A DNA stretch of 64,000 bases from Bacteroidota bacterium (GTDB taxonomy: Bacteria; Bacteroidota; Bacteroidia; NS11-12g; UBA955): assembly GCA_024103355.1 (NCBI GenBank), contig JAGFIU010000011.1:1-64000 (forward strand), given 5' to 3'. The position numbers were made by a program, and so were the translations under genes. The notes beneath the pieces are model-generated. The model had not been told where the DNA came from. It was given only the letters and a program-made list of their open reading frames with translations, and did not search any database. Below, piece after piece: positions 1 to 64,000 of this stretch (positions within the stretch are counted from its first letter, which is position 1; the number at the start of each line of letters is the position of its first letter).

Positions 1-1338
1 GAAACCGCCTAAGCCCCCCAACACACCAACAATACCTCCAACTGTACCGACATCATTAGGATAGTAATTTGAGATATGCTTAAAAACAGCAGCACCGCCA
101 ATGCCCATCATAATACCAATAATAAAAACAAGCATGGTAAAAATCCATTTATTAGCCTGAAAATAAATCAAGGTAACACCTTTAGCCAATAGCTGACCTT
201 TGTTTATATTTTCACCTTCTTTGACCTGTGGCTCTTGCCAAACACGAGTTGATGGCAGAGGCAAAAAACCTTCTCTATCATGATGAATACCAAAACGTAT
301 AGAACTATGATCTTCCTTTGATTGCAACGGATAAACCATCTTATCTTCTTTATTCTGCATATCTGAGATAATAATTTCTGATGCAGTAACAGATTCCACA
401 TAACCTGCTTTTGCAGCCATAATTCCTTGTCCGGGAGTTTGTATTTCAACCCTTGGCGGGAAAAGAAATATCAAGCAAACGATACATACCCCAAAAACCC
501 AAAACATCACAATCCGAGCACCTACTTTATCTGATAAAATACCTCCTACAATTCTGATTAAACCAGCCGGCAAATTGAAGGCTGTAGTCATCATACCTGC
601 TGCCACAATGCTTAGCGCATAAACATTCACAAAATAGGGAATCAGCCATTGAGAAAGCGCAACAAAACTTCCAAAAACAAAAAAATAATATAATCCAAAT
701 CTCCATACTCTTATTTCCTTAAGGGGTGCGAAGCGTTGACCAATTGTTTTTACCACTTCCGGTTTTTTATTGATAGTAAAAATCAGAAAAACAACAGCAA
801 CAACTACTAAAATCACGGCATATAACTGAGGCAAAGTTCTCCAAGCATCTAAGTTGGTATTATTTTGAGTAAAAGACTTCAATAATCCTGGAGCCAACAT
901 GGTTGTAAATGCAGCTCCTACATTACCCGCTCCAAAGATTCCCAATGCTGTACCTTGCTTCTCCTTTGGATACCACAAAGAAACATAAGCAACACCAACT
1001 GCAAATGAACTTCCGGATAATCCAAAGCATAAGCTCAATAATAAAAACATTCCATAACTATCTGCATAAGACAATAAATACATGGGAATAGCACTGAGAA
1101 CCAGAACTATTGTCATCATCCATCTTCCTCCATATTTATCCGTAAGCATTCCGATTGGAAGTCTGAGAACAGATCCTACCAAAACCGGCACACCGAGTAA
1201 CCACCCTATTTGTTCGGTACTCCATTTAAAAATTCCGTTATTTGTCAAAAAAGTAACTAAAACACCATTGATCATCCAAGCAGCAAAACAAACGGTGAAA
1301 GCAAGGAAACTGAGGAATAACATACGGTGAGATTTCAT
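1..1338 (-). CDS. narK: NarK-type nitrate/nitrite transporter (MFS), 3' end outside window
   Basis: The frame is open from an ATG at 1338 to the window edge (446 codons), so the C-terminus is missing. It is an inner-membrane MFS protein for nitrate uptake or nitrate/nitrite exchange. The first half has the Gly-rich nitrate-porter signature (FGLSGSSFAVG, then WYPKEKQGTALG), and the second signature (VGGIVGVLGGLGGF) ends the visible part. Residues about 293-383, between the two transmembrane halves, form a hydrophilic insert that is not part of a normal MFS fold. It contains AKAGYVESVTASEIIIS and VKEGENINKGQLLAKG, which look like the two halves of a barrel-sandwich hybrid domain. The gene is last in the minus-strand nar cluster, 79 bp behind the hemerythrin gene, so it may also have its own promoter. 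NarK assignment is firm; the role of the insert is unknown. Confidence 0.93.
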   Translation of the reverse strand, partial: MKSHRMLFLSFLAFTVCFAAWMINGVLVTFLTNNGIFKWSTEQIGWLLGVPVLVGSVLRLPIGMLTDKYGGRWMMTIVLVLSAIPMYLLSYADSYGMFLLLSLCFGLSGSSFAVGVAYVSLWYPKEKQGTALGIFGAGNVGAAFTTMLAPGLLKSFTQNNTNLDAWRTLPQLYAVILVVVAVVFLIFTINKKPEVVKTIGQRFAPLKEIRVWRFGLYYFFVFGSFVALSQWLIPYFVNVYALSIVAAGMMTTAFNLPAGLIRIVGGILSDKVGARIVMFWVFGVCIVCLIFLFPPRVEIQTPGQGIMAAKAGYVESVTASEIIISDMQNKEDKMVYPLQSKEDHSSIRFGIHHDREGFLPLPSTRVWQEPQVKEGENINKGQLLAKGVTLIYFQANKWIFTMLVFIIGIMMGIGGAAVFKHISNYYPNDVGTVGGIVGVLGGLGGF

Positions 1339-1372
1339 AAGCAACTATCTTTAATATTTAAAATAGATTTCG

Positions 1373-1404
1373 TTTGCGTTTATTTACCTATCAAATTTGC
1401 GTTT
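1373..1404. repeat. Direct repeat TTTGCGTTT x2 upstream of narK
   Basis: TTTGCGTTT occurs at 1373-1381 and again at 1396-1404, a 23-bp period (about two helical turns), in the 79-bp gap before narK. This could be a tandem activator site, but no regulator is identified and chance is possible in a short AT-rich spacer. Confidence 0.35.
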
Positions 1405-1417
1405 GAATCATTCCTCC

Positions 1418-2110
1418 CTAATCCAACTTATTCATTTCATTTTCAATGGTATTAAACTCTTCTTGAGTAAGATGTTGATGCGCCAAAGGAAATAAAGTAT
1501 AATCCTCTCGATAAATATGCAGTTTGAGCAGCTCTATCAATTCTCTTCCATTTTCGTAGGCTGTATCAAAAACGAATATTCTTGAAGCAGAATCATTTAT
1601 GCGAGTAGCGACTCCCAAGAGATTAAAAGTAAGTGCACCCAACTGAATAAATTTAATATGGTCATCTTCCATCACATCTATTGCTGTCTTGGGATTTTCA
1701 CCAACACTATGCTCACCTATTTCGATTAATCTTTTGTGTAATAATGGAAACAAAGTTTTTTCTTCTTTTTGATTATGGGGCATTAACTTGTCATCAAAAA
1801 AATTAAAGAAGTCCTTAAATGCTTGATTTATATGTGCATCTAATTTATATCCAAATTTTTTGAATTGAACCAATGCTTTCTCAAACTCTTCAATCTTTTC
1901 TAAAGCTATACCATGCTCTTTCATCAGAATATGAAGCGGTTTTTCAAACCCTTCATATTCTTTCTTATCCATCAATGACAGTTCATAAGCAGAAGGAGGC
2001 TCCATCGGAGTGTGTTCCTCTTTACCCAACTCCTTTTCTACATTGCGCCTGAGTGGGTCAAGAGTATTTAACTTTTGAAGGTCAATTCCGTTCTGTTTAT
2101 GATGTATCAT
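1418..2110 (-). CDS. Hemerythrin-like domain protein of the nar operon
   Basis: This is a 230-residue soluble protein with no signal peptide. Candidate diiron ligands follow the hemerythrin pattern: H60/H66 in helix 1, H112 and E116 (PHNQKEEKTLFP), H151 (EDDHIKF), and H198 with E202 (HIYREDYTLFP). The doubled H-x3-E-x4-LFP motif is typical of the RIC/YtfE-like branch, which is linked to repair of NO-damaged iron centres, but the ScdA_N domain is absent. The first 55 residues are charged and unassigned. It lies downstream of narI and before narK, so a role in protection against NO or nitrite stress during nitrate respiration is inferred from position. Oxygen sensing or iron binding are alternatives. 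Confidence 0.82.
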   Translation of the reverse strand: MIHHKQNGIDLQKLNTLDPLRRNVEKELGKEEHTPMEPPSAYELSLMDKKEYEGFEKPLHILMKEHGIALEKIEEFEKALVQFKKFGYKLDAHINQAFKDFFNFFDDKLMPHNQKEEKTLFPLLHKRLIEIGEHSVGENPKTAIDVMEDDHIKFIQLGALTFNLLGVATRINDSASRIFVFDTAYENGRELIELLKLHIYREDYTLFPLAHQHLTQEEFNTIENEMNKLD

Positions 2111-2132
2111 TTTTATGAATTAAGCAAGTTGA

Positions 2133-2537
2133 CTACTGTTTAATTAATTTGTATGCTTTGTTTTCTGTACAGATAAAGTACAACCCATTTTCGAAGCCTG
2201 ATAAATCAAGATTTACGGTTCCATTGACTAAATTCCCTTTCCAGACTGTGACCCCGACATAGACCCTATTTACCCCATCTCCAAATGGTGGATAAACAGT
2301 TGCTGTATCAGAAATTATTTTTAAAACATATTTCTGTGAATGAGCATCTGTTGTCTTTGTAACATAACGCGGCAAACCAAAAAATTGATTATAAAATGAA
2401 CCATAGTTATCAGGATCTTCACCCAACCCTTCATTATGCCAATTTCCAAAACCTTTGTTGGAAATTTGTTCTTGAGAGTAACATAGTTGTGTTATCAAAA
2501 TGAGCGCAATAGCACAATTTAATTTTTTTAGATCCAT
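2133..2537 (-). CDS. Small secreted protein with a T9SS-like C-terminal remnant
   Basis: This 134-residue protein starts with a clear signal peptide (MDLKKLNCAIALILITQLCYS). The middle (GFGNWHNEGLGEDPDNYG and YVLKIISDTA) resembles the start of carbohydrate-binding-like PCMD domains. The end, NLDLSGFENGLYFICTENK followed by YKLIKQ, resembles the last third of a type A T9SS sorting domain, but the upstream FPNP half of that domain is missing. It may be an internally deleted remnant of a larger exported protein, or a short protein in its own right. It is embedded in the nar operon between two other genes and has no evident nitrate role. Function is not recognised. Confidence 0.6.
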   Translation of the reverse strand: MDLKKLNCAIALILITQLCYSQEQISNKGFGNWHNEGLGEDPDNYGSFYNQFFGLPRYVTKTTDAHSQKYVLKIISDTATVYPPFGDGVNRVYVGVTVWKGNLVNGTVNLDLSGFENGLYFICTENKAYKLIKQ

Positions 2538-2558
2538 AATAGTATTTTATTTTTTAAA

Positions 2559-2906
2559 TTAATGTGAGTAAGTAAGGGCATAATAAATGCCGATAATTAC
2601 CAATACAAATAAAACAAAGCTAACCAAGTTCCTGTTTTTATAAAGGCATCTCAAAATAGAACTCGTCCAATCTAATTCTTCACCGTATCCTTTTATTATC
2701 CGAACAGATTTATTGATTACAATCACTCCATAAACAATCAGCAATACAGCCAATCCTATTGCGATTCTTATCACAATTGCTTCAATATTTGTAGGCGACT
2801 GTTTATCTTGACCAAAGGCGAGCATATTAATAAAGAAGATGAGTAAAAACATCAATGATATTCTTCTGTCGTAACAATTTCTAAGATTTGATTTTAGTGT
2901 TTTCAT
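2559..2906 (-). CDS. Small hydrophobic membrane protein, unknown function
   Basis: This 115-residue protein has three hydrophobic stretches (about 18-33, 42-66 and 94-112) separated by a short basic or charged loop (KSVRIIKGYGEELDW). The first may be a signal anchor. I see no heme or metal motif: His occurs only at the C-terminus. It sits 6 bp downstream of narI, so it is probably co-transcribed with the nitrate reductase. An accessory role in membrane assembly is possible but unsupported. Confidence 0.6.
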   Translation of the reverse strand: MKTLKSNLRNCYDRRISLMFLLIFFINMLAFGQDKQSPTNIEAIVIRIAIGLAVLLIVYGVIVINKSVRIIKGYGEELDWTSSILRCLYKNRNLVSFVLFVLVIIGIYYALTYSH

Positions 2907-2912
2907 AAACTC

Positions 2913-3638
2913 TCAATTATTTTTCGATTTTTTTCCAAAAGAATGAGCACGAGATGTGCGAATCGCTTTTCGATTCCAATTCCATACAACCTGCTGATAA
3001 CTTCTCCACAGATAATCAAGCGGATACACAAGAAAGTGCATAAATCTTGTAAAAGGAATAAAAGCAATCAGGGTAAATGCAGACACTACGTGAATTTTTA
3101 GAGACCATGAATTAACACTTGCAATAGCATCAATTTGCGGGTCAAAAACAAAAATTGAACGAATATAAGGCGTTAGAAAAGAAGCAAACCATGAAGAGCC
3201 CCAACGATTGTGATATGCAACCAACAATCCTGATATAATCTGTACAAGGAGAATCAGAAATACAATAACATCCATCTTGCTTGTAACAATCTGTACCCTT
3301 CTGTTTGTCAGACGTCTTTGAACCAACAATATCACTCCAATAAAAGCACTCAAACCAAACGCGAATGCTGTTATTTCCAAAATCAACAGTCTCATTGGTT
3401 CTCCATTCCAAGCCAAAACAGCTTTCGGAAATAAAAATGCAATCAAATGACCAAAAAACAAAACAAAGAGTCCCCAGTGAAAAGGTTGACTACCCCAAAA
3501 CAATCTCCTGCCTTCCAAAAACTGAGATGATATTGAGGAAACCGAAAATCCCCTGCTTTTATAGCGATATATAGAGCCAATGATGAAAATCACTAACGAC
3601 ACATAAGGCAAAACAATGAATAATAGATAGTTTGACAT
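2913..3638 (-). CDS. narI: Respiratory nitrate reductase gamma subunit
   Basis: This is the integral-membrane diheme cytochrome b subunit that passes electrons from quinol to NarH. It has 241 residues and five hydrophobic segments, close to the family norm of about 225-240. The four axial histidines are at H54, H64, H183 and H201. Their spacings (10 and 18 residues) match the H56/H66 and H187/H205 pairs of E. coli NarI. It starts 3 bp after narJ, so translation is probably coupled. The C-terminal tail (about 210-241) is basic and cytoplasmic, as expected for contact with NarGH. Confidence 0.95.
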   Translation of the reverse strand: MSNYLLFIVLPYVSLVIFIIGSIYRYKSRGFSVSSISSQFLEGRRLFWGSQPFHWGLFVLFFGHLIAFLFPKAVLAWNGEPMRLLILEITAFAFGLSAFIGVILLVQRRLTNRRVQIVTSKMDVIVFLILLVQIISGLLVAYHNRWGSSWFASFLTPYIRSIFVFDPQIDAIASVNSWSLKIHVVSAFTLIAFIPFTRFMHFLVYPLDYLWRSYQQVVWNWNRKAIRTSRAHSFGKKSKNN

Positions 3639-3641
3639 AGC

Positions 3642-4364
3642 TTAATCTTGTTTATAGTTATTAATTGAATTATTTTTTTCAAAAACTCTGTTTACTTCAA
3701 CATTCACACTACTTTTATTAAAAAAGGATTTGTGATATTGTTCATCAACTGCCAAATCATGAGCGGCCTTAAATAACACGTGCTCAAAATCTTTCTGCAA
3801 AACTTTTAATAGCACCAAAAGAGCATGTTTATAGACATTTCCGCTATACAACTCCTCTTGAATGATTGCATAATGTCTATTTTTTAAAATCTTGAGTTTA
3901 ATATCCATGCGATAAGGTTCAAACTCTTCCAGCATTTTGTTTACACCGGGAATCAAAATCTTAACTGCCAATTCATCCACCAAACCAGCATCATTTGTCT
4001 TGGTAAAAAAAGTAAGTATATTGCATAAGTTATCCGGCAAATCACTACCACAGTCGTTTCCTGCCAAATCCTGTTCGTGCTTCATGTTTACCAAAAAAAC
4101 ACCTCTTTTATAATCTTCACCAAAAATCACATAGCCTAAATCCAAATAGCATATTGCTTGTACATCAAAAGTTTTTGTAAAAAGTTCTCTTTGTTCGTCT
4201 GAAGAATGGTTAGCGACATAGTCTGCGAATATTTTAAAATCATCATACGCTTCGGGATACCAATCCAATATAACAGACCGACATTGTTCTATCTTATTGC
4301 TAAAATCCGATTCAGGGTATCTGAACAAATTTGCTAATAATATGTAATGACTCAAATTATTCAT
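3642..4364 (-). CDS. narJ: Nitrate reductase molybdenum cofactor assembly chaperone
   Basis: This is a 240-residue NarJ/TorD-family chaperone that binds apo-NarG and supports Mo-bisMGD and FS0 insertion before membrane docking. It is helical and acidic, without signal peptide or cofactor motifs. The N-terminus (LLANLFRYPESDF) and the central DLGYVIFGEDYKRGVFLVNM segment fit the family. It is only 3 bp from both narH and narI, in the standard narGHJI order, which supports the call as much as its sequence does. Confidence 0.92.
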   Translation of the reverse strand: MNNLSHYILLANLFRYPESDFSNKIEQCRSVILDWYPEAYDDFKIFADYVANHSSDEQRELFTKTFDVQAICYLDLGYVIFGEDYKRGVFLVNMKHEQDLAGNDCGSDLPDNLCNILTFFTKTNDAGLVDELAVKILIPGVNKMLEEFEPYRMDIKLKILKNRHYAIIQEELYSGNVYKHALLVLLKVLQKDFEHVLFKAAHDLAVDEQYHKSFFNKSSVNVEVNRVFEKNNSINNYKQD

Positions 4365-4367
4365 ATT

Positions 4368-5858
4368 TTATAAACCTCTGACAGGTCTTTCTTTAAAACC
4401 AAAACCTGTATTTCCTTTAACATCAGCCGTATTTTCAAGCATTTCGATAGACTCTTCACGATGAGCCGGAGGAATCACAAAACGTTCATCAAAAGTTGCA
4501 AGTGATGTAAGCCTAAAAATTGCATCTGCCATATCTGCATTGATATTGACTTCGTCCATAGCTGAAGAAATTTCTTCTTTTGAGATGTCCCCTGTAGTAA
4601 CACCTCGCCTATGAAGGCGCACAGCCATTAATCGCTTCATAACATCAACTATTTTATCAGTATTTCCGGCAGAGAACAAAGAGGCAAGATACTTCATGGG
4701 TAATCGGTTTTTATCCACTCCATTCCAAAGCGATTTACTTGTTGAATCATAAATACCGTCTTGAACCGTTGCCATAGTAGGTAACAAAGCCGGGACATAA
4801 AACAGATTTGGCAATGTTCTGAACTCAGGATGCAACGGCAAAGCGAGTTTCCATACTTTTACAAATTTATAGACCGGAGATTTCTGAGCAGCTTCAATAG
4901 TAGAATCAGCTATACCGTTTAATTTGGCTTGTTCTACCACTGCGGGATCAAACGGGTCTAAATAGATATCAAGATGATTATCTACAAGTTGGTCATCAGA
5001 AGAGGCAGCTACTTTTTCAATTTTGTCTGCATCATAAAGCATCACACCGAGATATCGTATTCTACCAACGCAAGAATGGAAACATGCAGGAGCTTGTCCC
5101 GACTCAAGTCGCGGGTAGCACAAAACGCATTTTTCAGATTTTCCTGTATTCCAATTATAATAACTCTTTTTGTAAGGACAAGCAGTAACACACATCCTCC
5201 ATGCCCTGCAACGCTCTTGATTAATTAGCACAACTCCGTCCTCTCCTCTTTTGTATATTGCTCCAGAAGGACAAGCCGCAACACAAGCAGGGTTAAGGCA
5301 ATGATTACAAATCCTTGGCAGATAATGGAAAGTCATACGCTCTAACTGAAACATTGCTTCTTGTTCAGCAGGTGTGAGTTTTTCCAAATTAACATCCTGA
5401 CGCGCATAATCGGGCGAACCACCCATATCATCATCCCAATTTGGCCCGGCTTTAACATCAATATGTTCGCCCGTAACCAAGGAAATTGGTCGAGCGGTGG
5501 GCTGGTCATCTCCTTCGGGTGCCGTAAATAAATCCTGATATTTATAAGTCCAAGGTTCATAATAGTCGTCAAGTACCGGTAAATGAGGGTTATGAAAAAT
5601 ATTTTTCAATCCTTTGAATTTGCCTGCTCCTTTGAGAGAAACAGAATCTCCGTTTTTTTCCCAGCCGCCTTTGTATATTTCCTGATCCTCCCATTTAGTT
5701 GGATAGCCTGTCCCGGGCTTTGTTTCTACATTATTCCACCACATATACTCTGCACCTTTGCGGTCTGTCCAAATGTTCTTACATGCAATAGAACAAGTAT
5801 GACATCCGATACATTTATCAAGATGAAAAACCATTGAAACTTGTGATCTAATATCCAT
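4368..5858 (-). CDS. narH: Respiratory nitrate reductase beta subunit
   Basis: This is the cytoplasmic iron-sulfur subunit carrying FS1-FS4 between NarI and NarG; its 496 residues match the family length. The first cluster motif is C16, C19, C22 and C26 (CIGCHTCSIAC). Later clusters are CNHCLNPACVAACP, the CRAWRMCVTACP motif, and CVLCYPRLESGQAPAC. The tryptophan in CRAWRMC replaces a cysteine, the known hallmark of the [3Fe-4S] centre in NarH. It follows narG by 26 bp and precedes narJ. Confidence 0.97.
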   Translation of the reverse strand: MDIRSQVSMVFHLDKCIGCHTCSIACKNIWTDRKGAEYMWWNNVETKPGTGYPTKWEDQEIYKGGWEKNGDSVSLKGAGKFKGLKNIFHNPHLPVLDDYYEPWTYKYQDLFTAPEGDDQPTARPISLVTGEHIDVKAGPNWDDDMGGSPDYARQDVNLEKLTPAEQEAMFQLERMTFHYLPRICNHCLNPACVAACPSGAIYKRGEDGVVLINQERCRAWRMCVTACPYKKSYYNWNTGKSEKCVLCYPRLESGQAPACFHSCVGRIRYLGVMLYDADKIEKVAASSDDQLVDNHLDIYLDPFDPAVVEQAKLNGIADSTIEAAQKSPVYKFVKVWKLALPLHPEFRTLPNLFYVPALLPTMATVQDGIYDSTSKSLWNGVDKNRLPMKYLASLFSAGNTDKIVDVMKRLMAVRLHRRGVTTGDISKEEISSAMDEVNINADMADAIFRLTSLATFDERFVIPPAHREESIEMLENTADVKGNTGFGFKERPVRGL

Positions 5859-5884
5859 ATTTTGAAGTTAATTAGTATTAAAAA

Positions 5885-8800
5885 TTAAAATTCGACTCTA
5901 TCCATTTTTCTAACAAGAACGTGTGTATCTCTGTTAGCTCCAACCGGACCCCAATAATTGAAATGAAATGAAAACTGTCCATAACCGCCAGTCATTAAGT
6001 TGGGTTTCAAATGAACTCGGGTAAAACTATTATGTCCACCTGCCCTTCGATTTCCACGAACTTGAGATTTGGGAATTGAGTATGTTCTTTCAGGTGAGTG
6101 ATAAACAATACAAACTCCTTTTGGAATTCTTGCACTTACACATGCACGCGTACAATAAACGCCATGGTCATTATACACTTCAACCCAATCATTGTCCTTG
6201 ATCCCCAATTCAGCAGCATCTTCTTCACTCATCCAACAAGGTTCTATACCACGCGAAAGTGTTAACATCCTTAAGGTATCACCATAGGTCGAATGTATAT
6301 GCCATTTCCCGTGAGGAGTTAGCACATTAAGTACTTTCGCTTTTCCGTCATTTACTGTTTTTCTAATATCACCATATACCTGAGGAGTGGGAGAAGGTTT
6401 ATAAGTGGCTAAGTTTTCTCCAAACTCAAGATAGCCGTCATGGTCTAAATAAAAATGTTGACGACCTGTTAAAGTCCGCCATGGCACAAGCCTATCTACA
6501 TTGTAGGTATATGCACAATAAGCTCTTCCATTATTCATAAGCCCCGACCAAAGAGGTGAATTATTATACCTTCTGGGTTGAGCTTGCAAATCTTTATAAT
6601 CAATTTTCACATCCTTACTTCCTTCTCCTAAATCCACAAGAGAAAGACCTGTTTTCTTTTCCATATTTTGATAAGCTCTGACGGTTAGTTTACCATTGGT
6701 AAGAGTTGACAATGTAAGAACAGCATTTACTGCTTCAACATCTTCTTTGATTGATGGATATTCTACACCGTTGACTTTCTGCACATGTCGTTTGTCCTGC
6801 AGCATTTCGTTGTAAACGTCTTCAGCCATAAATGAAACACCATGTGCCCCCAAAGGTTTAGAATTCATGTTTGGACCTAAAGAAATGTACTTGTTATAAA
6901 TCTGGGTATAGTCTCTGTCAATGAAAACAAGTTTGTGCATAGATTTTCCCGGAATTGGTTCACATTCGCCTTTTGCCCAATCTAACATTCTTGGCTGTGT
7001 AATTTCATCTGCTGAGTCATGAGATAATGGGGTATTTATTACATCTTTAATCGGTTCAGGCAAATGGGTACAAGCCAATTCACTGACTTTCTTTGCCAAA
7101 GCCTGAAAAATCTGCCAATCAGATTTTGATTCCCACACAGGGGCTACTGCTGCCGAAAGTGGATGTATAAATGAATGTAAATCTGTAGAGTTAATATCAG
7201 CTTTCTCATACCACGATGCGGTTGCGAGAACAATATCTGAATATAATGCCGAAGTATCCATTCGGAAATTAATATCCACAATCAAATCCATTTTACCTTT
7301 AGGAGCTTCGCGCCAAATTAATTCATGAACATGGGGTTGAGCCACTTCATCCGCAATCTTATTATTATGAGTTCCAAGATAATGGTCAAGCATATATTCA
7401 TGTCCTTTTGCACTTGACATGAGTGCATTGCCGCGCCAGATAAACCAATTTCTGGGAAAATTAATTTCAGCATCGGGGTCAGCTACCGAGTGTAAAAGCT
7501 CTTTTGATTTTAATTTTTCAACAATATGATTACGGATTTCATCTTCATCTTTAGCGCCCGCAGCAATGGCATCATTGATAATTTCCTGATTTGCTTTATT
7601 GTATTGAGGAAAGAACGGCATCCACCCATTTCTTACAGACATAACGGTCCAATCAGCAGAGTGCATTTTGCCATACTTGCTGTCTTTTGGGACTTTGTTA
7701 TACTCAACCTGATTGTTGTCATAACGCCATTGGTCAGAGTTGATATAATGCCAAATAGGAGCTTGTTGAAGTCTGTTTGCAGGAATCCAATCTTTTGCAG
7801 CCATGATAGTACCCCATGAATCAACAGGAGCTAATTTTTCCTGACCCACATAGTGATTCATACCTCCACCATTCACCCCATTGCACCCGGTTAGCATCTG
7901 TGCCATTATTGCTGCACGGTACATCAGATTACCATGAAACCAGTGATTGATGGCTGCTCCCACAATAACCATACATTTTCCATTGGTAATTTCTGCCGTA
8001 TCAGCCCATTCATGAGCAAATTTGATAACTGTTTCTCTGCCAACTCCGGTAAAGATTTCTTGCCAAGCAGGCGTGTATGCTTGATTTTTATCATTGTAAT
8101 CTGTCGGGTATTCACCGGGCAAGCCTCTACCAACTCCATACTGCCCCATGGTTAGATCATAAATCGTTGCAACCGGCACCTTTTTTCCATCTATTGTATT
8201 AATTAACCTAACAGGAACACCACGAAGCGAAGTTTTGTCTAACCCAAATTCAATAAATTCAACATTATAGACATCATCACTATGATTCAACAAGGTCAAT
8301 GTAGGGTCATAGGGCTTATTATCTAAGAAATCTTCATATTTCAAATTCCAATTTCCTTTTTTATCTTCAGCCCAGCGACTCCCCATTGTTCCCTTAGGAC
8401 AAACAAGTTCGCCTGATTTTGAGTCAATATTCAAAAACTGCCAATCTCCATTTTCTACCTCTTTATACTTTTGAACCCTATTAGCTCTTAACATTCTTCC
8501 TGGCTTATAGTTTTCTCCAACTTTTTCAAGTTCAACAAGAAAGGGACAATCGGTATATTTTTTAACGTAATCAATGAAATAGGGTACTTGTCTGTCTGCA
8601 TGGTATTCTTTCAAAATAACATGTGTAACCCCCATCCAAAACGCACCATCAGAACCGGCATGACAAGGAATCCATTGGTCAGCATGTTTAGCAACCATAC
8701 TAAAGTCAGGCGACATCACAACTGTTTTGGTTCCATTGTGCTTTGATTCAGAGAAGAAATGAATATCGGGCGTTCTTGTCATTCCAAGATTTGCACCCAT

Positions 8801-9508
8801 TGAAACACAAAATTTAGAATTGTACCAATCAGCACTTTCGCACACATCGGTTTGTTCTCCCCATACCTCCGGAAACGCAGGAGGTAAGTCACAATACCAA
8901 TCATAAAAGCTAAGATTCACTCCACCCATAAGTTGGAGATAACGAGCTCCGGAAGCATAGCTAAGCATTGACATTGCAGGGATTGGCGAAAAACCGATAA
9001 TTCTATCGGAACCATATTTCTTGATAGTATAAATATTTGCTGCAGCAATAAGTTCTAACACTTCATTCCATTTTGCCCGTCTAAAACCACCTTTTCCTCT
9101 TGCTCGTTGATATCTTTTTCTTTTTTCAGGATTATTTTGTAAATTTTCCCATGCTTTCACAGGATCTCCTCCCGCATTTTTCTTTTCTTCATTGTATAAA
9201 TCCATAAGTGCTCCGCGCATCAACGGATATTTCACCCTGATTGGACTATATAAATACCATGAATAGGAAATTCCTCGTTGACACCCTCTGGGTTCATAAG
9301 GTGGTAAGGTATTCTCAAGTAATGGGTAATCAAGTGCTTGGGTTTCCCATACTACAATTCCATCCTTAACATGAATATTCCAAGAACACCCACCTGTGCA
9401 GTTGACACCGTGTGTACTGCGGACAACCTTATCATACTGCCAACGGTTGCGATAAAACTCTTCCCATTTTCTGGTTTGTGGCGATATTATGTCTTCGATC
9501 CAACTCAT
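5885..9508 (-). CDS. narG: Respiratory nitrate reductase alpha subunit (Mo-bisMGD)
   Basis: This 1207-residue catalytic subunit reduces nitrate to nitrite at a molybdenum bis-MGD centre. The FS0 [4Fe-4S] ligands H33, C37, C41 and C76 have exactly the spacing of E. coli H49/C53/C57/C92. The molybdenum ligand is expected at Asp 207 (WYCDLPP), followed by [12 protein letters not shown]. There is no twin-arginine signal, so this is the cytoplasm-facing, membrane-bound Nar type rather than Nap or the exported archaeal form. The end ([12 protein letters not shown]) is typical. It lies 19 bp after the cytochrome c gene. No frameshift is seen. Confidence 0.98.
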
Positions 9509-9527
9509 AGTTTTTGTTATTAATTGA

Positions 9528-10361
9528 TTAAATTGATTCTAACTGTCTGTTAAAAATTTCTTTTTTTACTGTATATTTCTTTCTGCCAAACCACAAAAGC
9601 CAATAAATAATCAGCAAACCGACAACACCACCGCCTCCTCCGTATAAAAGTGGGTTAAATGATGAAACTTTTTGATTTTCTTTATCTTTATCAACTTTAT
9701 TAAGAAATGCTATGATGTATCCTATTTCCTCATCCGTAATCGGGTGGTACTTATAAGATTCAGTCATTGCCGGAAAAGGAGGTGCACCTAATATCCCTCT
9801 TAATCCTGCATCTCCACCCATTCTACTGAACACATCTGTTAGATCCTTTGCCAAAAGCCCACCTTCTAATACCCCTTTATAATTTATATTATGGCAAGAA
9901 ATACAGGCAGGACCATGATTCGATAATCTTTGAATACCCTCAAAAATAAATTTGCCCTTTTGAATATCAGACTCAGTTGCGTTGTCTGAAGTATTTGAAA
10001 CTGCTGAAGTGACACTTGCACTACTCGGGTTATCACCCTTACTTGCTATATATGCAAATATTGATTTAATATCATTGTCTGACAGCAATTGGTCAGGCAT
10101 TATCAGTCCACCAAACTCATCCGAAATCCTTTTAGCTTCTGCATCACCACTTTTTATTAAAGTCTGAGAAGATTTTGTCCATTTGAGTAACCATTCTTCT
10201 GTACGTTTTGAAGTAATTCCCTTCAAATCAGAACCTACCAACCTTCCTCCTCCTATAGTATGGCATGAAGAACAGTTCTTTTTGAAAATTTCATCTGAAT
10301 TTTCTCCGTATAAATGAGTTACACTAAAAATCAAAACTCCGGAAAAAATTAATAACTTCAT
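9528..10361 (-). CDS. Membrane-anchored diheme cytochrome c, first gene of the nar operon
   Basis: The 277-residue exported protein has a signal peptide (about 1-19), two c-type domains with CxxCH at 30-34 (CSSCH) and 153-157 (CISCH), likely methionine axial ligands near M89 and M199, and a C-terminal membrane anchor (about 241-258) followed by a basic tail. I chose the ATG at 10361 because it gives a normal signal peptide; an in-frame ATG at 10430 would add 23 residues before it. As the promoter-proximal gene ahead of narG it could link the quinol or cytochrome pool to Nar or to the neighbouring NO reductase candidate. Electron partner is inferred, not shown. Confidence 0.88.
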
Positions 10362-10531
10362 TTTAGTTTGTATGGATTGCATGTAAAATCGTGATTTTAA
10401 AGTTTTAAGAAGTTGAAAATCAGTTTTCATAGGCTTTTATTTTGTAAATTACTCAATAATATCAATGGATTTAGCTTATTATGCTACTCATTCACGAATC
10501 AAACTAACCGGACTCTAAAACCATAGAATAT

Positions 10532-10586
10532 GATATTCATCAATCAAGATTATGATTTTTATCAGTTAAAAACATGACAAAAATCA
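10532..10586. promoter_or_regulatory. Three FNR/CRP-type dyads upstream of the nar operon
   Basis: TGATATTCATCA at 10532-10543 and TGACAAAAATCA at 10575-10586 fit the FNR-like TGAY-N4-ATCA pattern. The second sits in a larger dyad with CATGA/TCATG arms at 10573-10588. Midway lies TGATTTTATCA at 10554-10564, the same half-sites with a 3-bp spacer. Centres are about 21.5 bp apart, so all face nearly the same side of the helix. They lie 170-225 bp upstream of the chosen cytochrome c start (100-160 bp from the alternative start). Activation by an FNR/DNR-type regulator under anoxia or NO is the likely reading; the regulator gene is not in this window. Confidence 0.6.
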
Positions 10587-10723
10587 TGGTTTATCATTCT
10601 AATAAAGAAAGCAGGAGATATGAACCAATTATAAAAAAAGGAGAAAGAAGTCTAATACTTCATTAAATTTCAATAGTATATAAGGCTATTTTTAATAATT
10701 CCAAACTACCCAAAACAAGCAGC

Positions 10724-11482
10724 TTAGTAATTTTCTGAAATTTTTTTCTTTTTTTGCCGAGAGATTATAACAAGCAAAATAACAGTTCCGATTGCGGGAA
10801 CTAAGAGTAAAAACAATCCAAATTTTGGTTTTTTCTTTCCTGTAATAGGATCATAGGTAAAGCATGATAGAATAGAGTTGTTATGTGGTAAGGGATATGA
10901 GATAACAAATTCATTACTAATTTCTTTTATCATAGATTCTACTGCCCTTATATTTCTGATTCCAATGAGTTTTTTAACAATATAGCCATTCCCATTGATT
11001 CCTACCAACAAAGCATCGTGTTCAAACTGTCTTCTGCTACTATCCCATTCAGGGTGAAATCCGACAGATTCAATCAGTTCAGGTATTTGACCGGTAGTAG
11101 CAAACACCCAATTTTCATTTTGATTAAGATTAAAGAGTTTTGCATAGTTGTCCAAGTCTGCTTTAGTGTCGGCAGTGTCAAAACTAACAACAAGGATTTT
11201 GAATTTTTCTTTAGGGTTAAGTTCTGAAATCTTTTCTTTAAAATTGCTTATCAAAGGCGAACAAACCCCTATACATCGCGTAAAAACCAAAGCAAGGACA
11301 AACGGCTCTCTGACATACATTTGTGACAGACTAAGCATTTCTCCTCGCGTTGTCAGTATCTTAACATTTTCAACTTTTGTGTAAAGCCTGTCTTCTTCAG
11401 AAAGATTATATTCTTGTGACTGAGAATATAGGTTTAAGCCACAGAAGAATCCGAATGTGAAGACGAGTAAACTCTTATGCAT
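10724..11482 (-). CDS. Sco1/SenC-family copper chaperone
   Basis: This 252-residue protein has a signal peptide (about 1-20), a thioredoxin-like Sco domain and a C-terminal membrane segment (FGLFLLLVPAIGTVILLVI) with a basic tail. Copper ligands are C70 and C74 (FTRCIGVCSP) and H155 (FEHDALL). Sco proteins deliver copper to the CuA centre of subunit II of heme-copper oxidases. That fits the adjacent CuA subunit and heme-copper subunit I genes, which are upstream in the same minus-strand operon. I start it at the ATG at 11482, which gives a signal peptide and a 49-bp overlap with the oxidase gene; the ATG at 11542 adds 20 unlikely residues. Confidence 0.88.
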   Translation of the reverse strand: MHKSLLVFTFGFFCGLNLYSQSQEYNLSEEDRLYTKVENVKILTTRGEMLSLSQMYVREPFVLALVFTRCIGVCSPLISNFKEKISELNPKEKFKILVVSFDTADTKADLDNYAKLFNLNQNENWVFATTGQIPELIESVGFHPEWDSSRRQFEHDALLVGINGNGYIVKKLIGIRNIRAVESMIKEISNEFVISYPLPHNNSILSCFTYDPITGKKKPKFGLFLLLVPAIGTVILLVIISRQKKKKISENY

Positions 11483-12894
11483 TTTTTGAAAATATCCACA
11501 AAGATAAGTGACATCCCTAACAAGTATATAATTGCAAACCATGCGGCAGCTGAAGCAAACAAAGCAGCTCTGGTAAACTCAGCGGGATAAACAGAATATC
11601 TTCTGGGAACAGACTCTGCACCACCACAATAAAACATCAACACAAATCCAAATCCTCCAATAATTAGTAATGCTAATTTCAGTTTTCTCATAGGGTCAGT
11701 TTGACTACCTGAAAATTCATTGGCAACCCATGTAAAGAAACCGAGAATCAACAAAACATTACCCAATGCATTATATGTATGGAAGTGAGCAGGTACCCAT
11801 AGTGTATTGTGAAGGAAAATATTATTTGAAATAGTAGAATCAATCAATGCACCAACACCACCAATTATCCAACCTGTAATACCGATAAAAAACAACAGAT
11901 TAGTAATTGTCCACTTAATTCTATGACCATAGAGCAAAACAATAATACTGATTATCGTTACAACAGCAGAAGGAATACTTGCAAAATAAGAAGCAAACTG
12001 ACCAAACATTTGCAATCCCAAAGGTTGAACAAAATCCATATATAAATGATGGAAATATGCTGTTAATACAAATAATAAAGTGAAATTCCAACCCAATGCA
12101 ACATACCAAGTGGTTTTGAACTTAGGGCGGCCACTTATTTCAGGCATTAATTCGTACACGATTCCCAAACCAAGATACAAAGACTCATTTGCTATGGTAT
12201 GACCAAAGAAATAGATAAGATTCTTCATTAATAAGGGGTCATTAACAAACTTTCCGTCAGAATAAATTTCAGCAAAAGATAATACCAAAATTACCACAGC
12301 TGTGAGTAAACACAATACAATTCCAACAAGAGAAATAGCGGAAATCAAAACCAAAGGAGGTGTTTGAACTTCCGGATCTTTCTTTGTTAAGTGTTGCCAT
12401 GCAAATGTTTGGCTGAAAGAATATTTTTTAAAAATAGCTACAAGTAATCCAACTGACCAAACAAGCCAACCAACGCCCAATACAGTCAAGCTCCAAAAAA
12501 ACATTGGAGTAGCCCAAGACTCCCAAGCAAAACTATTTTTGAAAGGTAATGGATACAAAAATGTCCATCCGGCATGAAAATGACCAATAAAGGTTGTAAC
12601 ATAAAACATGGCTACACCTATTACCGTCATAATAAAGGCAAATTTGCTCAGGCCTGCACCAACATTGATATAACGACTCAATAAATAATGAACACCAACC
12701 ATTCCTGCAACTGCCCATATAGCAATCATAGTCATCCCATGTGTTGTCATGATTCCATAAAATTTACCATCGTCTATGCTAATCACTTTTCCTTGGTTAA
12801 AACGCATGGTAATACCAAGAATGATTGCAGTAAAAAACAATAGCAGGATTGTTATAATCCAAGTTGAAGTAATTCTTTTTAATGATATATTCAT
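11434..12894 (-). CDS. Heme-copper oxidase-family subunit I, candidate NO reductase
   Basis: The 486-residue protein has 12 or more membrane helices. All six canonical metal-binding histidines are visible: H52 (TTHGMTM) and H372 for the low-spin heme, H370 for the high-spin heme (VPAHFHTYN), and H232, H282 and H283 for CuB. In oxygen reductases the residue four after the first CuB histidine is the cross-linked Tyr (HPEVY). Here the sequence is H232-T-I-A-N236-E237. Loss of that Tyr, with a nearby carboxylate, is a known feature of NO reductases derived from this superfamily. The CuA subunit II lies 17 bp upstream, and Rrf2 and hemerythrin genes are close by. NO reduction is therefore the preferred reading; an unusual oxygen reductase is not excluded. 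Confidence 0.8.
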   Translation of the reverse strand: MNISLKRITSTWIITILLLFFTAIILGITMRFNQGKVISIDDGKFYGIMTTHGMTMIAIWAVAGMVGVHYLLSRYINVGAGLSKFAFIMTVIGVAMFYVTTFIGHFHAGWTFLYPLPFKNSFAWESWATPMFFWSLTVLGVGWLVWSVGLLVAIFKKYSFSQTFAWQHLTKKDPEVQTPPLVLISAISLVGIVLCLLTAVVILVLSFAEIYSDGKFVNDPLLMKNLIYFFGHTIANESLYLGLGIVYELMPEISGRPKFKTTWYVALGWNFTLLFVLTAYFHHLYMDFVQPLGLQMFGQFASYFASIPSAVVTIISIIVLLYGHRIKWTITNLLFFIGITGWIIGGVGALIDSTISNNIFLHNTLWVPAHFHTYNALGNVLLILGFFTWVANEFSGSQTDPMRKLKLALLIIGGFGFVLMFYCGGAESVPRRYSVYPAEFTRAALFASAAAWFAIIYLLGMSLIFVDIFKKCIRVYSSSHSDSSVA

Positions 12895-12911
12895 AACTCT
12901 TTGATTTTTTA

Positions 12912-13463
12912 TTATTTAACAATAAAATCGCTTCTCATAGAACCTGTTTGTGTTGCGTGACCTATACCACAAAATTCAGTACACAGAATATTATATTTTC
13001 CCGGCTCATCAAATACCCAACGTAGTTTGTTTACATATCCCGGCATTGCCTGAGTTTGTGTAACCAACACATTATTGGGGTTATATACGGCAAAACCATG
13101 TGTTACATCATTGCTGGTTACTCTAAATTCAACCATTTTCCCGGCTGGAATTTCAAATGTTGGATTCTCTGTTTCATCTGTCATGATAAATGCATACTGC
13201 ATAGCTTGAACATTAATTACCATTGTAGGAGTTTGTTCTGTGTACATAAAATAAGGTGATTTTGGAATTGTAACAGACATAATGATAATAAGTACCCCAC
13301 CCCATAACAATAAAAAATACAATCTCTTTTTTAATGGATTCTTAATCCCCGCACCATCTTCAGATGATGCCTTTATAGTGCTCTTATATATCAAAAATGA
13401 AATTAATGATATCGCAATAGCACATACTAGAAATAAAACTAAAACAAATTCTTGCCCTTTCAT
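12912..13463 (-). CDS. CuA-type subunit II of the candidate NO reductase
   Basis: This 183-residue protein has two N-terminal membrane helices (about 7-26 and 48-65) and a periplasmic cupredoxin domain. Visible CuA ligands are H122 (DVTHGFAVY) and C161, E163, C165 and H169 (CTEFCGIGHA). The usual Met three residues after that His is absent: the sequence reads H-A-T-Q-T-G-S-M, so the next Met is M176, seven residues on. Either the loop is longer or the Met ligand is lost. As first gene of the operon with subunit I and Sco it receives electrons, probably from a cytochrome c. It is preceded by a TAnnTTTG box and a long palindrome. Confidence 0.86.
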   Translation of the reverse strand: MKGQEFVLVLFLVCAIAISLISFLIYKSTIKASSEDGAGIKNPLKKRLYFLLLWGGVLIIIMSVTIPKSPYFMYTEQTPTMVINVQAMQYAFIMTDETENPTFEIPAGKMVEFRVTSNDVTHGFAVYNPNNVLVTQTQAMPGYVNKLRWVFDEPGKYNILCTEFCGIGHATQTGSMRSDFIVK

Positions 13464-13521
13464 ATCTTGATTAATTTAATGTTGATTTTAATAATTTTTT
13501 TCTTACTTTCTTGATTGGCAG

Positions 13522-13529
13522 CAAACGTA
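13522..13529 (-). promoter_or_regulatory. Bacteroidota -7 box (TACGTTTG) for the NO reductase operon
   Basis: On the minus strand the sequence TACGTTTG matches the Bacteroidota TAnnTTTG consensus exactly. It predicts a transcript start about 55 nt upstream of the subunit II ATG. No good TTG element is seen at the -33 spacing, because that space is filled by the 34-bp palindrome at 13528-13561. Confidence 0.55.
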
Positions 13530-13561
13530 ATAATAAAGGACAAGTTTGTCCTTTATTATTA
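13528..13561. promoter_or_regulatory. Perfect 34-bp palindrome, likely repressor operator
   Basis: Two perfect 16-bp arms (TAATAATAAAGGACAA and its complement) flank a 2-bp centre. The palindrome covers the -33/spacer region and touches the -7 box of the NO reductase operon. It lies 70 bp downstream of the Rrf2 gene, whose product is a likely candidate to bind it. The inner 26 bp (13532-13557) have the form AATAAAGG-N10-CCTTTATT, similar to a dyad at 18551-18576. As RNA it would also fold into a hairpin followed by U-rich sequence, so a terminator for the Rrf2 operon is an alternative or additional role. Confidence 0.6.
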
Positions 13562-13630
13562 TAAATCTATTATGCACAACTTGTTAACAAGCAAAAAAGA
13601 AAGTAAATAAATAGAATCTGCGTATCTTAA

Positions 13631-14065
13631 TCAGCCAATCAAGAAAGCATTACCAACATTCAGATCTGAATATAGGTCTCCAATAGTCATTTTGGCGCAA
13701 AACTTTCTAAAGGATTCTCTAACCGGCTTAAAATCCTTGTGTATAGGACAAGGATGCTTGTCACTACATTTACTTAATCCCAATCCGCACATTTCAAAAT
13801 AACTATCTCCTTCGATTGCTTTTACAATAAGCAATAATGGCAAGTTATGTTGAGTTTTTGAAATAAAGAAGCCACCCTTCGGACCTTTGTGACTACTTAT
13901 AAGTGATAATTTGGAAAGTTTTTGCAGAACCTTTCCAATGGTATGTTCACTTTCGTTAATATGTATTGCAATCTCTTTTAATCCAACCTTTTTATTCTCT
14001 GGATATTTTGAAGCAATATATGTTATTGCTTTGATTGCAGTTTGACATGTAATACTTAGCATCAT
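13631..14065 (-). CDS. Rrf2-family regulator, NsrR-like
   Basis: This 144-residue protein has an N-terminal winged helix (TIGKVLQKLSKLSLISSHKG then GGFFISK) and three clustered cysteines at C93, C100 and C106 (MCGLGLSKCSDKHPC). That spacing is close to the Fe-S ligands of NsrR, the NO-sensing repressor, although IscR-type or other Rrf2 sensors share the fold. It is the last gene of an operon of NO-associated domains and lies next to the palindrome upstream of the NO reductase genes. NO-responsive repression of both operons, including its own, is a reasonable inference. Confidence 0.85.
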   Translation of the reverse strand: MMLSITCQTAIKAITYIASKYPENKKVGLKEIAIHINESEHTIGKVLQKLSKLSLISSHKGPKGGFFISKTQHNLPLLLIVKAIEGDSYFEMCGLGLSKCSDKHPCPIHKDFKPVRESFRKFCAKMTIGDLYSDLNVGNAFLIG

Positions 14066-14067
14066 AA

Positions 14068-14391
14068 TTACATCCCCAAATATTGTTTTCCCTGTTCTGA
14101 GACAGAATCATAACTCCATGGTGGGTCAAACGTAAGTTTAACTTCAATTTTATATCCCGGGAATGAAGATTCCAATGAAGAAGTAGTATCTCCCACAATC
14201 GCATCACCCATAGGGCAAAACTCTGTTGTCAAAGTCATCGTGCAAAGTACTTTCTTGTTTTCCTCATCAAAATAAAGGTCATAGACAAGACCTAGATCCA
14301 CTATGTTTAACCCAATTTCAGGGTCAATTACATATTGAAGTCCTGCTAAAGCAATTGTACTTTTAATTTCATTATTGTTTGTTACATTCAT
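14068..14391 (-). CDS. DUF59/MIP18-family (SufT/PaaD-like) metal-sulfur cluster protein
   Basis: This is a 107-residue soluble protein of the MIP18/DUF59 family, whose members help mature Fe-S proteins. Visible family features are IDPEIGLNIVDLGLVYDL near the N-terminus and the conserved Cys in LTTEFCPMGDAI. It lies 2 bp before the Rrf2 gene and overlaps the upstream membrane-protein gene by 4 bp, so it is translationally coupled. Its presence suggests that the module maintains or repairs Fe-S clusters, for example in Rrf2 or in NO-damaged enzymes. Confidence 0.88.
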   Translation of the reverse strand: MNVTNNNEIKSTIALAGLQYVIDPEIGLNIVDLGLVYDLYFDEENKKVLCTMTLTTEFCPMGDAIVGDTTSSLESSFPGYKIEVKLTFDPPWSYDSVSEQGKQYLGM

Positions 14392-15683
14392 AATTCGATT
14401 GGTTTGTGATTCATTACTTTAAAAACATTGATATTATATAAAACAGCCGTAGCCAAAAGCAAAACAGCTCCTATTTTCAGCAAAATTGTGAAACCAATAA
14501 TGATTCCTACTGCAAAAATGAACAATCCTATGAGATAAAAAACTCCCATATAGTTAAATATTGTGTCGTTAAACAAGTCTTTCGGATTAGGGGTTTTCCC
14601 TAATGCAGAACGTTTGCGATAGGCTTTGTTCCATGCTATAAAAGGCAAAGTTTTGAATGTCATTCCTAAAATGATAGCAGTCATCCATCCAAAGAAAATC
14701 ATAAATCCATAAGTCAGAACCAAGTTTAGTGGAAGTTGAGAATATTGGTATATGCTTATCAAAATCAAAACCAGTAAGACAATAGGGATTACAAACATTA
14801 TAGCAGCCAAAATACCAAACTGCGTTTGATAATCAACCCTTCTCCTCAACCTGCCTTTGTATGCTTTGATACAAAAATATATAAAAAGCAAACAGCCCGT
14901 CAATACAAACAGAAGAGGAATAAATAACAGAATCGTATTATCATAAAAAAAGAAAAAGAATAACGTATAAATAAGCAACCCAAAATTCACCAAGATACAA
15001 ACCAATCTCAAAAGCTTTTTGTTTGTGTATTTAGAAATCATAAACATCGGAATAAGTCTTGAACCCACTCCCATCACCAGTAGAAGAAACCAGCCAACAA
15101 TTCCAAAATGAGCATGCAAAGGCAAATAATGAGTAGCATCTTTTGGCAAAAAACTATAACTGAAATCGAATACAAGTATAACTCCCAATCCAACTGTCAC
15201 AAGCAACCATATAATAGATGAAAAAATAAATATGGTATGAATATTTCGCTTTTTTGCTTGCAAAATACTTTTGAGAACATTAACAAAATATGCCAAAAGA
15301 CCTCCAAATACAAGGACTCCTCCAACTTCGGAAGTTAGTCCAAATTCATGCATATAAAAACTGTAAACCAGTATGGGAATCCCCACTCCTGCAAGAACAA
15401 AAGAAGTATTAGCCAACTTATTGCTATATAACTCTCCTTCAATTAGCACCGGCACTAACTGATGGCTAGCTCCCAAAATAATCATGGTGCCCCAGCCCAA
15501 AGCCATGGAATGTGTAATAGCTAAAATATTAAAGTCGAAATAATGTCCCGTAAAATTTGATTCTGAAAAAAGCAATAAAAGGGTGGCTATAATGAACCAA
15601 ACAGCCGCATAAGCATAAAAAGGCAAAACTACTTTATAGGAAGTAGTCTTGACAAGGTTGGTATCAAACGGAGAGCCAAACAT
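14388..15683 (-). CDS. Polytopic membrane protein with threefold repeat, NnrS/heme-copper-like
   Basis: This 431-residue protein has about 12 membrane helices. Three copies of a motif, xHxxxxGWxxxxxxGxxxxLxP, occur with GW at 63-64, 197-198 and 332-333. The copies are ITHSMALGWGTMIILG, LHAHFGIVGWFLLLVMG and LTYGFMIFFGWMTAIILG, each followed by LVP, LIP or TLP. The 134/135-residue spacing recalls the pseudo-threefold layout of heme-copper subunit I. His occurs in the first two copies (H58, H192) but not in the third, so a full heme-CuB site is not expected. NnrS-type proteins in NO clusters are a comparable family. It is cotranscribed with DUF59 and DUF2249 genes; function unknown. Confidence 0.78.
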   Translation of the reverse strand: MFGSPFDTNLVKTTSYKVVLPFYAYAAVWFIIATLLLLFSESNFTGHYFDFNILAITHSMALGWGTMIILGASHQLVPVLIEGELYSNKLANTSFVLAGVGIPILVYSFYMHEFGLTSEVGGVLVFGGLLAYFVNVLKSILQAKKRNIHTIFIFSSIIWLLVTVGLGVILVFDFSYSFLPKDATHYLPLHAHFGIVGWFLLLVMGVGSRLIPMFMISKYTNKKLLRLVCILVNFGLLIYTLFFFFFYDNTILLFIPLLFVLTGCLLFIYFCIKAYKGRLRRRVDYQTQFGILAAIMFVIPIVLLVLILISIYQYSQLPLNLVLTYGFMIFFGWMTAIILGMTFKTLPFIAWNKAYRKRSALGKTPNPKDLFNDTIFNYMGVFYLIGLFIFAVGIIIGFTILLKIGAVLLLATAVLYNINVFKVMNHKPIEL

Positions 15684-15685
15684 TG

Positions 15686-16492
15686 TTATCTTTTAAATAT
15701 TAAAATCCTGACATCTCCATCCGCAATTTCATTGATTCTATAGTCAAGATTTCTATCTTGCAACTCAGGTAATAAAAAGACGGGAATTCGCTTGTGATAA
15801 ACATAGACAGCTCTACCATCTTTTAAGTTGTCGCATGCTTCCAGAACCATCATCATAGGAAGTGGCGGTTCTAACTTTTCAACTCTGACTTCATCAATCT
15901 TACCTTCATATTTAGCCATCATCTGCTCCCAACCGGCAGTGTCATTTTTTATTTCCGCTTTGATTTCCTTTACTCCGTTTGTGTTGTACAAATATGTATG
16001 AACTAAATTGTCATTGATAATTTCCGTATAAGCTACAAATCCTCTTTTTTCTAAAATCATGATGACGGGTGTGGGTTCAAAAGTATTGATGATTTTCAAT
16101 GCCTGTTGTGAACTTAATTTATTGACATTCATCATAATAGTGTTGAGCGGGTCTCCACCTGAATCCAAAATTGGTCTAACATCTAATTCAACCGTATTTT
16201 CCGTTTTTAAATTCTTAATAAAATCGGGTGTTACCATAGAAGCAGCTTCTGTCTCTTCGACATAAGCAGTGTCAATCTCAAAACCCAAAGGTTTTAATTT
16301 ATCAAAGAAATCTTCGACCTTAACCCCTCCTATTTTGCTTGCCATGCTGATGGAAGTTCGTGCCGCCATAAGCTTGCGCAACAACGGATTCCTGAGCTTA
16401 TTGAATTTTGGCGATATACTAACTATAGCCTCAAGAGCATCCGGATGTTCTTTGAGGATTTTTGAAATCTTCGTTCCTGAATTTATTACCAT
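15686..16492 (-). CDS. DUF1858-DUF2249-DUF2249 protein
   Basis: This 268-residue soluble protein appears to have three domains. Residues about 1-75 look like DUF1858 (ISKILKEHPDALEAIVSISP). Residues about 100-165 are a DUF2249 domain (VELDVRPILDSGGDPLNTIM). Residues about 185-268 are a second, more divergent DUF2249-like domain (KLEPPLPMMMVLEACDNLKDG to VRILIFKR). DUF2249 proteins recur in bacterial clusters for NO and nitrite metabolism, but their biochemistry is not settled. It lies 2 bp from the downstream membrane-protein gene and 10 bp from the upstream RIC fusion. Confidence 0.82.
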   Translation of the reverse strand: MVINSGTKISKILKEHPDALEAIVSISPKFNKLRNPLLRKLMAARTSISMASKIGGVKVEDFFDKLKPLGFEIDTAYVEETEAASMVTPDFIKNLKTENTVELDVRPILDSGGDPLNTIMMNVNKLSSQQALKIINTFEPTPVIMILEKRGFVAYTEIINDNLVHTYLYNTNGVKEIKAEIKNDTAGWEQMMAKYEGKIDEVRVEKLEPPLPMMMVLEACDNLKDGRAVYVYHKRIPVFLLPELQDRNLDYRINEIADGDVRILIFKR

Positions 16493-16502
16493 ATTTCTTT
16501 CA

Positions 16503-18500
16503 CTATTTTGAAATGGATTCTTCCAACTTTATTGCTTTTGGAAACAATATATTATTCTCCAAATGTACGTGTATTTGCATATCAGCCTCCAAATCTTGCA
16601 TTAATTTATACATCAATTCGTAGCTCGCACATGAATCACTAGGCAGAGCATAGTTATTTGTCAGCTTGCGCAAATCGGCAAGATAATCTTTGTATGTGTC
16701 ATGTTCCATTTCCAACATATTGACAGGTTCGGCAACCGTATCAAATATTGTATTTTCAAGTTGTTTTGAACCTTGTTTTGCTGCAATAAGCTGTTTGATA
16801 AAAGGAAATAATATGGTCTCTTCTTTTTGGATATGAGCCGCAAGGGCATTGGTAAACTTATCCAAAACTGAATAGATTTCTTCCAATTCCGGATGTGCTT
16901 TTACATGTTGGTTCAATACATTTTTGGATGCGGTCCTCAAATCAGGAACAATTTGTCTGACAAAGGAGTGATGTGTATTTACGATATAGTCTGAAAGAAA
17001 ATCTAAACCCCATTCATTATATGGCAACGGTCTTGCATAATTGCCCTGCCCCTTTTCTACATGTTGAAGTTCTTGTTCAACCAAGGTCACATCTATCCCC
17101 AATTCTTCGCAGGCTTCTTTCACAGTTTGCTTGCCTGAAAAACCATAATTGAGTTTGTATTTTGAGAAAACAGCAGCTTTTCTAAAATCTTTGGCTGCTT
17201 TTTCACCTAATGTCTGTTCAAATTCACCGGCATTGCGTTTGGTAATTTTCACTCTCCACAATTTTGGTCCTTGCTCAAGATATTCCCAAGTAAAAATATT
17301 ACCTCTTTCAGCCATAAGTTGATAATAAAGAGGTTTGGGGTCATGGTCATTATATATTGTTAACCATTTACCGCCTTGGAGTTCATCAAATCTTTCAAAT
17401 ATTGTCGGATGTTTACGTGCAGGAGGCAACTGTGTAACATCTAATTTATTTTCATCATCGCTATTTTGCGCTGAATTTTCAGTTTGTTGTTCTTTTGCTT
17501 CTCTTCCAATTTTAACCCTCCACCATTGCGGGCCTTTTTCAATATATTCCCATGAATACTCATCTCCGCGTGTTTGTTGCAGTTGATAATAAAGCGGAAC
17601 AGGGTCATGGTCATTTTTTAGTATAAAGGAATCTCCGGCATTTAGACTATCAATTTTTTCAAATATTTTAGCGTGTTTTACCGATGGGGATAATTTTGTA
17701 GCGTCCAAGACACCTTCTTCATCACTCTGTTCTCCCTTTTGCACATGCAGATTTTTCTTTGCTATCCGGATTATCCACCAATCGGGTCCCTCTTGCAAAT
17801 AGTCCCATGTAAAAATATCGCCTCGGTTTTGTTGAAGCTGATAGTACAATGGTTTTGGGTCGTGGTCGTTCTTCAAAATAAAACTTTCTCCTTCACGATG
17901 ATCGTCAAAGAATGCAAAAATGCTGGCATGCTTGTATTGCGGGTCAATCAAAGTAGCGTTGAGTATATATTCCCCATTTGCTGCCCTACTCAAAGCAGGA
18001 TGTCCATGTTGTGGTGTTTGTTTGGTAATTCTGATTCTCCACCATTGAGGACCTTGTTCCAAATATTCCCATGAAAAAATATTTCCACGTGTTTGTTGCA
18101 ATTGATAATGAAGAGGTTTGGGGTCATGGTCATTTTGCAAAATAAAACTTTCCCCTTCTCTCAAATTATCGAATTGTGCAAAAATGGTTGCATGTTTATA
18201 TTGAGGTTCAATTAATGTAGCATTAAGAACTACTTCATCAGACTGAGTAGCGGCAGGTTTGGTTTTGTGTTTGCCAATTCTGATTTTCCATACTTCCGGA
18301 CCTTCTTGCAAATATTCCCATGTAAAAGTTTCACCATTGTCAGCTTTTAGTTGGTAATAAAGCGGCTTGGGGTCATGGTCATTTTGAAGAATGAAACTCT
18401 CTCCTTCTTTCAAATCATTGAAATATTGAAACACGGTAGAATGTTTGAGTCTGGGCTCAATTTCTGAAACTACCAATACTTTTTCTGATGAACTATCCAT
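16503..18500 (-). CDS. Five DUF2249 repeats fused to a RIC-type hemerythrin protein
   Basis: This 665-residue soluble protein begins with five tandem DUF2249 domains with a period of about 83-88 residues. Each carries NDHDP followed by PL-x-YQ; the NDHDP motifs are at 40-44, 123-127, 211-215, 296-300 and 384-388. A ScdA_N (DUF542)-like segment follows (about 437-480), but where RIC proteins have the two cysteines of YCCGG, this one reads YGFSGK. Residues about 497-665 are a RIC/YtfE hemerythrin domain with H510/H511, H555, E560, H600, H644 and E648 (HIQKEETILFP, MLEMEHD, HVHLENNILFP). RIC proteins repair Fe-S and diiron centres after NO damage. It is the first gene of its operon. Confidence 0.9.
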   Translation of the reverse strand: MDSSSEKVLVVSEIEPRLKHSTVFQYFNDLKEGESFILQNDHDPKPLYYQLKADNGETFTWEYLQEGPEVWKIRIGKHKTKPAATQSDEVVLNATLIEPQYKHATIFAQFDNLREGESFILQNDHDPKPLHYQLQQTRGNIFSWEYLEQGPQWWRIRITKQTPQHGHPALSRAANGEYILNATLIDPQYKHASIFAFFDDHREGESFILKNDHDPKPLYYQLQQNRGDIFTWDYLQEGPDWWIIRIAKKNLHVQKGEQSDEEGVLDATKLSPSVKHAKIFEKIDSLNAGDSFILKNDHDPVPLYYQLQQTRGDEYSWEYIEKGPQWWRVKIGREAKEQQTENSAQNSDDENKLDVTQLPPARKHPTIFERFDELQGGKWLTIYNDHDPKPLYYQLMAERGNIFTWEYLEQGPKLWRVKITKRNAGEFEQTLGEKAAKDFRKAAVFSKYKLNYGFSGKQTVKEACEELGIDVTLVEQELQHVEKGQGNYARPLPYNEWGLDFLSDYIVNTHHSFVRQIVPDLRTASKNVLNQHVKAHPELEEIYSVLDKFTNALAAHIQKEETILFPFIKQLIAAKQGSKQLENTIFDTVAEPVNMLEMEHDTYKDYLADLRKLTNNYALPSDSCASYELMYKLMQDLEADMQIHVHLENNILFPKAIKLEESISK

Positions 18501-18550
18501 GGTTTTGTTATTGTTTATGCGAGGCCACGAAGTTAATAAGAATTAATCTA

Positions 18551-18576
18551 AATAAAAGTAAGTAGATACTTTTATT
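18551..18576. promoter_or_regulatory. 26-bp dyad upstream of the DUF2249/Rrf2 operon
   Basis: AATAAAAGTA and TACTTTTATT form perfect 10-bp arms around a 6-bp centre, 51 bp upstream of the first gene of the operon. It has the same length and outer arms (AATAAArG-N10-CyTTTATT) as the core of the palindrome before the NO reductase genes, identical at 15 of 26 positions. On the minus strand its TACTTTTA half resembles a -7 box. It is a candidate second operator of the Rrf2 protein, implying autoregulation. Confidence 0.5.
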
Positions 18577-18603
18577 TTTTCGGCTGTTATAGTTAGTTTG
18601 GAT

Positions 18604-21084
18604 TTAGTTAAACTTAATGTTCACACCAAACAGATAGTTAATACCGGCTTGCGGATAAAGCATTTTATCGGTATAAAGGACATTTTTATTACCTAAGTAG
18701 TATTTATAGGTATAACCATTACTTGAATACATTTGGTTTGTAAAATTATTGACCAATAAAATAAGTTCTGATTCTATAGACTTGAATGGTAATTTATATT
18801 CAATTCTCAAATCACCAACCGCATAAGCATCTAACCGACTTTCCATTCTACCCGAATTATCCAGATATTGTGCTCCAACATATTTACCGGTCAGATTAAA
18901 GGTCAGACTTTTGTTAATATTTAATTCTGCAAAAACGGCTGAGACAATAGCCGGTGAAAAGGATATAGGGGTATTCTTATACTCAAAACTTTGTTCACTC
19001 ACTACTCCGTACCAATCAAAAACGACCTCTTTAAAGTTTTTAATCCTACTGTTACTTAAAGTGAGGTTGGCTCCCGTTTTAAGTTTTTTGCCGAATCTGT
19101 AAACCCCTTGAATTTCAATGCCTTCACGATAGCTTTTTCCTGCATTTTTTCTTATTAATCCTCCAACACTATTCATCTCTCCTGTCAAAACCAATTGGTT
19201 TCGGTAGTCCATATAAAACAGGTTTATATCCAATAAGTATTTAGGTTTTCTGAATTGATAGCCAAATTCATAATCAATCAATCTTTCATACTTGGGAACA
19301 TCAGGTGCAGATTCTATGAAATCCATTCTAACCGGCTCTCGTTTGGCTGTCGCAACCGAAATGTATATGCGTGTATTTTTATTCATCAAATAATCAACAC
19401 CTCCTTTGGGATTAAAGAACATAAAATCTTTATCAAAGCTAAAAGGGATTCTGTTATCGTCCAGACCATGTCCATCGTAATTTACCATTCTCAGTTGTAA
19501 ATCACCATAAACACTCAAATCATTTGTAATTTTATGAGTGCATTTAATAAAATTATTAAAATCGTTTTTTGTCGATAAGCTATTGGCAAACCGATAATCC
19601 TTAGGTATATTACCACCTATTTTGGCCCATACAATATCATCATAGTGGTCTCCCACATATTGGTTTGCACCACCACCAAATTGTATGACGGTTTTATTTG
19701 TTTGATAAAACAAGGCATAAACGGCACCATAAAAGTGGTTATCAAGCCATAATTGTCTTGCCAAATCAGTACTAAATACAGTGTCTTGGTTCAAAATATA
19801 TGGTTGAATACCATAATCTTCAAACCGTTGTTCCGGCATATATTGTTCAAAATATCCCAATCCTCTGATATAGAATCCGCTCAGCGACAATTTCAGATTT
19901 CTTGTAATCTGGTAATTTGCATGGAGTTGAAAATGATTTTGAGTATAGTTATCTGTCTCATTTTTGTATTCATAGTAATTATAGGTTCTTCCTGAATTTA
20001 ACAGGTTTGCTCTTTGTTCATTGGTTAAAAAATTGCGGTCAGCAAAGGCATTCATTTCTTCTATATTACCCGCCACTCTGCTCTCAGGAGTACCCCACCA
20101 TGATTGATATGTCCTTTCTTTTCCTGAGAAATGAATTGCGTCCAACGCAAATCTTTTATTAAACGAGCGATAAGAAGCAGCAAAATAATAGCTTTTTAAA
20201 TCTGAAAAAGCTCTGTCGATATATCCATCCGAATGAATACGCGACATTCTGCCAACCAAATTCCAGCGACTATCAATCAAACCTGTGTTAAATCCAAGTG
20301 TGTTTTTTTGAGTATTAAAAGAGCCGTAGGAATTATTGAGCTCAAAACTCTGTTTATTATCTCTGTTAATGGTTTCAATATTCATATTGGCACCAAAAGC
20401 ACCGGCTCCATTGGTAGAGGTACCCACCCCTCTTTGGATATCAATTCTTGTAGCAGATGAAGCAAAATCAGGCATATTCACAAAGAAAACGCCCTGAGTT
20501 TCCGGGTCATTAAGCGGGATTCCGTTAACAGTAATATTCACTCGTGTTTGGTCTGAACCTCTTATTCTCAATGAAGAATAGCCAACACCGGCTCCGGCAT
20601 CTGTAGTATAAACAAGAGATGGAGAAGTATTGAGCAGTACCGGCAAATCCTGACCAAGATTTTTTTCCTTTATCTCCTTTTTAAAAATAGTTTGATTAGC
20701 AACCGGAGTATTTCCGGCAGCAAGAATTGAGCTTGTTATATTAACAGCATCCAAATTCTTACTCAATAGCTGCATAATGTAGGTTGCTTCTTTACCAAAA
20801 CTCTTGTCATCTAAGGTGTCAAAAACATCTTCATAACCGCTGAAAGACAATCTAACAAATACCTTTTCCGGGTAAGGCTTTTGAAAGGCAACTTCAAAAA
20901 TTCCTTCCCGGTTAGTTAAGATACCATGTGATTTTCCATCCGGTTGGGAGACCAGAACAGAAACTCCTTCCAATGGTTTGAGTTCATTAGTAAATACTTT
21001 TCCGCTAAGTTGATTTTTGTCCATTGATTGCGTCAAAGCAATGAGCGGTGAGAGGACAGTGATTGTTAATAATAACTTTTTCAT
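18604..21084 (-). CDS. TonB-dependent outer-membrane receptor under TPP riboswitch control
   Basis: This 826-residue receptor has a signal peptide (MKKLLLTITVLSPLIALTQS), a carboxypeptidase-regulatory-like domain (about 27-110), a plug domain (SLRIRGSDQTRVNITVNGIP, LNDPETQGVFF) and a C-terminal beta-barrel ending in FGVNIKFN. I use the ATG at 21084. An earlier ATG at 21162 lies inside the riboswitch aptamer and gives no signal peptide. Because a thiamine pyrophosphate riboswitch precedes it, the substrate is most likely thiamine or a precursor; this is an inference from regulation, since the barrel sequence does not reveal the ligand. Confidence 0.9.
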   Translation of the reverse strand: MKKLLLTITVLSPLIALTQSMDKNQLSGKVFTNELKPLEGVSVLVSQPDGKSHGILTNREGIFEVAFQKPYPEKVFVRLSFSGYEDVFDTLDDKSFGKEATYIMQLLSKNLDAVNITSSILAAGNTPVANQTIFKKEIKEKNLGQDLPVLLNTSPSLVYTTDAGAGVGYSSLRIRGSDQTRVNITVNGIPLNDPETQGVFFVNMPDFASSATRIDIQRGVGTSTNGAGAFGANMNIETINRDNKQSFELNNSYGSFNTQKNTLGFNTGLIDSRWNLVGRMSRIHSDGYIDRAFSDLKSYYFAASYRSFNKRFALDAIHFSGKERTYQSWWGTPESRVAGNIEEMNAFADRNFLTNEQRANLLNSGRTYNYYEYKNETDNYTQNHFQLHANYQITRNLKLSLSGFYIRGLGYFEQYMPEQRFEDYGIQPYILNQDTVFSTDLARQLWLDNHFYGAVYALFYQTNKTVIQFGGGANQYVGDHYDDIVWAKIGGNIPKDYRFANSLSTKNDFNNFIKCTHKITNDLSVYGDLQLRMVNYDGHGLDDNRIPFSFDKDFMFFNPKGGVDYLMNKNTRIYISVATAKREPVRMDFIESAPDVPKYERLIDYEFGYQFRKPKYLLDINLFYMDYRNQLVLTGEMNSVGGLIRKNAGKSYREGIEIQGVYRFGKKLKTGANLTLSNSRIKNFKEVVFDWYGVVSEQSFEYKNTPISFSPAIVSAVFAELNINKSLTFNLTGKYVGAQYLDNSGRMESRLDAYAVGDLRIEYKLPFKSIESELILLVNNFTNQMYSSNGYTYKYYLGNKNVLYTDKMLYPQAGINYLFGVNIKFN

Positions 21085-21113
21085 TTTAGATAAATTTTTT
21101 AAAAATGAAAAAG
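21076..21113 (-). promoter_or_regulatory. Stem-loop covering the receptor start codon
   Basis: In the mRNA the 12-nt stretch CUUUUUCAUUUU (21113 to 21102) is perfectly complementary to AAAAUGAAAAAG (21087 to 21076), which contains the start codon, with a 14-nt loop. The stem would hide the AUG. The 5' leader also has GAAAAAG inside the riboswitch region (21224-21230), which could pair with CUUUUUC instead. This could be the expression platform of the riboswitch acting on translation, but the stem is almost all A-U. Confidence 0.45.
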
Positions 21114-21144
21114 CATGAAGTGATAGAAAAGAAGTTTGCCACAT

Positions 21145-21246
21145 TAGCTTTCCCTGCCGCATGCATTACCATGATCCAGGTGATGTGGGTATAATCTCAG
21201 TTCCCAAAAGGGAGCACCCCAAAACTTTTTCGTTGGGGCAAAGCTA
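21145..21246 (-). promoter_or_regulatory. TPP (THI-box) riboswitch
   Basis: On the minus strand the leader contains the THI-box hallmarks in order: GGGGTGC, a small hairpin (TCCC-TTTT-GGGA), CTGAGA, ATACCC, CACCTGGATC, GTAATGC and GCAGGGA. The P1 helix closes with TAGCTTT (21246-21240) against AAAGCTA (21151-21145). An extra hairpin (CCCCAA with TTGGGG) between P1 and P2 could compete with the GGGG arm. It lies 61 bp upstream of the TonB receptor start. Confidence 0.9.
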
Positions 21247-21288
21247 TTAAAGAAAAAACAAATAGCAAGGAGAAGTATTTAAGTAAGA

Positions 21289-23562
21289 TTATTCCTTGGA
21301 AATGATTTTAGTCACTGACAACCCTGACATATCAAATAACTCTATAAAATAAACCCCTCTGGCAAAATCCTTCATATCCAGTTCAAATTCATTGCTTTCT
21401 AATGAATATTTTGCAATCTGTTTTCCAGCATAATCCCTGATAACAATACTATGAATTTGACTTGAGGATGTTATCCGCACTATACCGGAAGTTGGATTTG
21501 GGAAGATTTTTAAATCACTGAATATTGGATTTCTGACAGAAATTGTTTTTACAAAATAGCAAGTAGAAGTTCTTGATAGATTAGGACATTTATTTGAGGT
21601 AATAAGCACCGCATAAAAACCGGTTTCTTTTGGTTCAAAGCTTCTACCCACTTCACCGGGAATAATTGAGGAATTAGTATCACATAATATCCATTGATAA
21701 CTAACATCGCCATCTTCAACCGCAGTCAAAACTCCATTATTTAGTAAAACCTTGTCGTTGATGTCGTTAATATTCAAAACAGTTAATTGCATTTTCACAA
21801 TACTATCGCATCCCATAGACGATTTGAGCGTATCTATGTAATTACCACTTGTTTTATAAATATTAGTTCCTACCGGTATGCTATCCCCTTTGCATATCAT
21901 TGTATCGACTGAAACTACATATTCAAAATCTATTTCATTAAATATTGTATCAACATAAGAATTCTCACAATTAATAGTATTATTAATAGTGTAATAAACA
22001 ATGTATGGGCCTCCTATTTTAGCAAATTTTACACTATCTTTTCTATTTGATGATTGATACAAAACCGAATCATTAGACGCATCTTTTATTATCCACGAAT
22101 GATGGTATATTTCATTAAGTAGAATATTAGCCTTTGGATTACTTTCAAACATCCATTGATTACACCCAATTTTAGTATATATCCTTTCTGAACGCGCACG
22201 TTCTTTAACTTTTACTTGATACGTTTTTGACGTAAGAGCATTCGTAGGGCAAGCATTATCCCGAGCATTTAAGATAAATTTATAACCGGTATTGCGACTA
22301 TCTCCTTCTTTTGTTTGCCAACAAACATCAATTTTTCTTACAGTATAAACACTAAAATTGCTTGTATCAAAGTAATACGGCCCGACTGTAACCTCTACTC
22401 CCTGCATATCGCTGGTCCATGTGAAACTCATTGTATCAATCCATGATTGAGAATTACTATTTTGATCAGTATAAACCTCATCTTCTGCAGTGATTTGGAA
22501 ACAAGATTTTTCACCCTCGCAGATTACCGTATTATAAAAAGAGACATCACTCAAAACAGGTGGATTATTATCACAATTGCCCACTCGTAGTTGCACATCT
22601 CGTATAGTGAAACCTATATATAGATACTTCTTGGAAATTGAATCCCAACGAAATTGTTCAACCTTCAAACACAATACACCAACCTCATTACAATCAGTCG
22701 GTGAAAAATCAATTGAGCCGCGTTCCGGATCAAAACAAAAACCTTCGGTCTTTCTGGTTCTGCTGCCCGGTCTGCATGGACATGGACTTGTTTTTCTACA
22801 ATATGTGGTCATAGGCCAATCAGTACGAAAGATTGAATTGTATTTTACATTAGTTGATAATTGTGATTTTGGAGTTATAAGGCTAATAGCCAATGAATCA
22901 CCATCATTATCTATAATACCGGGGTCATATATAAATTTATTATTGCAGCATATATAACTAATCGGTGGAGTTATAAACTCAGGACTGTTATCCACTCCTT
23001 TTTTTGTTCCTAATCCTAAATTACAAATATCTATTTCCGCATCTATAAAAAAGGGATAAATAGAATCCAATGTGGTTATATAAGAATTTCTGCAACACTC
23101 CCCATACGACAATCTAAAACGACAGCATCCATCATTTCTCATTTGTAAAAGAATTCCGGAATTAAAATCTACAATACCTTTATAAATATGTTCCTCTAAT
23201 CCATTGCCACTTGGCGTATTTGACGGTGTGCAAGTACTTGACAATCCTTTACAAGTCGTTGTTATATCATTTATTGATGTATTAGACAATGAAACACTAA
23301 AGGTTGAATCTGTGTTTCCTAGTGTACAATTAAAATTAATTGTTTTGCTATTGGATAAAGAATCATCATTACAGTCTCGATAGAGAATAAGTGTTATTTC
23401 AAATTTCAATTCTTCTATGCATTTCCACGAAATGTTAGCTCCAGCAATATTTGCTGCTTCTGTTCTATTATTAGAAATAAGCAATAATGAAGGTAGGAGA
23501 AGAAAGTAAAGACTAATTTGTTTAATGCTTAACTTAATTGAGTTCGTAAAGTTTATTATCAT
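21289..23562 (-). CDS. Large T9SS-secreted surface protein
   Basis: This is a 757-residue exported protein with an N-terminal signal region (about 10-37) and a cysteine-rich start. Fragments such as ISWKCIEELKFEITLILYRD and FRLSYGECCRNSYI match a family of gliding/adhesin-like proteins common in Bacteroidota that carry PKD/Ig-like modules. The last 80 residues are a type A T9SS sorting domain (LKIFPNPTSGIVRITSS then FARGVYFIELFDMSG). It should cross the outer membrane and be surface-attached or released. Binding target unknown. A 150-bp AT-rich gap upstream shows no clear regulatory element. Confidence 0.85.
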   Translation of the reverse strand: MIINFTNSIKLSIKQISLYFLLLPSLLLISNNRTEAANIAGANISWKCIEELKFEITLILYRDCNDDSLSNSKTINFNCTLGNTDSTFSVSLSNTSINDITTTCKGLSSTCTPSNTPSGNGLEEHIYKGIVDFNSGILLQMRNDGCCRFRLSYGECCRNSYITTLDSIYPFFIDAEIDICNLGLGTKKGVDNSPEFITPPISYICCNNKFIYDPGIIDNDGDSLAISLITPKSQLSTNVKYNSIFRTDWPMTTYCRKTSPCPCRPGSRTRKTEGFCFDPERGSIDFSPTDCNEVGVLCLKVEQFRWDSISKKYLYIGFTIRDVQLRVGNCDNNPPVLSDVSFYNTVICEGEKSCFQITAEDEVYTDQNSNSQSWIDTMSFTWTSDMQGVEVTVGPYYFDTSNFSVYTVRKIDVCWQTKEGDSRNTGYKFILNARDNACPTNALTSKTYQVKVKERARSERIYTKIGCNQWMFESNPKANILLNEIYHHSWIIKDASNDSVLYQSSNRKDSVKFAKIGGPYIVYYTINNTINCENSYVDTIFNEIDFEYVVSVDTMICKGDSIPVGTNIYKTSGNYIDTLKSSMGCDSIVKMQLTVLNINDINDKVLLNNGVLTAVEDGDVSYQWILCDTNSSIIPGEVGRSFEPKETGFYAVLITSNKCPNLSRTSTCYFVKTISVRNPIFSDLKIFPNPTSGIVRITSSSQIHSIVIRDYAGKQIAKYSLESNEFELDMKDFARGVYFIELFDMSGLSVTKIISKE

Positions 23563-23714
23563 AGTATATTATTTTCACCTTTAAGACAACCATAAATCCA
23601 TAAATGTTGCCTCATTTAATTTTGATTTTAAAAAGCAATTTAACTCTAAACCAAATAATTATACCCCAAATTCAATAACGGTATAACACAAAGAACCATT
23701 AAGTGTCGTCAAAA

Positions 23715-24272
23715 TTAACTAAGCCAAACACCAATTAGGATGATTAAAAATAAAGCAGCCCAACCCAAAAACCAAGCACCGAGTGTTAATCCGGGAACAA
23801 CTGCTGCAACAAAAAGATAAAACAGCCAAAGCAGCAGAACAATTAATATTAAATAAAGAATTCCCATCAAAATATCCGAACCATCAACACCTGAGTATGA
23901 TTTCTTTTTCAGGAGTTTCTTTGCAGCCTTATACTCTTTGTATAGATGTCTGAAAGAGGTTTTAGATACAGTCTTAACACCGGCATCCGGCATAATGGAT
24001 TTAATATTACTGATTATTTTTCCTTTTGATAACTTATTCGTACCAACATTGGTTGTTGAATTATTTTGTGCAGTTGCAACATGTGGAATACTAACAGATT
24101 CATGGTTAATATTATTATCAATAGGTTTAAACCTATTTTGAACAATAGGTGCTTGATAATCAAAATATGAATCCGAGTAACTCTTTTGATAGGAAACATT
24201 TGGAACCCGTGTGGATTTGCATGAAAATAGTGCAAACATTACTACAAAAAAAATCAAGTAATTTTTTTTCAT
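23715..24272 (-). CDS. Putative lipoprotein with C-terminal hydrophobic region
   Basis: This 185-residue protein starts with a lipoprotein signal (MKKNYLIFFVVMFALFSCKS, lipobox Cys 18). A polar linker rich in Asn, Ser and Thr follows, and the last 50 residues contain two hydrophobic segments (LYLILIVLLLWLFYLFVAAV and FLGWAALFLIILIGVWL). The C-terminal two-helix part resembles short membrane proteins found at the end of many small Bacteroidota lipoproteins. Start at 24272 gives the lipobox. Function not recognised. Confidence 0.7.
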   Translation of the reverse strand: MKKNYLIFFVVMFALFSCKSTRVPNVSYQKSYSDSYFDYQAPIVQNRFKPIDNNINHESVSIPHVATAQNNSTTNVGTNKLSKGKIISNIKSIMPDAGVKTVSKTSFRHLYKEYKAAKKLLKKKSYSGVDGSDILMGILYLILIVLLLWLFYLFVAAVVPGLTLGAWFLGWAALFLIILIGVWLS

Positions 24273-24299
24273 AAGAATTGAATATATTTTTTCAGGGTG

Positions 24300-24329
24300 T
24301 AAAAGTATTCCAATCACAAGAAAATTCAA
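24300..24329 (-). promoter_or_regulatory. Promoter of the lipoprotein gene
   Basis: On the minus strand TTG (24329-24327), a 19-bp spacer and TACTTTTA (24307-24300) resemble the Bacteroidota TTG-N19-TAnnTTTG promoter with one mismatch in the -7 box. It lies 28 bp upstream of the lipoprotein ATG. Confidence 0.45.
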
Positions 24330-24346
24330 GCACCCATAAAAAAATC

Positions 24347-24354
24347 TAAATTTG
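24347..24354 (+). promoter_or_regulatory. -7 box (TAAATTTG) before the RmlD-like gene
   Basis: TAAATTTG is an exact TAnnTTTG match 10 bp upstream of the ATG at 24365. No good -33 element is visible. The predicted leader would be only a few nucleotides. Confidence 0.4.
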
Positions 24355-24364
24355 CAGTCTAACC

Positions 24365-25276
24365 ATGAGAACTATTTTTGTTACAGGCAGCAACGGGCTT
24401 TTAGGTCAGAAATTAACTGATTTATATTACACTTTAAGCGACCGGATACTTTATGCAAGCGGAAGAGGTGCTAATAGAAATCCGAACAAAGAAGGATATC
24501 AATATGTTGAGCTTGATATTTCTGACTTTGACAAAACACGCAAAATTCTATCCGAAATAAAACCCGATGTATTAATTAATGCAGCAGCAATGACTCAAGT
24601 CGATGATTGCGAGTTTGACAAGGAGAGTTGCACCTTATATAATGTTGATGCGGTAGAAAACTTAGCCAAAGTATGCGCTGAATTCAATACACATCTTATA
24701 CATATTTCCACTGATTTTATTTTTGATGGCTCCAAAGGAAATTATAAAGAAGATGACATACCGAATCCATTGAGTTTCTACGGTAACAGTAAATGGGAAG
24801 GAGAAAAAAAAGTACAGAAATATGCCAAAAGTTATGCTATTCTGAGAACAGTTCTGGTTTATGGCGTTGTTGCTGACATGAGCCGCAGTAATATTGTGTT
24901 ATGGGCAAAAGGAGCGCTTGAAAAAGGAAATCCCATCAATGTAGTGAATGACCAATGGCGCACTCCCACTCTGGCAGAAGATCTTGCAACGGGATGCTAT
25001 CTTGCAGAGAAGCACAATGCTCAAGGAATTTTCAATATTTCGGGCAAAGATTTATACAGAATTGATGACTTGGTACGAGAGGTTGGGAAGTTTTGGAATC
25101 TTGATATAGAAAAAATCAATGAGGTAAGTAGTGATACACTGAACCAACCGGCAAAACGGCCACCCAAAACCGGATTTGATTTAACAAAGTCTATAAAAGA
25201 GTTAGGCTACAATCCTCATAGTTTTATTGAAGGATTGGCAATTGTCAAAAAACAATTAAATCAATCAAGAGTTTGA
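24365..25276 (+). CDS. RmlD-like sugar nucleotide reductase (extended SDR)
   Basis: This 303-residue protein has the N-terminal Rossmann motif GSNGLLG (8-14), the conserved INAAAMTQVDDCE segment, and the YGNSKWEGE stretch (catalytic Tyr and Lys of YxxxK). It belongs to the dTDP-4-dehydrorhamnose reductase/RmlD superfamily. No rmlA, rmlB or rmlC genes are adjacent, so rhamnose synthesis specifically is unproven; methionine adenosyltransferase regulatory (MAT2B)-like or other sugar reductases are alternatives. The gene is convergent with the following glycosyltransferase and overlaps it by 16 bp. Confidence 0.85.
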   Translation: MRTIFVTGSNGLLGQKLTDLYYTLSDRILYASGRGANRNPNKEGYQYVELDISDFDKTRKILSEIKPDVLINAAAMTQVDDCEFDKESCTLYNVDAVENLAKVCAEFNTHLIHISTDFIFDGSKGNYKEDDIPNPLSFYGNSKWEGEKKVQKYAKSYAILRTVLVYGVVADMSRSNIVLWAKGALEKGNPINVVNDQWRTPTLAEDLATGCYLAEKHNAQGIFNISGKDLYRIDDLVREVGKFWNLDIEKINEVSSDTLNQPAKRPPKTGFDLTKSIKELGYNPHSFIEGLAIVKKQLNQSRV

Positions 25277-26214
25277 TTGGAAATCTCTTCTTCTATCAGA
25301 TAAAAAGGGCGTTTTTTTACCTCAATATAGATTCTGCCAAGATACTCTCCTATCACCCCTAAAATTACCAACAATACACCTCCGAGAAAGAACATAGCAA
25401 CTGCAAGTGTTGCCATACCGGGAGTATCCTCGGGAGAATATCCAAAAATTTTAAATTTAAGTAAGCGGTGAATAATAAAGAACACTCCTAATATAAATGA
25501 TGGTATAGAAATAAGCAGTCCAAAATAGGTAGCCAATCTCAGAGGAAAAGTAGAAAAATCAAAAATCCCATCTACCGCGAGTTTAACCAACTTTCTGAAA
25601 GTATATTTAACTTCACCACCGGCTCTTTCTGCACGTTCGTAAGCAACTCCAATTTGCTTAAATCCGGCATAAGCCCTCAAACCACGCACAAAACGGATGT
25701 TCTCAGGCATCTCGATGTTGAGTGCATTCACAACCTTTCTATCCATAACACAAAAATCTCCGGAATCTATGGGGATATCAATATCACTAACTCTCGCCAA
25801 TATTCTATAAAAAGTTTTATATGCCATCTTTTTAAAGAAACCCTCTTTGCGCTTGGTTCTTATTGCATATACTACATGATAACCCTCTCTCCATTTTTCC
25901 AAAAAGCGCGGCAGTTCTTCCGGTGGGTCTTGCAAATCCCCATCTATCACAATCACTGCATCTCCTTTGGCTTTCTTTATTCCGGCTGAAATGGCGGGTT
26001 GGTGACCAAAATTTCGGCTTAGTTTCAAAACCCTGAAATGAGAATTTTGTGCTACAAATCCTCGCATAATTTCTAATGAATTATCAGACGAACCATCATC
26101 TACAAGGATAATTTCATAATCCTCTTTCCACAAAGGAGCAGCACCAACCAATCTGTCATACAGCTGTTGAAGAATCTCTTCTTCATTGAATATTGGGATA
26201 ACGATTGAAATCAT
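25261..26214 (-). CDS. Family 2 glycosyltransferase (DPM1/GtrB-like)
   Basis: This 317-residue membrane protein has an N-terminal GT2 domain (ISIVIPIFNEEE, ILVDDGSSDNSLE, and DxD-type VIDGDLQDPPE) and two C-terminal membrane helices (about 235-256 and 270-292). This is the layout of polyprenyl-phosphate sugar transferases such as GtrB/ArnC. It would load a sugar onto a lipid carrier for surface polysaccharide or lipid modification. Donor sugar cannot be read from the sequence. Confidence 0.88.
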   Translation of the reverse strand: MISIVIPIFNEEEILQQLYDRLVGAAPLWKEDYEIILVDDGSSDNSLEIMRGFVAQNSHFRVLKLSRNFGHQPAISAGIKKAKGDAVIVIDGDLQDPPEELPRFLEKWREGYHVVYAIRTKRKEGFFKKMAYKTFYRILARVSDIDIPIDSGDFCVMDRKVVNALNIEMPENIRFVRGLRAYAGFKQIGVAYERAERAGGEVKYTFRKLVKLAVDGIFDFSTFPLRLATYFGLLISIPSFILGVFFIIHRLLKFKIFGYSPEDTPGMATLAVAMFFLGGVLLVILGVIGEYLGRIYIEVKKRPFYLIEEEISNQTLD

Positions 26215-26298
26215 TGAGAGTGCGAATTAAAAGTAAAATTGGCGATTAACACACAATCAACCAAAGAAAACATCTCCCAATAGTCATCAAAACTGAAA

Positions 26299-26952
26299 CT
26301 ATTTTTCAAGCACAACAGTATGGTATATTCTTTTCACACGATTACCCGTTTTGCTCTGTATTATCTCTGAGTTTTCTTCTGAATGTTTAATTTTAAAAGA
26401 AGTTTTAGAAACTAATTTTTCAAAATCATTTAAGTCATATAGCCTAAACCCAAACTGAGTAAAAGGTTGATTTTTCAAATAACTTTTATCACCAAAAGAA
26501 ACCGCAAAGCACCCTCCTTTTCTTAGTACACGATAAATCTCTGCTAACAACTCCAAAGGAGGATTCCAAAAATAAAGAGTATTTACAGATAATCCTTTGT
26601 CAAAAGTGCAATCATCAAAAGGGATGTGCAAGCCATCGTACAAAGAGAAAACAGCAATCTTCTGTTTGACAAAAGCATGATTAATCCTATTGGCTTCTGA
26701 GACCATCAATTCAGAAATATCAAAACCATAATATTTGAGATTGTCGGCAAGCGCAAGCAACTTCCCCAAATGAGCACAATTTCCGGGACCTAACTCTAAT
26801 ATTATATTATTTGAAGAAAGTTCAAGTGAATGTACAGCATGCATGGTCATGCTAAGATTGGTTTCATGCAGCATATACCCAATTTCAACTCCTTTGTTAC
26901 CATGAGGTCTTTTGAGTTGAGCAGCCATTTCTTTGAGTTCTTCGTCTGTCAT
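26299..26952 (-). CDS. Class I SAM-dependent methyltransferase
   Basis: This 217-residue protein has the class I methyltransferase fold. Motif I is ILELGPGNCAHLGKLL, with the acidic residue ending strand 2 in YGFDISELM, and the later motif is YRVLRKGGCFAVSFGDK. It is 1 bp from the upstream FAD oxidoreductase gene, so the two are likely cotranscribed. The substrate is unknown; UbiE/COQ5-like small-molecule methylation is the closest general class. Confidence 0.85.
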   Translation of the reverse strand: MTDEELKEMAAQLKRPHGNKGVEIGYMLHETNLSMTMHAVHSLELSSNNIILELGPGNCAHLGKLLALADNLKYYGFDISELMVSEANRINHAFVKQKIAVFSLYDGLHIPFDDCTFDKGLSVNTLYFWNPPLELLAEIYRVLRKGGCFAVSFGDKSYLKNQPFTQFGFRLYDLNDFEKLVSKTSFKIKHSEENSEIIQSKTGNRVKRIYHTVVLEK

Positions 26953-26953
26953 T

Positions 26954-28306
26954 TCAGAAACCTATTTTTCCTGAAAGCGAAGCTCCTAAAGGCACATTAA
27001 CATTGTTGTATCCCATTACTCTGCATGCTTCGGCTGCTACACGAATACTATTATTTACACTTCTTTCATCCGGGTAGATATGAGCCATATTGGCTATGTA
27101 CATCCCACCGTATTCTGTTTTGCAATTCATAATTTTTTGAGAAAAATTAAGGTCACAAACTGTTGCTGCATAAGAGGTTCTAAAAACCCGTACATTTTCA
27201 ATAAGGCTTAAATCAAACTTTGGAAACAGGTTTTTTAGTTGCGGAATCATTTTTGTGCTTATTTGTTCATCTGTAGCATGAAACAGGGGGTCGTTTACAT
27301 CAAAATATCTTGACAGATAAGTGATATGTTTTCCTTGATACTGCTCGTGCTCTATAAAATTCGTATGTTCAATAATACCTCCAAAATCATAACCCGGGTC
27401 TGCCACGTTTATCCAATACGTGTCACTGAGTTTCTGTTTTGTTTCCAATATTACACAAACCGCCCCAAAATATTTTATACTTTCTAATTTGTCTTTGGTT
27501 TCACTAAAAAGAGGCAGCAAATTAGCTATGATAGTTCCCGGAATAGTAAAAAGAAACTTACCACCTGCAAACTCACCCTTGGGTGTTGATACGGACTTTA
27601 TTTGTTCACTTTCATCTATGGATATGCTTGTAACCGGTGCTTCATTGATAAATTCCACATCAAGTTCTTCAAGTTTTTTCAATAGTGCTTGTAACAAGGT
27701 ATCCAACCCCCCTTTTAAATATCCCAAACGTTCATCACCTGATTTGCGAGAGTTAAGTCTTTGCCTAAGTCTTCCTATCATCCATGAAAGAGGAATTTTA
27801 CTGGCATAAGGTCCAAATTTTATATCAAGCATTGGCTTCCATAGACTGTCAGTCGCTGATTCTCCTGCATTTTCGTAAAACCAATCCAATGCTGTTACAT
27901 TCTCATAGTTTTTCCAGTTGGCAAATTTGCCCAAATACAAACTGGTCAATCCCCATCTAATTTTTCCAATAAAGCGAATAGGCTTAAATCTCAACAAGTC
28001 CATGACACCATTGAATGGATATAAACGGTTGTTGCGAAAAGTTCCCATGGTTGTCTTCTTATAGATGAGTTTGTCATCAATTCCAAGTTCATGAATAAGC
28101 CAATGAATCTCAGCATCATGAGTAAAAAAATGGTGATAAAAATATTCGAGTCTGTTCCCTCCTATTTCAAAAGTATTGAGTAAACCTCCAAAGTTTTTAC
28201 TAGCTTCTATTACCCTAACCTTAACACCTTGTTTTGCGGTTATATAGGCAGCTGCAAGTCCTGTAATTCCTCCTCCAATAATTGTTAAATCCTTTGCCTG
28301 CGTCAT
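26954..28306 (-). CDS. FAD-dependent oxidoreductase (protoporphyrinogen oxidase/amine oxidase-like)
   Basis: This 450-residue protein has the FAD-binding motif GGGITGLAAAYITAKQG near residues 11-27, the GGLLNTFEIGG segment, and a C-terminal FAD contact (YGGMYIANMAHIYPDERSVN). It belongs to the NAD(P)-binding Rossmann/amine-oxidase superfamily that includes UDP-galactopyranose mutase-like, HemY-like and desaturase enzymes. In this neighbourhood (glycosyltransferase, methyltransferase, sugar reductase) a sugar- or lipid-modifying role seems likelier than heme synthesis. Confidence 0.82.
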   Translation of the reverse strand: MTQAKDLTIIGGGITGLAAAYITAKQGVKVRVIEASKNFGGLLNTFEIGGNRLEYFYHHFFTHDAEIHWLIHELGIDDKLIYKKTTMGTFRNNRLYPFNGVMDLLRFKPIRFIGKIRWGLTSLYLGKFANWKNYENVTALDWFYENAGESATDSLWKPMLDIKFGPYASKIPLSWMIGRLRQRLNSRKSGDERLGYLKGGLDTLLQALLKKLEELDVEFINEAPVTSISIDESEQIKSVSTPKGEFAGGKFLFTIPGTIIANLLPLFSETKDKLESIKYFGAVCVILETKQKLSDTYWINVADPGYDFGGIIEHTNFIEHEQYQGKHITYLSRYFDVNDPLFHATDEQISTKMIPQLKNLFPKFDLSLIENVRVFRTSYAATVCDLNFSQKIMNCKTEYGGMYIANMAHIYPDERSVNNSIRVAAEACRVMGYNNVNVPLGASLSGKIGF

Positions 28307-28410
28307 TGGTACGGCAATATTAGAACCCTTTCTTCAATAATAAAAGGACAAAAGTCTTCTGCTTTATGCTTGATGCTTGTTATTTTTTATTCAATCTCTA
28401 AAACACTCAA

Positions 28411-28437
28411 CAAAACAAGAGTGCAACTCCTGTTTTG
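28411..28437 (-). terminator. Hairpin downstream of the aminotransferase gene
   Basis: CAAAACAAGAG and CTCCTGTTTTG pair around a short loop, with one bulged base. It lies 25 bp downstream of the aminotransferase stop codon. A clean T-run does not follow directly, so termination activity is uncertain. Confidence 0.4.
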
Positions 28438-28461
28438 AGCAACGTTCACACTATACAATGC

Positions 28462-29856
28462 TTATTTATTCAAAAGACTTTTAACAAAATTGACAAAAAC
28501 GTCTAAGTCTTTTTGTGTTGTAGCAATCCCAACTGAAATTCTGGTTGCCCCCCTCATCCTACCAAAGAATCTCTCCATATCTTTATATTCATAAGTTCCG
28601 CTGCTGTTGCTGGTGTAATATTTTGAAATTTCTTCGGCTGTTAAGCAGCTATTGGTTTCATCAATTCCGGGATTACAAAAGCAACCTGAACGTGAAGAGA
28701 TGTTTATTTTGTTAGCCAACAACTCTATTTCTTCAAAATCATAACGTTTCCCATCCACATTATAAAAGCTCAAAATCATGGTTCCACCAACATTCCGGTT
28801 ATCTGTCGGTCCTGAAATTTTAACAACTTCTTTTCCATTGTCGTGTTTCAATTCTGTAAGTGCTTTACATAAATAACTGCGAAGCGTTGCTACCCGTTCG
28901 TTGATTTTATCAATACCAATGCTTTCAATATAATCTAATCCCGTTTTGATTGCAGGAATATCAAGATAATTCAGTGTGCCATCTTCAAATCTTTCGTGAT
29001 TTCCAATAAGTGAATAATGAAGTGCATTGACTGAAACAAAACTAACGGTTCCTCCGGCAAACCAAGGTTTATGTAACTTCTCAAATTTATCTTTCTTAAC
29101 CAATAAACATCCAAGCCCTGTTGGGTAGCCGAATATTTTATAAAATGATACACAAACAAAATCCGGGTGATACAAACTTAAGTCCAATTTATTGGAAGGT
29201 ACAAAAGCAGCTGCATCAAGCAATACATCCCAACCTTTATCTTGTGCTATTTTAATCCATTTTAAATCATGCTTAACTCCTGAAACATTGGATTGTGCGG
29301 GAAAAGCAAAAAGTTTATCCTCAAACTCCTCATTATTTTCGAGCCTGCTCTGAACAAAATTTTCGTCCATTCTAAGATTCTCAAAATAAATAGGGGCATA
29401 AGTAACTTTGCCTCCCTTTGACAAACAAAACTCTCTAATACCATTGACCGAGTTGTGGTTATCAGCCAAGAGCATAAAATGTGAATTAGTATTAAAAGGA
29501 TAGCATTCCCCGATTATTTTGAGTGCGTTGGATGCATTTTGAGTAAAAATACTGTAGTACTCTTTGGCATTAAAAAAATCCAAAACCTTTTGTCTTGCTT
29601 CAGCTACCAATTGAGTAGCAAGCAATGATGAGGGATTGGTTGAATGAGGATTTCCTAATATATTTTGAGTCAATAATTTAAAATGAGACTCAATTTGAGA
29701 TTTTGCATACAAACCACCTCCGGTATAGTCCAAATAAGTATGCTGATGTTCATCCAATCGTGCATACTCATTTTTTCTGAGGTATTCAAAAAAGTCATTG
29801 TGAGCTAAGTCAACTCTTTCAATGGAATCTTTCTGTATGTCGGATTTTTGATTCAA
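28462..29856 (-). CDS. Class V aminotransferase, molybdenum cofactor sulfurase-like
   Basis: This 465-residue PLP enzyme is related to cysteine desulfurases. The PLP lysine lies in FYKIFGYPTGLG, and the C-terminal part has SGCFCNPG, a signature shared with the NifS-like domain of Moco sulfurases; the MOSC domain of those enzymes is absent. No in-frame ATG exists near the N-terminus. I start at a TTG at 29856, because a consensus -7 box at 29877-29884 places transcription start just upstream. A longer frame from a TTG at 29913 would be upstream of that start. Role in sulfur transfer is inferred; a carotenoid or other PLP activity cannot be excluded. Confidence 0.78.
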   Translation of the reverse strand: MNQKSDIQKDSIERVDLAHNDFFEYLRKNEYARLDEHQHTYLDYTGGGLYAKSQIESHFKLLTQNILGNPHSTNPSSLLATQLVAEARQKVLDFFNAKEYYSIFTQNASNALKIIGECYPFNTNSHFMLLADNHNSVNGIREFCLSKGGKVTYAPIYFENLRMDENFVQSRLENNEEFEDKLFAFPAQSNVSGVKHDLKWIKIAQDKGWDVLLDAAAFVPSNKLDLSLYHPDFVCVSFYKIFGYPTGLGCLLVKKDKFEKLHKPWFAGGTVSFVSVNALHYSLIGNHERFEDGTLNYLDIPAIKTGLDYIESIGIDKINERVATLRSYLCKALTELKHDNGKEVVKISGPTDNRNVGGTMILSFYNVDGKRYDFEEIELLANKINISSRSGCFCNPGIDETNSCLTAEEISKYYTSNSSGTYEYKDMERFFGRMRGATRISVGIATTQKDLDVFVNFVKSLLNK

Positions 29857-29876
29857 CTTAATGCAAAAAATTTTTG

Positions 29877-29884
29877 CAAATGTA
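29877..29884 (-). promoter_or_regulatory. -7 box (TACATTTG) of the aminotransferase gene
   Basis: TACATTTG on the minus strand is an exact TAnnTTTG match. It lies 20 bp upstream of a TTG codon (29856) that begins the conserved protein. A palindrome TGCAAAAA/TTTTTGCA overlaps the predicted start region at 29862-29878. Confidence 0.45.
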
Positions 29885-30002
29885 ATATTCCATTTTGACA
29901 AGTAAAACAGCAATATTCACGGGATTGAAAGAGCAAATATTTGAAAACAAGTAGTAATGTAACCTGCTCATAGTCCTATATTTGCTCATTCATTGAATAA
30001 AA

Positions 30003-31409
30003 ATGGGAAGCAAAAAATCAAATTCAAATAAGATTATCAATCTGTTTAAAAGTATCTTGCCAAGTCCCTTTAGTATTGCAATTCTACTATCAATAGTAAC
30101 GTTATTATTGGCGCTATTACTCACCAAGCCCACAGAGATTTCGCATCTTAGTTATTTGACTAATTTAGTCGGTTCGTGGGAAAACGGGTTATGGGACAAC
30201 TCCGGTGGCGGTTTGTACTTCGCTTTTCAGATGATGCTTATCTTGGTATTAGGACACATTCTTGCATTGACACCCATAGTTGACAGATTAATCAAATTAT
30301 TACTTAAATACTGTACCACAACTGAATCAAGTGCATTGGTGGTTTCATTGGGTTCAATTTCCTTAGGGTTAATAAATTGGGGTTTAGGGCTTATTTTTGG
30401 TGCTATTATAGCCCGCAAGGTGGGAGAAAAATTTGCGCAAGAAAACAAGAAACTCAACTACGGGCTTGTTGGAGCTGCCGCCTATTCAACCATGATGGTT
30501 TGGCATGCCGGACTTTCCGGAAGTGCAACCACAAAAGCCATGGAACCGGGACATTTACGAGAAATGATGAACAAGGCAGGAATGCAGGGAGATTTCCCAA
30601 ATACAGTTCCCTTTGAAGATACAATTGGCTCTTCTCTCAACATATTGATTATAATCGCATGCCTTGTCTTGATTCCGTCTATTTTGTTTCTGGTGGCTAA
30701 AAAATCAAAAGACATAGCCGTACCTGAGTTTAAAGACAGTTTTGCACACTCATTAACTTCTGAGACTGAAGAAATCAAAGGAGCAGAAAAGATTGATTAC
30801 AGCAAATATTTTGGAAGCGGTCTCGGAATTTTGCTTTTGATTTACGGGATTTACAAAGCGATTCACTACTCTGGTGCAAGTTCATTAGGCTTTATCCAAC
30901 TTAATTTTATCAATTTTGTCTTTTTGGGATTATCATTGGCATTACACCGTTCAATAAATAATTTTTCCAAAGCCCTGCAAATTGCTATTGAAGATGTTTC
31001 CGGAATATTGATTCAATTCCCTTTCTATTTCGGAATCTTAGCGATCATGCAGAGCAGCGGTCTTATTGTTATTTTCTCCAACGCCATCACTCATATAGCC
31101 AACACACATACATTACCCTTTTTTACTTTTATAAGTGCGGGTTTTGTAAACATGTTTATACCCAGTGGCGGTGGGCAGTGGGCGGTTCAGGGTCCTATCA
31201 TTTTGGAAACTACACAGCAATTAGGTTCTGATTTATCAAAAACTATTTTAGCAATGGCCTATGGCGACCAATGGACTAACATGCTACAACCTTTCTGGGC
31301 TTTACCTCTGTTGGGAATAACAAAACTGAAACCCGGACAATTACTCCCCTACAGTTTTATTGTCTTTTTAATCGGATTTGTGATTTTTGGTATTGGACTA
31401 CTATGGTGA
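30003..31409 (+). CDS. Short-chain fatty acid transporter, AtoE family
   Basis: This 468-residue inner-membrane protein has about 11-12 membrane helices and matches the AtoE short-chain fatty acid permease family. Characteristic stretches are FAFQMMLILVLGHILALTP, GLINWGLGLIFGAI and FIPSGGGQWAVQGP. It likely imports acetoacetate, butyrate or similar acids. It is a single gene, not part of an ato operon. The stop codon lies 2 bp from the 3' end of the oppositely oriented tRNA-Thr gene. Confidence 0.88.
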   Translation: MGSKKSNSNKIINLFKSILPSPFSIAILLSIVTLLLALLLTKPTEISHLSYLTNLVGSWENGLWDNSGGGLYFAFQMMLILVLGHILALTPIVDRLIKLLLKYCTTTESSALVVSLGSISLGLINWGLGLIFGAIIARKVGEKFAQENKKLNYGLVGAAAYSTMMVWHAGLSGSATTKAMEPGHLREMMNKAGMQGDFPNTVPFEDTIGSSLNILIIIACLVLIPSILFLVAKKSKDIAVPEFKDSFAHSLTSETEEIKGAEKIDYSKYFGSGLGILLLIYGIYKAIHYSGASSLGFIQLNFINFVFLGLSLALHRSINNFSKALQIAIEDVSGILIQFPFYFGILAIMQSSGLIVIFSNAITHIANTHTLPFFTFISAGFVNMFIPSGGGQWAVQGPIILETTQQLGSDLSKTILAMAYGDQWTNMLQPFWALPLLGITKLKPGQLLPYSFIVFLIGFVIFGIGLLW

Positions 31410-31410
31410 G

Positions 31411-31483
31411 AGCCACCAATCGGACTCGAACCGATGACCTGCTACTTACGAGATAGCTGCTCTACCAACTGAGCTATGGTGGC
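31411..31483 (-). tRNA. tRNA-Thr (anticodon CGT)
   Basis: The minus-strand sequence folds as a 73-nt cloverleaf: acceptor GCCACCA with TGGTGGC, D-arm GCTC/GAGC, anticodon stem GCTAT/GTAGC with loop CTCGTAA, T-arm ATCGG-TTCGAGT-CCGAT. The anticodon CGT reads ACG (Thr). No CCA end is encoded. Confidence 0.95.
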
Positions 31484-31521
31484 TTGTAATCTGCGGCAAA
31501 AATAGAATGCTTTTTTAAATG

Positions 31522-31549
31522 AAAAAGGGACTTTTTACAGTCCCCTTTC
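31522..31549 (-). terminator. Intrinsic terminator downstream of the thioredoxin gene
   Basis: On the minus strand AAAGGGGACT and AGTCCCTTT pair (one bulge) around a short A-rich loop and are followed by TT-CATTT, 30 bp after the thioredoxin stop codon and before tRNA-Thr. Confidence 0.55.
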
Positions 31550-31578
31550 ATAAATAATAATATGAATAAAAAACAAAA

Positions 31579-32052
31579 CTACTTTTTCACAAAATCCTTA
31601 ATTTCATTGATAAGCTGGGCATCTTTTCGGTATCCCAAAATACTTTTTACAACCTTGCCGTTTTCGTCAATTAACAACATCAATGGATGTGCTTCTACAT
31701 TATATCTTTGAGACAGTTCAATACCCTCTCCTTTTTCAGCATCAATATCTAAATTGATAAAATTTTCATTGAGTATATTGGCAACCTTTTCAGATTGGAA
31801 GGTTGTATTTTTTAGCATTTTACACGGGCCACACCAAACAGCGTAAACATTCATAAAAATCAGTTTTTTCTCTTCTTTTGCTTTTTTTAAAGCCTGATTA
31901 AAAGTAATATTTTGAAACTGAACTCCTTTTGTTTCTTGTGATTGATTCACAATCGTTGACTGATTGCTTTGTGCAATTTTATTGTATGGCTTTGCAATAA
32001 ATGCAAGGCCAACCAAAGCTACTGCAAGTGATATATAAACAAACTTTCCCAT
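31579..32052 (-). CDS. Membrane-anchored or exported thioredoxin-like protein
   Basis: This 157-residue protein has an N-terminal hydrophobic segment (about 4-20), a linker and a thioredoxin domain with CxxC at C74/C77 (YAVWCGPCKML) and cis-Pro in EAHPLMLL. The WCGPC-type active site and the FQNITFNQALKKAKEEKK region resemble the C-terminal domain of DsbD-like proteins. It probably acts as a thiol reductant or disulfide enzyme on the periplasmic side. A good promoter lies directly upstream. Confidence 0.85.
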   Translation of the reverse strand: MGKFVYISLAVALVGLAFIAKPYNKIAQSNQSTIVNQSQETKGVQFQNITFNQALKKAKEEKKLIFMNVYAVWCGPCKMLKNTTFQSEKVANILNENFINLDIDAEKGEGIELSQRYNVEAHPLMLLIDENGKVVKSILGYRKDAQLINEIKDFVKK

Positions 32053-32077
32053 CGTGGTTATCGTCTTAATTGCAATG

Positions 32078-32107
32078 CAAACTTACATATTAATAAAAGT
32101 ATAGCAA
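32078..32107 (-). promoter_or_regulatory. Consensus Bacteroidota promoter of the thioredoxin gene
   Basis: TTG (32107-32105), a 19-bp spacer and TAAGTTTG (32085-32078) match the Bacteroidota promoter consensus on the minus strand. The predicted leader is about 20 nt. Confidence 0.65.
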
Positions 32108-32296
32108 TACTTTTTCTCATATATTTTTCATATATGCATTATACTACGATGAATTTTGCATTGGTAATGAATGGTTGATTTGAGATAAACGGACGATTTT
32201 TAAAAATTGTTTGGGGTTATATTAAAAAGTTCTGTATAAATATTCGATGATACCAATACACGTTCAATCAGAAATCAATCATTACTTTCGCAGGCT

Positions 32297-34282
32297 GTGA
32301 GAAGATACTCTGTTTTCATCTTTTTTTTGTGTATTCTCTATTTGGCAATCCCGCAATTTGCAATGGGTCAGGTACGTATTGGCGGTATAAGTCAGACCTC
32401 CAAAGACTCATCAGCAAAAAAGAAAAAACCGGTTGAAGATATCGCCAGAATTGATCCATTCTATTCGGTAAACAATGAGGTTGAAGCCGCAGGATTAAGA
32501 TATGACAGTCTTGAATGGAATTTTGAAGGTGTACAAAATTATCACCCTATGTACAAGCAATATTTCAATGTGCAATCATTGGGAGATGTTGGACTGCCTG
32601 CAATTCCCTATTTGATAAACAGAGAAATCAGTTCGGGATTTGTCCCCGGCCTGTATCTTTATAATGGATACTTGTATCGCAATGACAACAGCCCTTATCT
32701 TCGTGCTTTCACTCCTTTTACAAGGTTGCAATACGTTCAGACAAAAAAAGAATATGTGCATTTGCAAGGGCTGCATACACAGAATATTACTCCGGGATGG
32801 AACATTGCACTCAGATTTCAAACCATTAACAATATGGGTTTCTATCCCAACCAAAAAAATTCGCTCAGGCAGATTGGATTTTCAAGTCGCTACATGGATT
32901 TGAGCAATCGATATTATGCACAAGTCAGTTTAAATTATAACCGGATGAGAATGCAGGTAAATGGAGGCTGGGCTAACGAACTCAATTTCGATACTTTAAG
33001 AGGGGTGAACAAGAGTGCAGAGGTAAGGCTTAACAACTCATCCAATTATTTCGGAAATAGAGAATACACTTTAGAACAAGTTTACTGGTTTGCCGGCAAT
33101 TATATCAAGACATCAGATACAACACGTTATTTTAAGCCCTTACTTGGTATCAAACACCGCTCTTCATTTGAGAAAACATTCAACGTATTTGAATCTCAGG
33201 GAGCTGATTTAGCTTTATTTCCCGCCATATACTTAGACTCTGCACAAACACACGATTCTTCTGCATTTGCCATGCAGACTCATACATTGGGGATTACAAA
33301 CTATATTACAGACACAAGCCATTTTCATTTTTATGCAGGAGTTGGTGCTGAAATCCTAAAAGTTCAGTACCTGAACTTTGGCAAATACCATCCGGGAAAC
33401 AATTTATTTGCAGATGCAAATTTCAGATGGAAACTATTGAGTGGCATGATTCTACAAGCCACAGGAAGAAGTTTTTTTGCAGGATATAACTCAGGTGATT
33501 TTTTGCTTAAAGGCAGACTCTCCTATTCTTTGCTTAAAACTGAACATATTAAAAAAAGAGCAAGACTTCCGCTTGAACAAATCTACACTCAGTTGACTAT
33601 ACAAAATCGTGAACCGAATTATATTCTTAGCAACTTTGCATCCAACAATACCAAATGGGAAAACAATTTTAGCAAAGAACATATCGCATGTTTTGAAGGC
33701 GGAATTTCCGGATATCTTAAAACCGGAGATTGGGCACTAAAGATAGTGAATACAACTATTGCAAATCCGGTCTTTGTGGGCTTTGGAGCTGTTCCTGAGC
33801 AGATTCATGCGGTTGTAAACCAAACTGAGTTTTGGATTTTAGCAAATTTTAAATTGGGTAAATTCCATTTAAATAACCATGTTATTTATCAAACGCCAGG
33901 GAACAATGTTCAGAAAGAAATAATGCCGACTCCGGCATTATCAACCTATAATAGTTTGTTTTATCAAAACGACCTATTTAAGAAAGCACTTAAACTTCAA
34001 TTGGGTGTGGATTTCAGATGGTATAGCGCGTTTTATGCCAACGCCTACGACCCTGTTACGAGGCTTTTTTTCCTCCAAAACCGAAGAAAACAAGGAAACT
34101 ACCCCATGATAGACATCTTTGCTGCTGCTGAAGTCAAGACATTCAGACTATTCGTAAAAATGGAACATTCCAATTATGAGCTATGGAACAATTCCTTTTC
34201 TAATCTTTATTATTCAACTCCCGGATATTCGCTTACCCCACGAAGATTAGCATTTGGGATTCAGTGGAAATTCTATAAATAA
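32297..34282 (+). CDS. Putative porin (Porin_10 family)
   Basis: This is a 661-residue outer-membrane protein with a signal peptide (about 1-24, ending QFAMGQ). A KKKK-containing linker follows, and then a beta-barrel rich in alternating aromatic residues. The YFNVQSLGDVGLPAIPYL segment and the overall length fit the Bacteroidota porin family PF14121. The start is a GTG at 32297, needed to include the signal peptide; a near-consensus -7 box (TACTTTCG, 32283-32290) lies directly upstream. No solute specificity can be read. Confidence 0.82.
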   Translation: MRRYSVFIFFLCILYLAIPQFAMGQVRIGGISQTSKDSSAKKKKPVEDIARIDPFYSVNNEVEAAGLRYDSLEWNFEGVQNYHPMYKQYFNVQSLGDVGLPAIPYLINREISSGFVPGLYLYNGYLYRNDNSPYLRAFTPFTRLQYVQTKKEYVHLQGLHTQNITPGWNIALRFQTINNMGFYPNQKNSLRQIGFSSRYMDLSNRYYAQVSLNYNRMRMQVNGGWANELNFDTLRGVNKSAEVRLNNSSNYFGNREYTLEQVYWFAGNYIKTSDTTRYFKPLLGIKHRSSFEKTFNVFESQGADLALFPAIYLDSAQTHDSSAFAMQTHTLGITNYITDTSHFHFYAGVGAEILKVQYLNFGKYHPGNNLFADANFRWKLLSGMILQATGRSFFAGYNSGDFLLKGRLSYSLLKTEHIKKRARLPLEQIYTQLTIQNREPNYILSNFASNNTKWENNFSKEHIACFEGGISGYLKTGDWALKIVNTTIANPVFVGFGAVPEQIHAVVNQTEFWILANFKLGKFHLNNHVIYQTPGNNVQKEIMPTPALSTYNSLFYQNDLFKKALKLQLGVDFRWYSAFYANAYDPVTRLFFLQNRRKQGNYPMIDIFAAAEVKTFRLFVKMEHSNYELWNNSFSNLYYSTPGYSLTPRRLAFGIQWKFYK

Positions 34283-34346
34283 AATATATTATTGAATAAC
34301 TCAGTCTGCATTTCGGCACATTTCATGATTCACATAAAATAATCTT

Positions 34347-34354
34347 TACTTTTG
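34347..34354 (+). promoter_or_regulatory. -7 box (TACTTTTG) of the PorE-like gene
   Basis: TACTTTTG is an exact TAnnTTTG match 20 bp upstream of the ATG. The -33 region has no clear TTG at the best spacing. Confidence 0.45.
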
Positions 34355-34374
34355 AACAGTTAATCAAAACAAAT

Positions 34375-36276
34375 ATGAAGCAATTACGATATTTTCCATT
34401 ATTCATACTTTTCTTTTTTATTATCACAGCATGCAGCGCCCAGAAAAAAGGCGGTGGAGACCGACCGGGTAAACATGAAAGTGAGGGGTTGAGATATTAT
34501 CAAATGGGAGAATATGAAAATGCACTTGAACAGTTTAAAATAGGTTTAAGAAAAGAGCCTGAAAACAAGAGTCTGTTAAACATGTTAGGAGCTATCTATC
34601 AAGAACTAGGAGACCATGAAAATGCAGTAATATATTTAAAGCAACTGACTCAATACCATCCGGACTATGCAAATGGATATTTCTTTCTTGCGCAATCCCA
34701 ATATAATATAATGAAATATAAAGAAGCAAAATTAAGCCTTGATACATTTTTAAAAGGCAAAGACTTGCGTCCTGACTATATTAAACTATCCAACAAAATG
34801 CTGAAGTCTATTGACTTTGCTATAAATGCAATGGCACATCCTTTAGACATCACTTTTGAGAATTTGGGTAAAAACATCAATTCGAAAAATCACGAGTATT
34901 GGCCGGGATTTACCATTGATGAGTCTGTATTTATTTTTACCAGACAAGACAGCTATGGCGAAGACATCTACATGAGCGGAAAAACAGGAGATGAATGGGG
35001 AAAGGCTTTCCCGCTACCAGGTGATGTTAATACTCCTAATAATGAAGGAAATGTATCCATCACCGCTGACGGTAAATACATTTTTTATACTGCCTGTAAC
35101 AGACCTGATGGCTATGGAGGTTGCGACATCTATTTGTCGGTTATGAGTCCTGATGGCACATTCAGCAAGCCAAGAATTATCAGACCACCGTTAAACTCAA
35201 GTGCATGGGAATCCCAGCCCAGTATTTCACCCGATGGTACTACTATTTATTTTGCGAGTAACAGAGAAGGTGGTTTTGGAGGTATCGATATTTGGAAAGC
35301 AGAATGGAAAGGTTCTAATTTTGGAAATCCGATTAATCTTGGACCTGAAATCAATACAGAAGGCGATGACCAAGCACCGTTTATCCATCCTGACGGGAAA
35401 ACGCTATACTTTTCCTCAAACGGCAGAGATGAAACTATGGGAGGACCTGATTTGTATGTTTCACGATTTGACGGTCAAAAATGGTCAAAACCGGAAAACA
35501 TGGGCTATCCTATTAATACTGCCGGAGAAGAGTTTGGGATGATTGTGGACAGAATGGGTGAATATGCATACGTCAGCTCAGACAGAAAAGGTGGGTACGG
35601 TGGAAGAGATTTATACCGTTTTAAACTTCCAAAAGATAAAAAACCGGAGCCGGTAAGTTATGTTAAAGGACGTGTTTTTGATAAATTGACACGCAAGCCC
35701 TTAGATGCAAAGGTCGAGTTGATAGATTTAAAATCCGGGAACCCAATCAAAACTGTGACAACAGATTCAATATTAGGAGAATTCTTGATTGTTCTTTCAA
35801 AAGATCAGGATTATATGTTTAACATTGACAAAGAAGAATACTTGTTTTATTCAGATAATTTTCGTCTTACCGAAGGCACAAAAGACAAACCATTTCTTGT
35901 AGAAGCACCATTAATTAAACCCGACACAGGAAATACGATTATATTGCATAATATCTTCTTTGATACTGACAAATACACCCTTAAGCCCGAATCCAAAGCA
36001 GAACTAAAAAAACTGTATGATTTGTTGATACGCTTCCCTGATATGACAATAGAAATTGGAGGTCATACAGACAATGTCGGAAACAAAGACCACAATAAAA
36101 AACTATCTGAAAACAGGGCAAAAGCAGTGTTAGAATATTTGGTAGAAATGGGTATTAAACGCAGCAGACTCACTGCCAAGGGTTATGCAGACGAAAAACC
36201 GGTTTCAACCAATGACACCGAAGAAGGTAAGGCAAATAATCGCAGAACTGAGATTAAGATTATTTCCAATAAATAA
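34375..36276 (+). CDS. PorE-like OmpA-family lipoprotein (TPR, beta-propeller, OmpA)
   Basis: This 633-residue lipoprotein has a lipobox Cys at 20 (ITACSAQ). TPR repeats follow (about 35-130), then a WD40-like/PD40 beta-propeller with repeated SPDG/YFASNREGGFGG-type blades (about 170-415), a carboxypeptidase-regulatory-like domain (about 425-510) and a C-terminal OmpA domain (GGHTDNVGNKDHNKKLSENR) that would bind peptidoglycan. This order is that of PorE, a T9SS component, but Bacteroidota have several paralogues with the same layout. The T9SS cargo genes in the window make a T9SS role plausible. Its TAA overlaps the queG ATG by 1 bp. Confidence 0.85.
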   Translation: MKQLRYFPLFILFFFIITACSAQKKGGGDRPGKHESEGLRYYQMGEYENALEQFKIGLRKEPENKSLLNMLGAIYQELGDHENAVIYLKQLTQYHPDYANGYFFLAQSQYNIMKYKEAKLSLDTFLKGKDLRPDYIKLSNKMLKSIDFAINAMAHPLDITFENLGKNINSKNHEYWPGFTIDESVFIFTRQDSYGEDIYMSGKTGDEWGKAFPLPGDVNTPNNEGNVSITADGKYIFYTACNRPDGYGGCDIYLSVMSPDGTFSKPRIIRPPLNSSAWESQPSISPDGTTIYFASNREGGFGGIDIWKAEWKGSNFGNPINLGPEINTEGDDQAPFIHPDGKTLYFSSNGRDETMGGPDLYVSRFDGQKWSKPENMGYPINTAGEEFGMIVDRMGEYAYVSSDRKGGYGGRDLYRFKLPKDKKPEPVSYVKGRVFDKLTRKPLDAKVELIDLKSGNPIKTVTTDSILGEFLIVLSKDQDYMFNIDKEEYLFYSDNFRLTEGTKDKPFLVEAPLIKPDTGNTIILHNIFFDTDKYTLKPESKAELKKLYDLLIRFPDMTIEIGGHTDNVGNKDHNKKLSENRAKAVLEYLVEMGIKRSRLTAKGYADEKPVSTNDTEEGKANNRRTEIKIISNK

Positions 36277-37199
36277 TGCAGCCCGACAAAGCCTCCAAGC
36301 TAATTAAGCAATGGGCTTCCGAAGCCGGCTTCATGCTATGTGGTATTGTCAAAGCCGAGCAGCTTGACAAAGAAGCTATTACACTTGAAAAATGGCTAAA
36401 CAATGGGTATCATGGCAAAATGCGTTGGATAGAAAATTATTTTGACATGCGTATTGACCCTCGCAAATTAGTACCGGGAGCTAAATCCGTAATTTGTCTT
36501 GCCTTCAATTACTATCCGGAAGAATCCCTTCCAAAAGATGGGGTCAAAATTGCCGGATATGCTTATGGCAAAGATTATCATTATGTTATTAAAAGCAAGA
36601 TGGCTGAAATAACAAAGAAAATGCAAACCGAGTTTGGAGATTTTGTTTTTAGAGTTTTTACAGATTCGGCCCCTGTTTTAGAATCATCGTGGGCAGGAAG
36701 AGCAGGATTAGGTTGGGTGGGGAAAAACACTATATTGATAAACAAACAACACGGTTCGTTCTTTTTGTTAGCCGAGATTATCTGTGATTTAGATTTCGAA
36801 TATGATATTCCTTATGCAAAGGACTATTGCGGTACATGTACTGCCTGTATTGATACCTGCCCCACTGAAGCAATTCTACCTGACAAAACACTCAATGCAC
36901 AAAGATGTATTTCTTATCTAACCATAGAACTCAAGGAAGAAATTCCGGCTGAATTCAACAACAAGATGGAAGATTGGGTCTTTGGATGCGATATCTGTCA
37001 GGAAGTTTGTCCTTGGAATCGATTTTCGACACCACATAAAGAACCTGATTTTTTACCGCATGAAAAATTGTTCAATATGACAAAACAAGACTGGTTTGAG
37101 CTTACAGAAGATATTTACAAAGAAATATTCAGAAAATCTGCCGTCAAAAGAGCAGGATTTGAAAAATTAAGCACTTCCATAAGACTTGTTAAACGCTGA
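36276..37199 (+). CDS. queG: Epoxyqueuosine reductase
   Basis: This 307-residue enzyme reduces epoxyqueuosine to queuosine in tRNA, using cobalamin and two [4Fe-4S] clusters. The cluster motifs are CGTCTACIDTCPTEAI and CDICQEVCPWN. The WAGRAGLGWVGKNTIL stretch is a family hallmark. It is shorter than QueG forms with an added HEAT domain, which is normal. It starts within the stop codon of the PorE-like gene, so the two are translationally coupled. Confidence 0.93.
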   Translation: MQPDKASKLIKQWASEAGFMLCGIVKAEQLDKEAITLEKWLNNGYHGKMRWIENYFDMRIDPRKLVPGAKSVICLAFNYYPEESLPKDGVKIAGYAYGKDYHYVIKSKMAEITKKMQTEFGDFVFRVFTDSAPVLESSWAGRAGLGWVGKNTILINKQHGSFFLLAEIICDLDFEYDIPYAKDYCGTCTACIDTCPTEAILPDKTLNAQRCISYLTIELKEEIPAEFNNKMEDWVFGCDICQEVCPWNRFSTPHKEPDFLPHEKLFNMTKQDWFELTEDIYKEIFRKSAVKRAGFEKLSTSIRLVKR

Positions 37200-37287
37200 G
37201 AATATGTCCACGTACCTATTAGGGATATAGATAGTTATTTTGTTTATAAAGGATATTTTCAGACCTTTGAAAACTCAAAAAAACTTC

Positions 37288-38112
37288 ATGAAATCATTAA
37301 TAAAATCAGTATTAACCATTTTAATATCAATCTTCTTTTCATTGAATCTTAATGCTCAAAAGAAAAAAGACATAATATATGAAAATGCAAGCATAGGGGT
37401 TTCTATTGTGCCATCACTACACGGAGGGTTCTTGACAATGAAAGGTGCTTCAAGTGAATTACTCGATTCATTGAGAAAAGCTGACAAACTCAAAAGTGTT
37501 ATGGATTTTGGTCTTCAATTTAGATTTCAAACCGGTAGAGATTGGATTGTAACCACCGGTGCATATTACAGCAATAAAGGTTTGACTAGAGTAAAAACAC
37601 CTGTAAATCTTTTGGATGAAATACACAAGAATATGCCTCGCGGTAAAACCGTAATTTCAGATGATATGCAAGGTTTTACTAGAGAAATATACTATCATAT
37701 AAATTATCATTTTCTCGAGATTCCGGTACTCTTTGGGAAGGACATTACACCAAAGAGAATGAAGAATGAAGAAATAAAATTTTCTTGGTTTTTTGGAGGT
37801 TCTTTAGAAGGATTATTATGGCATGATATGAGGCTTGAGTTTAGAGGATTTGAGCCCTATGGGATGAGCGAATATACTCTAAACAAAAATGAAACAGAGC
37901 TAAAACCATTGATAGCCAACATCTCTGCTATTGTTGGGGCTCGCGTTGATGTCGATTTATATCCTAAAATGCGGCTTTACTTTCAACCCAATATTAGAAA
38001 ACAATTCTTTTTTGCAAGCTACGGAATTGAAAAACATCATCTTTATTCTTTGAGTGCTGAGGTTGGGATTAATTACGACATAAGCAGTAACAAAAAAGAA
38101 AGAACTTTATGA
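37288..38112 (+). CDS. Outer-membrane beta-barrel protein (PorT-like size)
   Basis: This 274-residue protein has a signal peptide (MKSLIKSVLTILISIFFSLNLNA, cut here in two parts: about 1-23) and a predicted beta-barrel with alternating aromatic strands, ending without a typical Phe. The start at 37288 gives the signal peptide; an in-frame alternative at 37240 does not. It overlaps dtd by 4 bp (ATGA), suggesting coupling. It resembles PorT/outer-membrane barrels of Bacteroidota only in general terms; function is not assigned. Confidence 0.7.
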   Translation: MKSLIKSVLTILISIFFSLNLNAQKKKDIIYENASIGVSIVPSLHGGFLTMKGASSELLDSLRKADKLKSVMDFGLQFRFQTGRDWIVTTGAYYSNKGLTRVKTPVNLLDEIHKNMPRGKTVISDDMQGFTREIYYHINYHFLEIPVLFGKDITPKRMKNEEIKFSWFFGGSLEGLLWHDMRLEFRGFEPYGMSEYTLNKNETELKPLIANISAIVGARVDVDLYPKMRLYFQPNIRKQFFFASYGIEKHHLYSLSAEVGINYDISSNKKERTL

Positions 38113-38561
38113 GGGCTCTCATCCAAAGAGTTACTTCCGCATCAGTTGTAGTAGAAAACAAGGCTGTCGGAGCAATTGACATCGGATTACTACTCTTTGT
38201 CGGGATTGAAGAAGCAGACACTTTAGAAGATGTACAATATCTTGTTTCAAAAATTTCACAATTACGCATTTTCCCGGATTCAGAAGGGAAAATGAACCTA
38301 TCTGTAAGTGATGTTAATGGAAGTATGTTGGCAGTAAGCCAATTTACCCTTCACGCAATGACAAAAAAAGGCAATAGACCCTCTTTTATCAAAGCTGCTA
38401 AAGCAATTATTTCTGAACCATTATTTAATACCTTTGTCAGTGAATTAAAAAAAACTTCCGGTTTGAATGTTCAAACAGGAATTTTTGGAGCTGACATGAA
38501 AGTTCATTTGGTTAATGACGGCCCGGTAACCATTTGGATTGACAGTAAAAACAAAGAGTAA
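38109..38561 (+). CDS. dtd: D-aminoacyl-tRNA deacylase
   Basis: This 150-residue enzyme removes D-amino acids (and Gly from tRNA-Ala) mischarged on tRNA. It has the SQFTLHA motif and the C-terminal GPVTIW motif, which supplies the cross-subunit Gly-cisPro, plus the typical MRALIQRVTSASV start. Length matches the family. It is 6 bp upstream of the helicase gene. Confidence 0.95.
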   Translation: MRALIQRVTSASVVVENKAVGAIDIGLLLFVGIEEADTLEDVQYLVSKISQLRIFPDSEGKMNLSVSDVNGSMLAVSQFTLHAMTKKGNRPSFIKAAKAIISEPLFNTFVSELKKTSGLNVQTGIFGADMKVHLVNDGPVTIWIDSKNKE

Positions 38562-38567
38562 TTCAGT

Positions 38568-40832
38568 ATGGAAGAGACTCAACCGGAAATAAACTCATTA
38601 TTTGAGTTAGCAGTTAAATATACAAATCAGACAAACTGCAATTTATTTGTTACCGGACGTGCGGGAACAGGTAAAACTACTTTTTTACATCATATTGTAA
38701 AAAATTCTCTGAAAAAGAGTGTTATTGTAGCTCCTACAGGAGTTGCAGCAATTAACGCTGGCGGTGTTACAATACATTCATTATTTCAATTGCCCTTTGG
38801 ACTTTTTCTACCTGACTACCCTTTTACAAACACACACAATACAATAACAGTAAACAACAAGTATTCATTGCTTCAGCATGCCAAAATGGGCGGTAGCAAG
38901 CGTAAATTATTACAAGAATTAGAGCTTTTAATCATTGATGAAGTATCTATGGTTAAAGCAGACACCTTTGATGCAATCGATACGGTGCTAAGACATATTC
39001 GAAGAAGGCCCAATGAAGTTTTTGGCGGTGTACAACTTCTCTGCATTGGGGACTTGTTTCAACTACCTCCGGTTGTGCGGGAAGATGAATGGAAAATAAT
39101 GAGTGAATACTACAAAACTCCATTCTTTTTTGATTCTAATACAGCAAAAGACATGAACCTTATCAAAATAGAATTTGAAAAGGTGTATCGTCAGAACAAT
39201 CGTTCCTATATTTCGCTTCTAAACAGAATCAGAGAGAACCGTATTGAATATGAAGATTTGGAAGATCTCAATCATAATCATTATAAACCTGATTTTACAC
39301 CTCCTGAAGGCGAAAACTATATCACTCTTTGTTCTCACAACGCAGCAGCAGAAGAAATAAACCGTCAACAACTAAAGAATTTGACGACTCCTGAACATTA
39401 CTTTGAGGCTGAGATTTCGGACGACTTTGCAGAAAACATGTTTCCAACCCCACGTGTACTTATTCTAAAAGCCGGAGCACAAGTGATGTTCATTAAAAAT
39501 GACAGCGGCAATGACCGCAAGTTTTATAATGGCAAGCTCGCGCTGATAGACCATATCTCTCAGGGAGAAATTTGGGTAAAGTTTGAAGATGAAACTGAAT
39601 TATTTAAAATTCCTAAGCTTGAATGGGAGAACATTCGATATAACTTCAATAACAATACTCGCAAGATTGAAGAAAAGAAACTCGGCTCTTTCAAACAGTA
39701 TCCAATAAAACTCGCATGGGCTGTGACCATTCACAAAAGTCAAGGACTTACATTCGAGCGTGCAATCGTAGATGCAGGACGTTCATTCTCCGAAGGACAG
39801 GTTTATGTGGCTCTAAGCAGGTTAACCTCTCCTGAAGGTCTGATACTAAAGACACCTATAGAACCTCGAAGCGTCAGAAGCAGTGAACAAGTAGTAGAAT
39901 TTATGGAAGGAATCAAATCGGAAGACGAACTCGATGAAGAACTCCCAAATTGGCAAAAAGAGTATTTAAACACCATCATTATCAACAATTTAAGCCTGAC
40001 TAAACTTGAAGAGGATTTCACACTTTTCCTCCATTCAATGGAAGATACCAAAGTTCCAGATAGGGTTCTGACAGAACGAAATGCGCGAAAATCGTTTGCA
40101 ATTATTGTTGAAATGAATAAGGTTTCACAAAAATTCACAAACTCACTCTCAAACAATATTTTACCAAATGCCCCAAAAGACGGTTATGAATATTTGTCAC
40201 AAAGGATAGAATCTGCTACGGCTTATTTTACAAAAGAATTAGAAGAGAATCTTTTGTTTTCAATTGCAAAATATAGGGCTGATATACGAAAAGAAAAAAT
40301 CACCCGTAAATTCAACACCCTCATCCAAAATCTCAACGATGAAGTTGAAATTAAAATTGGCATTATAAAATCAACAAACTCATTGGTAAAGGGATTGGTA
40401 AACAAAGGTAATATCAGAGAACTTCTTGATGAATATTACAACGGCACCGTAAGACTTAATGAGCAAATTAGTGAATCACCCAAGGTTAAAAAAGTCGAAA
40501 AAGGAGATAGCCAACGAATGACATTAACATTATTTAAAGAAGGCAAAACAATACCCGAAATTATGGAACTTCGGGCGCTTGCAAGTTCAACAATTGAAGG
40601 ACATTTGGCGGGATTTGTATTGACCGGTGAGCTCTCTCCTTTTGAGTTGTTGGATAAAGAAAAATTAAAAAATCTGGTAGAAACCATCAAATCTAATCCC
40701 ACAAAAACAATCGGAGAAATCAAACAAAAATTAGGGGAATCTTGTACATTTGGTGAACTTAGGATAGCTCAAAATTACTGGAAATACTTGTTGAATCTTA
40801 AAAAACAAGCGATATCCGAAAAAGACAAATAA
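38568..40832 (+). CDS. RecD2/Pif1-like helicase with C-terminal HTH domain
   Basis: This 754-residue superfamily 1B helicase has a Walker A motif GRAGTGKTTFLHHI (about 30-44), Walker B IIDEVSMV, and motif VI in HKSQGLTFERAIVDAG with VALSRLTSPEG. The C-terminal 120 residues form a helix-turn-helix region (SSTIEGHLAG and GEIKQKLGES) of the type found in bacterial AAA+ helicases annotated as HTH/HRDC-containing. It likely unwinds DNA forks or recombination intermediates. Confidence 0.88.
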   Translation: MEETQPEINSLFELAVKYTNQTNCNLFVTGRAGTGKTTFLHHIVKNSLKKSVIVAPTGVAAINAGGVTIHSLFQLPFGLFLPDYPFTNTHNTITVNNKYSLLQHAKMGGSKRKLLQELELLIIDEVSMVKADTFDAIDTVLRHIRRRPNEVFGGVQLLCIGDLFQLPPVVREDEWKIMSEYYKTPFFFDSNTAKDMNLIKIEFEKVYRQNNRSYISLLNRIRENRIEYEDLEDLNHNHYKPDFTPPEGENYITLCSHNAAAEEINRQQLKNLTTPEHYFEAEISDDFAENMFPTPRVLILKAGAQVMFIKNDSGNDRKFYNGKLALIDHISQGEIWVKFEDETELFKIPKLEWENIRYNFNNNTRKIEEKKLGSFKQYPIKLAWAVTIHKSQGLTFERAIVDAGRSFSEGQVYVALSRLTSPEGLILKTPIEPRSVRSSEQVVEFMEGIKSEDELDEELPNWQKEYLNTIIINNLSLTKLEEDFTLFLHSMEDTKVPDRVLTERNARKSFAIIVEMNKVSQKFTNSLSNNILPNAPKDGYEYLSQRIESATAYFTKELEENLLFSIAKYRADIRKEKITRKFNTLIQNLNDEVEIKIGIIKSTNSLVKGLVNKGNIRELLDEYYNGTVRLNEQISESPKVKKVEKGDSQRMTLTLFKEGKTIPEIMELRALASSTIEGHLAGFVLTGELSPFELLDKEKLKNLVETIKSNPTKTIGEIKQKLGESCTFGELRIAQNYWKYLLNLKKQAISEKDK

Positions 40833-40874
40833 TCAATCATCTCAACCGGTATTGTCTTTCCCAATTCAAAAATA

Positions 40875-40904
40875 TTTGAGTTATACATACAATGACTACT
40901 TTTG
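40875..40904 (+). promoter_or_regulatory. Consensus Bacteroidota promoter of the kdsA operon
   Basis: TTTG (40875-40878), an 18-bp spacer and TACTTTTG (40897-40904) are a textbook promoter of the TTTG-TAnnTTTG type. The kdsA ATG is only 6 bp beyond the -7 box, so the mRNA is nearly leaderless. Confidence 0.7.
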
Positions 40905-40910
40905 CACTGC

Positions 40911-41723
40911 ATGATAAAAAACATCCCTTACATTTCACATTCTAACAGTTCAAACTTCTTTTTGTTAGCAGGGCCTTGTGCTGCAGAAAGCAGAGAGTTG
41001 ATGATGCAAGTTGCGGAACACCTCACAAAAGTGACCGACAAATTAAGAATACCATATATTTTCAAAGCTTCATACAAAAAAGCAAATCGTACACGATTAG
41101 ACTCATTCACCGGTGTGGGTGACGAATTGGCTCTTAAATGGTTAGAGGAGGTTCACAAAGAATTTGGGATACCTGTTGTGACCGACATTCATTCAGAAAT
41201 TGAAGCCGAAATGGCGGCTCAGTATGTTGATGTTCTTCAAATTCCTGCCTTTCTGTTCAGACAAACAGAGTTGTTGGTTGCAGCGGCAAAAACCGGAAAA
41301 TTTATCAATATTAAAAAAGGGCAATTTGCGGGACCTATTGCCATGCAACATGCTGCACAAAAAATCAAAGAATCGGGTAACAACAACATATTACTGACAG
41401 AACGCGGCACTTTTTTTGGATATTCAGATTTGGTCGTGGATTTTAGGAACATTCCAACTATGAAAGAGTATGGCTATCCTGTAATCATGGATGTAACACA
41501 TTCACTTCAACAGCCCAATACAAACTCCGGAGTAACGGGAGGTTTGCCTCATTTGATAGGCAAAATGGGTAATGCTGCCATTGCAACAGGTGCTGACGGC
41601 ATTTTTATGGAAACACATCCTGAACCTGCAAAAGCATTGTCTGACGGTGCAAACATGTTGCCTTTAGCTCAAGTTGAAGAAAAACTTACACAATGGACAA
41701 GAATCAGAGAGGCAATCTTGTAA
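40911..41723 (+). CDS. kdsA: 3-deoxy-8-phosphooctulonate (KDO-8-P) synthase
   Basis: This 270-residue enzyme condenses PEP and arabinose 5-phosphate into KDO-8-phosphate for LPS. Visible motifs are [33 protein letters not shown] (PEP/phosphate contacts) and [15 protein letters not shown] (metal-site His/Asp region). The ATG at 40911 was chosen because the promoter -7 box ends at 40904; a TTG at 40902 would overlap it. The next gene starts in its stop codon (TAATG). Confidence 0.95.
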
Positions 41724-42373
41724 TGATAAAAGCACAAGGTATAAAAAAGTATTACAATAATCTTCAAGTATTGAAAGGTATTGACTTGGAAATATCCAAG
41801 GGCGAAATTGTAACTATTGTGGGAGACTCCGGTGCGGGAAAAACGACCCTGCTACACATATTAGGAACATTAGACAAACCTGATTCCGGTACTTTGGAAA
41901 TTAATGGAGAAAGGATTGACAAGTTGGGTTCAAAAGCATTATCAAAATTCAGAAATAAAAATATTGGATTTGTCTTTCAATTCCATCATTTGCTCCCCGA
42001 GTTTACGGCTCTTGAAAATGTATGTATTCCAACATGGATAGCCAAAGAAAACAAAAAGACATCTATAGAAAGAGCTAAGGAATTACTATCATTACTCAAG
42101 CTAGGAGATAGATTGGAGCACAAACCATCGCAACTTTCCGGTGGGGAGCAACAAAGAGTTGCTGTTGCAAGGGCATTAATCAATAGCCCGGCAGTAATTT
42201 TTGCAGATGAACCAAGCGGTAATCTTGACTCCAAAAATGCAGAAGACCTTCATAATCTCTTTTTTGACCTCAGAAAACAATTTGATCAGACATTTGTGAT
42301 AGTAACTCACAATAAAGAATTTGCAAATCAGAGCGACCGAACTTTATCAATGAAAGACGGATTAATCTTATAG
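41723..42373 (+). CDS. lolD: LolD-like ABC transporter ATPase
   Basis: This 216-residue ABC ATPase has Walker [13 protein letters not shown], signature LSGGEQQRV, Walker [14 protein letters not shown] and switch His in VTHNKEF. The [16 protein letters not shown] segment fits LolD/MacB-type exporters best. LolD with LolC/E releases lipoproteins from the inner membrane; no permease gene is adjacent. Coupled to kdsA via TAATG. Confidence 0.85.
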
Positions 42374-42382
42374 AATCAAAAC

Positions 42383-43600
42383 ATGAAAACAATTTCAATA
42401 AAATCACACAAAACACTGTTATTTACAATAATCGCGATTGGATTTCCTTTCTTGCAATCTTGTGCACAACCACCGGAAACTCCGCTCACACATGCCCAAA
42501 CCATGGTTCAAAACAAACAGTATCTTTCCGCATTTGAATACCTGGACAGTCTTGACCCAAACAACCAAAATCCCGATATTTTTCTTGCAAAACAAGATAT
42601 CGCAATTCATTATTACATCGCAACGGTTATGCACCAAATGTTTGCATTTGAAAATTTGCAAAAAAACCAAGACATTGAAAAGATGCGCAAGCAGCAAGGG
42701 AATTTCCTAATGAAGGATTTCCCCGTTCAGGAAATTTTTGATACGCTGATTCAAAGGAATCCAATGAGGTATGATTTGTATAACGGTGCAGCAGAATTTT
42801 ATTATGAGATATTAAAAACATATCCAGAAGGTTGGATTTTAAATAAGAATGAGGTTGAAAAGAGAATTGAAAAATATGCCCCAGTTGCAATAAAAAACAA
42901 AGTTGGCTCTGCCAAAACTTATTACCTTATGGCATACCTTTATGCTCAAAAAGAAGACTACAATCAAGCGATGACATATTATGCCATTACCCTTGACAAA
43001 GATCCTCAGTTTGCGGGTGCGTATTATAATTTGGCACTGACTCAGATGTACAGAAAAGAATTTTTGGCTGCATTAAGTGCTGTGCAATCCGCAATCGACT
43101 TATATAATGATAGTGTTCCAAAAGCGGAATCATTCAGGCTTGCCGGCTATATCTGCGAAGAACTGTCTGATGATACTCAGGCTTATAAATATTTTCTTGA
43201 AGCCTGGAATCATGACAAAAAGAATCTTGATAATATTCACGCACTTACCGATATATCCTTAAGATTAAAAAAATCAGAATATAAAAAGTACACCAATATT
43301 TATTTTGAAACAGCGCCTGAAAATGCTGCTGTGTATGGTGGTTTGATTGAAATATATGCCCAATACAACAATGCTAAAGAATTAATCACATTCTTTGAAG
43401 AACAAATGCCCAAATACACAAATAACAGTGAGGTGTTGGCTAATCTTTACTATTTTTCTGCCGGCTTGATTAATAAAACTGATAAAGCAAAAGCAAGTGA
43501 CTATCTTAAGAATGCCGAAGTTCAATTCAAAAAATTCGTCCCGAAAGACAATGAGATTTTCATAATCATTGAAGAAAAATTAGAAGAACTAAAAAGATAA
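42383..43600 (+). CDS. TPR-repeat lipoprotein
   Basis: This 405-residue protein has a lipoprotein signal (lipobox Cys about residue 28, FLQSCAQ) and multiple TPR-like helices throughout (for example AKTYYLMAYLYAQKEDYNQA and AGAYYNLALTQMYRKEF). Probable outer-membrane lipoprotein scaffold. No function can be assigned; position after lolD may reflect envelope biogenesis. Confidence 0.78.
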   Translation: MKTISIKSHKTLLFTIIAIGFPFLQSCAQPPETPLTHAQTMVQNKQYLSAFEYLDSLDPNNQNPDIFLAKQDIAIHYYIATVMHQMFAFENLQKNQDIEKMRKQQGNFLMKDFPVQEIFDTLIQRNPMRYDLYNGAAEFYYEILKTYPEGWILNKNEVEKRIEKYAPVAIKNKVGSAKTYYLMAYLYAQKEDYNQAMTYYAITLDKDPQFAGAYYNLALTQMYRKEFLAALSAVQSAIDLYNDSVPKAESFRLAGYICEELSDDTQAYKYFLEAWNHDKKNLDNIHALTDISLRLKKSEYKKYTNIYFETAPENAAVYGGLIEIYAQYNNAKELITFFEEQMPKYTNNSEVLANLYYFSAGLINKTDKAKASDYLKNAEVQFKKFVPKDNEIFIIIEEKLEELKR

Positions 43601-43606
43601 ATAAAT

Positions 43607-44032
43607 ATGATTCCTGAACAAACATTAAATTCAAAAACGATTATTTTCTTTGATGGAGTATGCAACCTTTGCAATTCTTCTGTTCAATTCATTATCAAGA
43701 GAGATATAAAAAATAAGTTTTTATTCTCTGCTTTGCAGTCTGATACTACGGAACAATTATTCAAAAATTTTAATTATGTGGTTCCAAAAACCAATTCTCC
43801 GGAATCCATTGTTATCTTGACAAAGGGCAAGTTTCTAGACAAAAGCTCCGCTGTACTTACAATAGCCGGCCAATTAGGAAAAGGATGGCAATTGTTTCAG
43901 ATATTTTGGGTTTTCCCAAAACCTATTCGTGATTCAATCTATCTTTTTGTAGCGCGTAACAGATACAAATGGTTTGGAAAGAAAGAAGCATGTATGATTC
44001 CTACACCTGAACTAAAGGCTAAATTTATTTGA
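43607..44032 (+). CDS. DCC-family thiol-disulfide oxidoreductase-like protein (DUF393)
   Basis: This 141-residue protein has the family signature FFDGVCNLCNSSVQFIIKRD near its N-terminus, including the CxxC-type cysteine pair (C21/C24 region), and a C-terminal YKWFGKKEACMIPTPE. DCC/DUF393 proteins have a thioredoxin-like core with unproven chemistry. It is 6 bp downstream of the TPR gene. Confidence 0.85.
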   Translation: MIPEQTLNSKTIIFFDGVCNLCNSSVQFIIKRDIKNKFLFSALQSDTTEQLFKNFNYVVPKTNSPESIVILTKGKFLDKSSAVLTIAGQLGKGWQLFQIFWVFPKPIRDSIYLFVARNRYKWFGKKEACMIPTPELKAKFI

Positions 44033-44038
44033 AGCCCT

Positions 44039-44821
44039 ATGAACCTAATCAGTAGTAAAGACAATCCGCTATTCAAGAAGATTATTAAACTCGAGAAATC
44101 TAAAGAGCGGAAAGAGAGTGGTTTGTTTACTATAGAAGGGAAAAAAGAGACTCTATTGGCATTGCAGAATGGCTACGTCATTACAGACTTAATATTGGCA
44201 GAGAATTCAGACCTCTCCCAAACTGAAAAAGATTTATTTTTAAAAATCCCAAATCATCACAGATTCAGCATCAATCTTTTCAGCAAGATTACCTATAGAA
44301 ATGACCATTCTGAATGTATAGCTATATGTAAGGTTCCAAAAACAGATTTGAATAAAATCAAACTCTCTAAAAATCCATTACTCATTATCTTGGAAAGTGT
44401 AGAAAAGCCGGGAAATCTAGGAGCAATTCTCAGGTCAGCGGATGCTTGTGCTGCGGATGCAGTAATCATTTGTGAAGAAAAATCAGATTTTTTTAATCCC
44501 AATGTAATCCGTTCCAGTGTAGGAACAGTTTTTTCAGTAAACAAAGCATCGGCTAAAAAAGAAGAAGTAGTAAGGTGGCTAAAGAAAAATCAAATAAACA
44601 CCTATACTACATTTATTGAGAATGCCCTACCCTATTCTCAGGCCAATTTTAAACAAGGCTGCGCCATTGTGTTGGGCACCGAAGCTGTGGGGTTATCAAA
44701 CTATTGGAGACAAAAGGAATTTCAGAATATTGTAATACCCATGCGCGGACAAAATGACTCATTGAATGTCTCTGTGGCTGCTGCCATATTAATGTTTGAG
44801 GCACGCAATCAGAAAGATTAA
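44039..44821 (+). CDS. TrmH/SpoU-family RNA 2'-O-methyltransferase
   Basis: This 260-residue protein has an N-terminal substrate-binding domain and the SpoU knot: LESVEKPGNLGAILRSADA (motif 1), VLGTEAVGLS (motif 2) and IPMRGQNDSLNVSVAAAIL (motif 3). It methylates rRNA or tRNA ribose with SAM; the exact site cannot be read. Last gene of the kdsA plus-strand run. Confidence 0.92.
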   Translation: MNLISSKDNPLFKKIIKLEKSKERKESGLFTIEGKKETLLALQNGYVITDLILAENSDLSQTEKDLFLKIPNHHRFSINLFSKITYRNDHSECIAICKVPKTDLNKIKLSKNPLLIILESVEKPGNLGAILRSADACAADAVIICEEKSDFFNPNVIRSSVGTVFSVNKASAKKEEVVRWLKKNQINTYTTFIENALPYSQANFKQGCAIVLGTEAVGLSNYWRQKEFQNIVIPMRGQNDSLNVSVAAAILMFEARNQKD

Positions 44822-44826
44822 TCGCC

Positions 44827-46116
44827 TCATTGCTTAATTATCTTTTCTCTGACAATTATATTTGAACCAATACCATTTGAAATCTCTATATAATAAATTC
44901 CATTAGGTAAGTCAGACAAATCTATTTGTTGAGACTGTTTTGCCTCGGCAACAACTTGAGTTGTTGCTAATGAGTAAACCTTAATGTCAGGATTTATTAT
45001 ACCTGAAATGTAAAAAACATTTTCGGAGGGATTAGGATAGATAGTGATTCCTGCCTCATTGCCATCCCAGAAATATTTTTGAATAGGACTATATTGAAAT
45101 TCTCCATTGAAATCAAACTGTTTTAATCTGTATAGGTTGTAGCCGTGAATAGGATTATTATCAATAAATTCATACGAAACATTTTCGTAACTATTGCCTG
45201 AACCATGAACTTTTCCAATTTTATTCCAAAATACACCGTCAGTACTTTTTTCAACCTCAAAGTAATCGTTATTTTCCTCTGAAGATGTTGTCCATCTATA
45301 AGTAATATTATTTGTACCACCTGTTAATGATTGGTTAATATACACAACAGGCAATGGAGTAGTAAGGGTTCCAAATGGCAAAAACCAAAAAGAGTTTTGA
45401 CGGGTAGTACTACTAGAACGAGTACCAATAATACCGGCTCTAATATTATAAGAATGGACATTAGTAAAATTCATCTGAACTTGCGCAGCATGTATTGAAG
45501 AGTCAATATTATTAAAGACAGGAAAACCACTTACATTCACAATCCAGTTTCCAATAATCCCTGATGAAACAGAAGAACCTGAAATTCCATAGGGCTTAGA
45601 AGGCGAGGTAACCCAAACTGTTTCCCTGTATGCATTACTTCCTGATGAATTTCCGCTACCATCAATATCAATTATCGAGGAAGCCAAACAAGGGAATGTA
45701 TATGGATTATTATCAAAACTATTTGCACCGCTTCCATTTTGAGATGCAAATTCAACTAGAAACTCTGCCCAAGAAGTATCCGTAGAAGAATTAGATCTTG
45801 GAAATGAGATATAAGGTTGCCAAGAAGCTCCATAGCCACCACTTGTATAATCCCAACTACTGATTGTTACATTGGAAGAAGATCGTGCCACCCAAGTTAT
45901 TCGCATATAGATATTGGGACTTGAACCAATTTGAATCGTTCTTGAGCGTGTTCCACCCGTTGTACCACCACCTGATGGTTGCCACGAAGTATAACTCCCG
46001 GGACTTGACACTACAACATTATGAGTTGGATAAACACATTGTGCTTGTAACTCATTCAGACTAAATAATGCACCTAAAACCATCAATAAGTGCATTGGAA
46101 ATAACCTATTTTTCAT
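44827..46116 (-). CDS. T9SS type A secreted protein (tandem paralogue 1)
   Basis: This 429-residue secreted protein has a signal peptide (MKNRLFPMHLLMVLGALFSL, about 1-26) and a C-terminal T9SS type A domain (ITIYPNPSENVFYISG then LPNGIYYIEISNG). Central repeats such as TTGGTRSRTIQIGSSPNIYM and VEKSTDGVFWNKIG align with the next gene, its tandem paralogue. I start at the ATG at 46116; a TTG at 46137 adds 7 residues. Likely surface-exposed adhesin-type protein; ligand unknown. Confidence 0.82.
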   Translation of the reverse strand: MKNRLFPMHLLMVLGALFSLNELQAQCVYPTHNVVVSSPGSYTSWQPSGGGTTGGTRSRTIQIGSSPNIYMRITWVARSSSNVTISSWDYTSGGYGASWQPYISFPRSNSSTDTSWAEFLVEFASQNGSGANSFDNNPYTFPCLASSIIDIDGSGNSSGSNAYRETVWVTSPSKPYGISGSSVSSGIIGNWIVNVSGFPVFNNIDSSIHAAQVQMNFTNVHSYNIRAGIIGTRSSSTTRQNSFWFLPFGTLTTPLPVVYINQSLTGGTNNITYRWTTSSEENNDYFEVEKSTDGVFWNKIGKVHGSGNSYENVSYEFIDNNPIHGYNLYRLKQFDFNGEFQYSPIQKYFWDGNEAGITIYPNPSENVFYISGIINPDIKVYSLATTQVVAEAKQSQQIDLSDLPNGIYYIEISNGIGSNIIVREKIIKQ

Positions 46117-46312
46117 TTTACGAACTTGCTTTGGCAATTTTTAATCATCATAAGAATAACAAAGAATATTCCACAAACGCCTTGTTCACAGTTATTTAGT
46201 CCAAAAATTCTTTGATTTTAAAAAAAATCAAATCCAATAATGAGTATGAATAAATGAATTGAGGTAACAGAATTCTCAATACTTTAGAAAAAAAGGAATT
46301 TAGGAAAAAAAG

Positions 46313-47626
46313 CTATTGCTTTACAACTTTATGAATTGTTTTGCTATTGGGAGTATTGTCACTATAAATCTCAACAAAATATACCCCCGGAGGGAGTTCT
46401 GCCAAATCTATCTCTTCTGATTTGTTGCGTTCAAAAACTGTATTGCCAAGAACTGATAATACTTTTATATGAGGTTGAGAAATTCCGGAAATATGTAATC
46501 TATCATTAAATGGATTAGGGAATAGTGAAATAATATTTGCATTACCATCCCAATAATACTTATGAGTGGAACCGTAATGAAAATTACCGTTAAAATCAAT
46601 TTGTTTGAGTCTATAGAAGTTATATCTATTTATAGGATATTTATCTTCAAAAACATATGAATTGCCTTCACAATTGCCACACCCCTCCACAGTTCCAATT
46701 TTTTGCCAAAAAACACCATCGGTACTCTTTTCTACCTCAAAGTGACTATTATTTTCCTCTGAACTTGTAGTCCAATAATAAACAATAGAATTAGTAGTAC
46801 CAACGATAGTTTCATTTAGATAATGAACCGGCAAAAACGATGTTAACGAGTCAAACGGTCTTAACCAAAAAGAATATTGCCTAACAGTGGGATTGTTTCG
46901 TCTTTGACCAACAACTCCTGCTCTAATGGTAAAATACTGAACATTAGTAAAATTCATCTGTACCATAGCCACCTTATTAATTGTATCAATATTGTTAAAA
47001 ACAGGAAAATCACTCACGTTAACAACCCAATTTCCTATCATACCGGATGTAATGGTAGAACCGGGAATTCCAAAGGGAGTAGAGGGTGCACTAATATAAT
47101 TAATCTCTTGAAATGCATTGGAACCGGAAGAAGAACCGCTACCATCCAAATCAATAATAGTAACAGGAAGGCAGGGAAAAGTATCTAGGTTATTATCAAA
47201 ACTGTTAGATCCGCTACCATTTTTAGAAGCAAATTCGACTAAAAATTCAGCCCAAGCAGTATCTGTTGCAGAGTTAGATCTGGGAAAACTTACCATAGGC
47301 TGCCAGGATTCTCTGTAACCCCTTGTTTTGTCAGAAGGGCTACTAGGAGTTTGATCCCAATTTGACAAAGTAACTGAAGAAGAAGAACGTGCAATAAATG
47401 TAATCCTCATAAAGATATCAGGACTTGAATGAATCTTTACAACATTCTGCCTTGTTCCTCCGGTAGTCCCACTACCGCTTGGGGTCCAACTTACATTACT
47501 TGTCGGGCTTCCGATGACAACATCATAAGATGGTAGTGCACACTGAGGAACTACTTTCTGATTTGCAAGAATAATACAAAAGGCTAAAAGCAATGGTTTT
47601 ATTGGGTTGAATGTTCCTATAGTCAT
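46313..47626 (-). CDS. T9SS type A secreted protein (tandem paralogue 2)
   Basis: This 437-residue protein parallels the previous gene from end to end: TTGGTRQNVVKIHSSPDIFM, SFPRSNSATDTAWAEFLVEF, VEKSTDGVFWQKIG and a C-terminal T9SS domain (ISLFPNPFNDRLHISG then LPPGVYFVEIYS). A short signal region precedes. A local duplication produced the pair. Function unknown. Confidence 0.82.
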   Translation of the reverse strand: MTIGTFNPIKPLLLAFCIILANQKVVPQCALPSYDVVIGSPTSNVSWTPSGSGTTGGTRQNVVKIHSSPDIFMRITFIARSSSSVTLSNWDQTPSSPSDKTRGYRESWQPMVSFPRSNSATDTAWAEFLVEFASKNGSGSNSFDNNLDTFPCLPVTIIDLDGSGSSSGSNAFQEINYISAPSTPFGIPGSTITSGMIGNWVVNVSDFPVFNNIDTINKVAMVQMNFTNVQYFTIRAGVVGQRRNNPTVRQYSFWLRPFDSLTSFLPVHYLNETIVGTTNSIVYYWTTSSEENNSHFEVEKSTDGVFWQKIGTVEGCGNCEGNSYVFEDKYPINRYNFYRLKQIDFNGNFHYGSTHKYYWDGNANIISLFPNPFNDRLHISGISQPHIKVLSVLGNTVFERNKSEEIDLAELPPGVYFVEIYSDNTPNSKTIHKVVKQ

Positions 47627-47797
47627 AATATACTCAATTTTAATTAAGAATGTTCAACAACTCTATTCAAAAGAAATTACTTTCTATCATCACCCCATCA
47701 CATACAAAATTATTGTTTTATCCCAATCAAACAAGCATTTTTTTTTAAAATATTAAAGTAATGGAGGCATAGACAAAAAGCATCCTGATAAATTGAT

Positions 47798-47805
47798 TAG
47801 GTTTG
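47798..47805 (+). promoter_or_regulatory. -7 box (TAGGTTTG) of the TonB receptor operon
   Basis: TAGGTTTG is an exact TAnnTTTG match 9 bp upstream of the ATG at 47815. No clear -33 element. Confidence 0.4.
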
Positions 47806-47814
47806 CAGAAATCT

Positions 47815-50460
47815 ATGTCTACACCTAAACAAAAGATTTTACTTGTATTATCGGCATTGTTTTGGATGTTTCATTGCCCTAATTTATATTCTGACTCACT
47901 ACCAGACTCGATTGCACAAAAACAAATTACATTAAGCAGCAAAAAGGCTAAGATTGCTAATATTTTAGCACAAATTAGTGAACAGTCTAGTGTTGTTTTC
48001 AGTTATAAAAGTGCATCTATTTCTAAAATTCCAAAACTTAATTTTAGACAACAAACAATGACATTGGGTATTTTTTTAGAATCAGTACTCAAAGCCCATT
48101 ATATCAAATATACTTTTATACCACCCAATGTTATTGTACTAGCCCAATTAGAAAAGCAAGAACAAGAAAAATATTCAATAAGTGGATTTGTTTCTGATAG
48201 CATAACAGGTGAAAAATTGATTGGATGCAACCTTATTTTTCAAGGGGAGGATATTGGAATTGCAACAAATCACGAAGGTTTTTATTCAATTCAAACATTG
48301 AAAGATTCTTTGATATTGCAGGTGTCATATATAGGTTATCGAACTAAAAATATAAGGTTAGAACCATCATCAGATATCAGATTAGATATTTCATTAACTC
48401 CCTCAATCAACCTTCCAATTGTGATTGTTTCGAGTTCGGGCGAAAATAATTCAATCACAAAAGATAATGGAAATAACATTCACCTAAAAGGAGACCGAAT
48501 TGGAGAATTGTCTCCCTTGTTTGGCGAATCTGATGTATTCAGAACACTTCAATTACTACCTGGTATTCAGTCTGTGGGAGAAGGGACACCGGGTCTATTT
48601 GTCCGAGGAGGCAGCCCTGACCAAAATCTAGTTCTTCTTGATGGTATTCAACTTTATAATCCAATTCACATTTTTGGGTTTTATTCAATTTTTAATCCGG
48701 GTATTGTTAAAGATGTGTCTCTGAAAAAGGGGGCTTTCTCTGCAAAATACGGTGGACGGCTTTCATCAGTAATTGATGTCATTACCAAAGATGGGAATAA
48801 CCAAAAAATTCAAGGTGAGGGAATGTTAGGTATAATGGGATCGCGTATAGTTCTAGAGGGACCAATAGACAAATCTCATAAAACAACTTTTGTAGTATCT
48901 GCACGCAGATCGCATATTGACTTATTACTATCACCTTTTATTAAAGCAAATCTGTCCACTCAGAATGCGGGTTTTTTGTCAGCATATTATTTTTATGACT
49001 TAAACGGTAAAATTACAAGCAAGCTAAATCAGAATTCTAAGTTAACACTTAGTTTTTATAATGGTGGAGACAATGTTTCTCTGAGTAATTCTTTTAAATT
49101 AGATAACTCTCAACATCAAATAAAAGAGAAGGACAAGCAAAGTTTCTCGTGGGGAAATACAGTTGCATCGATAAGATGGAGTCAAATTGTATCATCAAAA
49201 ACAATACTTAAAACTACACTTTGGTATTCAGCGTATAATTTTGGTAATCAAAGTCGATATTCATTTGAAGAAACTACCAAAGATAGTTCACGCGAAAATT
49301 TCTTTGACTATCGCTTTGAATCTCTCATTAGAGATATGGGGATTAATAGTGATTTAGAGTATTTCATCACTAAGAAATGGAAATTGAATTCCGGTATTCA
49401 ATTCATATTTCATTATTTTCAACCGGGAGTTACCACATTAACCAGTAATCTACCTAACCTAGAACCAGAAAAAAAGACTACAGAAATAAATATAGGGGCG
49501 GAATCCTCTATATACTTTGACAATCATATAACATTATGGGAAAAATTTGATATAAGAGCAGGGCTCAATATTGCAACCTTTATTGTCAATAAGAAAGGTT
49601 ACCCAACTCTTCAACCCAGATGTGAAATTGTCTACAATCTAACTAAGCGGATTGCTATTAGCAGCGGCTTCTCTCGTATGCAACAATACCTTCACCTACT
49701 TTCCAACTCAACAGTTGGGATTCCTCAGGATTTATGGATTTTGGCAACAGAAAATATTGCTCCTCAAAACAATAATCAATTCAGTTTAAGTTTTAAATAT
49801 AAAGGAAAATTCATCAACTTTGGCATTGATGCATTTTCTAAGAAAATGAGTAATGTAATAGAGTATAAAGAAGGCGAAAATTATCTTATGAATTCAGATA
49901 ATTGGGAGAATAAAATAAGCGTAGGAATAGGTGATGCAAAAGGGATTGAATTATACATAGAAAAAAGTATTGGAAGATTTACCGGCTGGATTGGTTATTG
50001 CTTATCAAGAAGTACCAGACAATTCTCTGACATCAATAACGGAGAACCTTTTGTATATAGATACAACAGACTTCACGACTTAAGCTCATCATTTACATTC
50101 AAAATAGATAAACAAAATTCTATATCAGTGAATTTCATATATGCAACCGGCACTCCAATCACACTACCTGAACAAATCTATTCGGGGATTTCTTCCTCTG
50201 CACCTTTGGTTGACGTTTATGTTCCCGGCCAGAAAAATAATTATATTATGCCTGATTATAATAGACTAGATATCAATTACAGCAATTTCAAATCAAACAG
50301 ATTGGGTCTTAGGGTTTGGGCTTTCGGATTCTACAATATATACAATAGGCAAAACCCATTTTTTATTGCACCCGGATTCAATGATCAAGGGAATCGAGTC
50401 CTAAGGCAAGTAACCCTATTCCCAATTATTCCTTCAATAACTTATAGACAATCATTTTGA
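47815..50460 (+). CDS. TonB-dependent receptor with N-terminal STN-like and CarboxypepD-like domains
   Basis: This 881-residue outer-membrane receptor has a signal peptide (about 1-27), an STN-like domain (about 40-115, ISEQSSVVFSYKSASI), a carboxypeptidase-regulatory-like domain (about 125-200, YSISGFVSDSITGEKLIGCN), a plug (LLPGIQSVGEGTPGLFVRGG, DQNLVLLDGIQLYNP) and a beta-barrel. I use the ATG at 47815; a TTG at 47803 adds four residues. The partner DUF4249 gene follows with overlap. Substrate unknown; no sigma/anti-sigma pair is adjacent, though STN domains often signal to one. Confidence 0.88.
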   Translation: MSTPKQKILLVLSALFWMFHCPNLYSDSLPDSIAQKQITLSSKKAKIANILAQISEQSSVVFSYKSASISKIPKLNFRQQTMTLGIFLESVLKAHYIKYTFIPPNVIVLAQLEKQEQEKYSISGFVSDSITGEKLIGCNLIFQGEDIGIATNHEGFYSIQTLKDSLILQVSYIGYRTKNIRLEPSSDIRLDISLTPSINLPIVIVSSSGENNSITKDNGNNIHLKGDRIGELSPLFGESDVFRTLQLLPGIQSVGEGTPGLFVRGGSPDQNLVLLDGIQLYNPIHIFGFYSIFNPGIVKDVSLKKGAFSAKYGGRLSSVIDVITKDGNNQKIQGEGMLGIMGSRIVLEGPIDKSHKTTFVVSARRSHIDLLLSPFIKANLSTQNAGFLSAYYFYDLNGKITSKLNQNSKLTLSFYNGGDNVSLSNSFKLDNSQHQIKEKDKQSFSWGNTVASIRWSQIVSSKTILKTTLWYSAYNFGNQSRYSFEETTKDSSRENFFDYRFESLIRDMGINSDLEYFITKKWKLNSGIQFIFHYFQPGVTTLTSNLPNLEPEKKTTEINIGAESSIYFDNHITLWEKFDIRAGLNIATFIVNKKGYPTLQPRCEIVYNLTKRIAISSGFSRMQQYLHLLSNSTVGIPQDLWILATENIAPQNNNQFSLSFKYKGKFINFGIDAFSKKMSNVIEYKEGENYLMNSDNWENKISVGIGDAKGIELYIEKSIGRFTGWIGYCLSRSTRQFSDINNGEPFVYRYNRLHDLSSSFTFKIDKQNSISVNFIYATGTPITLPEQIYSGISSSAPLVDVYVPGQKNNYIMPDYNRLDINYSNFKSNRLGLRVWAFGFYNIYNRQNPFFIAPGFNDQGNRVLRQVTLFPIIPSITYRQSF

Positions 50461-51359
50461 AAAAAATCTATTTCTATATTGCAATAATTATTTTGAGTGC
50501 ATGTACAAAAGAAATTCCGTTTCCAAATAAAAACTTTGAGCGGAAGATGGTATTAAACTCATTCGTGTCGGTGGGCGAGCCTATTAAAGTATTGCTTAGT
50601 GAAACCTATTCCCCCTCAGAAGATGGATTCATTCAGTTTATCAACGGAGCAACTGTCAACCTTCTTGATTCAGCAGGCAATGTGATAGATGTTCTCATAA
50701 ATGACACAAGCAATGGAAGTTACCTTTCATCCATGATAGCTGCACCCTCAACACGATATATGATAGAGGCAAAAGATAATATTCATCAGTATTATTGTAC
50801 TGCCAGCACCCGAACACCAAACTCAAAGCCATCTTTCATGGCAGATACCTCAAGAATTTTCTTTCAAGGGAATAGTAATTTTTTCCAATTTAATATCAAG
50901 CTATCTGATAAACCTCAGGAAGATAATTACTATTTATTCTATTGTGTCAGAACTTATTATGAATACACATATTTTCAAGGTAATATAATTGATTCAATTT
51001 TAAAAACTGAAAATTTGGAACTAAAAACCAATGACTATTGGTTTGTTCGAAATGAGAATATTCAATATTCAAAGAAAGAGTTGTTGCTGATTGATGAAGG
51101 ATTTAAAGGATTAGTGGCTTATCTAAAGTTTGGTATTAATTTACCTCCTATTCAGTCAGCAGAAAGCAGAACAACAAGTATTACTCTTTTTGTTAGCTCT
51201 CTGTCTCAAGAGAGATATCTTTATACAAGTTCTTTAAATGAATACCTTTTTTATCAATCAGATCCTTTCTCTCAAACCACTTCTGTTTTCTCTAATATCA
51301 AGTCAGGATATGGGATCTTTGCGTCAGATTTTTATGATAAAATTGAGTTTGAATTTTAG
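50457..51359 (+). CDS. DUF4249-family surface lipoprotein
   Basis: This 300-residue lipoprotein has lipobox Cys 16 (IIILSACTKE) and the DUF4249 pattern of an immunoglobulin-like N-terminal part (VLNSFVSVGEPIKVLLSETY). Members are partners of TonB receptors, comparable to SusD-type lids. The start is a TTG that overlaps the receptor's stop codon by 4 bp, so translation is coupled. Substrate unknown. Confidence 0.85.
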   Translation: MKKIYFYIAIIILSACTKEIPFPNKNFERKMVLNSFVSVGEPIKVLLSETYSPSEDGFIQFINGATVNLLDSAGNVIDVLINDTSNGSYLSSMIAAPSTRYMIEAKDNIHQYYCTASTRTPNSKPSFMADTSRIFFQGNSNFFQFNIKLSDKPQEDNYYLFYCVRTYYEYTYFQGNIIDSILKTENLELKTNDYWFVRNENIQYSKKELLLIDEGFKGLVAYLKFGINLPPIQSAESRTTSITLFVSSLSQERYLYTSSLNEYLFYQSDPFSQTTSVFSNIKSGYGIFASDFYDKIEFEF

Positions 51360-51389
51360 TTATTAACCAATTCCCAATTTATGCATAAG

Positions 51390-52079
51390 TTATTTTATCT
51401 CAATATCATATATTTTTACTTCTAGCCCGGGAAGTTCATCTTGCACCGATTCAATTTCAGAGTTATCTTCTTCAAACTGTGCTCCATTCGTAGTGACTCT
51501 TAACATCCCTTTTTCTATCTTTTCGAAACTTGTTGGAAGGGTTTCATCACAACTATTATAATCAATATATTTTATTAACTTCCAATCATTTCCTGAATAA
51601 CTAAAAATGTCAATTCTAGACCAACAACTTTGAAACCAATATGGAAAGAAAGCAATTTCTTTTATTCCATCTTCATTAATATCATCCAACACCTTAACAT
51701 CACCTCCAACACTTTGTGTAACAGAAATGTCAGGTAGTATGTCTCCAAAAACAATCTTTGAAATGCATGGTCCTACACAGTCTTGAAAATTAACATCCCC
51801 GGTCTCATTTATCTTTGGAGGAATTACAAAAATAGAGTCGATGATACTATCTGCATTCATGTCTTCAAGATACAGATTGGAATAATTTGTACTGCCTATA
51901 TTCTTCTCAGTATATTCTTGTGATCTTGATGAAGAGTCAGCGGGCTCAATCATTCCTTTTGAGTTCACCATAGAATCAGTATTCTTGGATGGTTGTGTAC
52001 AAGATTGAGCAAATAAATAGATTGACAGCAATAGACAGCAATAGTATCTGAAAAAGCCTAATTTAAAAAGAGTAAACAT
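51390..52079 (-). CDS. Putative lipoprotein with a VCBS/FG-GAP-like region
   Basis: This 229-residue protein has a signal with lipobox Cys about 27 (YLFAQSCTQPS). The mature part contains LYLEDMNADSIIDSIFV and VLDDINEDGIKEIAFFPYW, each with a DxNxDxxxD-like calcium-type loop, similar to VCBS/FG-GAP repeats. Start at 52079 avoids a long overlap with the peptidase gene upstream. Function unknown. Confidence 0.7.
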   Translation of the reverse strand: MFTLFKLGFFRYYCCLLLSIYLFAQSCTQPSKNTDSMVNSKGMIEPADSSSRSQEYTEKNIGSTNYSNLYLEDMNADSIIDSIFVIPPKINETGDVNFQDCVGPCISKIVFGDILPDISVTQSVGGDVKVLDDINEDGIKEIAFFPYWFQSCWSRIDIFSYSGNDWKLIKYIDYNSCDETLPTSFEKIEKGMLRVTTNGAQFEEDNSEIESVQDELPGLEVKIYDIEIK

Positions 52080-52083
52080 TGTT

Positions 52084-53031
52084 TTATCTAACTCTAAGAC
52101 GACTTCCTGCCCTAATAACAGAATTTCTTGAAATTCCATTTAATCTACATAATGTAGAAATCGTAGTCCCATATTTAACTGCAATAGAAGACAGTGATTC
52201 TCCTTGTCTAATAGTATGATAGTTACCCTTTCCTCCTTTTCTCTTATGTTTATACTTTAGATAAGTAAACAATTCAGGTTCAATAATAAGTTCCTCTCCG
52301 GCAATATCCTCATATCCAATATCAAAGATGTTTTCGGGGTCAAAAGCAATTCCTCTATATCTAATCTCAAAGTGCAGATGCGGTCCGGTAGAGCGGCCGG
52401 TATTTCCTCCTAAGCCTATGCAATCTCCAGCTTTTACGATATCACCAGAAGTAACATTTCGTTCTGATAAGTGGGCATATATTGTCTCCAAACCATTAAA
52501 ATGTCTTACCACTATAAAATTTCCAAAACTAGAACTGTATGTAGAAATCCTAACCATACCATCGAACATATTGAATACACTGTCACCAATATCTAAACCA
52601 AAGTCAATTCCTTTATGATGTCTGCCCCACCTCGGACCAAAAGGAGATGTTTTAGAAAGACTCTTCAAGGGCAAAGCATATTCATCCTCGGGGCTTATAA
52701 AAAGACATACGGGGAAATCATAAGTTACTTCCTTAATATCAAATTGATATGGATCTACGACAGCAGTGTCCCAATCAATAAAAAAATCATCAACAGGTCC
52801 AAATCTGAAGTTAATATCTGAGGTTGTTTGGACATCGTTATTATTCGTTAAAATCGTTGTTGTAGAGTCATTCTCACCGTTCTTCCAAGTAATCACAGAA
52901 TTACTTTGAGAAGTAGTATCAATAAAAAAATCAGATGCAATGGCGGTCTGAGTAATGGGCAACACAAGAAGTAGCAAGGATATGAACTTACATTGTGTTG
53001 AAGAGTATTTTCTCTGCATCAATTTTATCAT
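52084..53031 (-). CDS. M23 metallopeptidase with C-terminal LysM domain
   Basis: This 315-residue secreted protein has a signal region (about 15-33), a peptidase M23 domain with zinc ligands in HHKGIDFGLD and HLHFE (GPHLHFEIRYRG), and a C-terminal LysM (YHTIRQGESLSSIAVKYG). It likely cleaves peptidoglycan cross-links at the envelope. The N-terminus overlaps ribF by 44 bp; a second ATG at 53019 is possible. Confidence 0.9.
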   Translation of the reverse strand: MIKLMQRKYSSTQCKFISLLLLVLPITQTAIASDFFIDTTSQSNSVITWKNGENDSTTTILTNNNDVQTTSDINFRFGPVDDFFIDWDTAVVDPYQFDIKEVTYDFPVCLFISPEDEYALPLKSLSKTSPFGPRWGRHHKGIDFGLDIGDSVFNMFDGMVRISTYSSSFGNFIVVRHFNGLETIYAHLSERNVTSGDIVKAGDCIGLGGNTGRSTGPHLHFEIRYRGIAFDPENIFDIGYEDIAGEELIIEPELFTYLKYKHKRKGGKGNYHTIRQGESLSSIAVKYGTTISTLCRLNGISRNSVIRAGSRLRVR

Positions 53032-53923
53032 TTACTAGCTGTGCTTTAAGCTCATCTAAACTATTAAATTTCAGTTCGTTTCTAATTTTTTTAACAAAAT
53101 TTACGCAAATCTCTTCTCCGTAAATTGATTTTGCAAAGTTAAAAATATTTACTTCAATAGAAAATCCCTTACCGGAAATAGTCGGATTTGTGCCTATACT
53201 CGACATTCCAAGATAGGTTTTATCTTCATAAAATACGGTTACTGCATATACGCCATGAGCGGGAACTAATTTATGCGAATCCAAGACTTCAAGATTTGCG
53301 GTAGGAAACCCCAAAATTCTACCAATCTTACGCCCCTCAACAACTCTTGCCTTCACCAGATATGCTCTTCCGAGAAGGTCAATAGCTGTTTGTAAGTCAC
53401 CGCTCAACAATGATTTTCTTATAAATGTTGAACTTACAGCTATCTCATCTGCCTCTTGCACTCCTATTTGTAACAAATTAAAATGATACTTATCCTTAAG
53501 CAGATTCAACAGGTCAAAGTTTCCTTTTCGGTCTTTACCAAAGCGATGGTCGTAGCCGACAACCAATGTATTGAGATTAAATCGTTCACAAAGAATATTA
53601 CGCACAAAATCTTCGGGTTCGGTTGCTGCAAATTCAGGATTAAAGGGTATTACAACAAGGTTATCTAAACCGGATTTTTCAAGTAAAAGGATTTTTTCTT
53701 CCAGAGTTGAAAGAATTTTTAATTCCTTATGATGGGAATGTAAAACGTGTCGCGGATGCGGATAGAATGTTAACAACACAGTCTCACCTCCTACTTTGGA
53801 AGCAATTTCTTTCATTCGCTCAATAATCTTGCGATGACCTAAATGTACTCCGTCAAAGGTACCCTGAGTCAGTACCGCATTTTTGAAAGTATTTTTTTCC
53901 GGAAGCGAATTATATAACTTCAT
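52988..53923 (-). CDS. ribF: Bifunctional riboflavin kinase/FAD synthetase
   Basis: This 311-residue enzyme phosphorylates riboflavin to FMN and adenylates it to FAD. The N-terminal nucleotidyltransferase has GTFDGVHLGHRKII and YDHRFGKDRKGNFDLL; the C-terminal kinase has GRKIGRILGFPTANLE. Length fits the family. It overlaps truB by 14 bp. Confidence 0.95.
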   Translation of the reverse strand: MKLYNSLPEKNTFKNAVLTQGTFDGVHLGHRKIIERMKEIASKVGGETVLLTFYPHPRHVLHSHHKELKILSTLEEKILLLEKSGLDNLVVIPFNPEFAATEPEDFVRNILCERFNLNTLVVGYDHRFGKDRKGNFDLLNLLKDKYHFNLLQIGVQEADEIAVSSTFIRKSLLSGDLQTAIDLLGRAYLVKARVVEGRKIGRILGFPTANLEVLDSHKLVPAHGVYAVTVFYEDKTYLGMSSIGTNPTISGKGFSIEVNIFNFAKSIYGEEICVNFVKKIRNELKFNSLDELKAQLVNDKIDAEKILFNTM

Positions 53924-54605
53924 TTTGCTTTACAAATTCTTCAAATTCATTGATGGAGTAGGCATCACCCAATTTGTATTCTCCAATTTGTGTTCTGCAT
54001 AGACTATTGAGATATGCACCCGTTCCAAGTATTTTCCCAAAATCATTTGCAATGCTACGAATATAAGTTCCTTTGCTACACTTGATTCTAAAACTAACTA
54101 TGGGAAAATTAATTTCTGTTATATCAAATTCATAAACTGTAGTTTTTCTTGACTTCATTTTAATGTTTGCACCTTGTCTGGCATATTGGTAAGCTCTTTT
54201 ACCTCCAATTTTTATAGCTGAGAAAATGGGTGGTGTCTGTATAATCTCACCGGTTAACTCTTGTGCGGCATTCATGATTTGTTCTTGAGTAGGTTTTATA
54301 AGGTTATCTGTTGGTTTAGGGGTTGTTTCCAAATCATAAGAATCCGTGACAGCTCCAAGAAAAAAACTACCTGTATAGACTTTGGGTTGGGCTTGAATTG
54401 ACTCAATTATTTTGGTAGCTTTTCCTATGCAAACGATAACAAGACCTGTTGCCAATGGGTCAAGCGTGCCTGCATGTCCTACCTTTTTTCCCTTGAGTAA
54501 ATAGCGAACTTTCTTTACCACATTAAAGGAAGTCCAATTAAGGGGTTTATTGAGTAGTATAATTCCTTCTTCAAAAGGATTGTTAACAGAGATTTGTTCA
54601 GTCAT
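53910..54605 (-). CDS. truB: tRNA pseudouridine-55 synthase
   Basis: This 231-residue enzyme makes pseudouridine-55 in tRNA. It has the catalytic motif [20 protein letters not shown] (Asp nucleophile in GTLDPLA) and the KxxRKT and [12 protein letters not shown] motifs. It lacks the C-terminal PUA domain of longer homologues, which is common. Its start abuts the T9SS gene stop (1-bp overlap). Confidence 0.95.
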
Positions 54606-56503
54606 TATTCTTCAACCAAAAATTTACCGGAAATGATTTGAGGACTATTTTCTTGCAAAATCTGATAAGTATATATTCCCCCGGTCAATTTGGATATATC
54701 TATATAAGAGCGATAGCGGCCGATTTGTTCTGCTGAATGGCTTTCCTCAAACACAATTCTGCCATTCATATCAATAATTTTGATTGAGAATTTACCTGTT
54801 TGCACAAAAAATAATTCAAGTTGGAGAATATCCTTAGCAGGATTTGGAAAAGCATTCTCTACTCTATATTTTATTTTGGCAGGTTGAATGCTTACATTCA
54901 TGTCATTTATAAGAACTTTGTTAATCCAAGTGCTATTCTTATCAAACTTATTTCCAAACGAGCCCGAAGTCCAAAAGAAACCCGGATTGCTATAATCTCT
55001 TTGAATTCCGGTATAATCACCCCATCTCTCTGTTGAATCATTCAAAAATGTATTGATTAAACCTTCGCCATTCTTTATTCTTATTATATTACTATACTCC
55101 TTGCTATTATTCATATAAATGATGGAAGAGCCTGGAAAATGGTTTTCGGACACATGCGAGAAAGTAATGACAGCATTGCTGTTCCACTTCCCGTCACCGG
55201 CATAAACCATACTTGGATAAGCCAAATCTAAGGAATCATCAGATATGATATTACCTGTAATTGTAGGATTAGAATAAATATCACTTATTATTCCGTGGTA
55301 AATAGCAGAGCGATTATTTTGAAAATTCTTTGTTGTTTGTACATATTGAATTTCGTTATTATGAGTAAAGCCTGATAATACTCGCGCATCATTGGTTTGC
55401 AATCTGAAACCTGCTTGTGGTTGATAACCGTCAGGGGGTAGTCCATAAGGCTTATTTGTGGTCAACACCTTTAGGGAGTAAACCGGTTCTCCATCCAATA
55501 AGTTACTATGAATCCTATGCAAGAAAACTGTATCGTTTTGCATGTCACTTGGTCTAACAGACAGGAAAAACATTCCTGCTTTGAATTGATTATATCCACC
55601 GGGGATTCCACAAATATTCCAAATGTAGCGGCCATCTAATTGAATATCACCTATCAGATTTGCTCGCAAAGAGTCTCCTTTAAATCCATCTTCTTTGTGT
55701 ACCTGCCAAATTACAGACTGGGTAAAGCCTACAGTCCAATCCACACTATCTTTTACAATATTGACAGTGATGTATAAATCTTGTTCGGATAGAGAAATAA
55801 CAGGATAATCAGACCACGTTTTACCACCAAACGGATTACCGGTCAGTTCATAGACATTCCATCCTTCCAACGGATTATCTGTTTTTGAAAAGCATACAAT
55901 AATACGCGTATCAGTGCTTTCTGAACCTTCTAAATATACAATGATAAATTTATCAGCAATATCATCATAAACAATTTTGGGATCATACGACCTGTCAAGC
56001 ACCCCAACTCCGCCCGGATTATCATTCCCCAATGAGCGAGGGAATGCCTCTAACGACCAATTCTTTAACCACTTGCCCGTATCATTATACACACGGATAT
56101 TGGTATTGAGAACACTTACCACCCATCCTGACCTTGAGACCGCAATATTATTGTCATTTGGTACTCCACCACCGATTGAACCCTCAAATCCTTCTACCAC
56201 AGTGGGGACAGATACAGTTCGTCTATCAACCCGGTGCTGATTGTATTTTACGCCTTCGATAGTTCTAATTTGATTTACTTCATTTTTATGGTTGACTTTT
56301 TTCCCTGCTGGTTCCGGCATTGCCTTGGATATATAATAGGTTCCAATTGGCGTTGATTCTGCTAAATTTGGATTAAAATCATTTGCTATTCCAAACTTCA
56401 ATCCTGTTTTTACTTTATACGTCAATGCTCCTTGTGCATTTACGAATACAGTCATAGCACACAAAACCATTATTGACACTAAATTAATAAATCTCATTTT
56501 CAT
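54605..56503 (-). CDS. Large T9SS type A secreted protein, unknown function
   Basis: This 632-residue protein has a signal peptide (about 1-23) and a C-terminal T9SS type A domain (ENAFPNPAKDILQLELFF then LTGGIYTYQILQENS). The middle has DPKIVYDDIADKFIIVYLEG and GDYTGIQRDYSNPGFFWTSG, typical of beta-propeller-like secreted proteins of Bacteroidota. A -7 box (TACCTTTG, minus strand, 56531-56524) lies 20 bp upstream. Function unknown. Confidence 0.82.
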   Translation of the reverse strand: MKMRFINLVSIMVLCAMTVFVNAQGALTYKVKTGLKFGIANDFNPNLAESTPIGTYYISKAMPEPAGKKVNHKNEVNQIRTIEGVKYNQHRVDRRTVSVPTVVEGFEGSIGGGVPNDNNIAVSRSGWVVSVLNTNIRVYNDTGKWLKNWSLEAFPRSLGNDNPGGVGVLDRSYDPKIVYDDIADKFIIVYLEGSESTDTRIIVCFSKTDNPLEGWNVYELTGNPFGGKTWSDYPVISLSEQDLYITVNIVKDSVDWTVGFTQSVIWQVHKEDGFKGDSLRANLIGDIQLDGRYIWNICGIPGGYNQFKAGMFFLSVRPSDMQNDTVFLHRIHSNLLDGEPVYSLKVLTTNKPYGLPPDGYQPQAGFRLQTNDARVLSGFTHNNEIQYVQTTKNFQNNRSAIYHGIISDIYSNPTITGNIISDDSLDLAYPSMVYAGDGKWNSNAVITFSHVSENHFPGSSIIYMNNSKEYSNIIRIKNGEGLINTFLNDSTERWGDYTGIQRDYSNPGFFWTSGSFGNKFDKNSTWINKVLINDMNVSIQPAKIKYRVENAFPNPAKDILQLELFFVQTGKFSIKIIDMNGRIVFEESHSAEQIGRYRSYIDISKLTGGIYTYQILQENSPQIISGKFLVEE

Positions 56504-56523
56504 CCTTTTATATTTTTAAGGCA

Positions 56524-56531
56524 CAAAGGTA
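56524..56531 (-). promoter_or_regulatory. -7 box (TACCTTTG) of the T9SS protein gene
   Basis: TACCTTTG on the minus strand matches TAnnTTTG; a purine-rich AAAGGATG lies just before the start codon. Confidence 0.4.
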
Positions 56532-56633
56532 GTAAATCAACGAATACCGTCCTTATCGCAACCTAGTACCAATATCGAGAGATTGAGCACCAGGACTACA
56601 TAACTCTTATTAAGCCAAAGGCATTATTGTAAA

Positions 56634-58778
56634 TCACGGGTTAATATCTCCAATACCTAGGTGCCATAAAGTAAAAGCATATTTGTCGGCAGCTTCATCA
56701 ATAAGCATTGAAGTGGGTTTGCCTGCGCCATGCCCTGCTTTTGTTTCAATGCGAATCATAGTAGGATTGTCCCCGCCATTGGTAGCTTGCAAGGCAGCGG
56801 CAAATTTAAACGAATGAGCCGGCACAACCCTGTCATCATGGTCTCCAGTTGTAATAAGCGTTGACGGATATTTCTCACCTTGTTTTGTATTATGTAGAGG
56901 AGAATAGGCTTTCAAATAATCAAACATTTCTTTGGAATCTTCAGCAGTTCCATAATCATAAGACCAACCTGCTCCTGCAGTAAATTTATGGTATCGCAGC
57001 ATATCCAATACTCCTACAGCAGGGAGCGCAACTGCAAATAGCTCAGGCCTTTGTGTCAAACATGCACCTACTAATAAACCTCCATTTGAACCGCCACTGA
57101 TAGCAAGTTTGGAATCACTTGTGTAATGCTCATTGATTAGATACTCGGCAGCAGCTATAAAATCATCAAACACATTTTGTTTTTTCATCTTAATACCGGC
57201 ATCGTGCCATTCTTTACCATATTCTCCTCCACCTCTTAGATTAGGAACAGCATATACGCCACCTAATTTTAACCAAACAGCGATTGAAGGGCTAAAACTT
57301 GGTGTAAGACTAATATTGAAACCGCCATAACCATAGAGCATTGTAAGGTTAATTCCATTTTTCTCCAACCCTTTTTTATGGGTAATCATCATGGGTATTT
57401 TTGTACCGTCTTTGCTAGTATAAAACACTTGATAACTCTCATATTCATTAGGATTAAAATCTAAAACAGGTTCTTTGTACAAAGTAGTCTCGCCATCTTT
57501 GGGATTGTATGCATAAATGGTAGTAGGACGAATAAAATTAGTAAAAGAATAATAAACTATATCATCCTCCCAGCGACTATCAAATCCTCCGGCAGTACCG
57601 TTGCCCGGAAGTGTTATCTCTCGCTCTTTATCCCCATTTGTACTATATTGTACAACATAGGAGAGCGCATCTTTCAAATAGTTTGCAAAAAACTTTCCAG
57701 CACCGGTAGTTACTGTAAGAGGCATATTAGTTTCAGGAATAATTACTTGTGCTTTTGATAAATCAAGATTGTTCTTGTTGAGCTTTACCAGTTTCTGATT
57801 AGGCGCATCAAGGTCTGTCAGTACATAGAGATTATCTCTATCAGTATGAACCACTGCATGATTATTGTCAAAATTATCTACAATCTTTCTCAAAGGTGCA
57901 TTCTTAATCCTTAAATCTTTCACATAAAGTTCATTCCCAGTAGTAGATTCAGCAGCTGTAATTATCAAATAATTTTCATCTTCAGAAACTTCTCCCCCAA
58001 CATATCTACGCGGAGTTTTTTGTCCTCCAAAAATCAGCATATCGTTTTCTTGCTTATCTCCTATTTTATGAAAAAACAATTTATGTTCTGATGTTTTGCC
58101 GGACAGCTGACTTCCTTCCTTTGGCTTGTCATAACTGCTGTAATAAAAACCGGTATTACCTTGCCAACTCAACCCTGAAAATTTAACATCTTTGAGTGTA
58201 TCATCAATAATCTCTTTTGTAATAGCATTCCACACTATTACTTTTCTCCAATCGCTTCCTCCTTCACTAATCTGATATGCCATTAGACTACCGTCTTTCG
58301 AGAAACTAACTCCTCCAAGAGATGTTGTACCATCTTCGGAAAATGTGTTAGGGTCTAAATACACCTCTGCTTCATCATTTCCTTTTTGTCTATATAGTAC
58401 ACTCTGATTCTGAAGCCCATTGTTTTTATAATAGTAGGTATATTCTCCTCTTTTAAAAGGTGCTGAATAACGTTCATAATTCCACACCTTTTCAAGCATA
58501 TTTCTCAATTTATCTCTATATGGGATTGTATCAATATGACTGAATGTGAATTTGTTTTGTGCATCAATCCATGCTTTAACATCCGGATTTTGATCGTCTT
58601 CCAACCATCGGTATGGGTCTTCAACGACTTCGCCAAAAAATGTATCTTTTGCATCTATTTTTTTGGTTTCAGGATAAATATAGGTTTTCATTGGCGTGTC
58701 TTCAGTTTTAGATTTTTGAACACAGGAATTCAAAACAAGAATAGCAACTGTGAACAAAATTGCAGGATTTAGTTTCAT
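56634..58778 (-). CDS. S9 prolyl oligopeptidase-family peptidase (lipoprotein)
   Basis: This 714-residue protein has a lipoprotein signal (lipobox about Cys 19, ILVLNSCVQ) and a prolyl-oligopeptidase fold: an N-terminal beta-propeller (VVEDPYRWLEDDQNPDVKAW) and a C-terminal alpha/beta hydrolase with nucleophile Ser in AISGGSNGGLLVG, Asp in TTGDHDDRVVP and His in ETKAGHGAGKP. It would cleave proline-containing peptides in the periplasm. I start at 58778; the frame upstream to 58874 lacks a signal and overlaps the promoter. Confidence 0.92.
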   Translation of the reverse strand: MKLNPAILFTVAILVLNSCVQKSKTEDTPMKTYIYPETKKIDAKDTFFGEVVEDPYRWLEDDQNPDVKAWIDAQNKFTFSHIDTIPYRDKLRNMLEKVWNYERYSAPFKRGEYTYYYKNNGLQNQSVLYRQKGNDEAEVYLDPNTFSEDGTTSLGGVSFSKDGSLMAYQISEGGSDWRKVIVWNAITKEIIDDTLKDVKFSGLSWQGNTGFYYSSYDKPKEGSQLSGKTSEHKLFFHKIGDKQENDMLIFGGQKTPRRYVGGEVSEDENYLIITAAESTTGNELYVKDLRIKNAPLRKIVDNFDNNHAVVHTDRDNLYVLTDLDAPNQKLVKLNKNNLDLSKAQVIIPETNMPLTVTTGAGKFFANYLKDALSYVVQYSTNGDKEREITLPGNGTAGGFDSRWEDDIVYYSFTNFIRPTTIYAYNPKDGETTLYKEPVLDFNPNEYESYQVFYTSKDGTKIPMMITHKKGLEKNGINLTMLYGYGGFNISLTPSFSPSIAVWLKLGGVYAVPNLRGGGEYGKEWHDAGIKMKKQNVFDDFIAAAEYLINEHYTSDSKLAISGGSNGGLLVGACLTQRPELFAVALPAVGVLDMLRYHKFTAGAGWSYDYGTAEDSKEMFDYLKAYSPLHNTKQGEKYPSTLITTGDHDDRVVPAHSFKFAAALQATNGGDNPTMIRIETKAGHGAGKPTSMLIDEAADKYAFTLWHLGIGDINP

Positions 58779-58782
58779 GCGG

Positions 58783-58812
58783 TAAAAATAGAAATTGAGT
58801 TGGATTGAGCAA
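58783..58812 (-). promoter_or_regulatory. Promoter of the S9 peptidase gene
   Basis: On the minus strand TTG (58812-58810), a 19-bp spacer and TATTTTTA (58790-58783) resemble the Bacteroidota promoter (one mismatch in the -7 box), with the ATG only about 5 bp further. Confidence 0.4.
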
Positions 58813-58870
58813 TGAATAAATTTAGAAATTGGACAAAATCGAGTACTCTGAATTATAAATTCAAACTTTG

Positions 58871-61816
58871 TCAACTAAGCATATCCTGTAAATCATCCTT
58901 GTCAATATTAGCAAGCCATGTGCCGGCATCTACATGAATGATATCACTCGCAAGTTGCTTTTTGCGCTCTTGCAATAAAATAATTTTTTCTTCGACCGTG
59001 TTTTCAGTGATATACTTATACACAAAAACAGGCTTTTCTCTTCCTATTCTGTGAGCTCTATCCATTGCTTGTCTTTCAACTGCCGGATTCCACCATGGGT
59101 CAACAATGAAGACATAGTCAGCTGCTGTAAGATTAAGCCCTGTTCCTCCTGCTTTGAGAGAAATCAGGAATACTTTAAATTCATCCGAATTTTGAAATTT
59201 TTCTACTTGTTTGGCCCTTTCTTCTGAATGAACAGCTCCGTCAATATAGGCATATTTGATTCCCAACTCATTAAGTTTTTCCTTAAAAAGACGTAATTGG
59301 GTCACAAATTGGGAAAATACGAGTACTTTATTTCCTCTGCTTACAATATCTTTCAGATTTTCAATGATGATATTAAACTTACCGGAATGTCCATTAAAAA
59401 TATCATCAACTAAAACAGGGTGGTTGGCTATTTGCCTAAGCCTTAATAACCCTTTAAGAATATGAATCTTGGATTTTTCAATTCCTCTTTCAGAAATTGT
59501 CTTGAGTAATTCATTACGGAAATAGGATTTGGTCTTTTCATATAACTTTTCCTGCTCTGCTTCCATGTCACAATACAAAATTTGTTCATGACGCGGAGGC
59601 AGTTCCTTCGCAACTTCTTCTTTGGTTCTTCTAAGAATAAAAGGAGCTACCAACTCTTTCAATTCAGTACGTTTAGCAAGATCATTTTTTTTCTCAATTT
59701 TCTGAATAAAGTTCTTTTGAAACTTAGAAAAATTACCGAGTATTCCCGGGTTTGCGATATTTAACAGCGACCATAAATCAGAAGTCGAGTTCTCTACCGG
59801 AGTTCCGGTCAATAGTATTTTTTGCTCTGAATTCAGTTCTGATGCAGCCTTAACTGTCATTGAACCCGGATTTTTTAAATTCTGTGCTTCATCAAAAACA
59901 ATTGTGTGAAACTTGACTCTGCCAAAAACATCCCTATCGTTTCTTATAGTGCCATAGGTCGTAATAATAACTTCGAAGTCATAAAAGTACTCCCATATAT
60001 ATCGGTTTCGTTGATTTCCGGCATAAATAAAATAGCTTAACTGTGTAAAATGTTCAATTTCATTTTTCCAATTATGCAGCAAGGATGTAGGAACAACCAC
60101 TAAAAATGGTACTTGCTTCTCTTTTGCATCTGATTTTGTTCTTTCTCTGAAAATTTGTGGGGCATCTCGTAATTCCGGTCTTTTAGTAAGAATAAACCAT
60201 TCGAAGAATGCAAGTGTTTGAATGGTTTTACCCAAACCCATATCATCGGCAAGTAAGCCTCCAAATCTGTTCTCATTCAAAGCTATCAGCCATTGCAATC
60301 CCGTTTTTTGATATTTTCTCAATGTTGCTTTGAGAGTACTTGGAGTATCAACATTGACAGCCCTTCTATAGGCTTCACCCAATGACTTCATCTTTTCACC
60401 TGAACGGTTTATACCAATATCATCAAATGCTTCTAATAATCCATAGTGATATTTTCCTATTCTCAGTTCATCCTTTGAATCGGCTGCACAATCAAGAATA
60501 GGAGAAAGTTTTTGCATCCATTCTTGAGGTATAATTGCAATGGAACCATCGGGAAGTGTAAACAAATTATTGTTATTGAGAATATTAGTCCTTAATTTTT
60601 TAAAAGGAACTTCAACGGACCCAAACCTCACCATGATATTTATATCAAACCAATCATTGTTTTCTCTTACGGTGTAAGCAAGTATAGGCGAAGAAAGACA
60701 AAACGGTTGTTTTATTCCATCTTGATTTATAACAAATCCTTTCTTTTGTAAGGCAGGAATTGTGAGAGTAATAAAATCCTCAAGAGAAAGGTTATTCGGC
60801 AGATTGAATAATGAGCCTTGATGATGAGTAATTTTATGTTTTATTAATTCATCGACAGCTTGTTTTTCCCATTCTCTATCTCTTTTATTAATCTTTATTA
60901 TCCAATCGTTTTTTCCTTTTTCCAATGTGGTCACACCATTTTCAGTAACATGCATAGGAAAAGTTAAATCACCATAAACAAATTCAAGAGATAAATTAAT
61001 AGTTGAATTAAAAGTAAGCAAACTGAGTTTTGCATGTTTCTTAACATCAATATTAACCAATTCAATTCCCTTAGTCTTCACATTATTTGACAGAACCAAT
61101 GGGAGTATAAATTTTGTCAGGTATAATTCTTCCGAAGATTTTGGGATTAATATCTGTTCTTTATTAAAGAAAGTAGCAATTTTTCTGGCATCAGATTGCT
61201 GAGAAAAATGGAGAATAGCATTGTCTGTAAGAATAACTGCGGGGTTATTTACAACGACTGTGTTCTGTGCATTCTGCAAATTGATTTTTTTCTTGCCGTC
61301 AAATACCTGAGCATAGTAAACCATACCGTTATCGGTTCGGTCAACAGAAAATGTTACTTCGCTTTGATTTTCATTCACTTTAACAGGTATCCACTGATTC
61401 ACAATTCCATTACCCCAATAGTAGATGGTTCTTCCCCTAAGTTTAGAAAACACTTTAGAAATCTTTTTTTCTATGAATGGTCTGATAGAATTCTCTATCA
61501 GTTCATTATTGCATATTTTTTCTAAGAATTCCTGAGATTTAATCTTTTTTTTGCCTTTATAAAAGAGAGCAATCAGTTTATCAATTTCGTACTCCTCGAT
61601 AATTTTCAAAATAGCAATATCATCCGGAGACATCCCATAAAATTCTGCATTTTGAATTCTAACCTTAGAAAAATTCATTGAAAAGTCACCGCTTGCAAGT
61701 CTTTCAACAGCTAATACTTGAATAACTAACCCTAATTGAGGGTGCGGTTCGAGGGAAAACACGATTTCAAACTTTTCTTGAACTTTTGAATGAATATTTG
61801 GTTTAATCTGAATCAC
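58871..61816 (-). CDS. SNF2-family DEAD/DEAH helicase
   Basis: This roughly 980-residue Swi2/Snf2 ATPase has motif I GLLADDMGLGKTIQ, motif II VFDEAQNLKN, LTGTPVENS (motif III) and C-terminal LKAGGTGLNLTAADYV plus DRAHRIG (motifs V-VI). The first 500 residues hold an uncharacterised N-terminal region common to bacterial SNF2 proteins. No ATG lies near the N-terminus: candidates are a GTG at 61816 (used) and a TTG at 61861. It probably remodels protein-DNA complexes such as stalled RNA polymerase. Confidence 0.88.
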   Translation of the reverse strand: MIQIKPNIHSKVQEKFEIVFSLEPHPQLGLVIQVLAVERLASGDFSMNFSKVRIQNAEFYGMSPDDIAILKIIEEYEIDKLIALFYKGKKKIKSQEFLEKICNNELIENSIRPFIEKKISKVFSKLRGRTIYYWGNGIVNQWIPVKVNENQSEVTFSVDRTDNGMVYYAQVFDGKKKINLQNAQNTVVVNNPAVILTDNAILHFSQQSDARKIATFFNKEQILIPKSSEELYLTKFILPLVLSNNVKTKGIELVNIDVKKHAKLSLLTFNSTINLSLEFVYGDLTFPMHVTENGVTTLEKGKNDWIIKINKRDREWEKQAVDELIKHKITHHQGSLFNLPNNLSLEDFITLTIPALQKKGFVINQDGIKQPFCLSSPILAYTVRENNDWFDINIMVRFGSVEVPFKKLRTNILNNNNLFTLPDGSIAIIPQEWMQKLSPILDCAADSKDELRIGKYHYGLLEAFDDIGINRSGEKMKSLGEAYRRAVNVDTPSTLKATLRKYQKTGLQWLIALNENRFGGLLADDMGLGKTIQTLAFFEWFILTKRPELRDAPQIFRERTKSDAKEKQVPFLVVVPTSLLHNWKNEIEHFTQLSYFIYAGNQRNRYIWEYFYDFEVIITTYGTIRNDRDVFGRVKFHTIVFDEAQNLKNPGSMTVKAASELNSEQKILLTGTPVENSTSDLWSLLNIANPGILGNFSKFQKNFIQKIEKKNDLAKRTELKELVAPFILRRTKEEVAKELPPRHEQILYCDMEAEQEKLYEKTKSYFRNELLKTISERGIEKSKIHILKGLLRLRQIANHPVLVDDIFNGHSGKFNIIIENLKDIVSRGNKVLVFSQFVTQLRLFKEKLNELGIKYAYIDGAVHSEERAKQVEKFQNSDEFKVFLISLKAGGTGLNLTAADYVFIVDPWWNPAVERQAMDRAHRIGREKPVFVYKYITENTVEEKIILLQERKKQLASDIIHVDAGTWLANIDKDDLQDMLS

Positions 61817-61909
61817 AAGAGTAATATTTTGGCTGTAATTTGGGCAATAAACAATCTGCAATATTAAGCAATCAATTCTACCAAAAGAAGAAAATGTATA
61901 AAAACAACA

Positions 61910-61931
61910 AGAGCCCCATAAATGAGGCTCT
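61910..61931 (-). terminator. Intrinsic terminator after rplY
   Basis: AGAGCC and GGCTCT pair with an inner CAT/ATG extension; on the minus strand the hairpin is followed by TTGTTGTTTTTA. It lies 31 bp after the rplY stop codon. Confidence 0.6.
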
Positions 61932-61961
61932 CATAATAATTATACCTAGTATTTAAGAAAG

Positions 61962-62555
61962 TTATTGTGCGGTGGATGCTGGTGCTGCAGAAGGGGTATC
62001 AGTAGTTACAACCGCTCTAGTAACTTTACAAGTTACGATAGCATTTTCAGGGGCATCTAAAATTTGAAACTTATTGACAACAATATCCTTAACCTTGATT
62101 GATTGTCCAATATTCAATGTTTCAATATTCACCTCGATAGAATCCGGCAAATCATTTAGCAATCCTTTAACCTGCATCTTTGAGATTTTTTGGATTAGCT
62201 TACCTCCTGCCCTAACACCGGGTGCAGTGCCGATGATTGTAACAGGTAATCCTACTGTTACAGATGTCTTATCATCAACTTTTAAGAAATCAGCATGAGT
62301 GATTACATCATTCACAGGATCAAATTGAATATCTTGTAAGATTGCGTTGTACTCACTTCCGTCAATTAATAATTTTACCTTATAGGTATTAGGGGTATAA
62401 ACTAAATTCTTGAAATCTTGGCGATAAACAATAAAATGTTCATGAGCATCCTTGCTGTAAAGTACGCATGGCACCTTACCTTCATTTCTCAATGCTTTAG
62501 AGAATTTTGTACCTAAATTTTCTCTCTTTTCGCCTTTTAATAATATGGTTTTCAT
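61962..62555 (-). CDS. rplY: 50S ribosomal protein L25/general stress protein Ctc
   Basis: This 197-residue protein has the L25-like N-terminal 5S rRNA-binding part (LRNEGKVPCVLYSKDAHEHF, DIQFDPVNDVITHADFLKV) and the C-terminal TL5/CTC beta domain. The tail is Ala/Pro/Ser-rich (TPSAAPASTAQ). It lies 21 bp downstream of prs, as in many bacteria. Confidence 0.95.
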   Translation of the reverse strand: MKTILLKGEKRENLGTKFSKALRNEGKVPCVLYSKDAHEHFIVYRQDFKNLVYTPNTYKVKLLIDGSEYNAILQDIQFDPVNDVITHADFLKVDDKTSVTVGLPVTIIGTAPGVRAGGKLIQKISKMQVKGLLNDLPDSIEVNIETLNIGQSIKVKDIVVNKFQILDAPENAIVTCKVTRAVVTTDTPSAAPASTAQ

Positions 62556-62576
62556 TTATCTGAAATAATTACTTTT

Positions 62577-63545
62577 CTAAATTAACTGTTTTTGAATAAC
62601 ACCATCTTTCTTAAACAAGGAGCTAATAGAACCATGTTCGTGAACTTGTCTGATTGCCTTGGAAAGTAATGGAGCAACACTAAGAACTTTAATTTTTGAA
62701 GACTCAATTCTAACCGGTATAGTGTCACACACAACCAATTCTGCCAAAACAGAGTTTTCTATATTTTCAAGAGCTTTCCCTGATAGCACGGGATGTGTTG
62801 TAACCGCTCTGACACTTTTAGCTCCTTTGTCCATCAAAAGAGCAGCTGATTTACAAAGAGTTCCTGCGGTGTCCACCAAATCGTCCACTAAAACTACATC
62901 CATTCCTTTAACATCTCCGATTACCTGCATTGAGGCTATTTCGTTAGCTCTTTTTCTTTCCTTGTCACAGATTATCATAGGACAATCCAAAGATTTCGCA
63001 TATTCTCTATTTCGTGCTGTTGAACCGACATCGGGAGAACCAATGGTTAGGTTATCTAAACCGAGTGAGTTGATATAAGGGATAAAAATCACAGAAGCAT
63101 CCAAGTGGTCCACAGGGATATTAAAGAAGCCCTGTATTTGAGGAGCGTGCAAGTCCATGGTAATTACCCTATTTACTCCACTCGCAGAAAGAATATCTGC
63201 TATCAGTTTTGAGCCGATAGAAACACGCGGCTTATCTTTTCTATCTTGTCTTGCATAACCAAAATAAGGGATAACAGCCGTAATATAGTTTGCAGATGCG
63301 CGTCTGGCTGCATCAACCATCAAGAGTAATTCCATTAAGTTGTCAGCAGGTGCAAAGGTTGATTGGATAATAAATATATCACAACCTCTCACAGACTCAT
63401 TGAAGCTCGGTTGAATTTCCCCATCGCTGAATTTAGAGATGGTAACATCTCCCAATTCTTTGCCATAAGCCTCTGCCACCTTCTTTGCTAAAGCAATAGA
63501 GCCGGTGCCTGCGAACAATTTAACCGGATTGATTATTGATGTCAC
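62577..63545 (-). CDS. prs: Ribose-phosphate pyrophosphokinase
   Basis: This 322-residue enzyme makes PRPP from ribose 5-phosphate and ATP. It has DLHAPQIQGFFNIPVDHLDA, the RKRANEIASM segment, and the PRPP loop VVLVDDLVDTAGTLCKSA. The start codon is GTG at 63545 (VTSIINPVKLFAG). It is 43 bp downstream of tRNA-Gln. Confidence 0.96.
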   Translation of the reverse strand: MTSIINPVKLFAGTGSIALAKKVAEAYGKELGDVTISKFSDGEIQPSFNESVRGCDIFIIQSTFAPADNLMELLLMVDAARRASANYITAVIPYFGYARQDRKDKPRVSIGSKLIADILSASGVNRVITMDLHAPQIQGFFNIPVDHLDASVIFIPYINSLGLDNLTIGSPDVGSTARNREYAKSLDCPMIICDKERKRANEIASMQVIGDVKGMDVVLVDDLVDTAGTLCKSAALLMDKGAKSVRAVTTHPVLSGKALENIENSVLAELVVCDTIPVRIESSKIKVLSVAPLLSKAIRQVHEHGSISSLFKKDGVIQKQLI

Positions 63546-63588
63546 TTTGGTTTTATCTATTAAGGTTTTTCCTTACAATTTCTCAAAG

Positions 63589-63659
63589 TTGCCCGAGCTG
63601 GATTCGAACCAACACTAACTGAACCAAAATCAGTCGTCCTGCCATTAGACGATCGGGCA
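63589..63659 (-). tRNA. tRNA-Gln (anticodon TTG)
   Basis: The 71-nt minus-strand sequence folds as a cloverleaf: acceptor TGCCCGA/TCGGGCA, anticodon stem ACTGA/TCAGT with loop TTTTGGT (anticodon TTG, reads CAA), T-arm GTTGG-TTCGAAT-CCAGC, discriminator A. No CCA encoded. Confidence 0.95.
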
Positions 63660-63733
63660 AAATTGGGGTTGCAAAAATAAGAATAAATTTATGCTTTGCA
63701 AATGCTTTTAAAATAAATTGAGAAGCGGATGTT

Positions 63734-64000
63734 TTAAACCGTTTTTATTTCCTTTTCCTTCTCGACAAGAAGGGATTCAATCCTCTCTATATAAGAATCA
63801 ACGAGTTTTTGCACTTGAGTTTCAGCCTCTTTTACGCTGTCTTCGGCAGCACCTTCTTTTTGAGCATTTTTGAGACGTTCGTTTGCATCTTTACGCAAAC
63901 TTCTGATTCCGATTTTGGAATTTTCAGTTTCTTGTTTAGCCATTTTCACTAGCTCAACACGTCTTTGTTCGGTCAAAGGGGGAATGTTTATGCGAATCAT
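63734..64000 (-). CDS. frr: Ribosome recycling factor, C-terminal part (5' end outside window)
   Basis: The visible 88 residues are the C-terminal half of RRF: RINIPPLTEQRRVELVK, SLRKDANERLK and the coiled-coil helix SYIERIESLLVEKEKEI. The Met at the window edge is internal (the RRF motif usually reads VIRINIPPLTE), so the true start lies beyond 64000. Confidence 0.95.
   Translation of the reverse strand: MIRINIPPLTEQRRVELVKMAKQETENSKIGIRSLRKDANERLKNAQKEGAAEDSVKEAETQVQKLVDSYIERIESLLVEKEKEIKTV

Follow-up and report, generated by a model that had tools for sequence, protein, structure and literature searches.

A barrel-sandwich hybrid domain resembling RNA polymerase beta in the TM9-TM10 loop of a NarK1 clade of nitrate transporters

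A large clade of NarK1-type nitrate transporters of the major facilitator superfamily (MFS) harbors an additional folded domain between transmembrane segments (TM) 9 and 10, for which RNA polymerase beta (RpoB) is the best match by sequence and by predicted fold. It is encoded at one end of the window, i.e. the whole stretch of 64,000 nucleotides from a Bacteroidota bacterium that was analyzed here. An RpoB-like domain on the outer face of NarK1 is apparently undescribed. No earlier description of a NarK with a barrel-sandwich domain was found in the open-access literature, and the accessible parts of two papers dealing with NarK1/NarK2 function describe no such domain (PMC5217062, PMC6394727).

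The narK gene and its operon

The narK frame starts with an ATG at position 1338 of the minus strand and remains open for 446 residues up to the contig end (Table 1). Base 1 of the window is base 1 of contig C29, and narK is cut by this contig start; the window copy ends within TM11. The interruption is a product of the assembly and the gene is not broken, because its C terminus (~50 residues) is found on contig C31 (G000:C31:2-154), whose first 19 bases are the same as those at the end of the window's narK (window 1-19 = G000:C31:1-19). With the 3' end recovered there, a truncated narK pseudogene is ruled out. The break falls at a stretch encoding GGLGGF, where C31 can be joined through the 19-base overlap.

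A same-genus relative encodes a complete NarK of 502 residues with 88% identity to the window copy. Its full-length AF2 model (alignment of 32 sequences, mean pLDDT 84) displays 12 TM segments in an MFS fold, with E. coli NarK/NarU as the top fold matches (Z 45-47; Z 47 to 4iu8). For the window protein, TIGR00886 is the best-scoring family; its score of 198 bits lies below the cut-off of 311.7, with the protein truncated and the match ending at the insert. On the tree, in which five NarK2 form the outgroup, the window protein groups with hairpin-bearing NarK1 of Pseudomonadota. Homology and the narGHJI operon context together point to a nitrate transporter.

Table 1. Features of the window around narK (residue numbers refer to the window NarK)
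Feature	Position	Strand	Details
narK, NarK1-type MFS nitrate transporter (by homology and operon context)	1..1338	minus	residues 1-446; TIGR00886, E=2e-58
Inserted domain, TM9-TM10, predicted extracytoplasmic	145..456	minus	residues 295-398, ~104 residues; predicted barrel-sandwich hybrid on beta-hairpin
Second half-motif WQEPQVKEGENINKGQLLAKGVTLIYF	160..240	minus	residues 367-393; aligns with RpoB NQRPIVxxGDxVxxGQxxAxG
Clade-specific loop IRFGIHHDREGFL	262..300	minus	residues 347-359; 11-member clade only; partly low pLDDT
First half-motif GIMAAKAGYVESVTASEIIISD	361..426	minus	residues 305-326; aligns with RpoB GxVxxVxxxxIxV
Hemerythrin HHE-domain protein, adjoins narK	1418..2110	minus	PF01814, 3.2e-15
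NarI, nitrate reductase gamma subunit	2913..3638	minus	PF02665, 2.2e-61
NarJ-like assembly chaperone	3642..4364	minus	position and synteny with NarJ-like genes in relatives only
NarH, nitrate reductase beta subunit	4368..5858	minus	ferredoxin-type cysteine motifs, synteny
NarG, nitrate reductase catalytic subunit	5885..9508	minus	PF00384, PF01568

The genes are arranged in the order narGHJI, hemerythrin gene, narK. No Tat signal was seen in the sequence of the NarG N terminus; the enzyme is probably cytoplasmic, and nitrate would therefore have to be imported. Nitrate/proton symport has been put forward as the role of NarK1 proteins (PMC5217062, PMC6394727). Between narI and the hemerythrin gene, two small ORFs (window 2133-2537 and 2559-2906; 134 and 115 aa) are located, which gave no Pfam match. 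In two gammaproteobacterial MAGs, a domain-bearing NarK is fused C-terminally to a hemerythrin domain (L098:3964-5887, L090:626-2533; PF01814, 7.8e-12 for L098).

Position, fold, and affinity of the inserted domain

The domain begins at residue 295 (P of PRVEIQ) and ends at residue 398 (W of FQANKW). A sequence-only reading of the window had drawn attention to a polar block interrupting the MFS protein in this region, and the block is indeed present. Its placement between the two MFS halves proved wrong, because the halves meet at TM6-7 and the AF2 TM assignment puts the insert between TM9 and TM10; in the complete relative, TM9 spans residues 274-292, the beta domain 296-394, and TM10 397-425. 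The MFS motif GGxLSDKxGAR, which is cytoplasmic across the superfamily, is located in the preceding TM8-9 loop, and the TM9-10 insert is therefore assigned to the extracytoplasmic side. Its reading frame is open in 113/113 relatives. Between the window and the same-genus relative, the insert is under purifying selection (dN 0.11, dS 1.44); for the rest of narK, the same pair gives dN 0.07 and a dS of about 2.6, which is saturated.

Modeled alone with 108 relatives, the insert reaches a mean pLDDT of 84, with core blocks at 89-96 and residues 54-60 of the insert below 50. The structure prediction suggested by the sequence-only reading thus returned a confident fold instead of a disordered loop, and the model firmly supports membership of the barrel-sandwich hybrid superfamily. 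The two quoted motifs were likewise correctly recognized as the paired halves of such a hybrid. A disordered linker is ruled out by the pLDDT values together with the conservation of the insert, in which, beyond the folding glycines, W73, P68, F99, A101, N102, and W104 are near-invariant over many phyla.

Two analogies had been offered for this fold, a lipoyl/biotinyl-type and an RNA polymerase beta-like one, of which the latter turned out to be the better, as it provides the best PDB match in sequence as well as in fold. A profile of the 108 inserts alone, searched against all PDB sequences, ranked RNA polymerase beta first across the whole PDB; the top match (6wmp_C) is of modest significance, with E=4e-4 and 0.0024 for the best domain alone. 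RNA polymerase beta chains fill the first 38 PDB rows, matched always around E. coli positions 713-787, and the best match outside the polymerases, at E=0.29, is to a lipoyl domain. A smaller profile of 32 insert sequences matched RpoB exclusively (best E 0.033). On the structural side, RNA polymerase accounts for all 50 of the matches listed for the insert model by Foldseek (best E=8e-4) and for all 50 listed by VIA (Z 9.2-10.4, 66-73 residues, 2.2-3.3 A); such match counts, unlike the E-values, are inflated by the large share of RpoB entries in the PDB. The VIA match to the E. coli ~713-787 segment has a Z of about 10 and 2.5 A over 68 residues. Profile comparison by hhalign gave a probability of 94% over 60 columns for Bacteroidota RpoB and 68% over 15 columns for biotinyl domains, the control set of five column-shuffled profiles staying below 1% throughout.

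The matched RpoB segment, situated within the Pfam Rpb2 domain 6 region, has in common with the insert both the fold and the signature QxPxVxxGDxVxxxQxxAxG. In contrast to this segment, the insert stands alone in the extracytoplasmic loop of a transporter, with no transcription context, and possesses a conserved tryptophan and an invariant proline that are absent from RpoB. RnfC_N and biotin/lipoyl domains belong to the same superfamily, but their match to the insert is weaker than that of RpoB, and their cofactor lysine is missing from it. Weak matches of single insert members extend to the RnfC_N, M23, and biotin/lipoyl families as well, which shows how permissive the superfamily is; RpoB descent is therefore not proved, though the insert probably derives from an RpoB-type domain rather than from another hybrid domain. 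No Pfam family scores above its own cut-off on the insert, a plasmid search with the insert alone gave no match, and a search for the RnfC_N family in 20 relatives gave few. An M23/LytM peptidase reading is unsupported, the weak Pfam match being short and partial.

Distribution and origin

Within one large NarK1 clade, the insert is the rule, not a rarity: it was found in 113/113 members, with no loss. The survey of Bacteroidota NarK that the sequence-only reading had proposed found it in all 32 sequences from the relatives and the phylum of the window. It is likewise present in 80/80 loci from a genome collection scanned with a full-length NarK alignment; because these are the 80 top-scoring matches to a query that itself bears the domain, they do not show how common the domain is among NarK1s in general. 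According to the record titles, the hosts comprise Bacteroidota, Chloroflexota, Gemmatimonadota, Zixibacteria, Planctomycetota, Acidobacteriota, Omnitrophota, the Cyanobacteria/Melainabacteria group, Armatimonadota, delta- and gammaproteobacterial MAGs, and two euryarchaeal MAGs, a list in which individual MAGs are possibly contaminated. The two archaeal sequences pair together on the tree. Both (L139, L140) have a cysteine-rich C-terminal tail (CPPxCTMQC), for which a Pfam search with L139 gave no match.

Sister NarK1s, which include most of those from Pseudomonadota and Deinococcota, have a beta-hairpin of 22-28 residues at the insert site. In a draw of 299 genomes centered on a gammaproteobacterial domain-bearing genome, 40 genomes contained a strong NarK1 match, and a TM9-10 segment of 22-28 residues was measured in 30/30 loci taken (the seed genome's own excluded; the remaining ten matching genomes were inspected in part). 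The short form also occurs in proteins of P. aeruginosa, Roseomonas, Thermus, and Deinococcus. A Chloroflexota draw delivered, besides the protein of the seed genome, one further domain-bearing protein and a single hairpin form; its many distant proteins have 4-5 residues at TM9-10. In a FastTree tree of 399 columns from which the insert columns had been removed, all 113 domain-bearing proteins form one exact split (support 0.99), and this clade joins the pseudomonadotal hairpin proteins at support 1.0; the Thermus/Deinococcus hairpin proteins lie outside this group, with a weak placement (0.24). The simplest reading of this tree is that the domain was gained once on a pre-existing hairpin and then passed on by inheritance and transfer.

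The closest known transporters are NarK1-type proteins such as P. aeruginosa NarK1, the N-terminal half of Paracoccus NarK, and NasA, which have the same MFS core (40-50% identity over TM1-9), are sisters on the tree, occur in nar/nas operon contexts, and carry the TM9-10 hairpin at the insert site. Compared with the domain clade, in which the domain measures ~90-115 residues, the P. aeruginosa-type proteins have only the hairpin of 22-28 residues as well as shorter TM1-2 and usually shorter TM5-6 loops. E. coli NarK/NarU and other NarK2 exchangers resemble the membrane part in their MFS fold, but they form a distant clade without a TM9-10 domain (11-12 residues in the NarK2s compared). A large extra loop in a nitrate MFS transporter is also a feature of Aspergillus CRNA/NrtA, where an insert of ~90 residues (residues 221-310) is predicted to be intracellular (PMC5217062); the NarK1 insert, in contrast, lies extracytoplasmically at TM9-10.

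Possible roles of the domain in transport

Domain-bearing and hairpin proteins differ further in loops away from the insert. The TM1-2 loop comprises 17 residues in 113/113 domain-bearing proteins and 15 in 36/36 hairpin proteins, and the TM5-6 loop 25-27 residues in 113/113 versus a median of 19 (it is long in four hairpin proteins of the Thermus/Deinococcus group, too). Both are outward-facing loops of the N-terminal half, opposite the half that bears the domain. The cytoplasmic loops TM2-3, TM4-5, TM8-9, and TM10-11 show no difference, and the TM6-7 linker is shorter in domain-bearing proteins (median 30 vs 37). As loop changes and insert lie on one branch, their co-occurrence is one event and amounts to no statistical test.

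A regulatory or gating role, already considered by the sequence-only reading, is possible and is the one preferred here. It is proposed that in the ancestor of the large NarK1 clade the tip of the TM9-TM10 hairpin acquired an RpoB-related barrel-sandwich domain in a single graft, and that the domain-bearing narK then spread over many phyla. Anchored on the C-terminal half beside the pore-lining TM10, the domain would pack against the lengthened TM1-2 and TM5-6 loops of the N-terminal half and, acting as an outer lid or brace, would shape the opening and closing of the outer gate. Lengthened outward loops opposite the domain are what a lid or brace over this gate would need. Also in its favor, the domain is kept with respiratory as well as assimilatory-looking reductases, and without NarK2. 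This explanation as a whole comes close to an even chance without reaching it, and the lid or brace role in the transport cycle, taken by itself, is put forward a little more tentatively still.

The gene neighborhoods bear on this role and on its rivals. Among the 80 loci, at least one narGHJI-like match, in some cases a weak one, is in reach in 56, and a NarK2-like gene lies within ~4 kb of narK in 57. The loci L096, L107, and L136 have, judged on sequence starts, assimilatory-looking nitrate reductase genes near narK and no second transporter in reach; since the domain is kept there, its core is not tied to one partner. In L132, L136, and L138 (Flavobacterium, Tamlana), response-regulator genes are found upstream of narK, accompanied in L136 and L138 by a probable sensor kinase (sequence starts), which suggests nitrate-responsive control.

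Eleven NarK proteins, including that of the window, form a clade (0.998) with an extra domain loop, IRFGIHHDxEGFL, which varies in some members. In 11/11 members, a gene for a SLAC1-family anion channel adjoins narK and no NarK2 is in reach; the family assignment was made in the same-genus relative (PF03595, 4e-48). This SLAC1/TehA-family gene lies directly downstream of narK (G000:C31:176-1201, i.e. L145; L146:7976-9013), in the place that NarK2 takes in other relatives. Across the 80 loci, SLAC1 and NarK2 tend to be mutually exclusive, SLAC1 occurring in nine of the 23 without NarK2 and in one of the 57 that have it (Fisher p=3e-5, a significance that relatedness inflates). The channel is a lead as candidate nitrite exit; a literature search on SLAC1/TehA with nitrite found nothing relevant.

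Such neighbors would fit a domain that docks a partner transporter or channel releasing nitrite, NarK2 in most loci and SLAC1 in the clade of the window, the more so as this clade, devoid of a neighboring NarK2, is the sole bearer of the extra loop. Moreover, NarK1-NarK2 fusions with functional interdependence are known (PMC5217062, PMC6394727). Docking is nevertheless considered unlikely: the core domain is kept where neither partner is in reach, as in the three loci just named, domain-less NarK1s are also in tandem with or fused to NarK2, and the link between loop and SLAC1 comes from a single clade and hence one event. The same three loci weaken the earlier idea of an adaptor to another envelope protein as a general role, as does the presence of the domain in monoderm Chloroflexota and the two archaeal MAGs. 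Equally unlikely is a structural stabilizer or folding module of the TM9-10 hairpin without a role in transport, i.e. a product of constructive neutral evolution. One ancient gain that was simply inherited ever since would leave the same picture, and sister NarK1s do exist without the domain, but the near-invariant residues across many phyla and the lack of any loss in 113 members count against it. A combined version, in which a gate element descended from RNA polymerase was recruited once and the His-His-Asp-Glu loop of the window clade couples the importer to a SLAC1 channel replacing NarK2 as nitrite exit, is improbable as a whole. Slightly less probable again is a sensor of an extracytoplasmic ligand (nitrate, nitrite, or a metal) that tunes uptake; the exposed position and the His-His-Asp-Glu loop would suit it, but no conserved pocket signature was seen, the loop is confined to 11 sequences and modeled at low confidence, and the matched RpoB segment is not known to bind a small molecule. 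A lipoyl/biotinyl carrier with a covalent cofactor, the functional sense of the second analogy, shares the superfamily fold and has weak Biotin_lipoyl matches in 19/108 members, but it is rejected as having virtually no chance, since the 108 inserts lack an invariant lysine in a turn of the EAMKM or DKA type (most members have K, R, or Q at position 92, which follows LLA), the insert lies outside the membrane away from the lipoyl and biotin ligases, and the biotinyl sequence match is shorter and weaker than that of RpoB.

NarK1 has been modeled on the domain-less E. coli NarK, yet the domain is present in many nitrate-respiring and -assimilating phyla. A domain from a fold family of the transcription machinery appears to have been inserted in a membrane transporter and to have become fixed in different phyla thereafter. 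As the domain is well delimited and can be removed, and sisters lacking it exist in nature, its contribution to nitrate uptake is directly testable, and the exchange of NarK2 for SLAC1 in the window's clade suggests a candidate route for nitrite exit.
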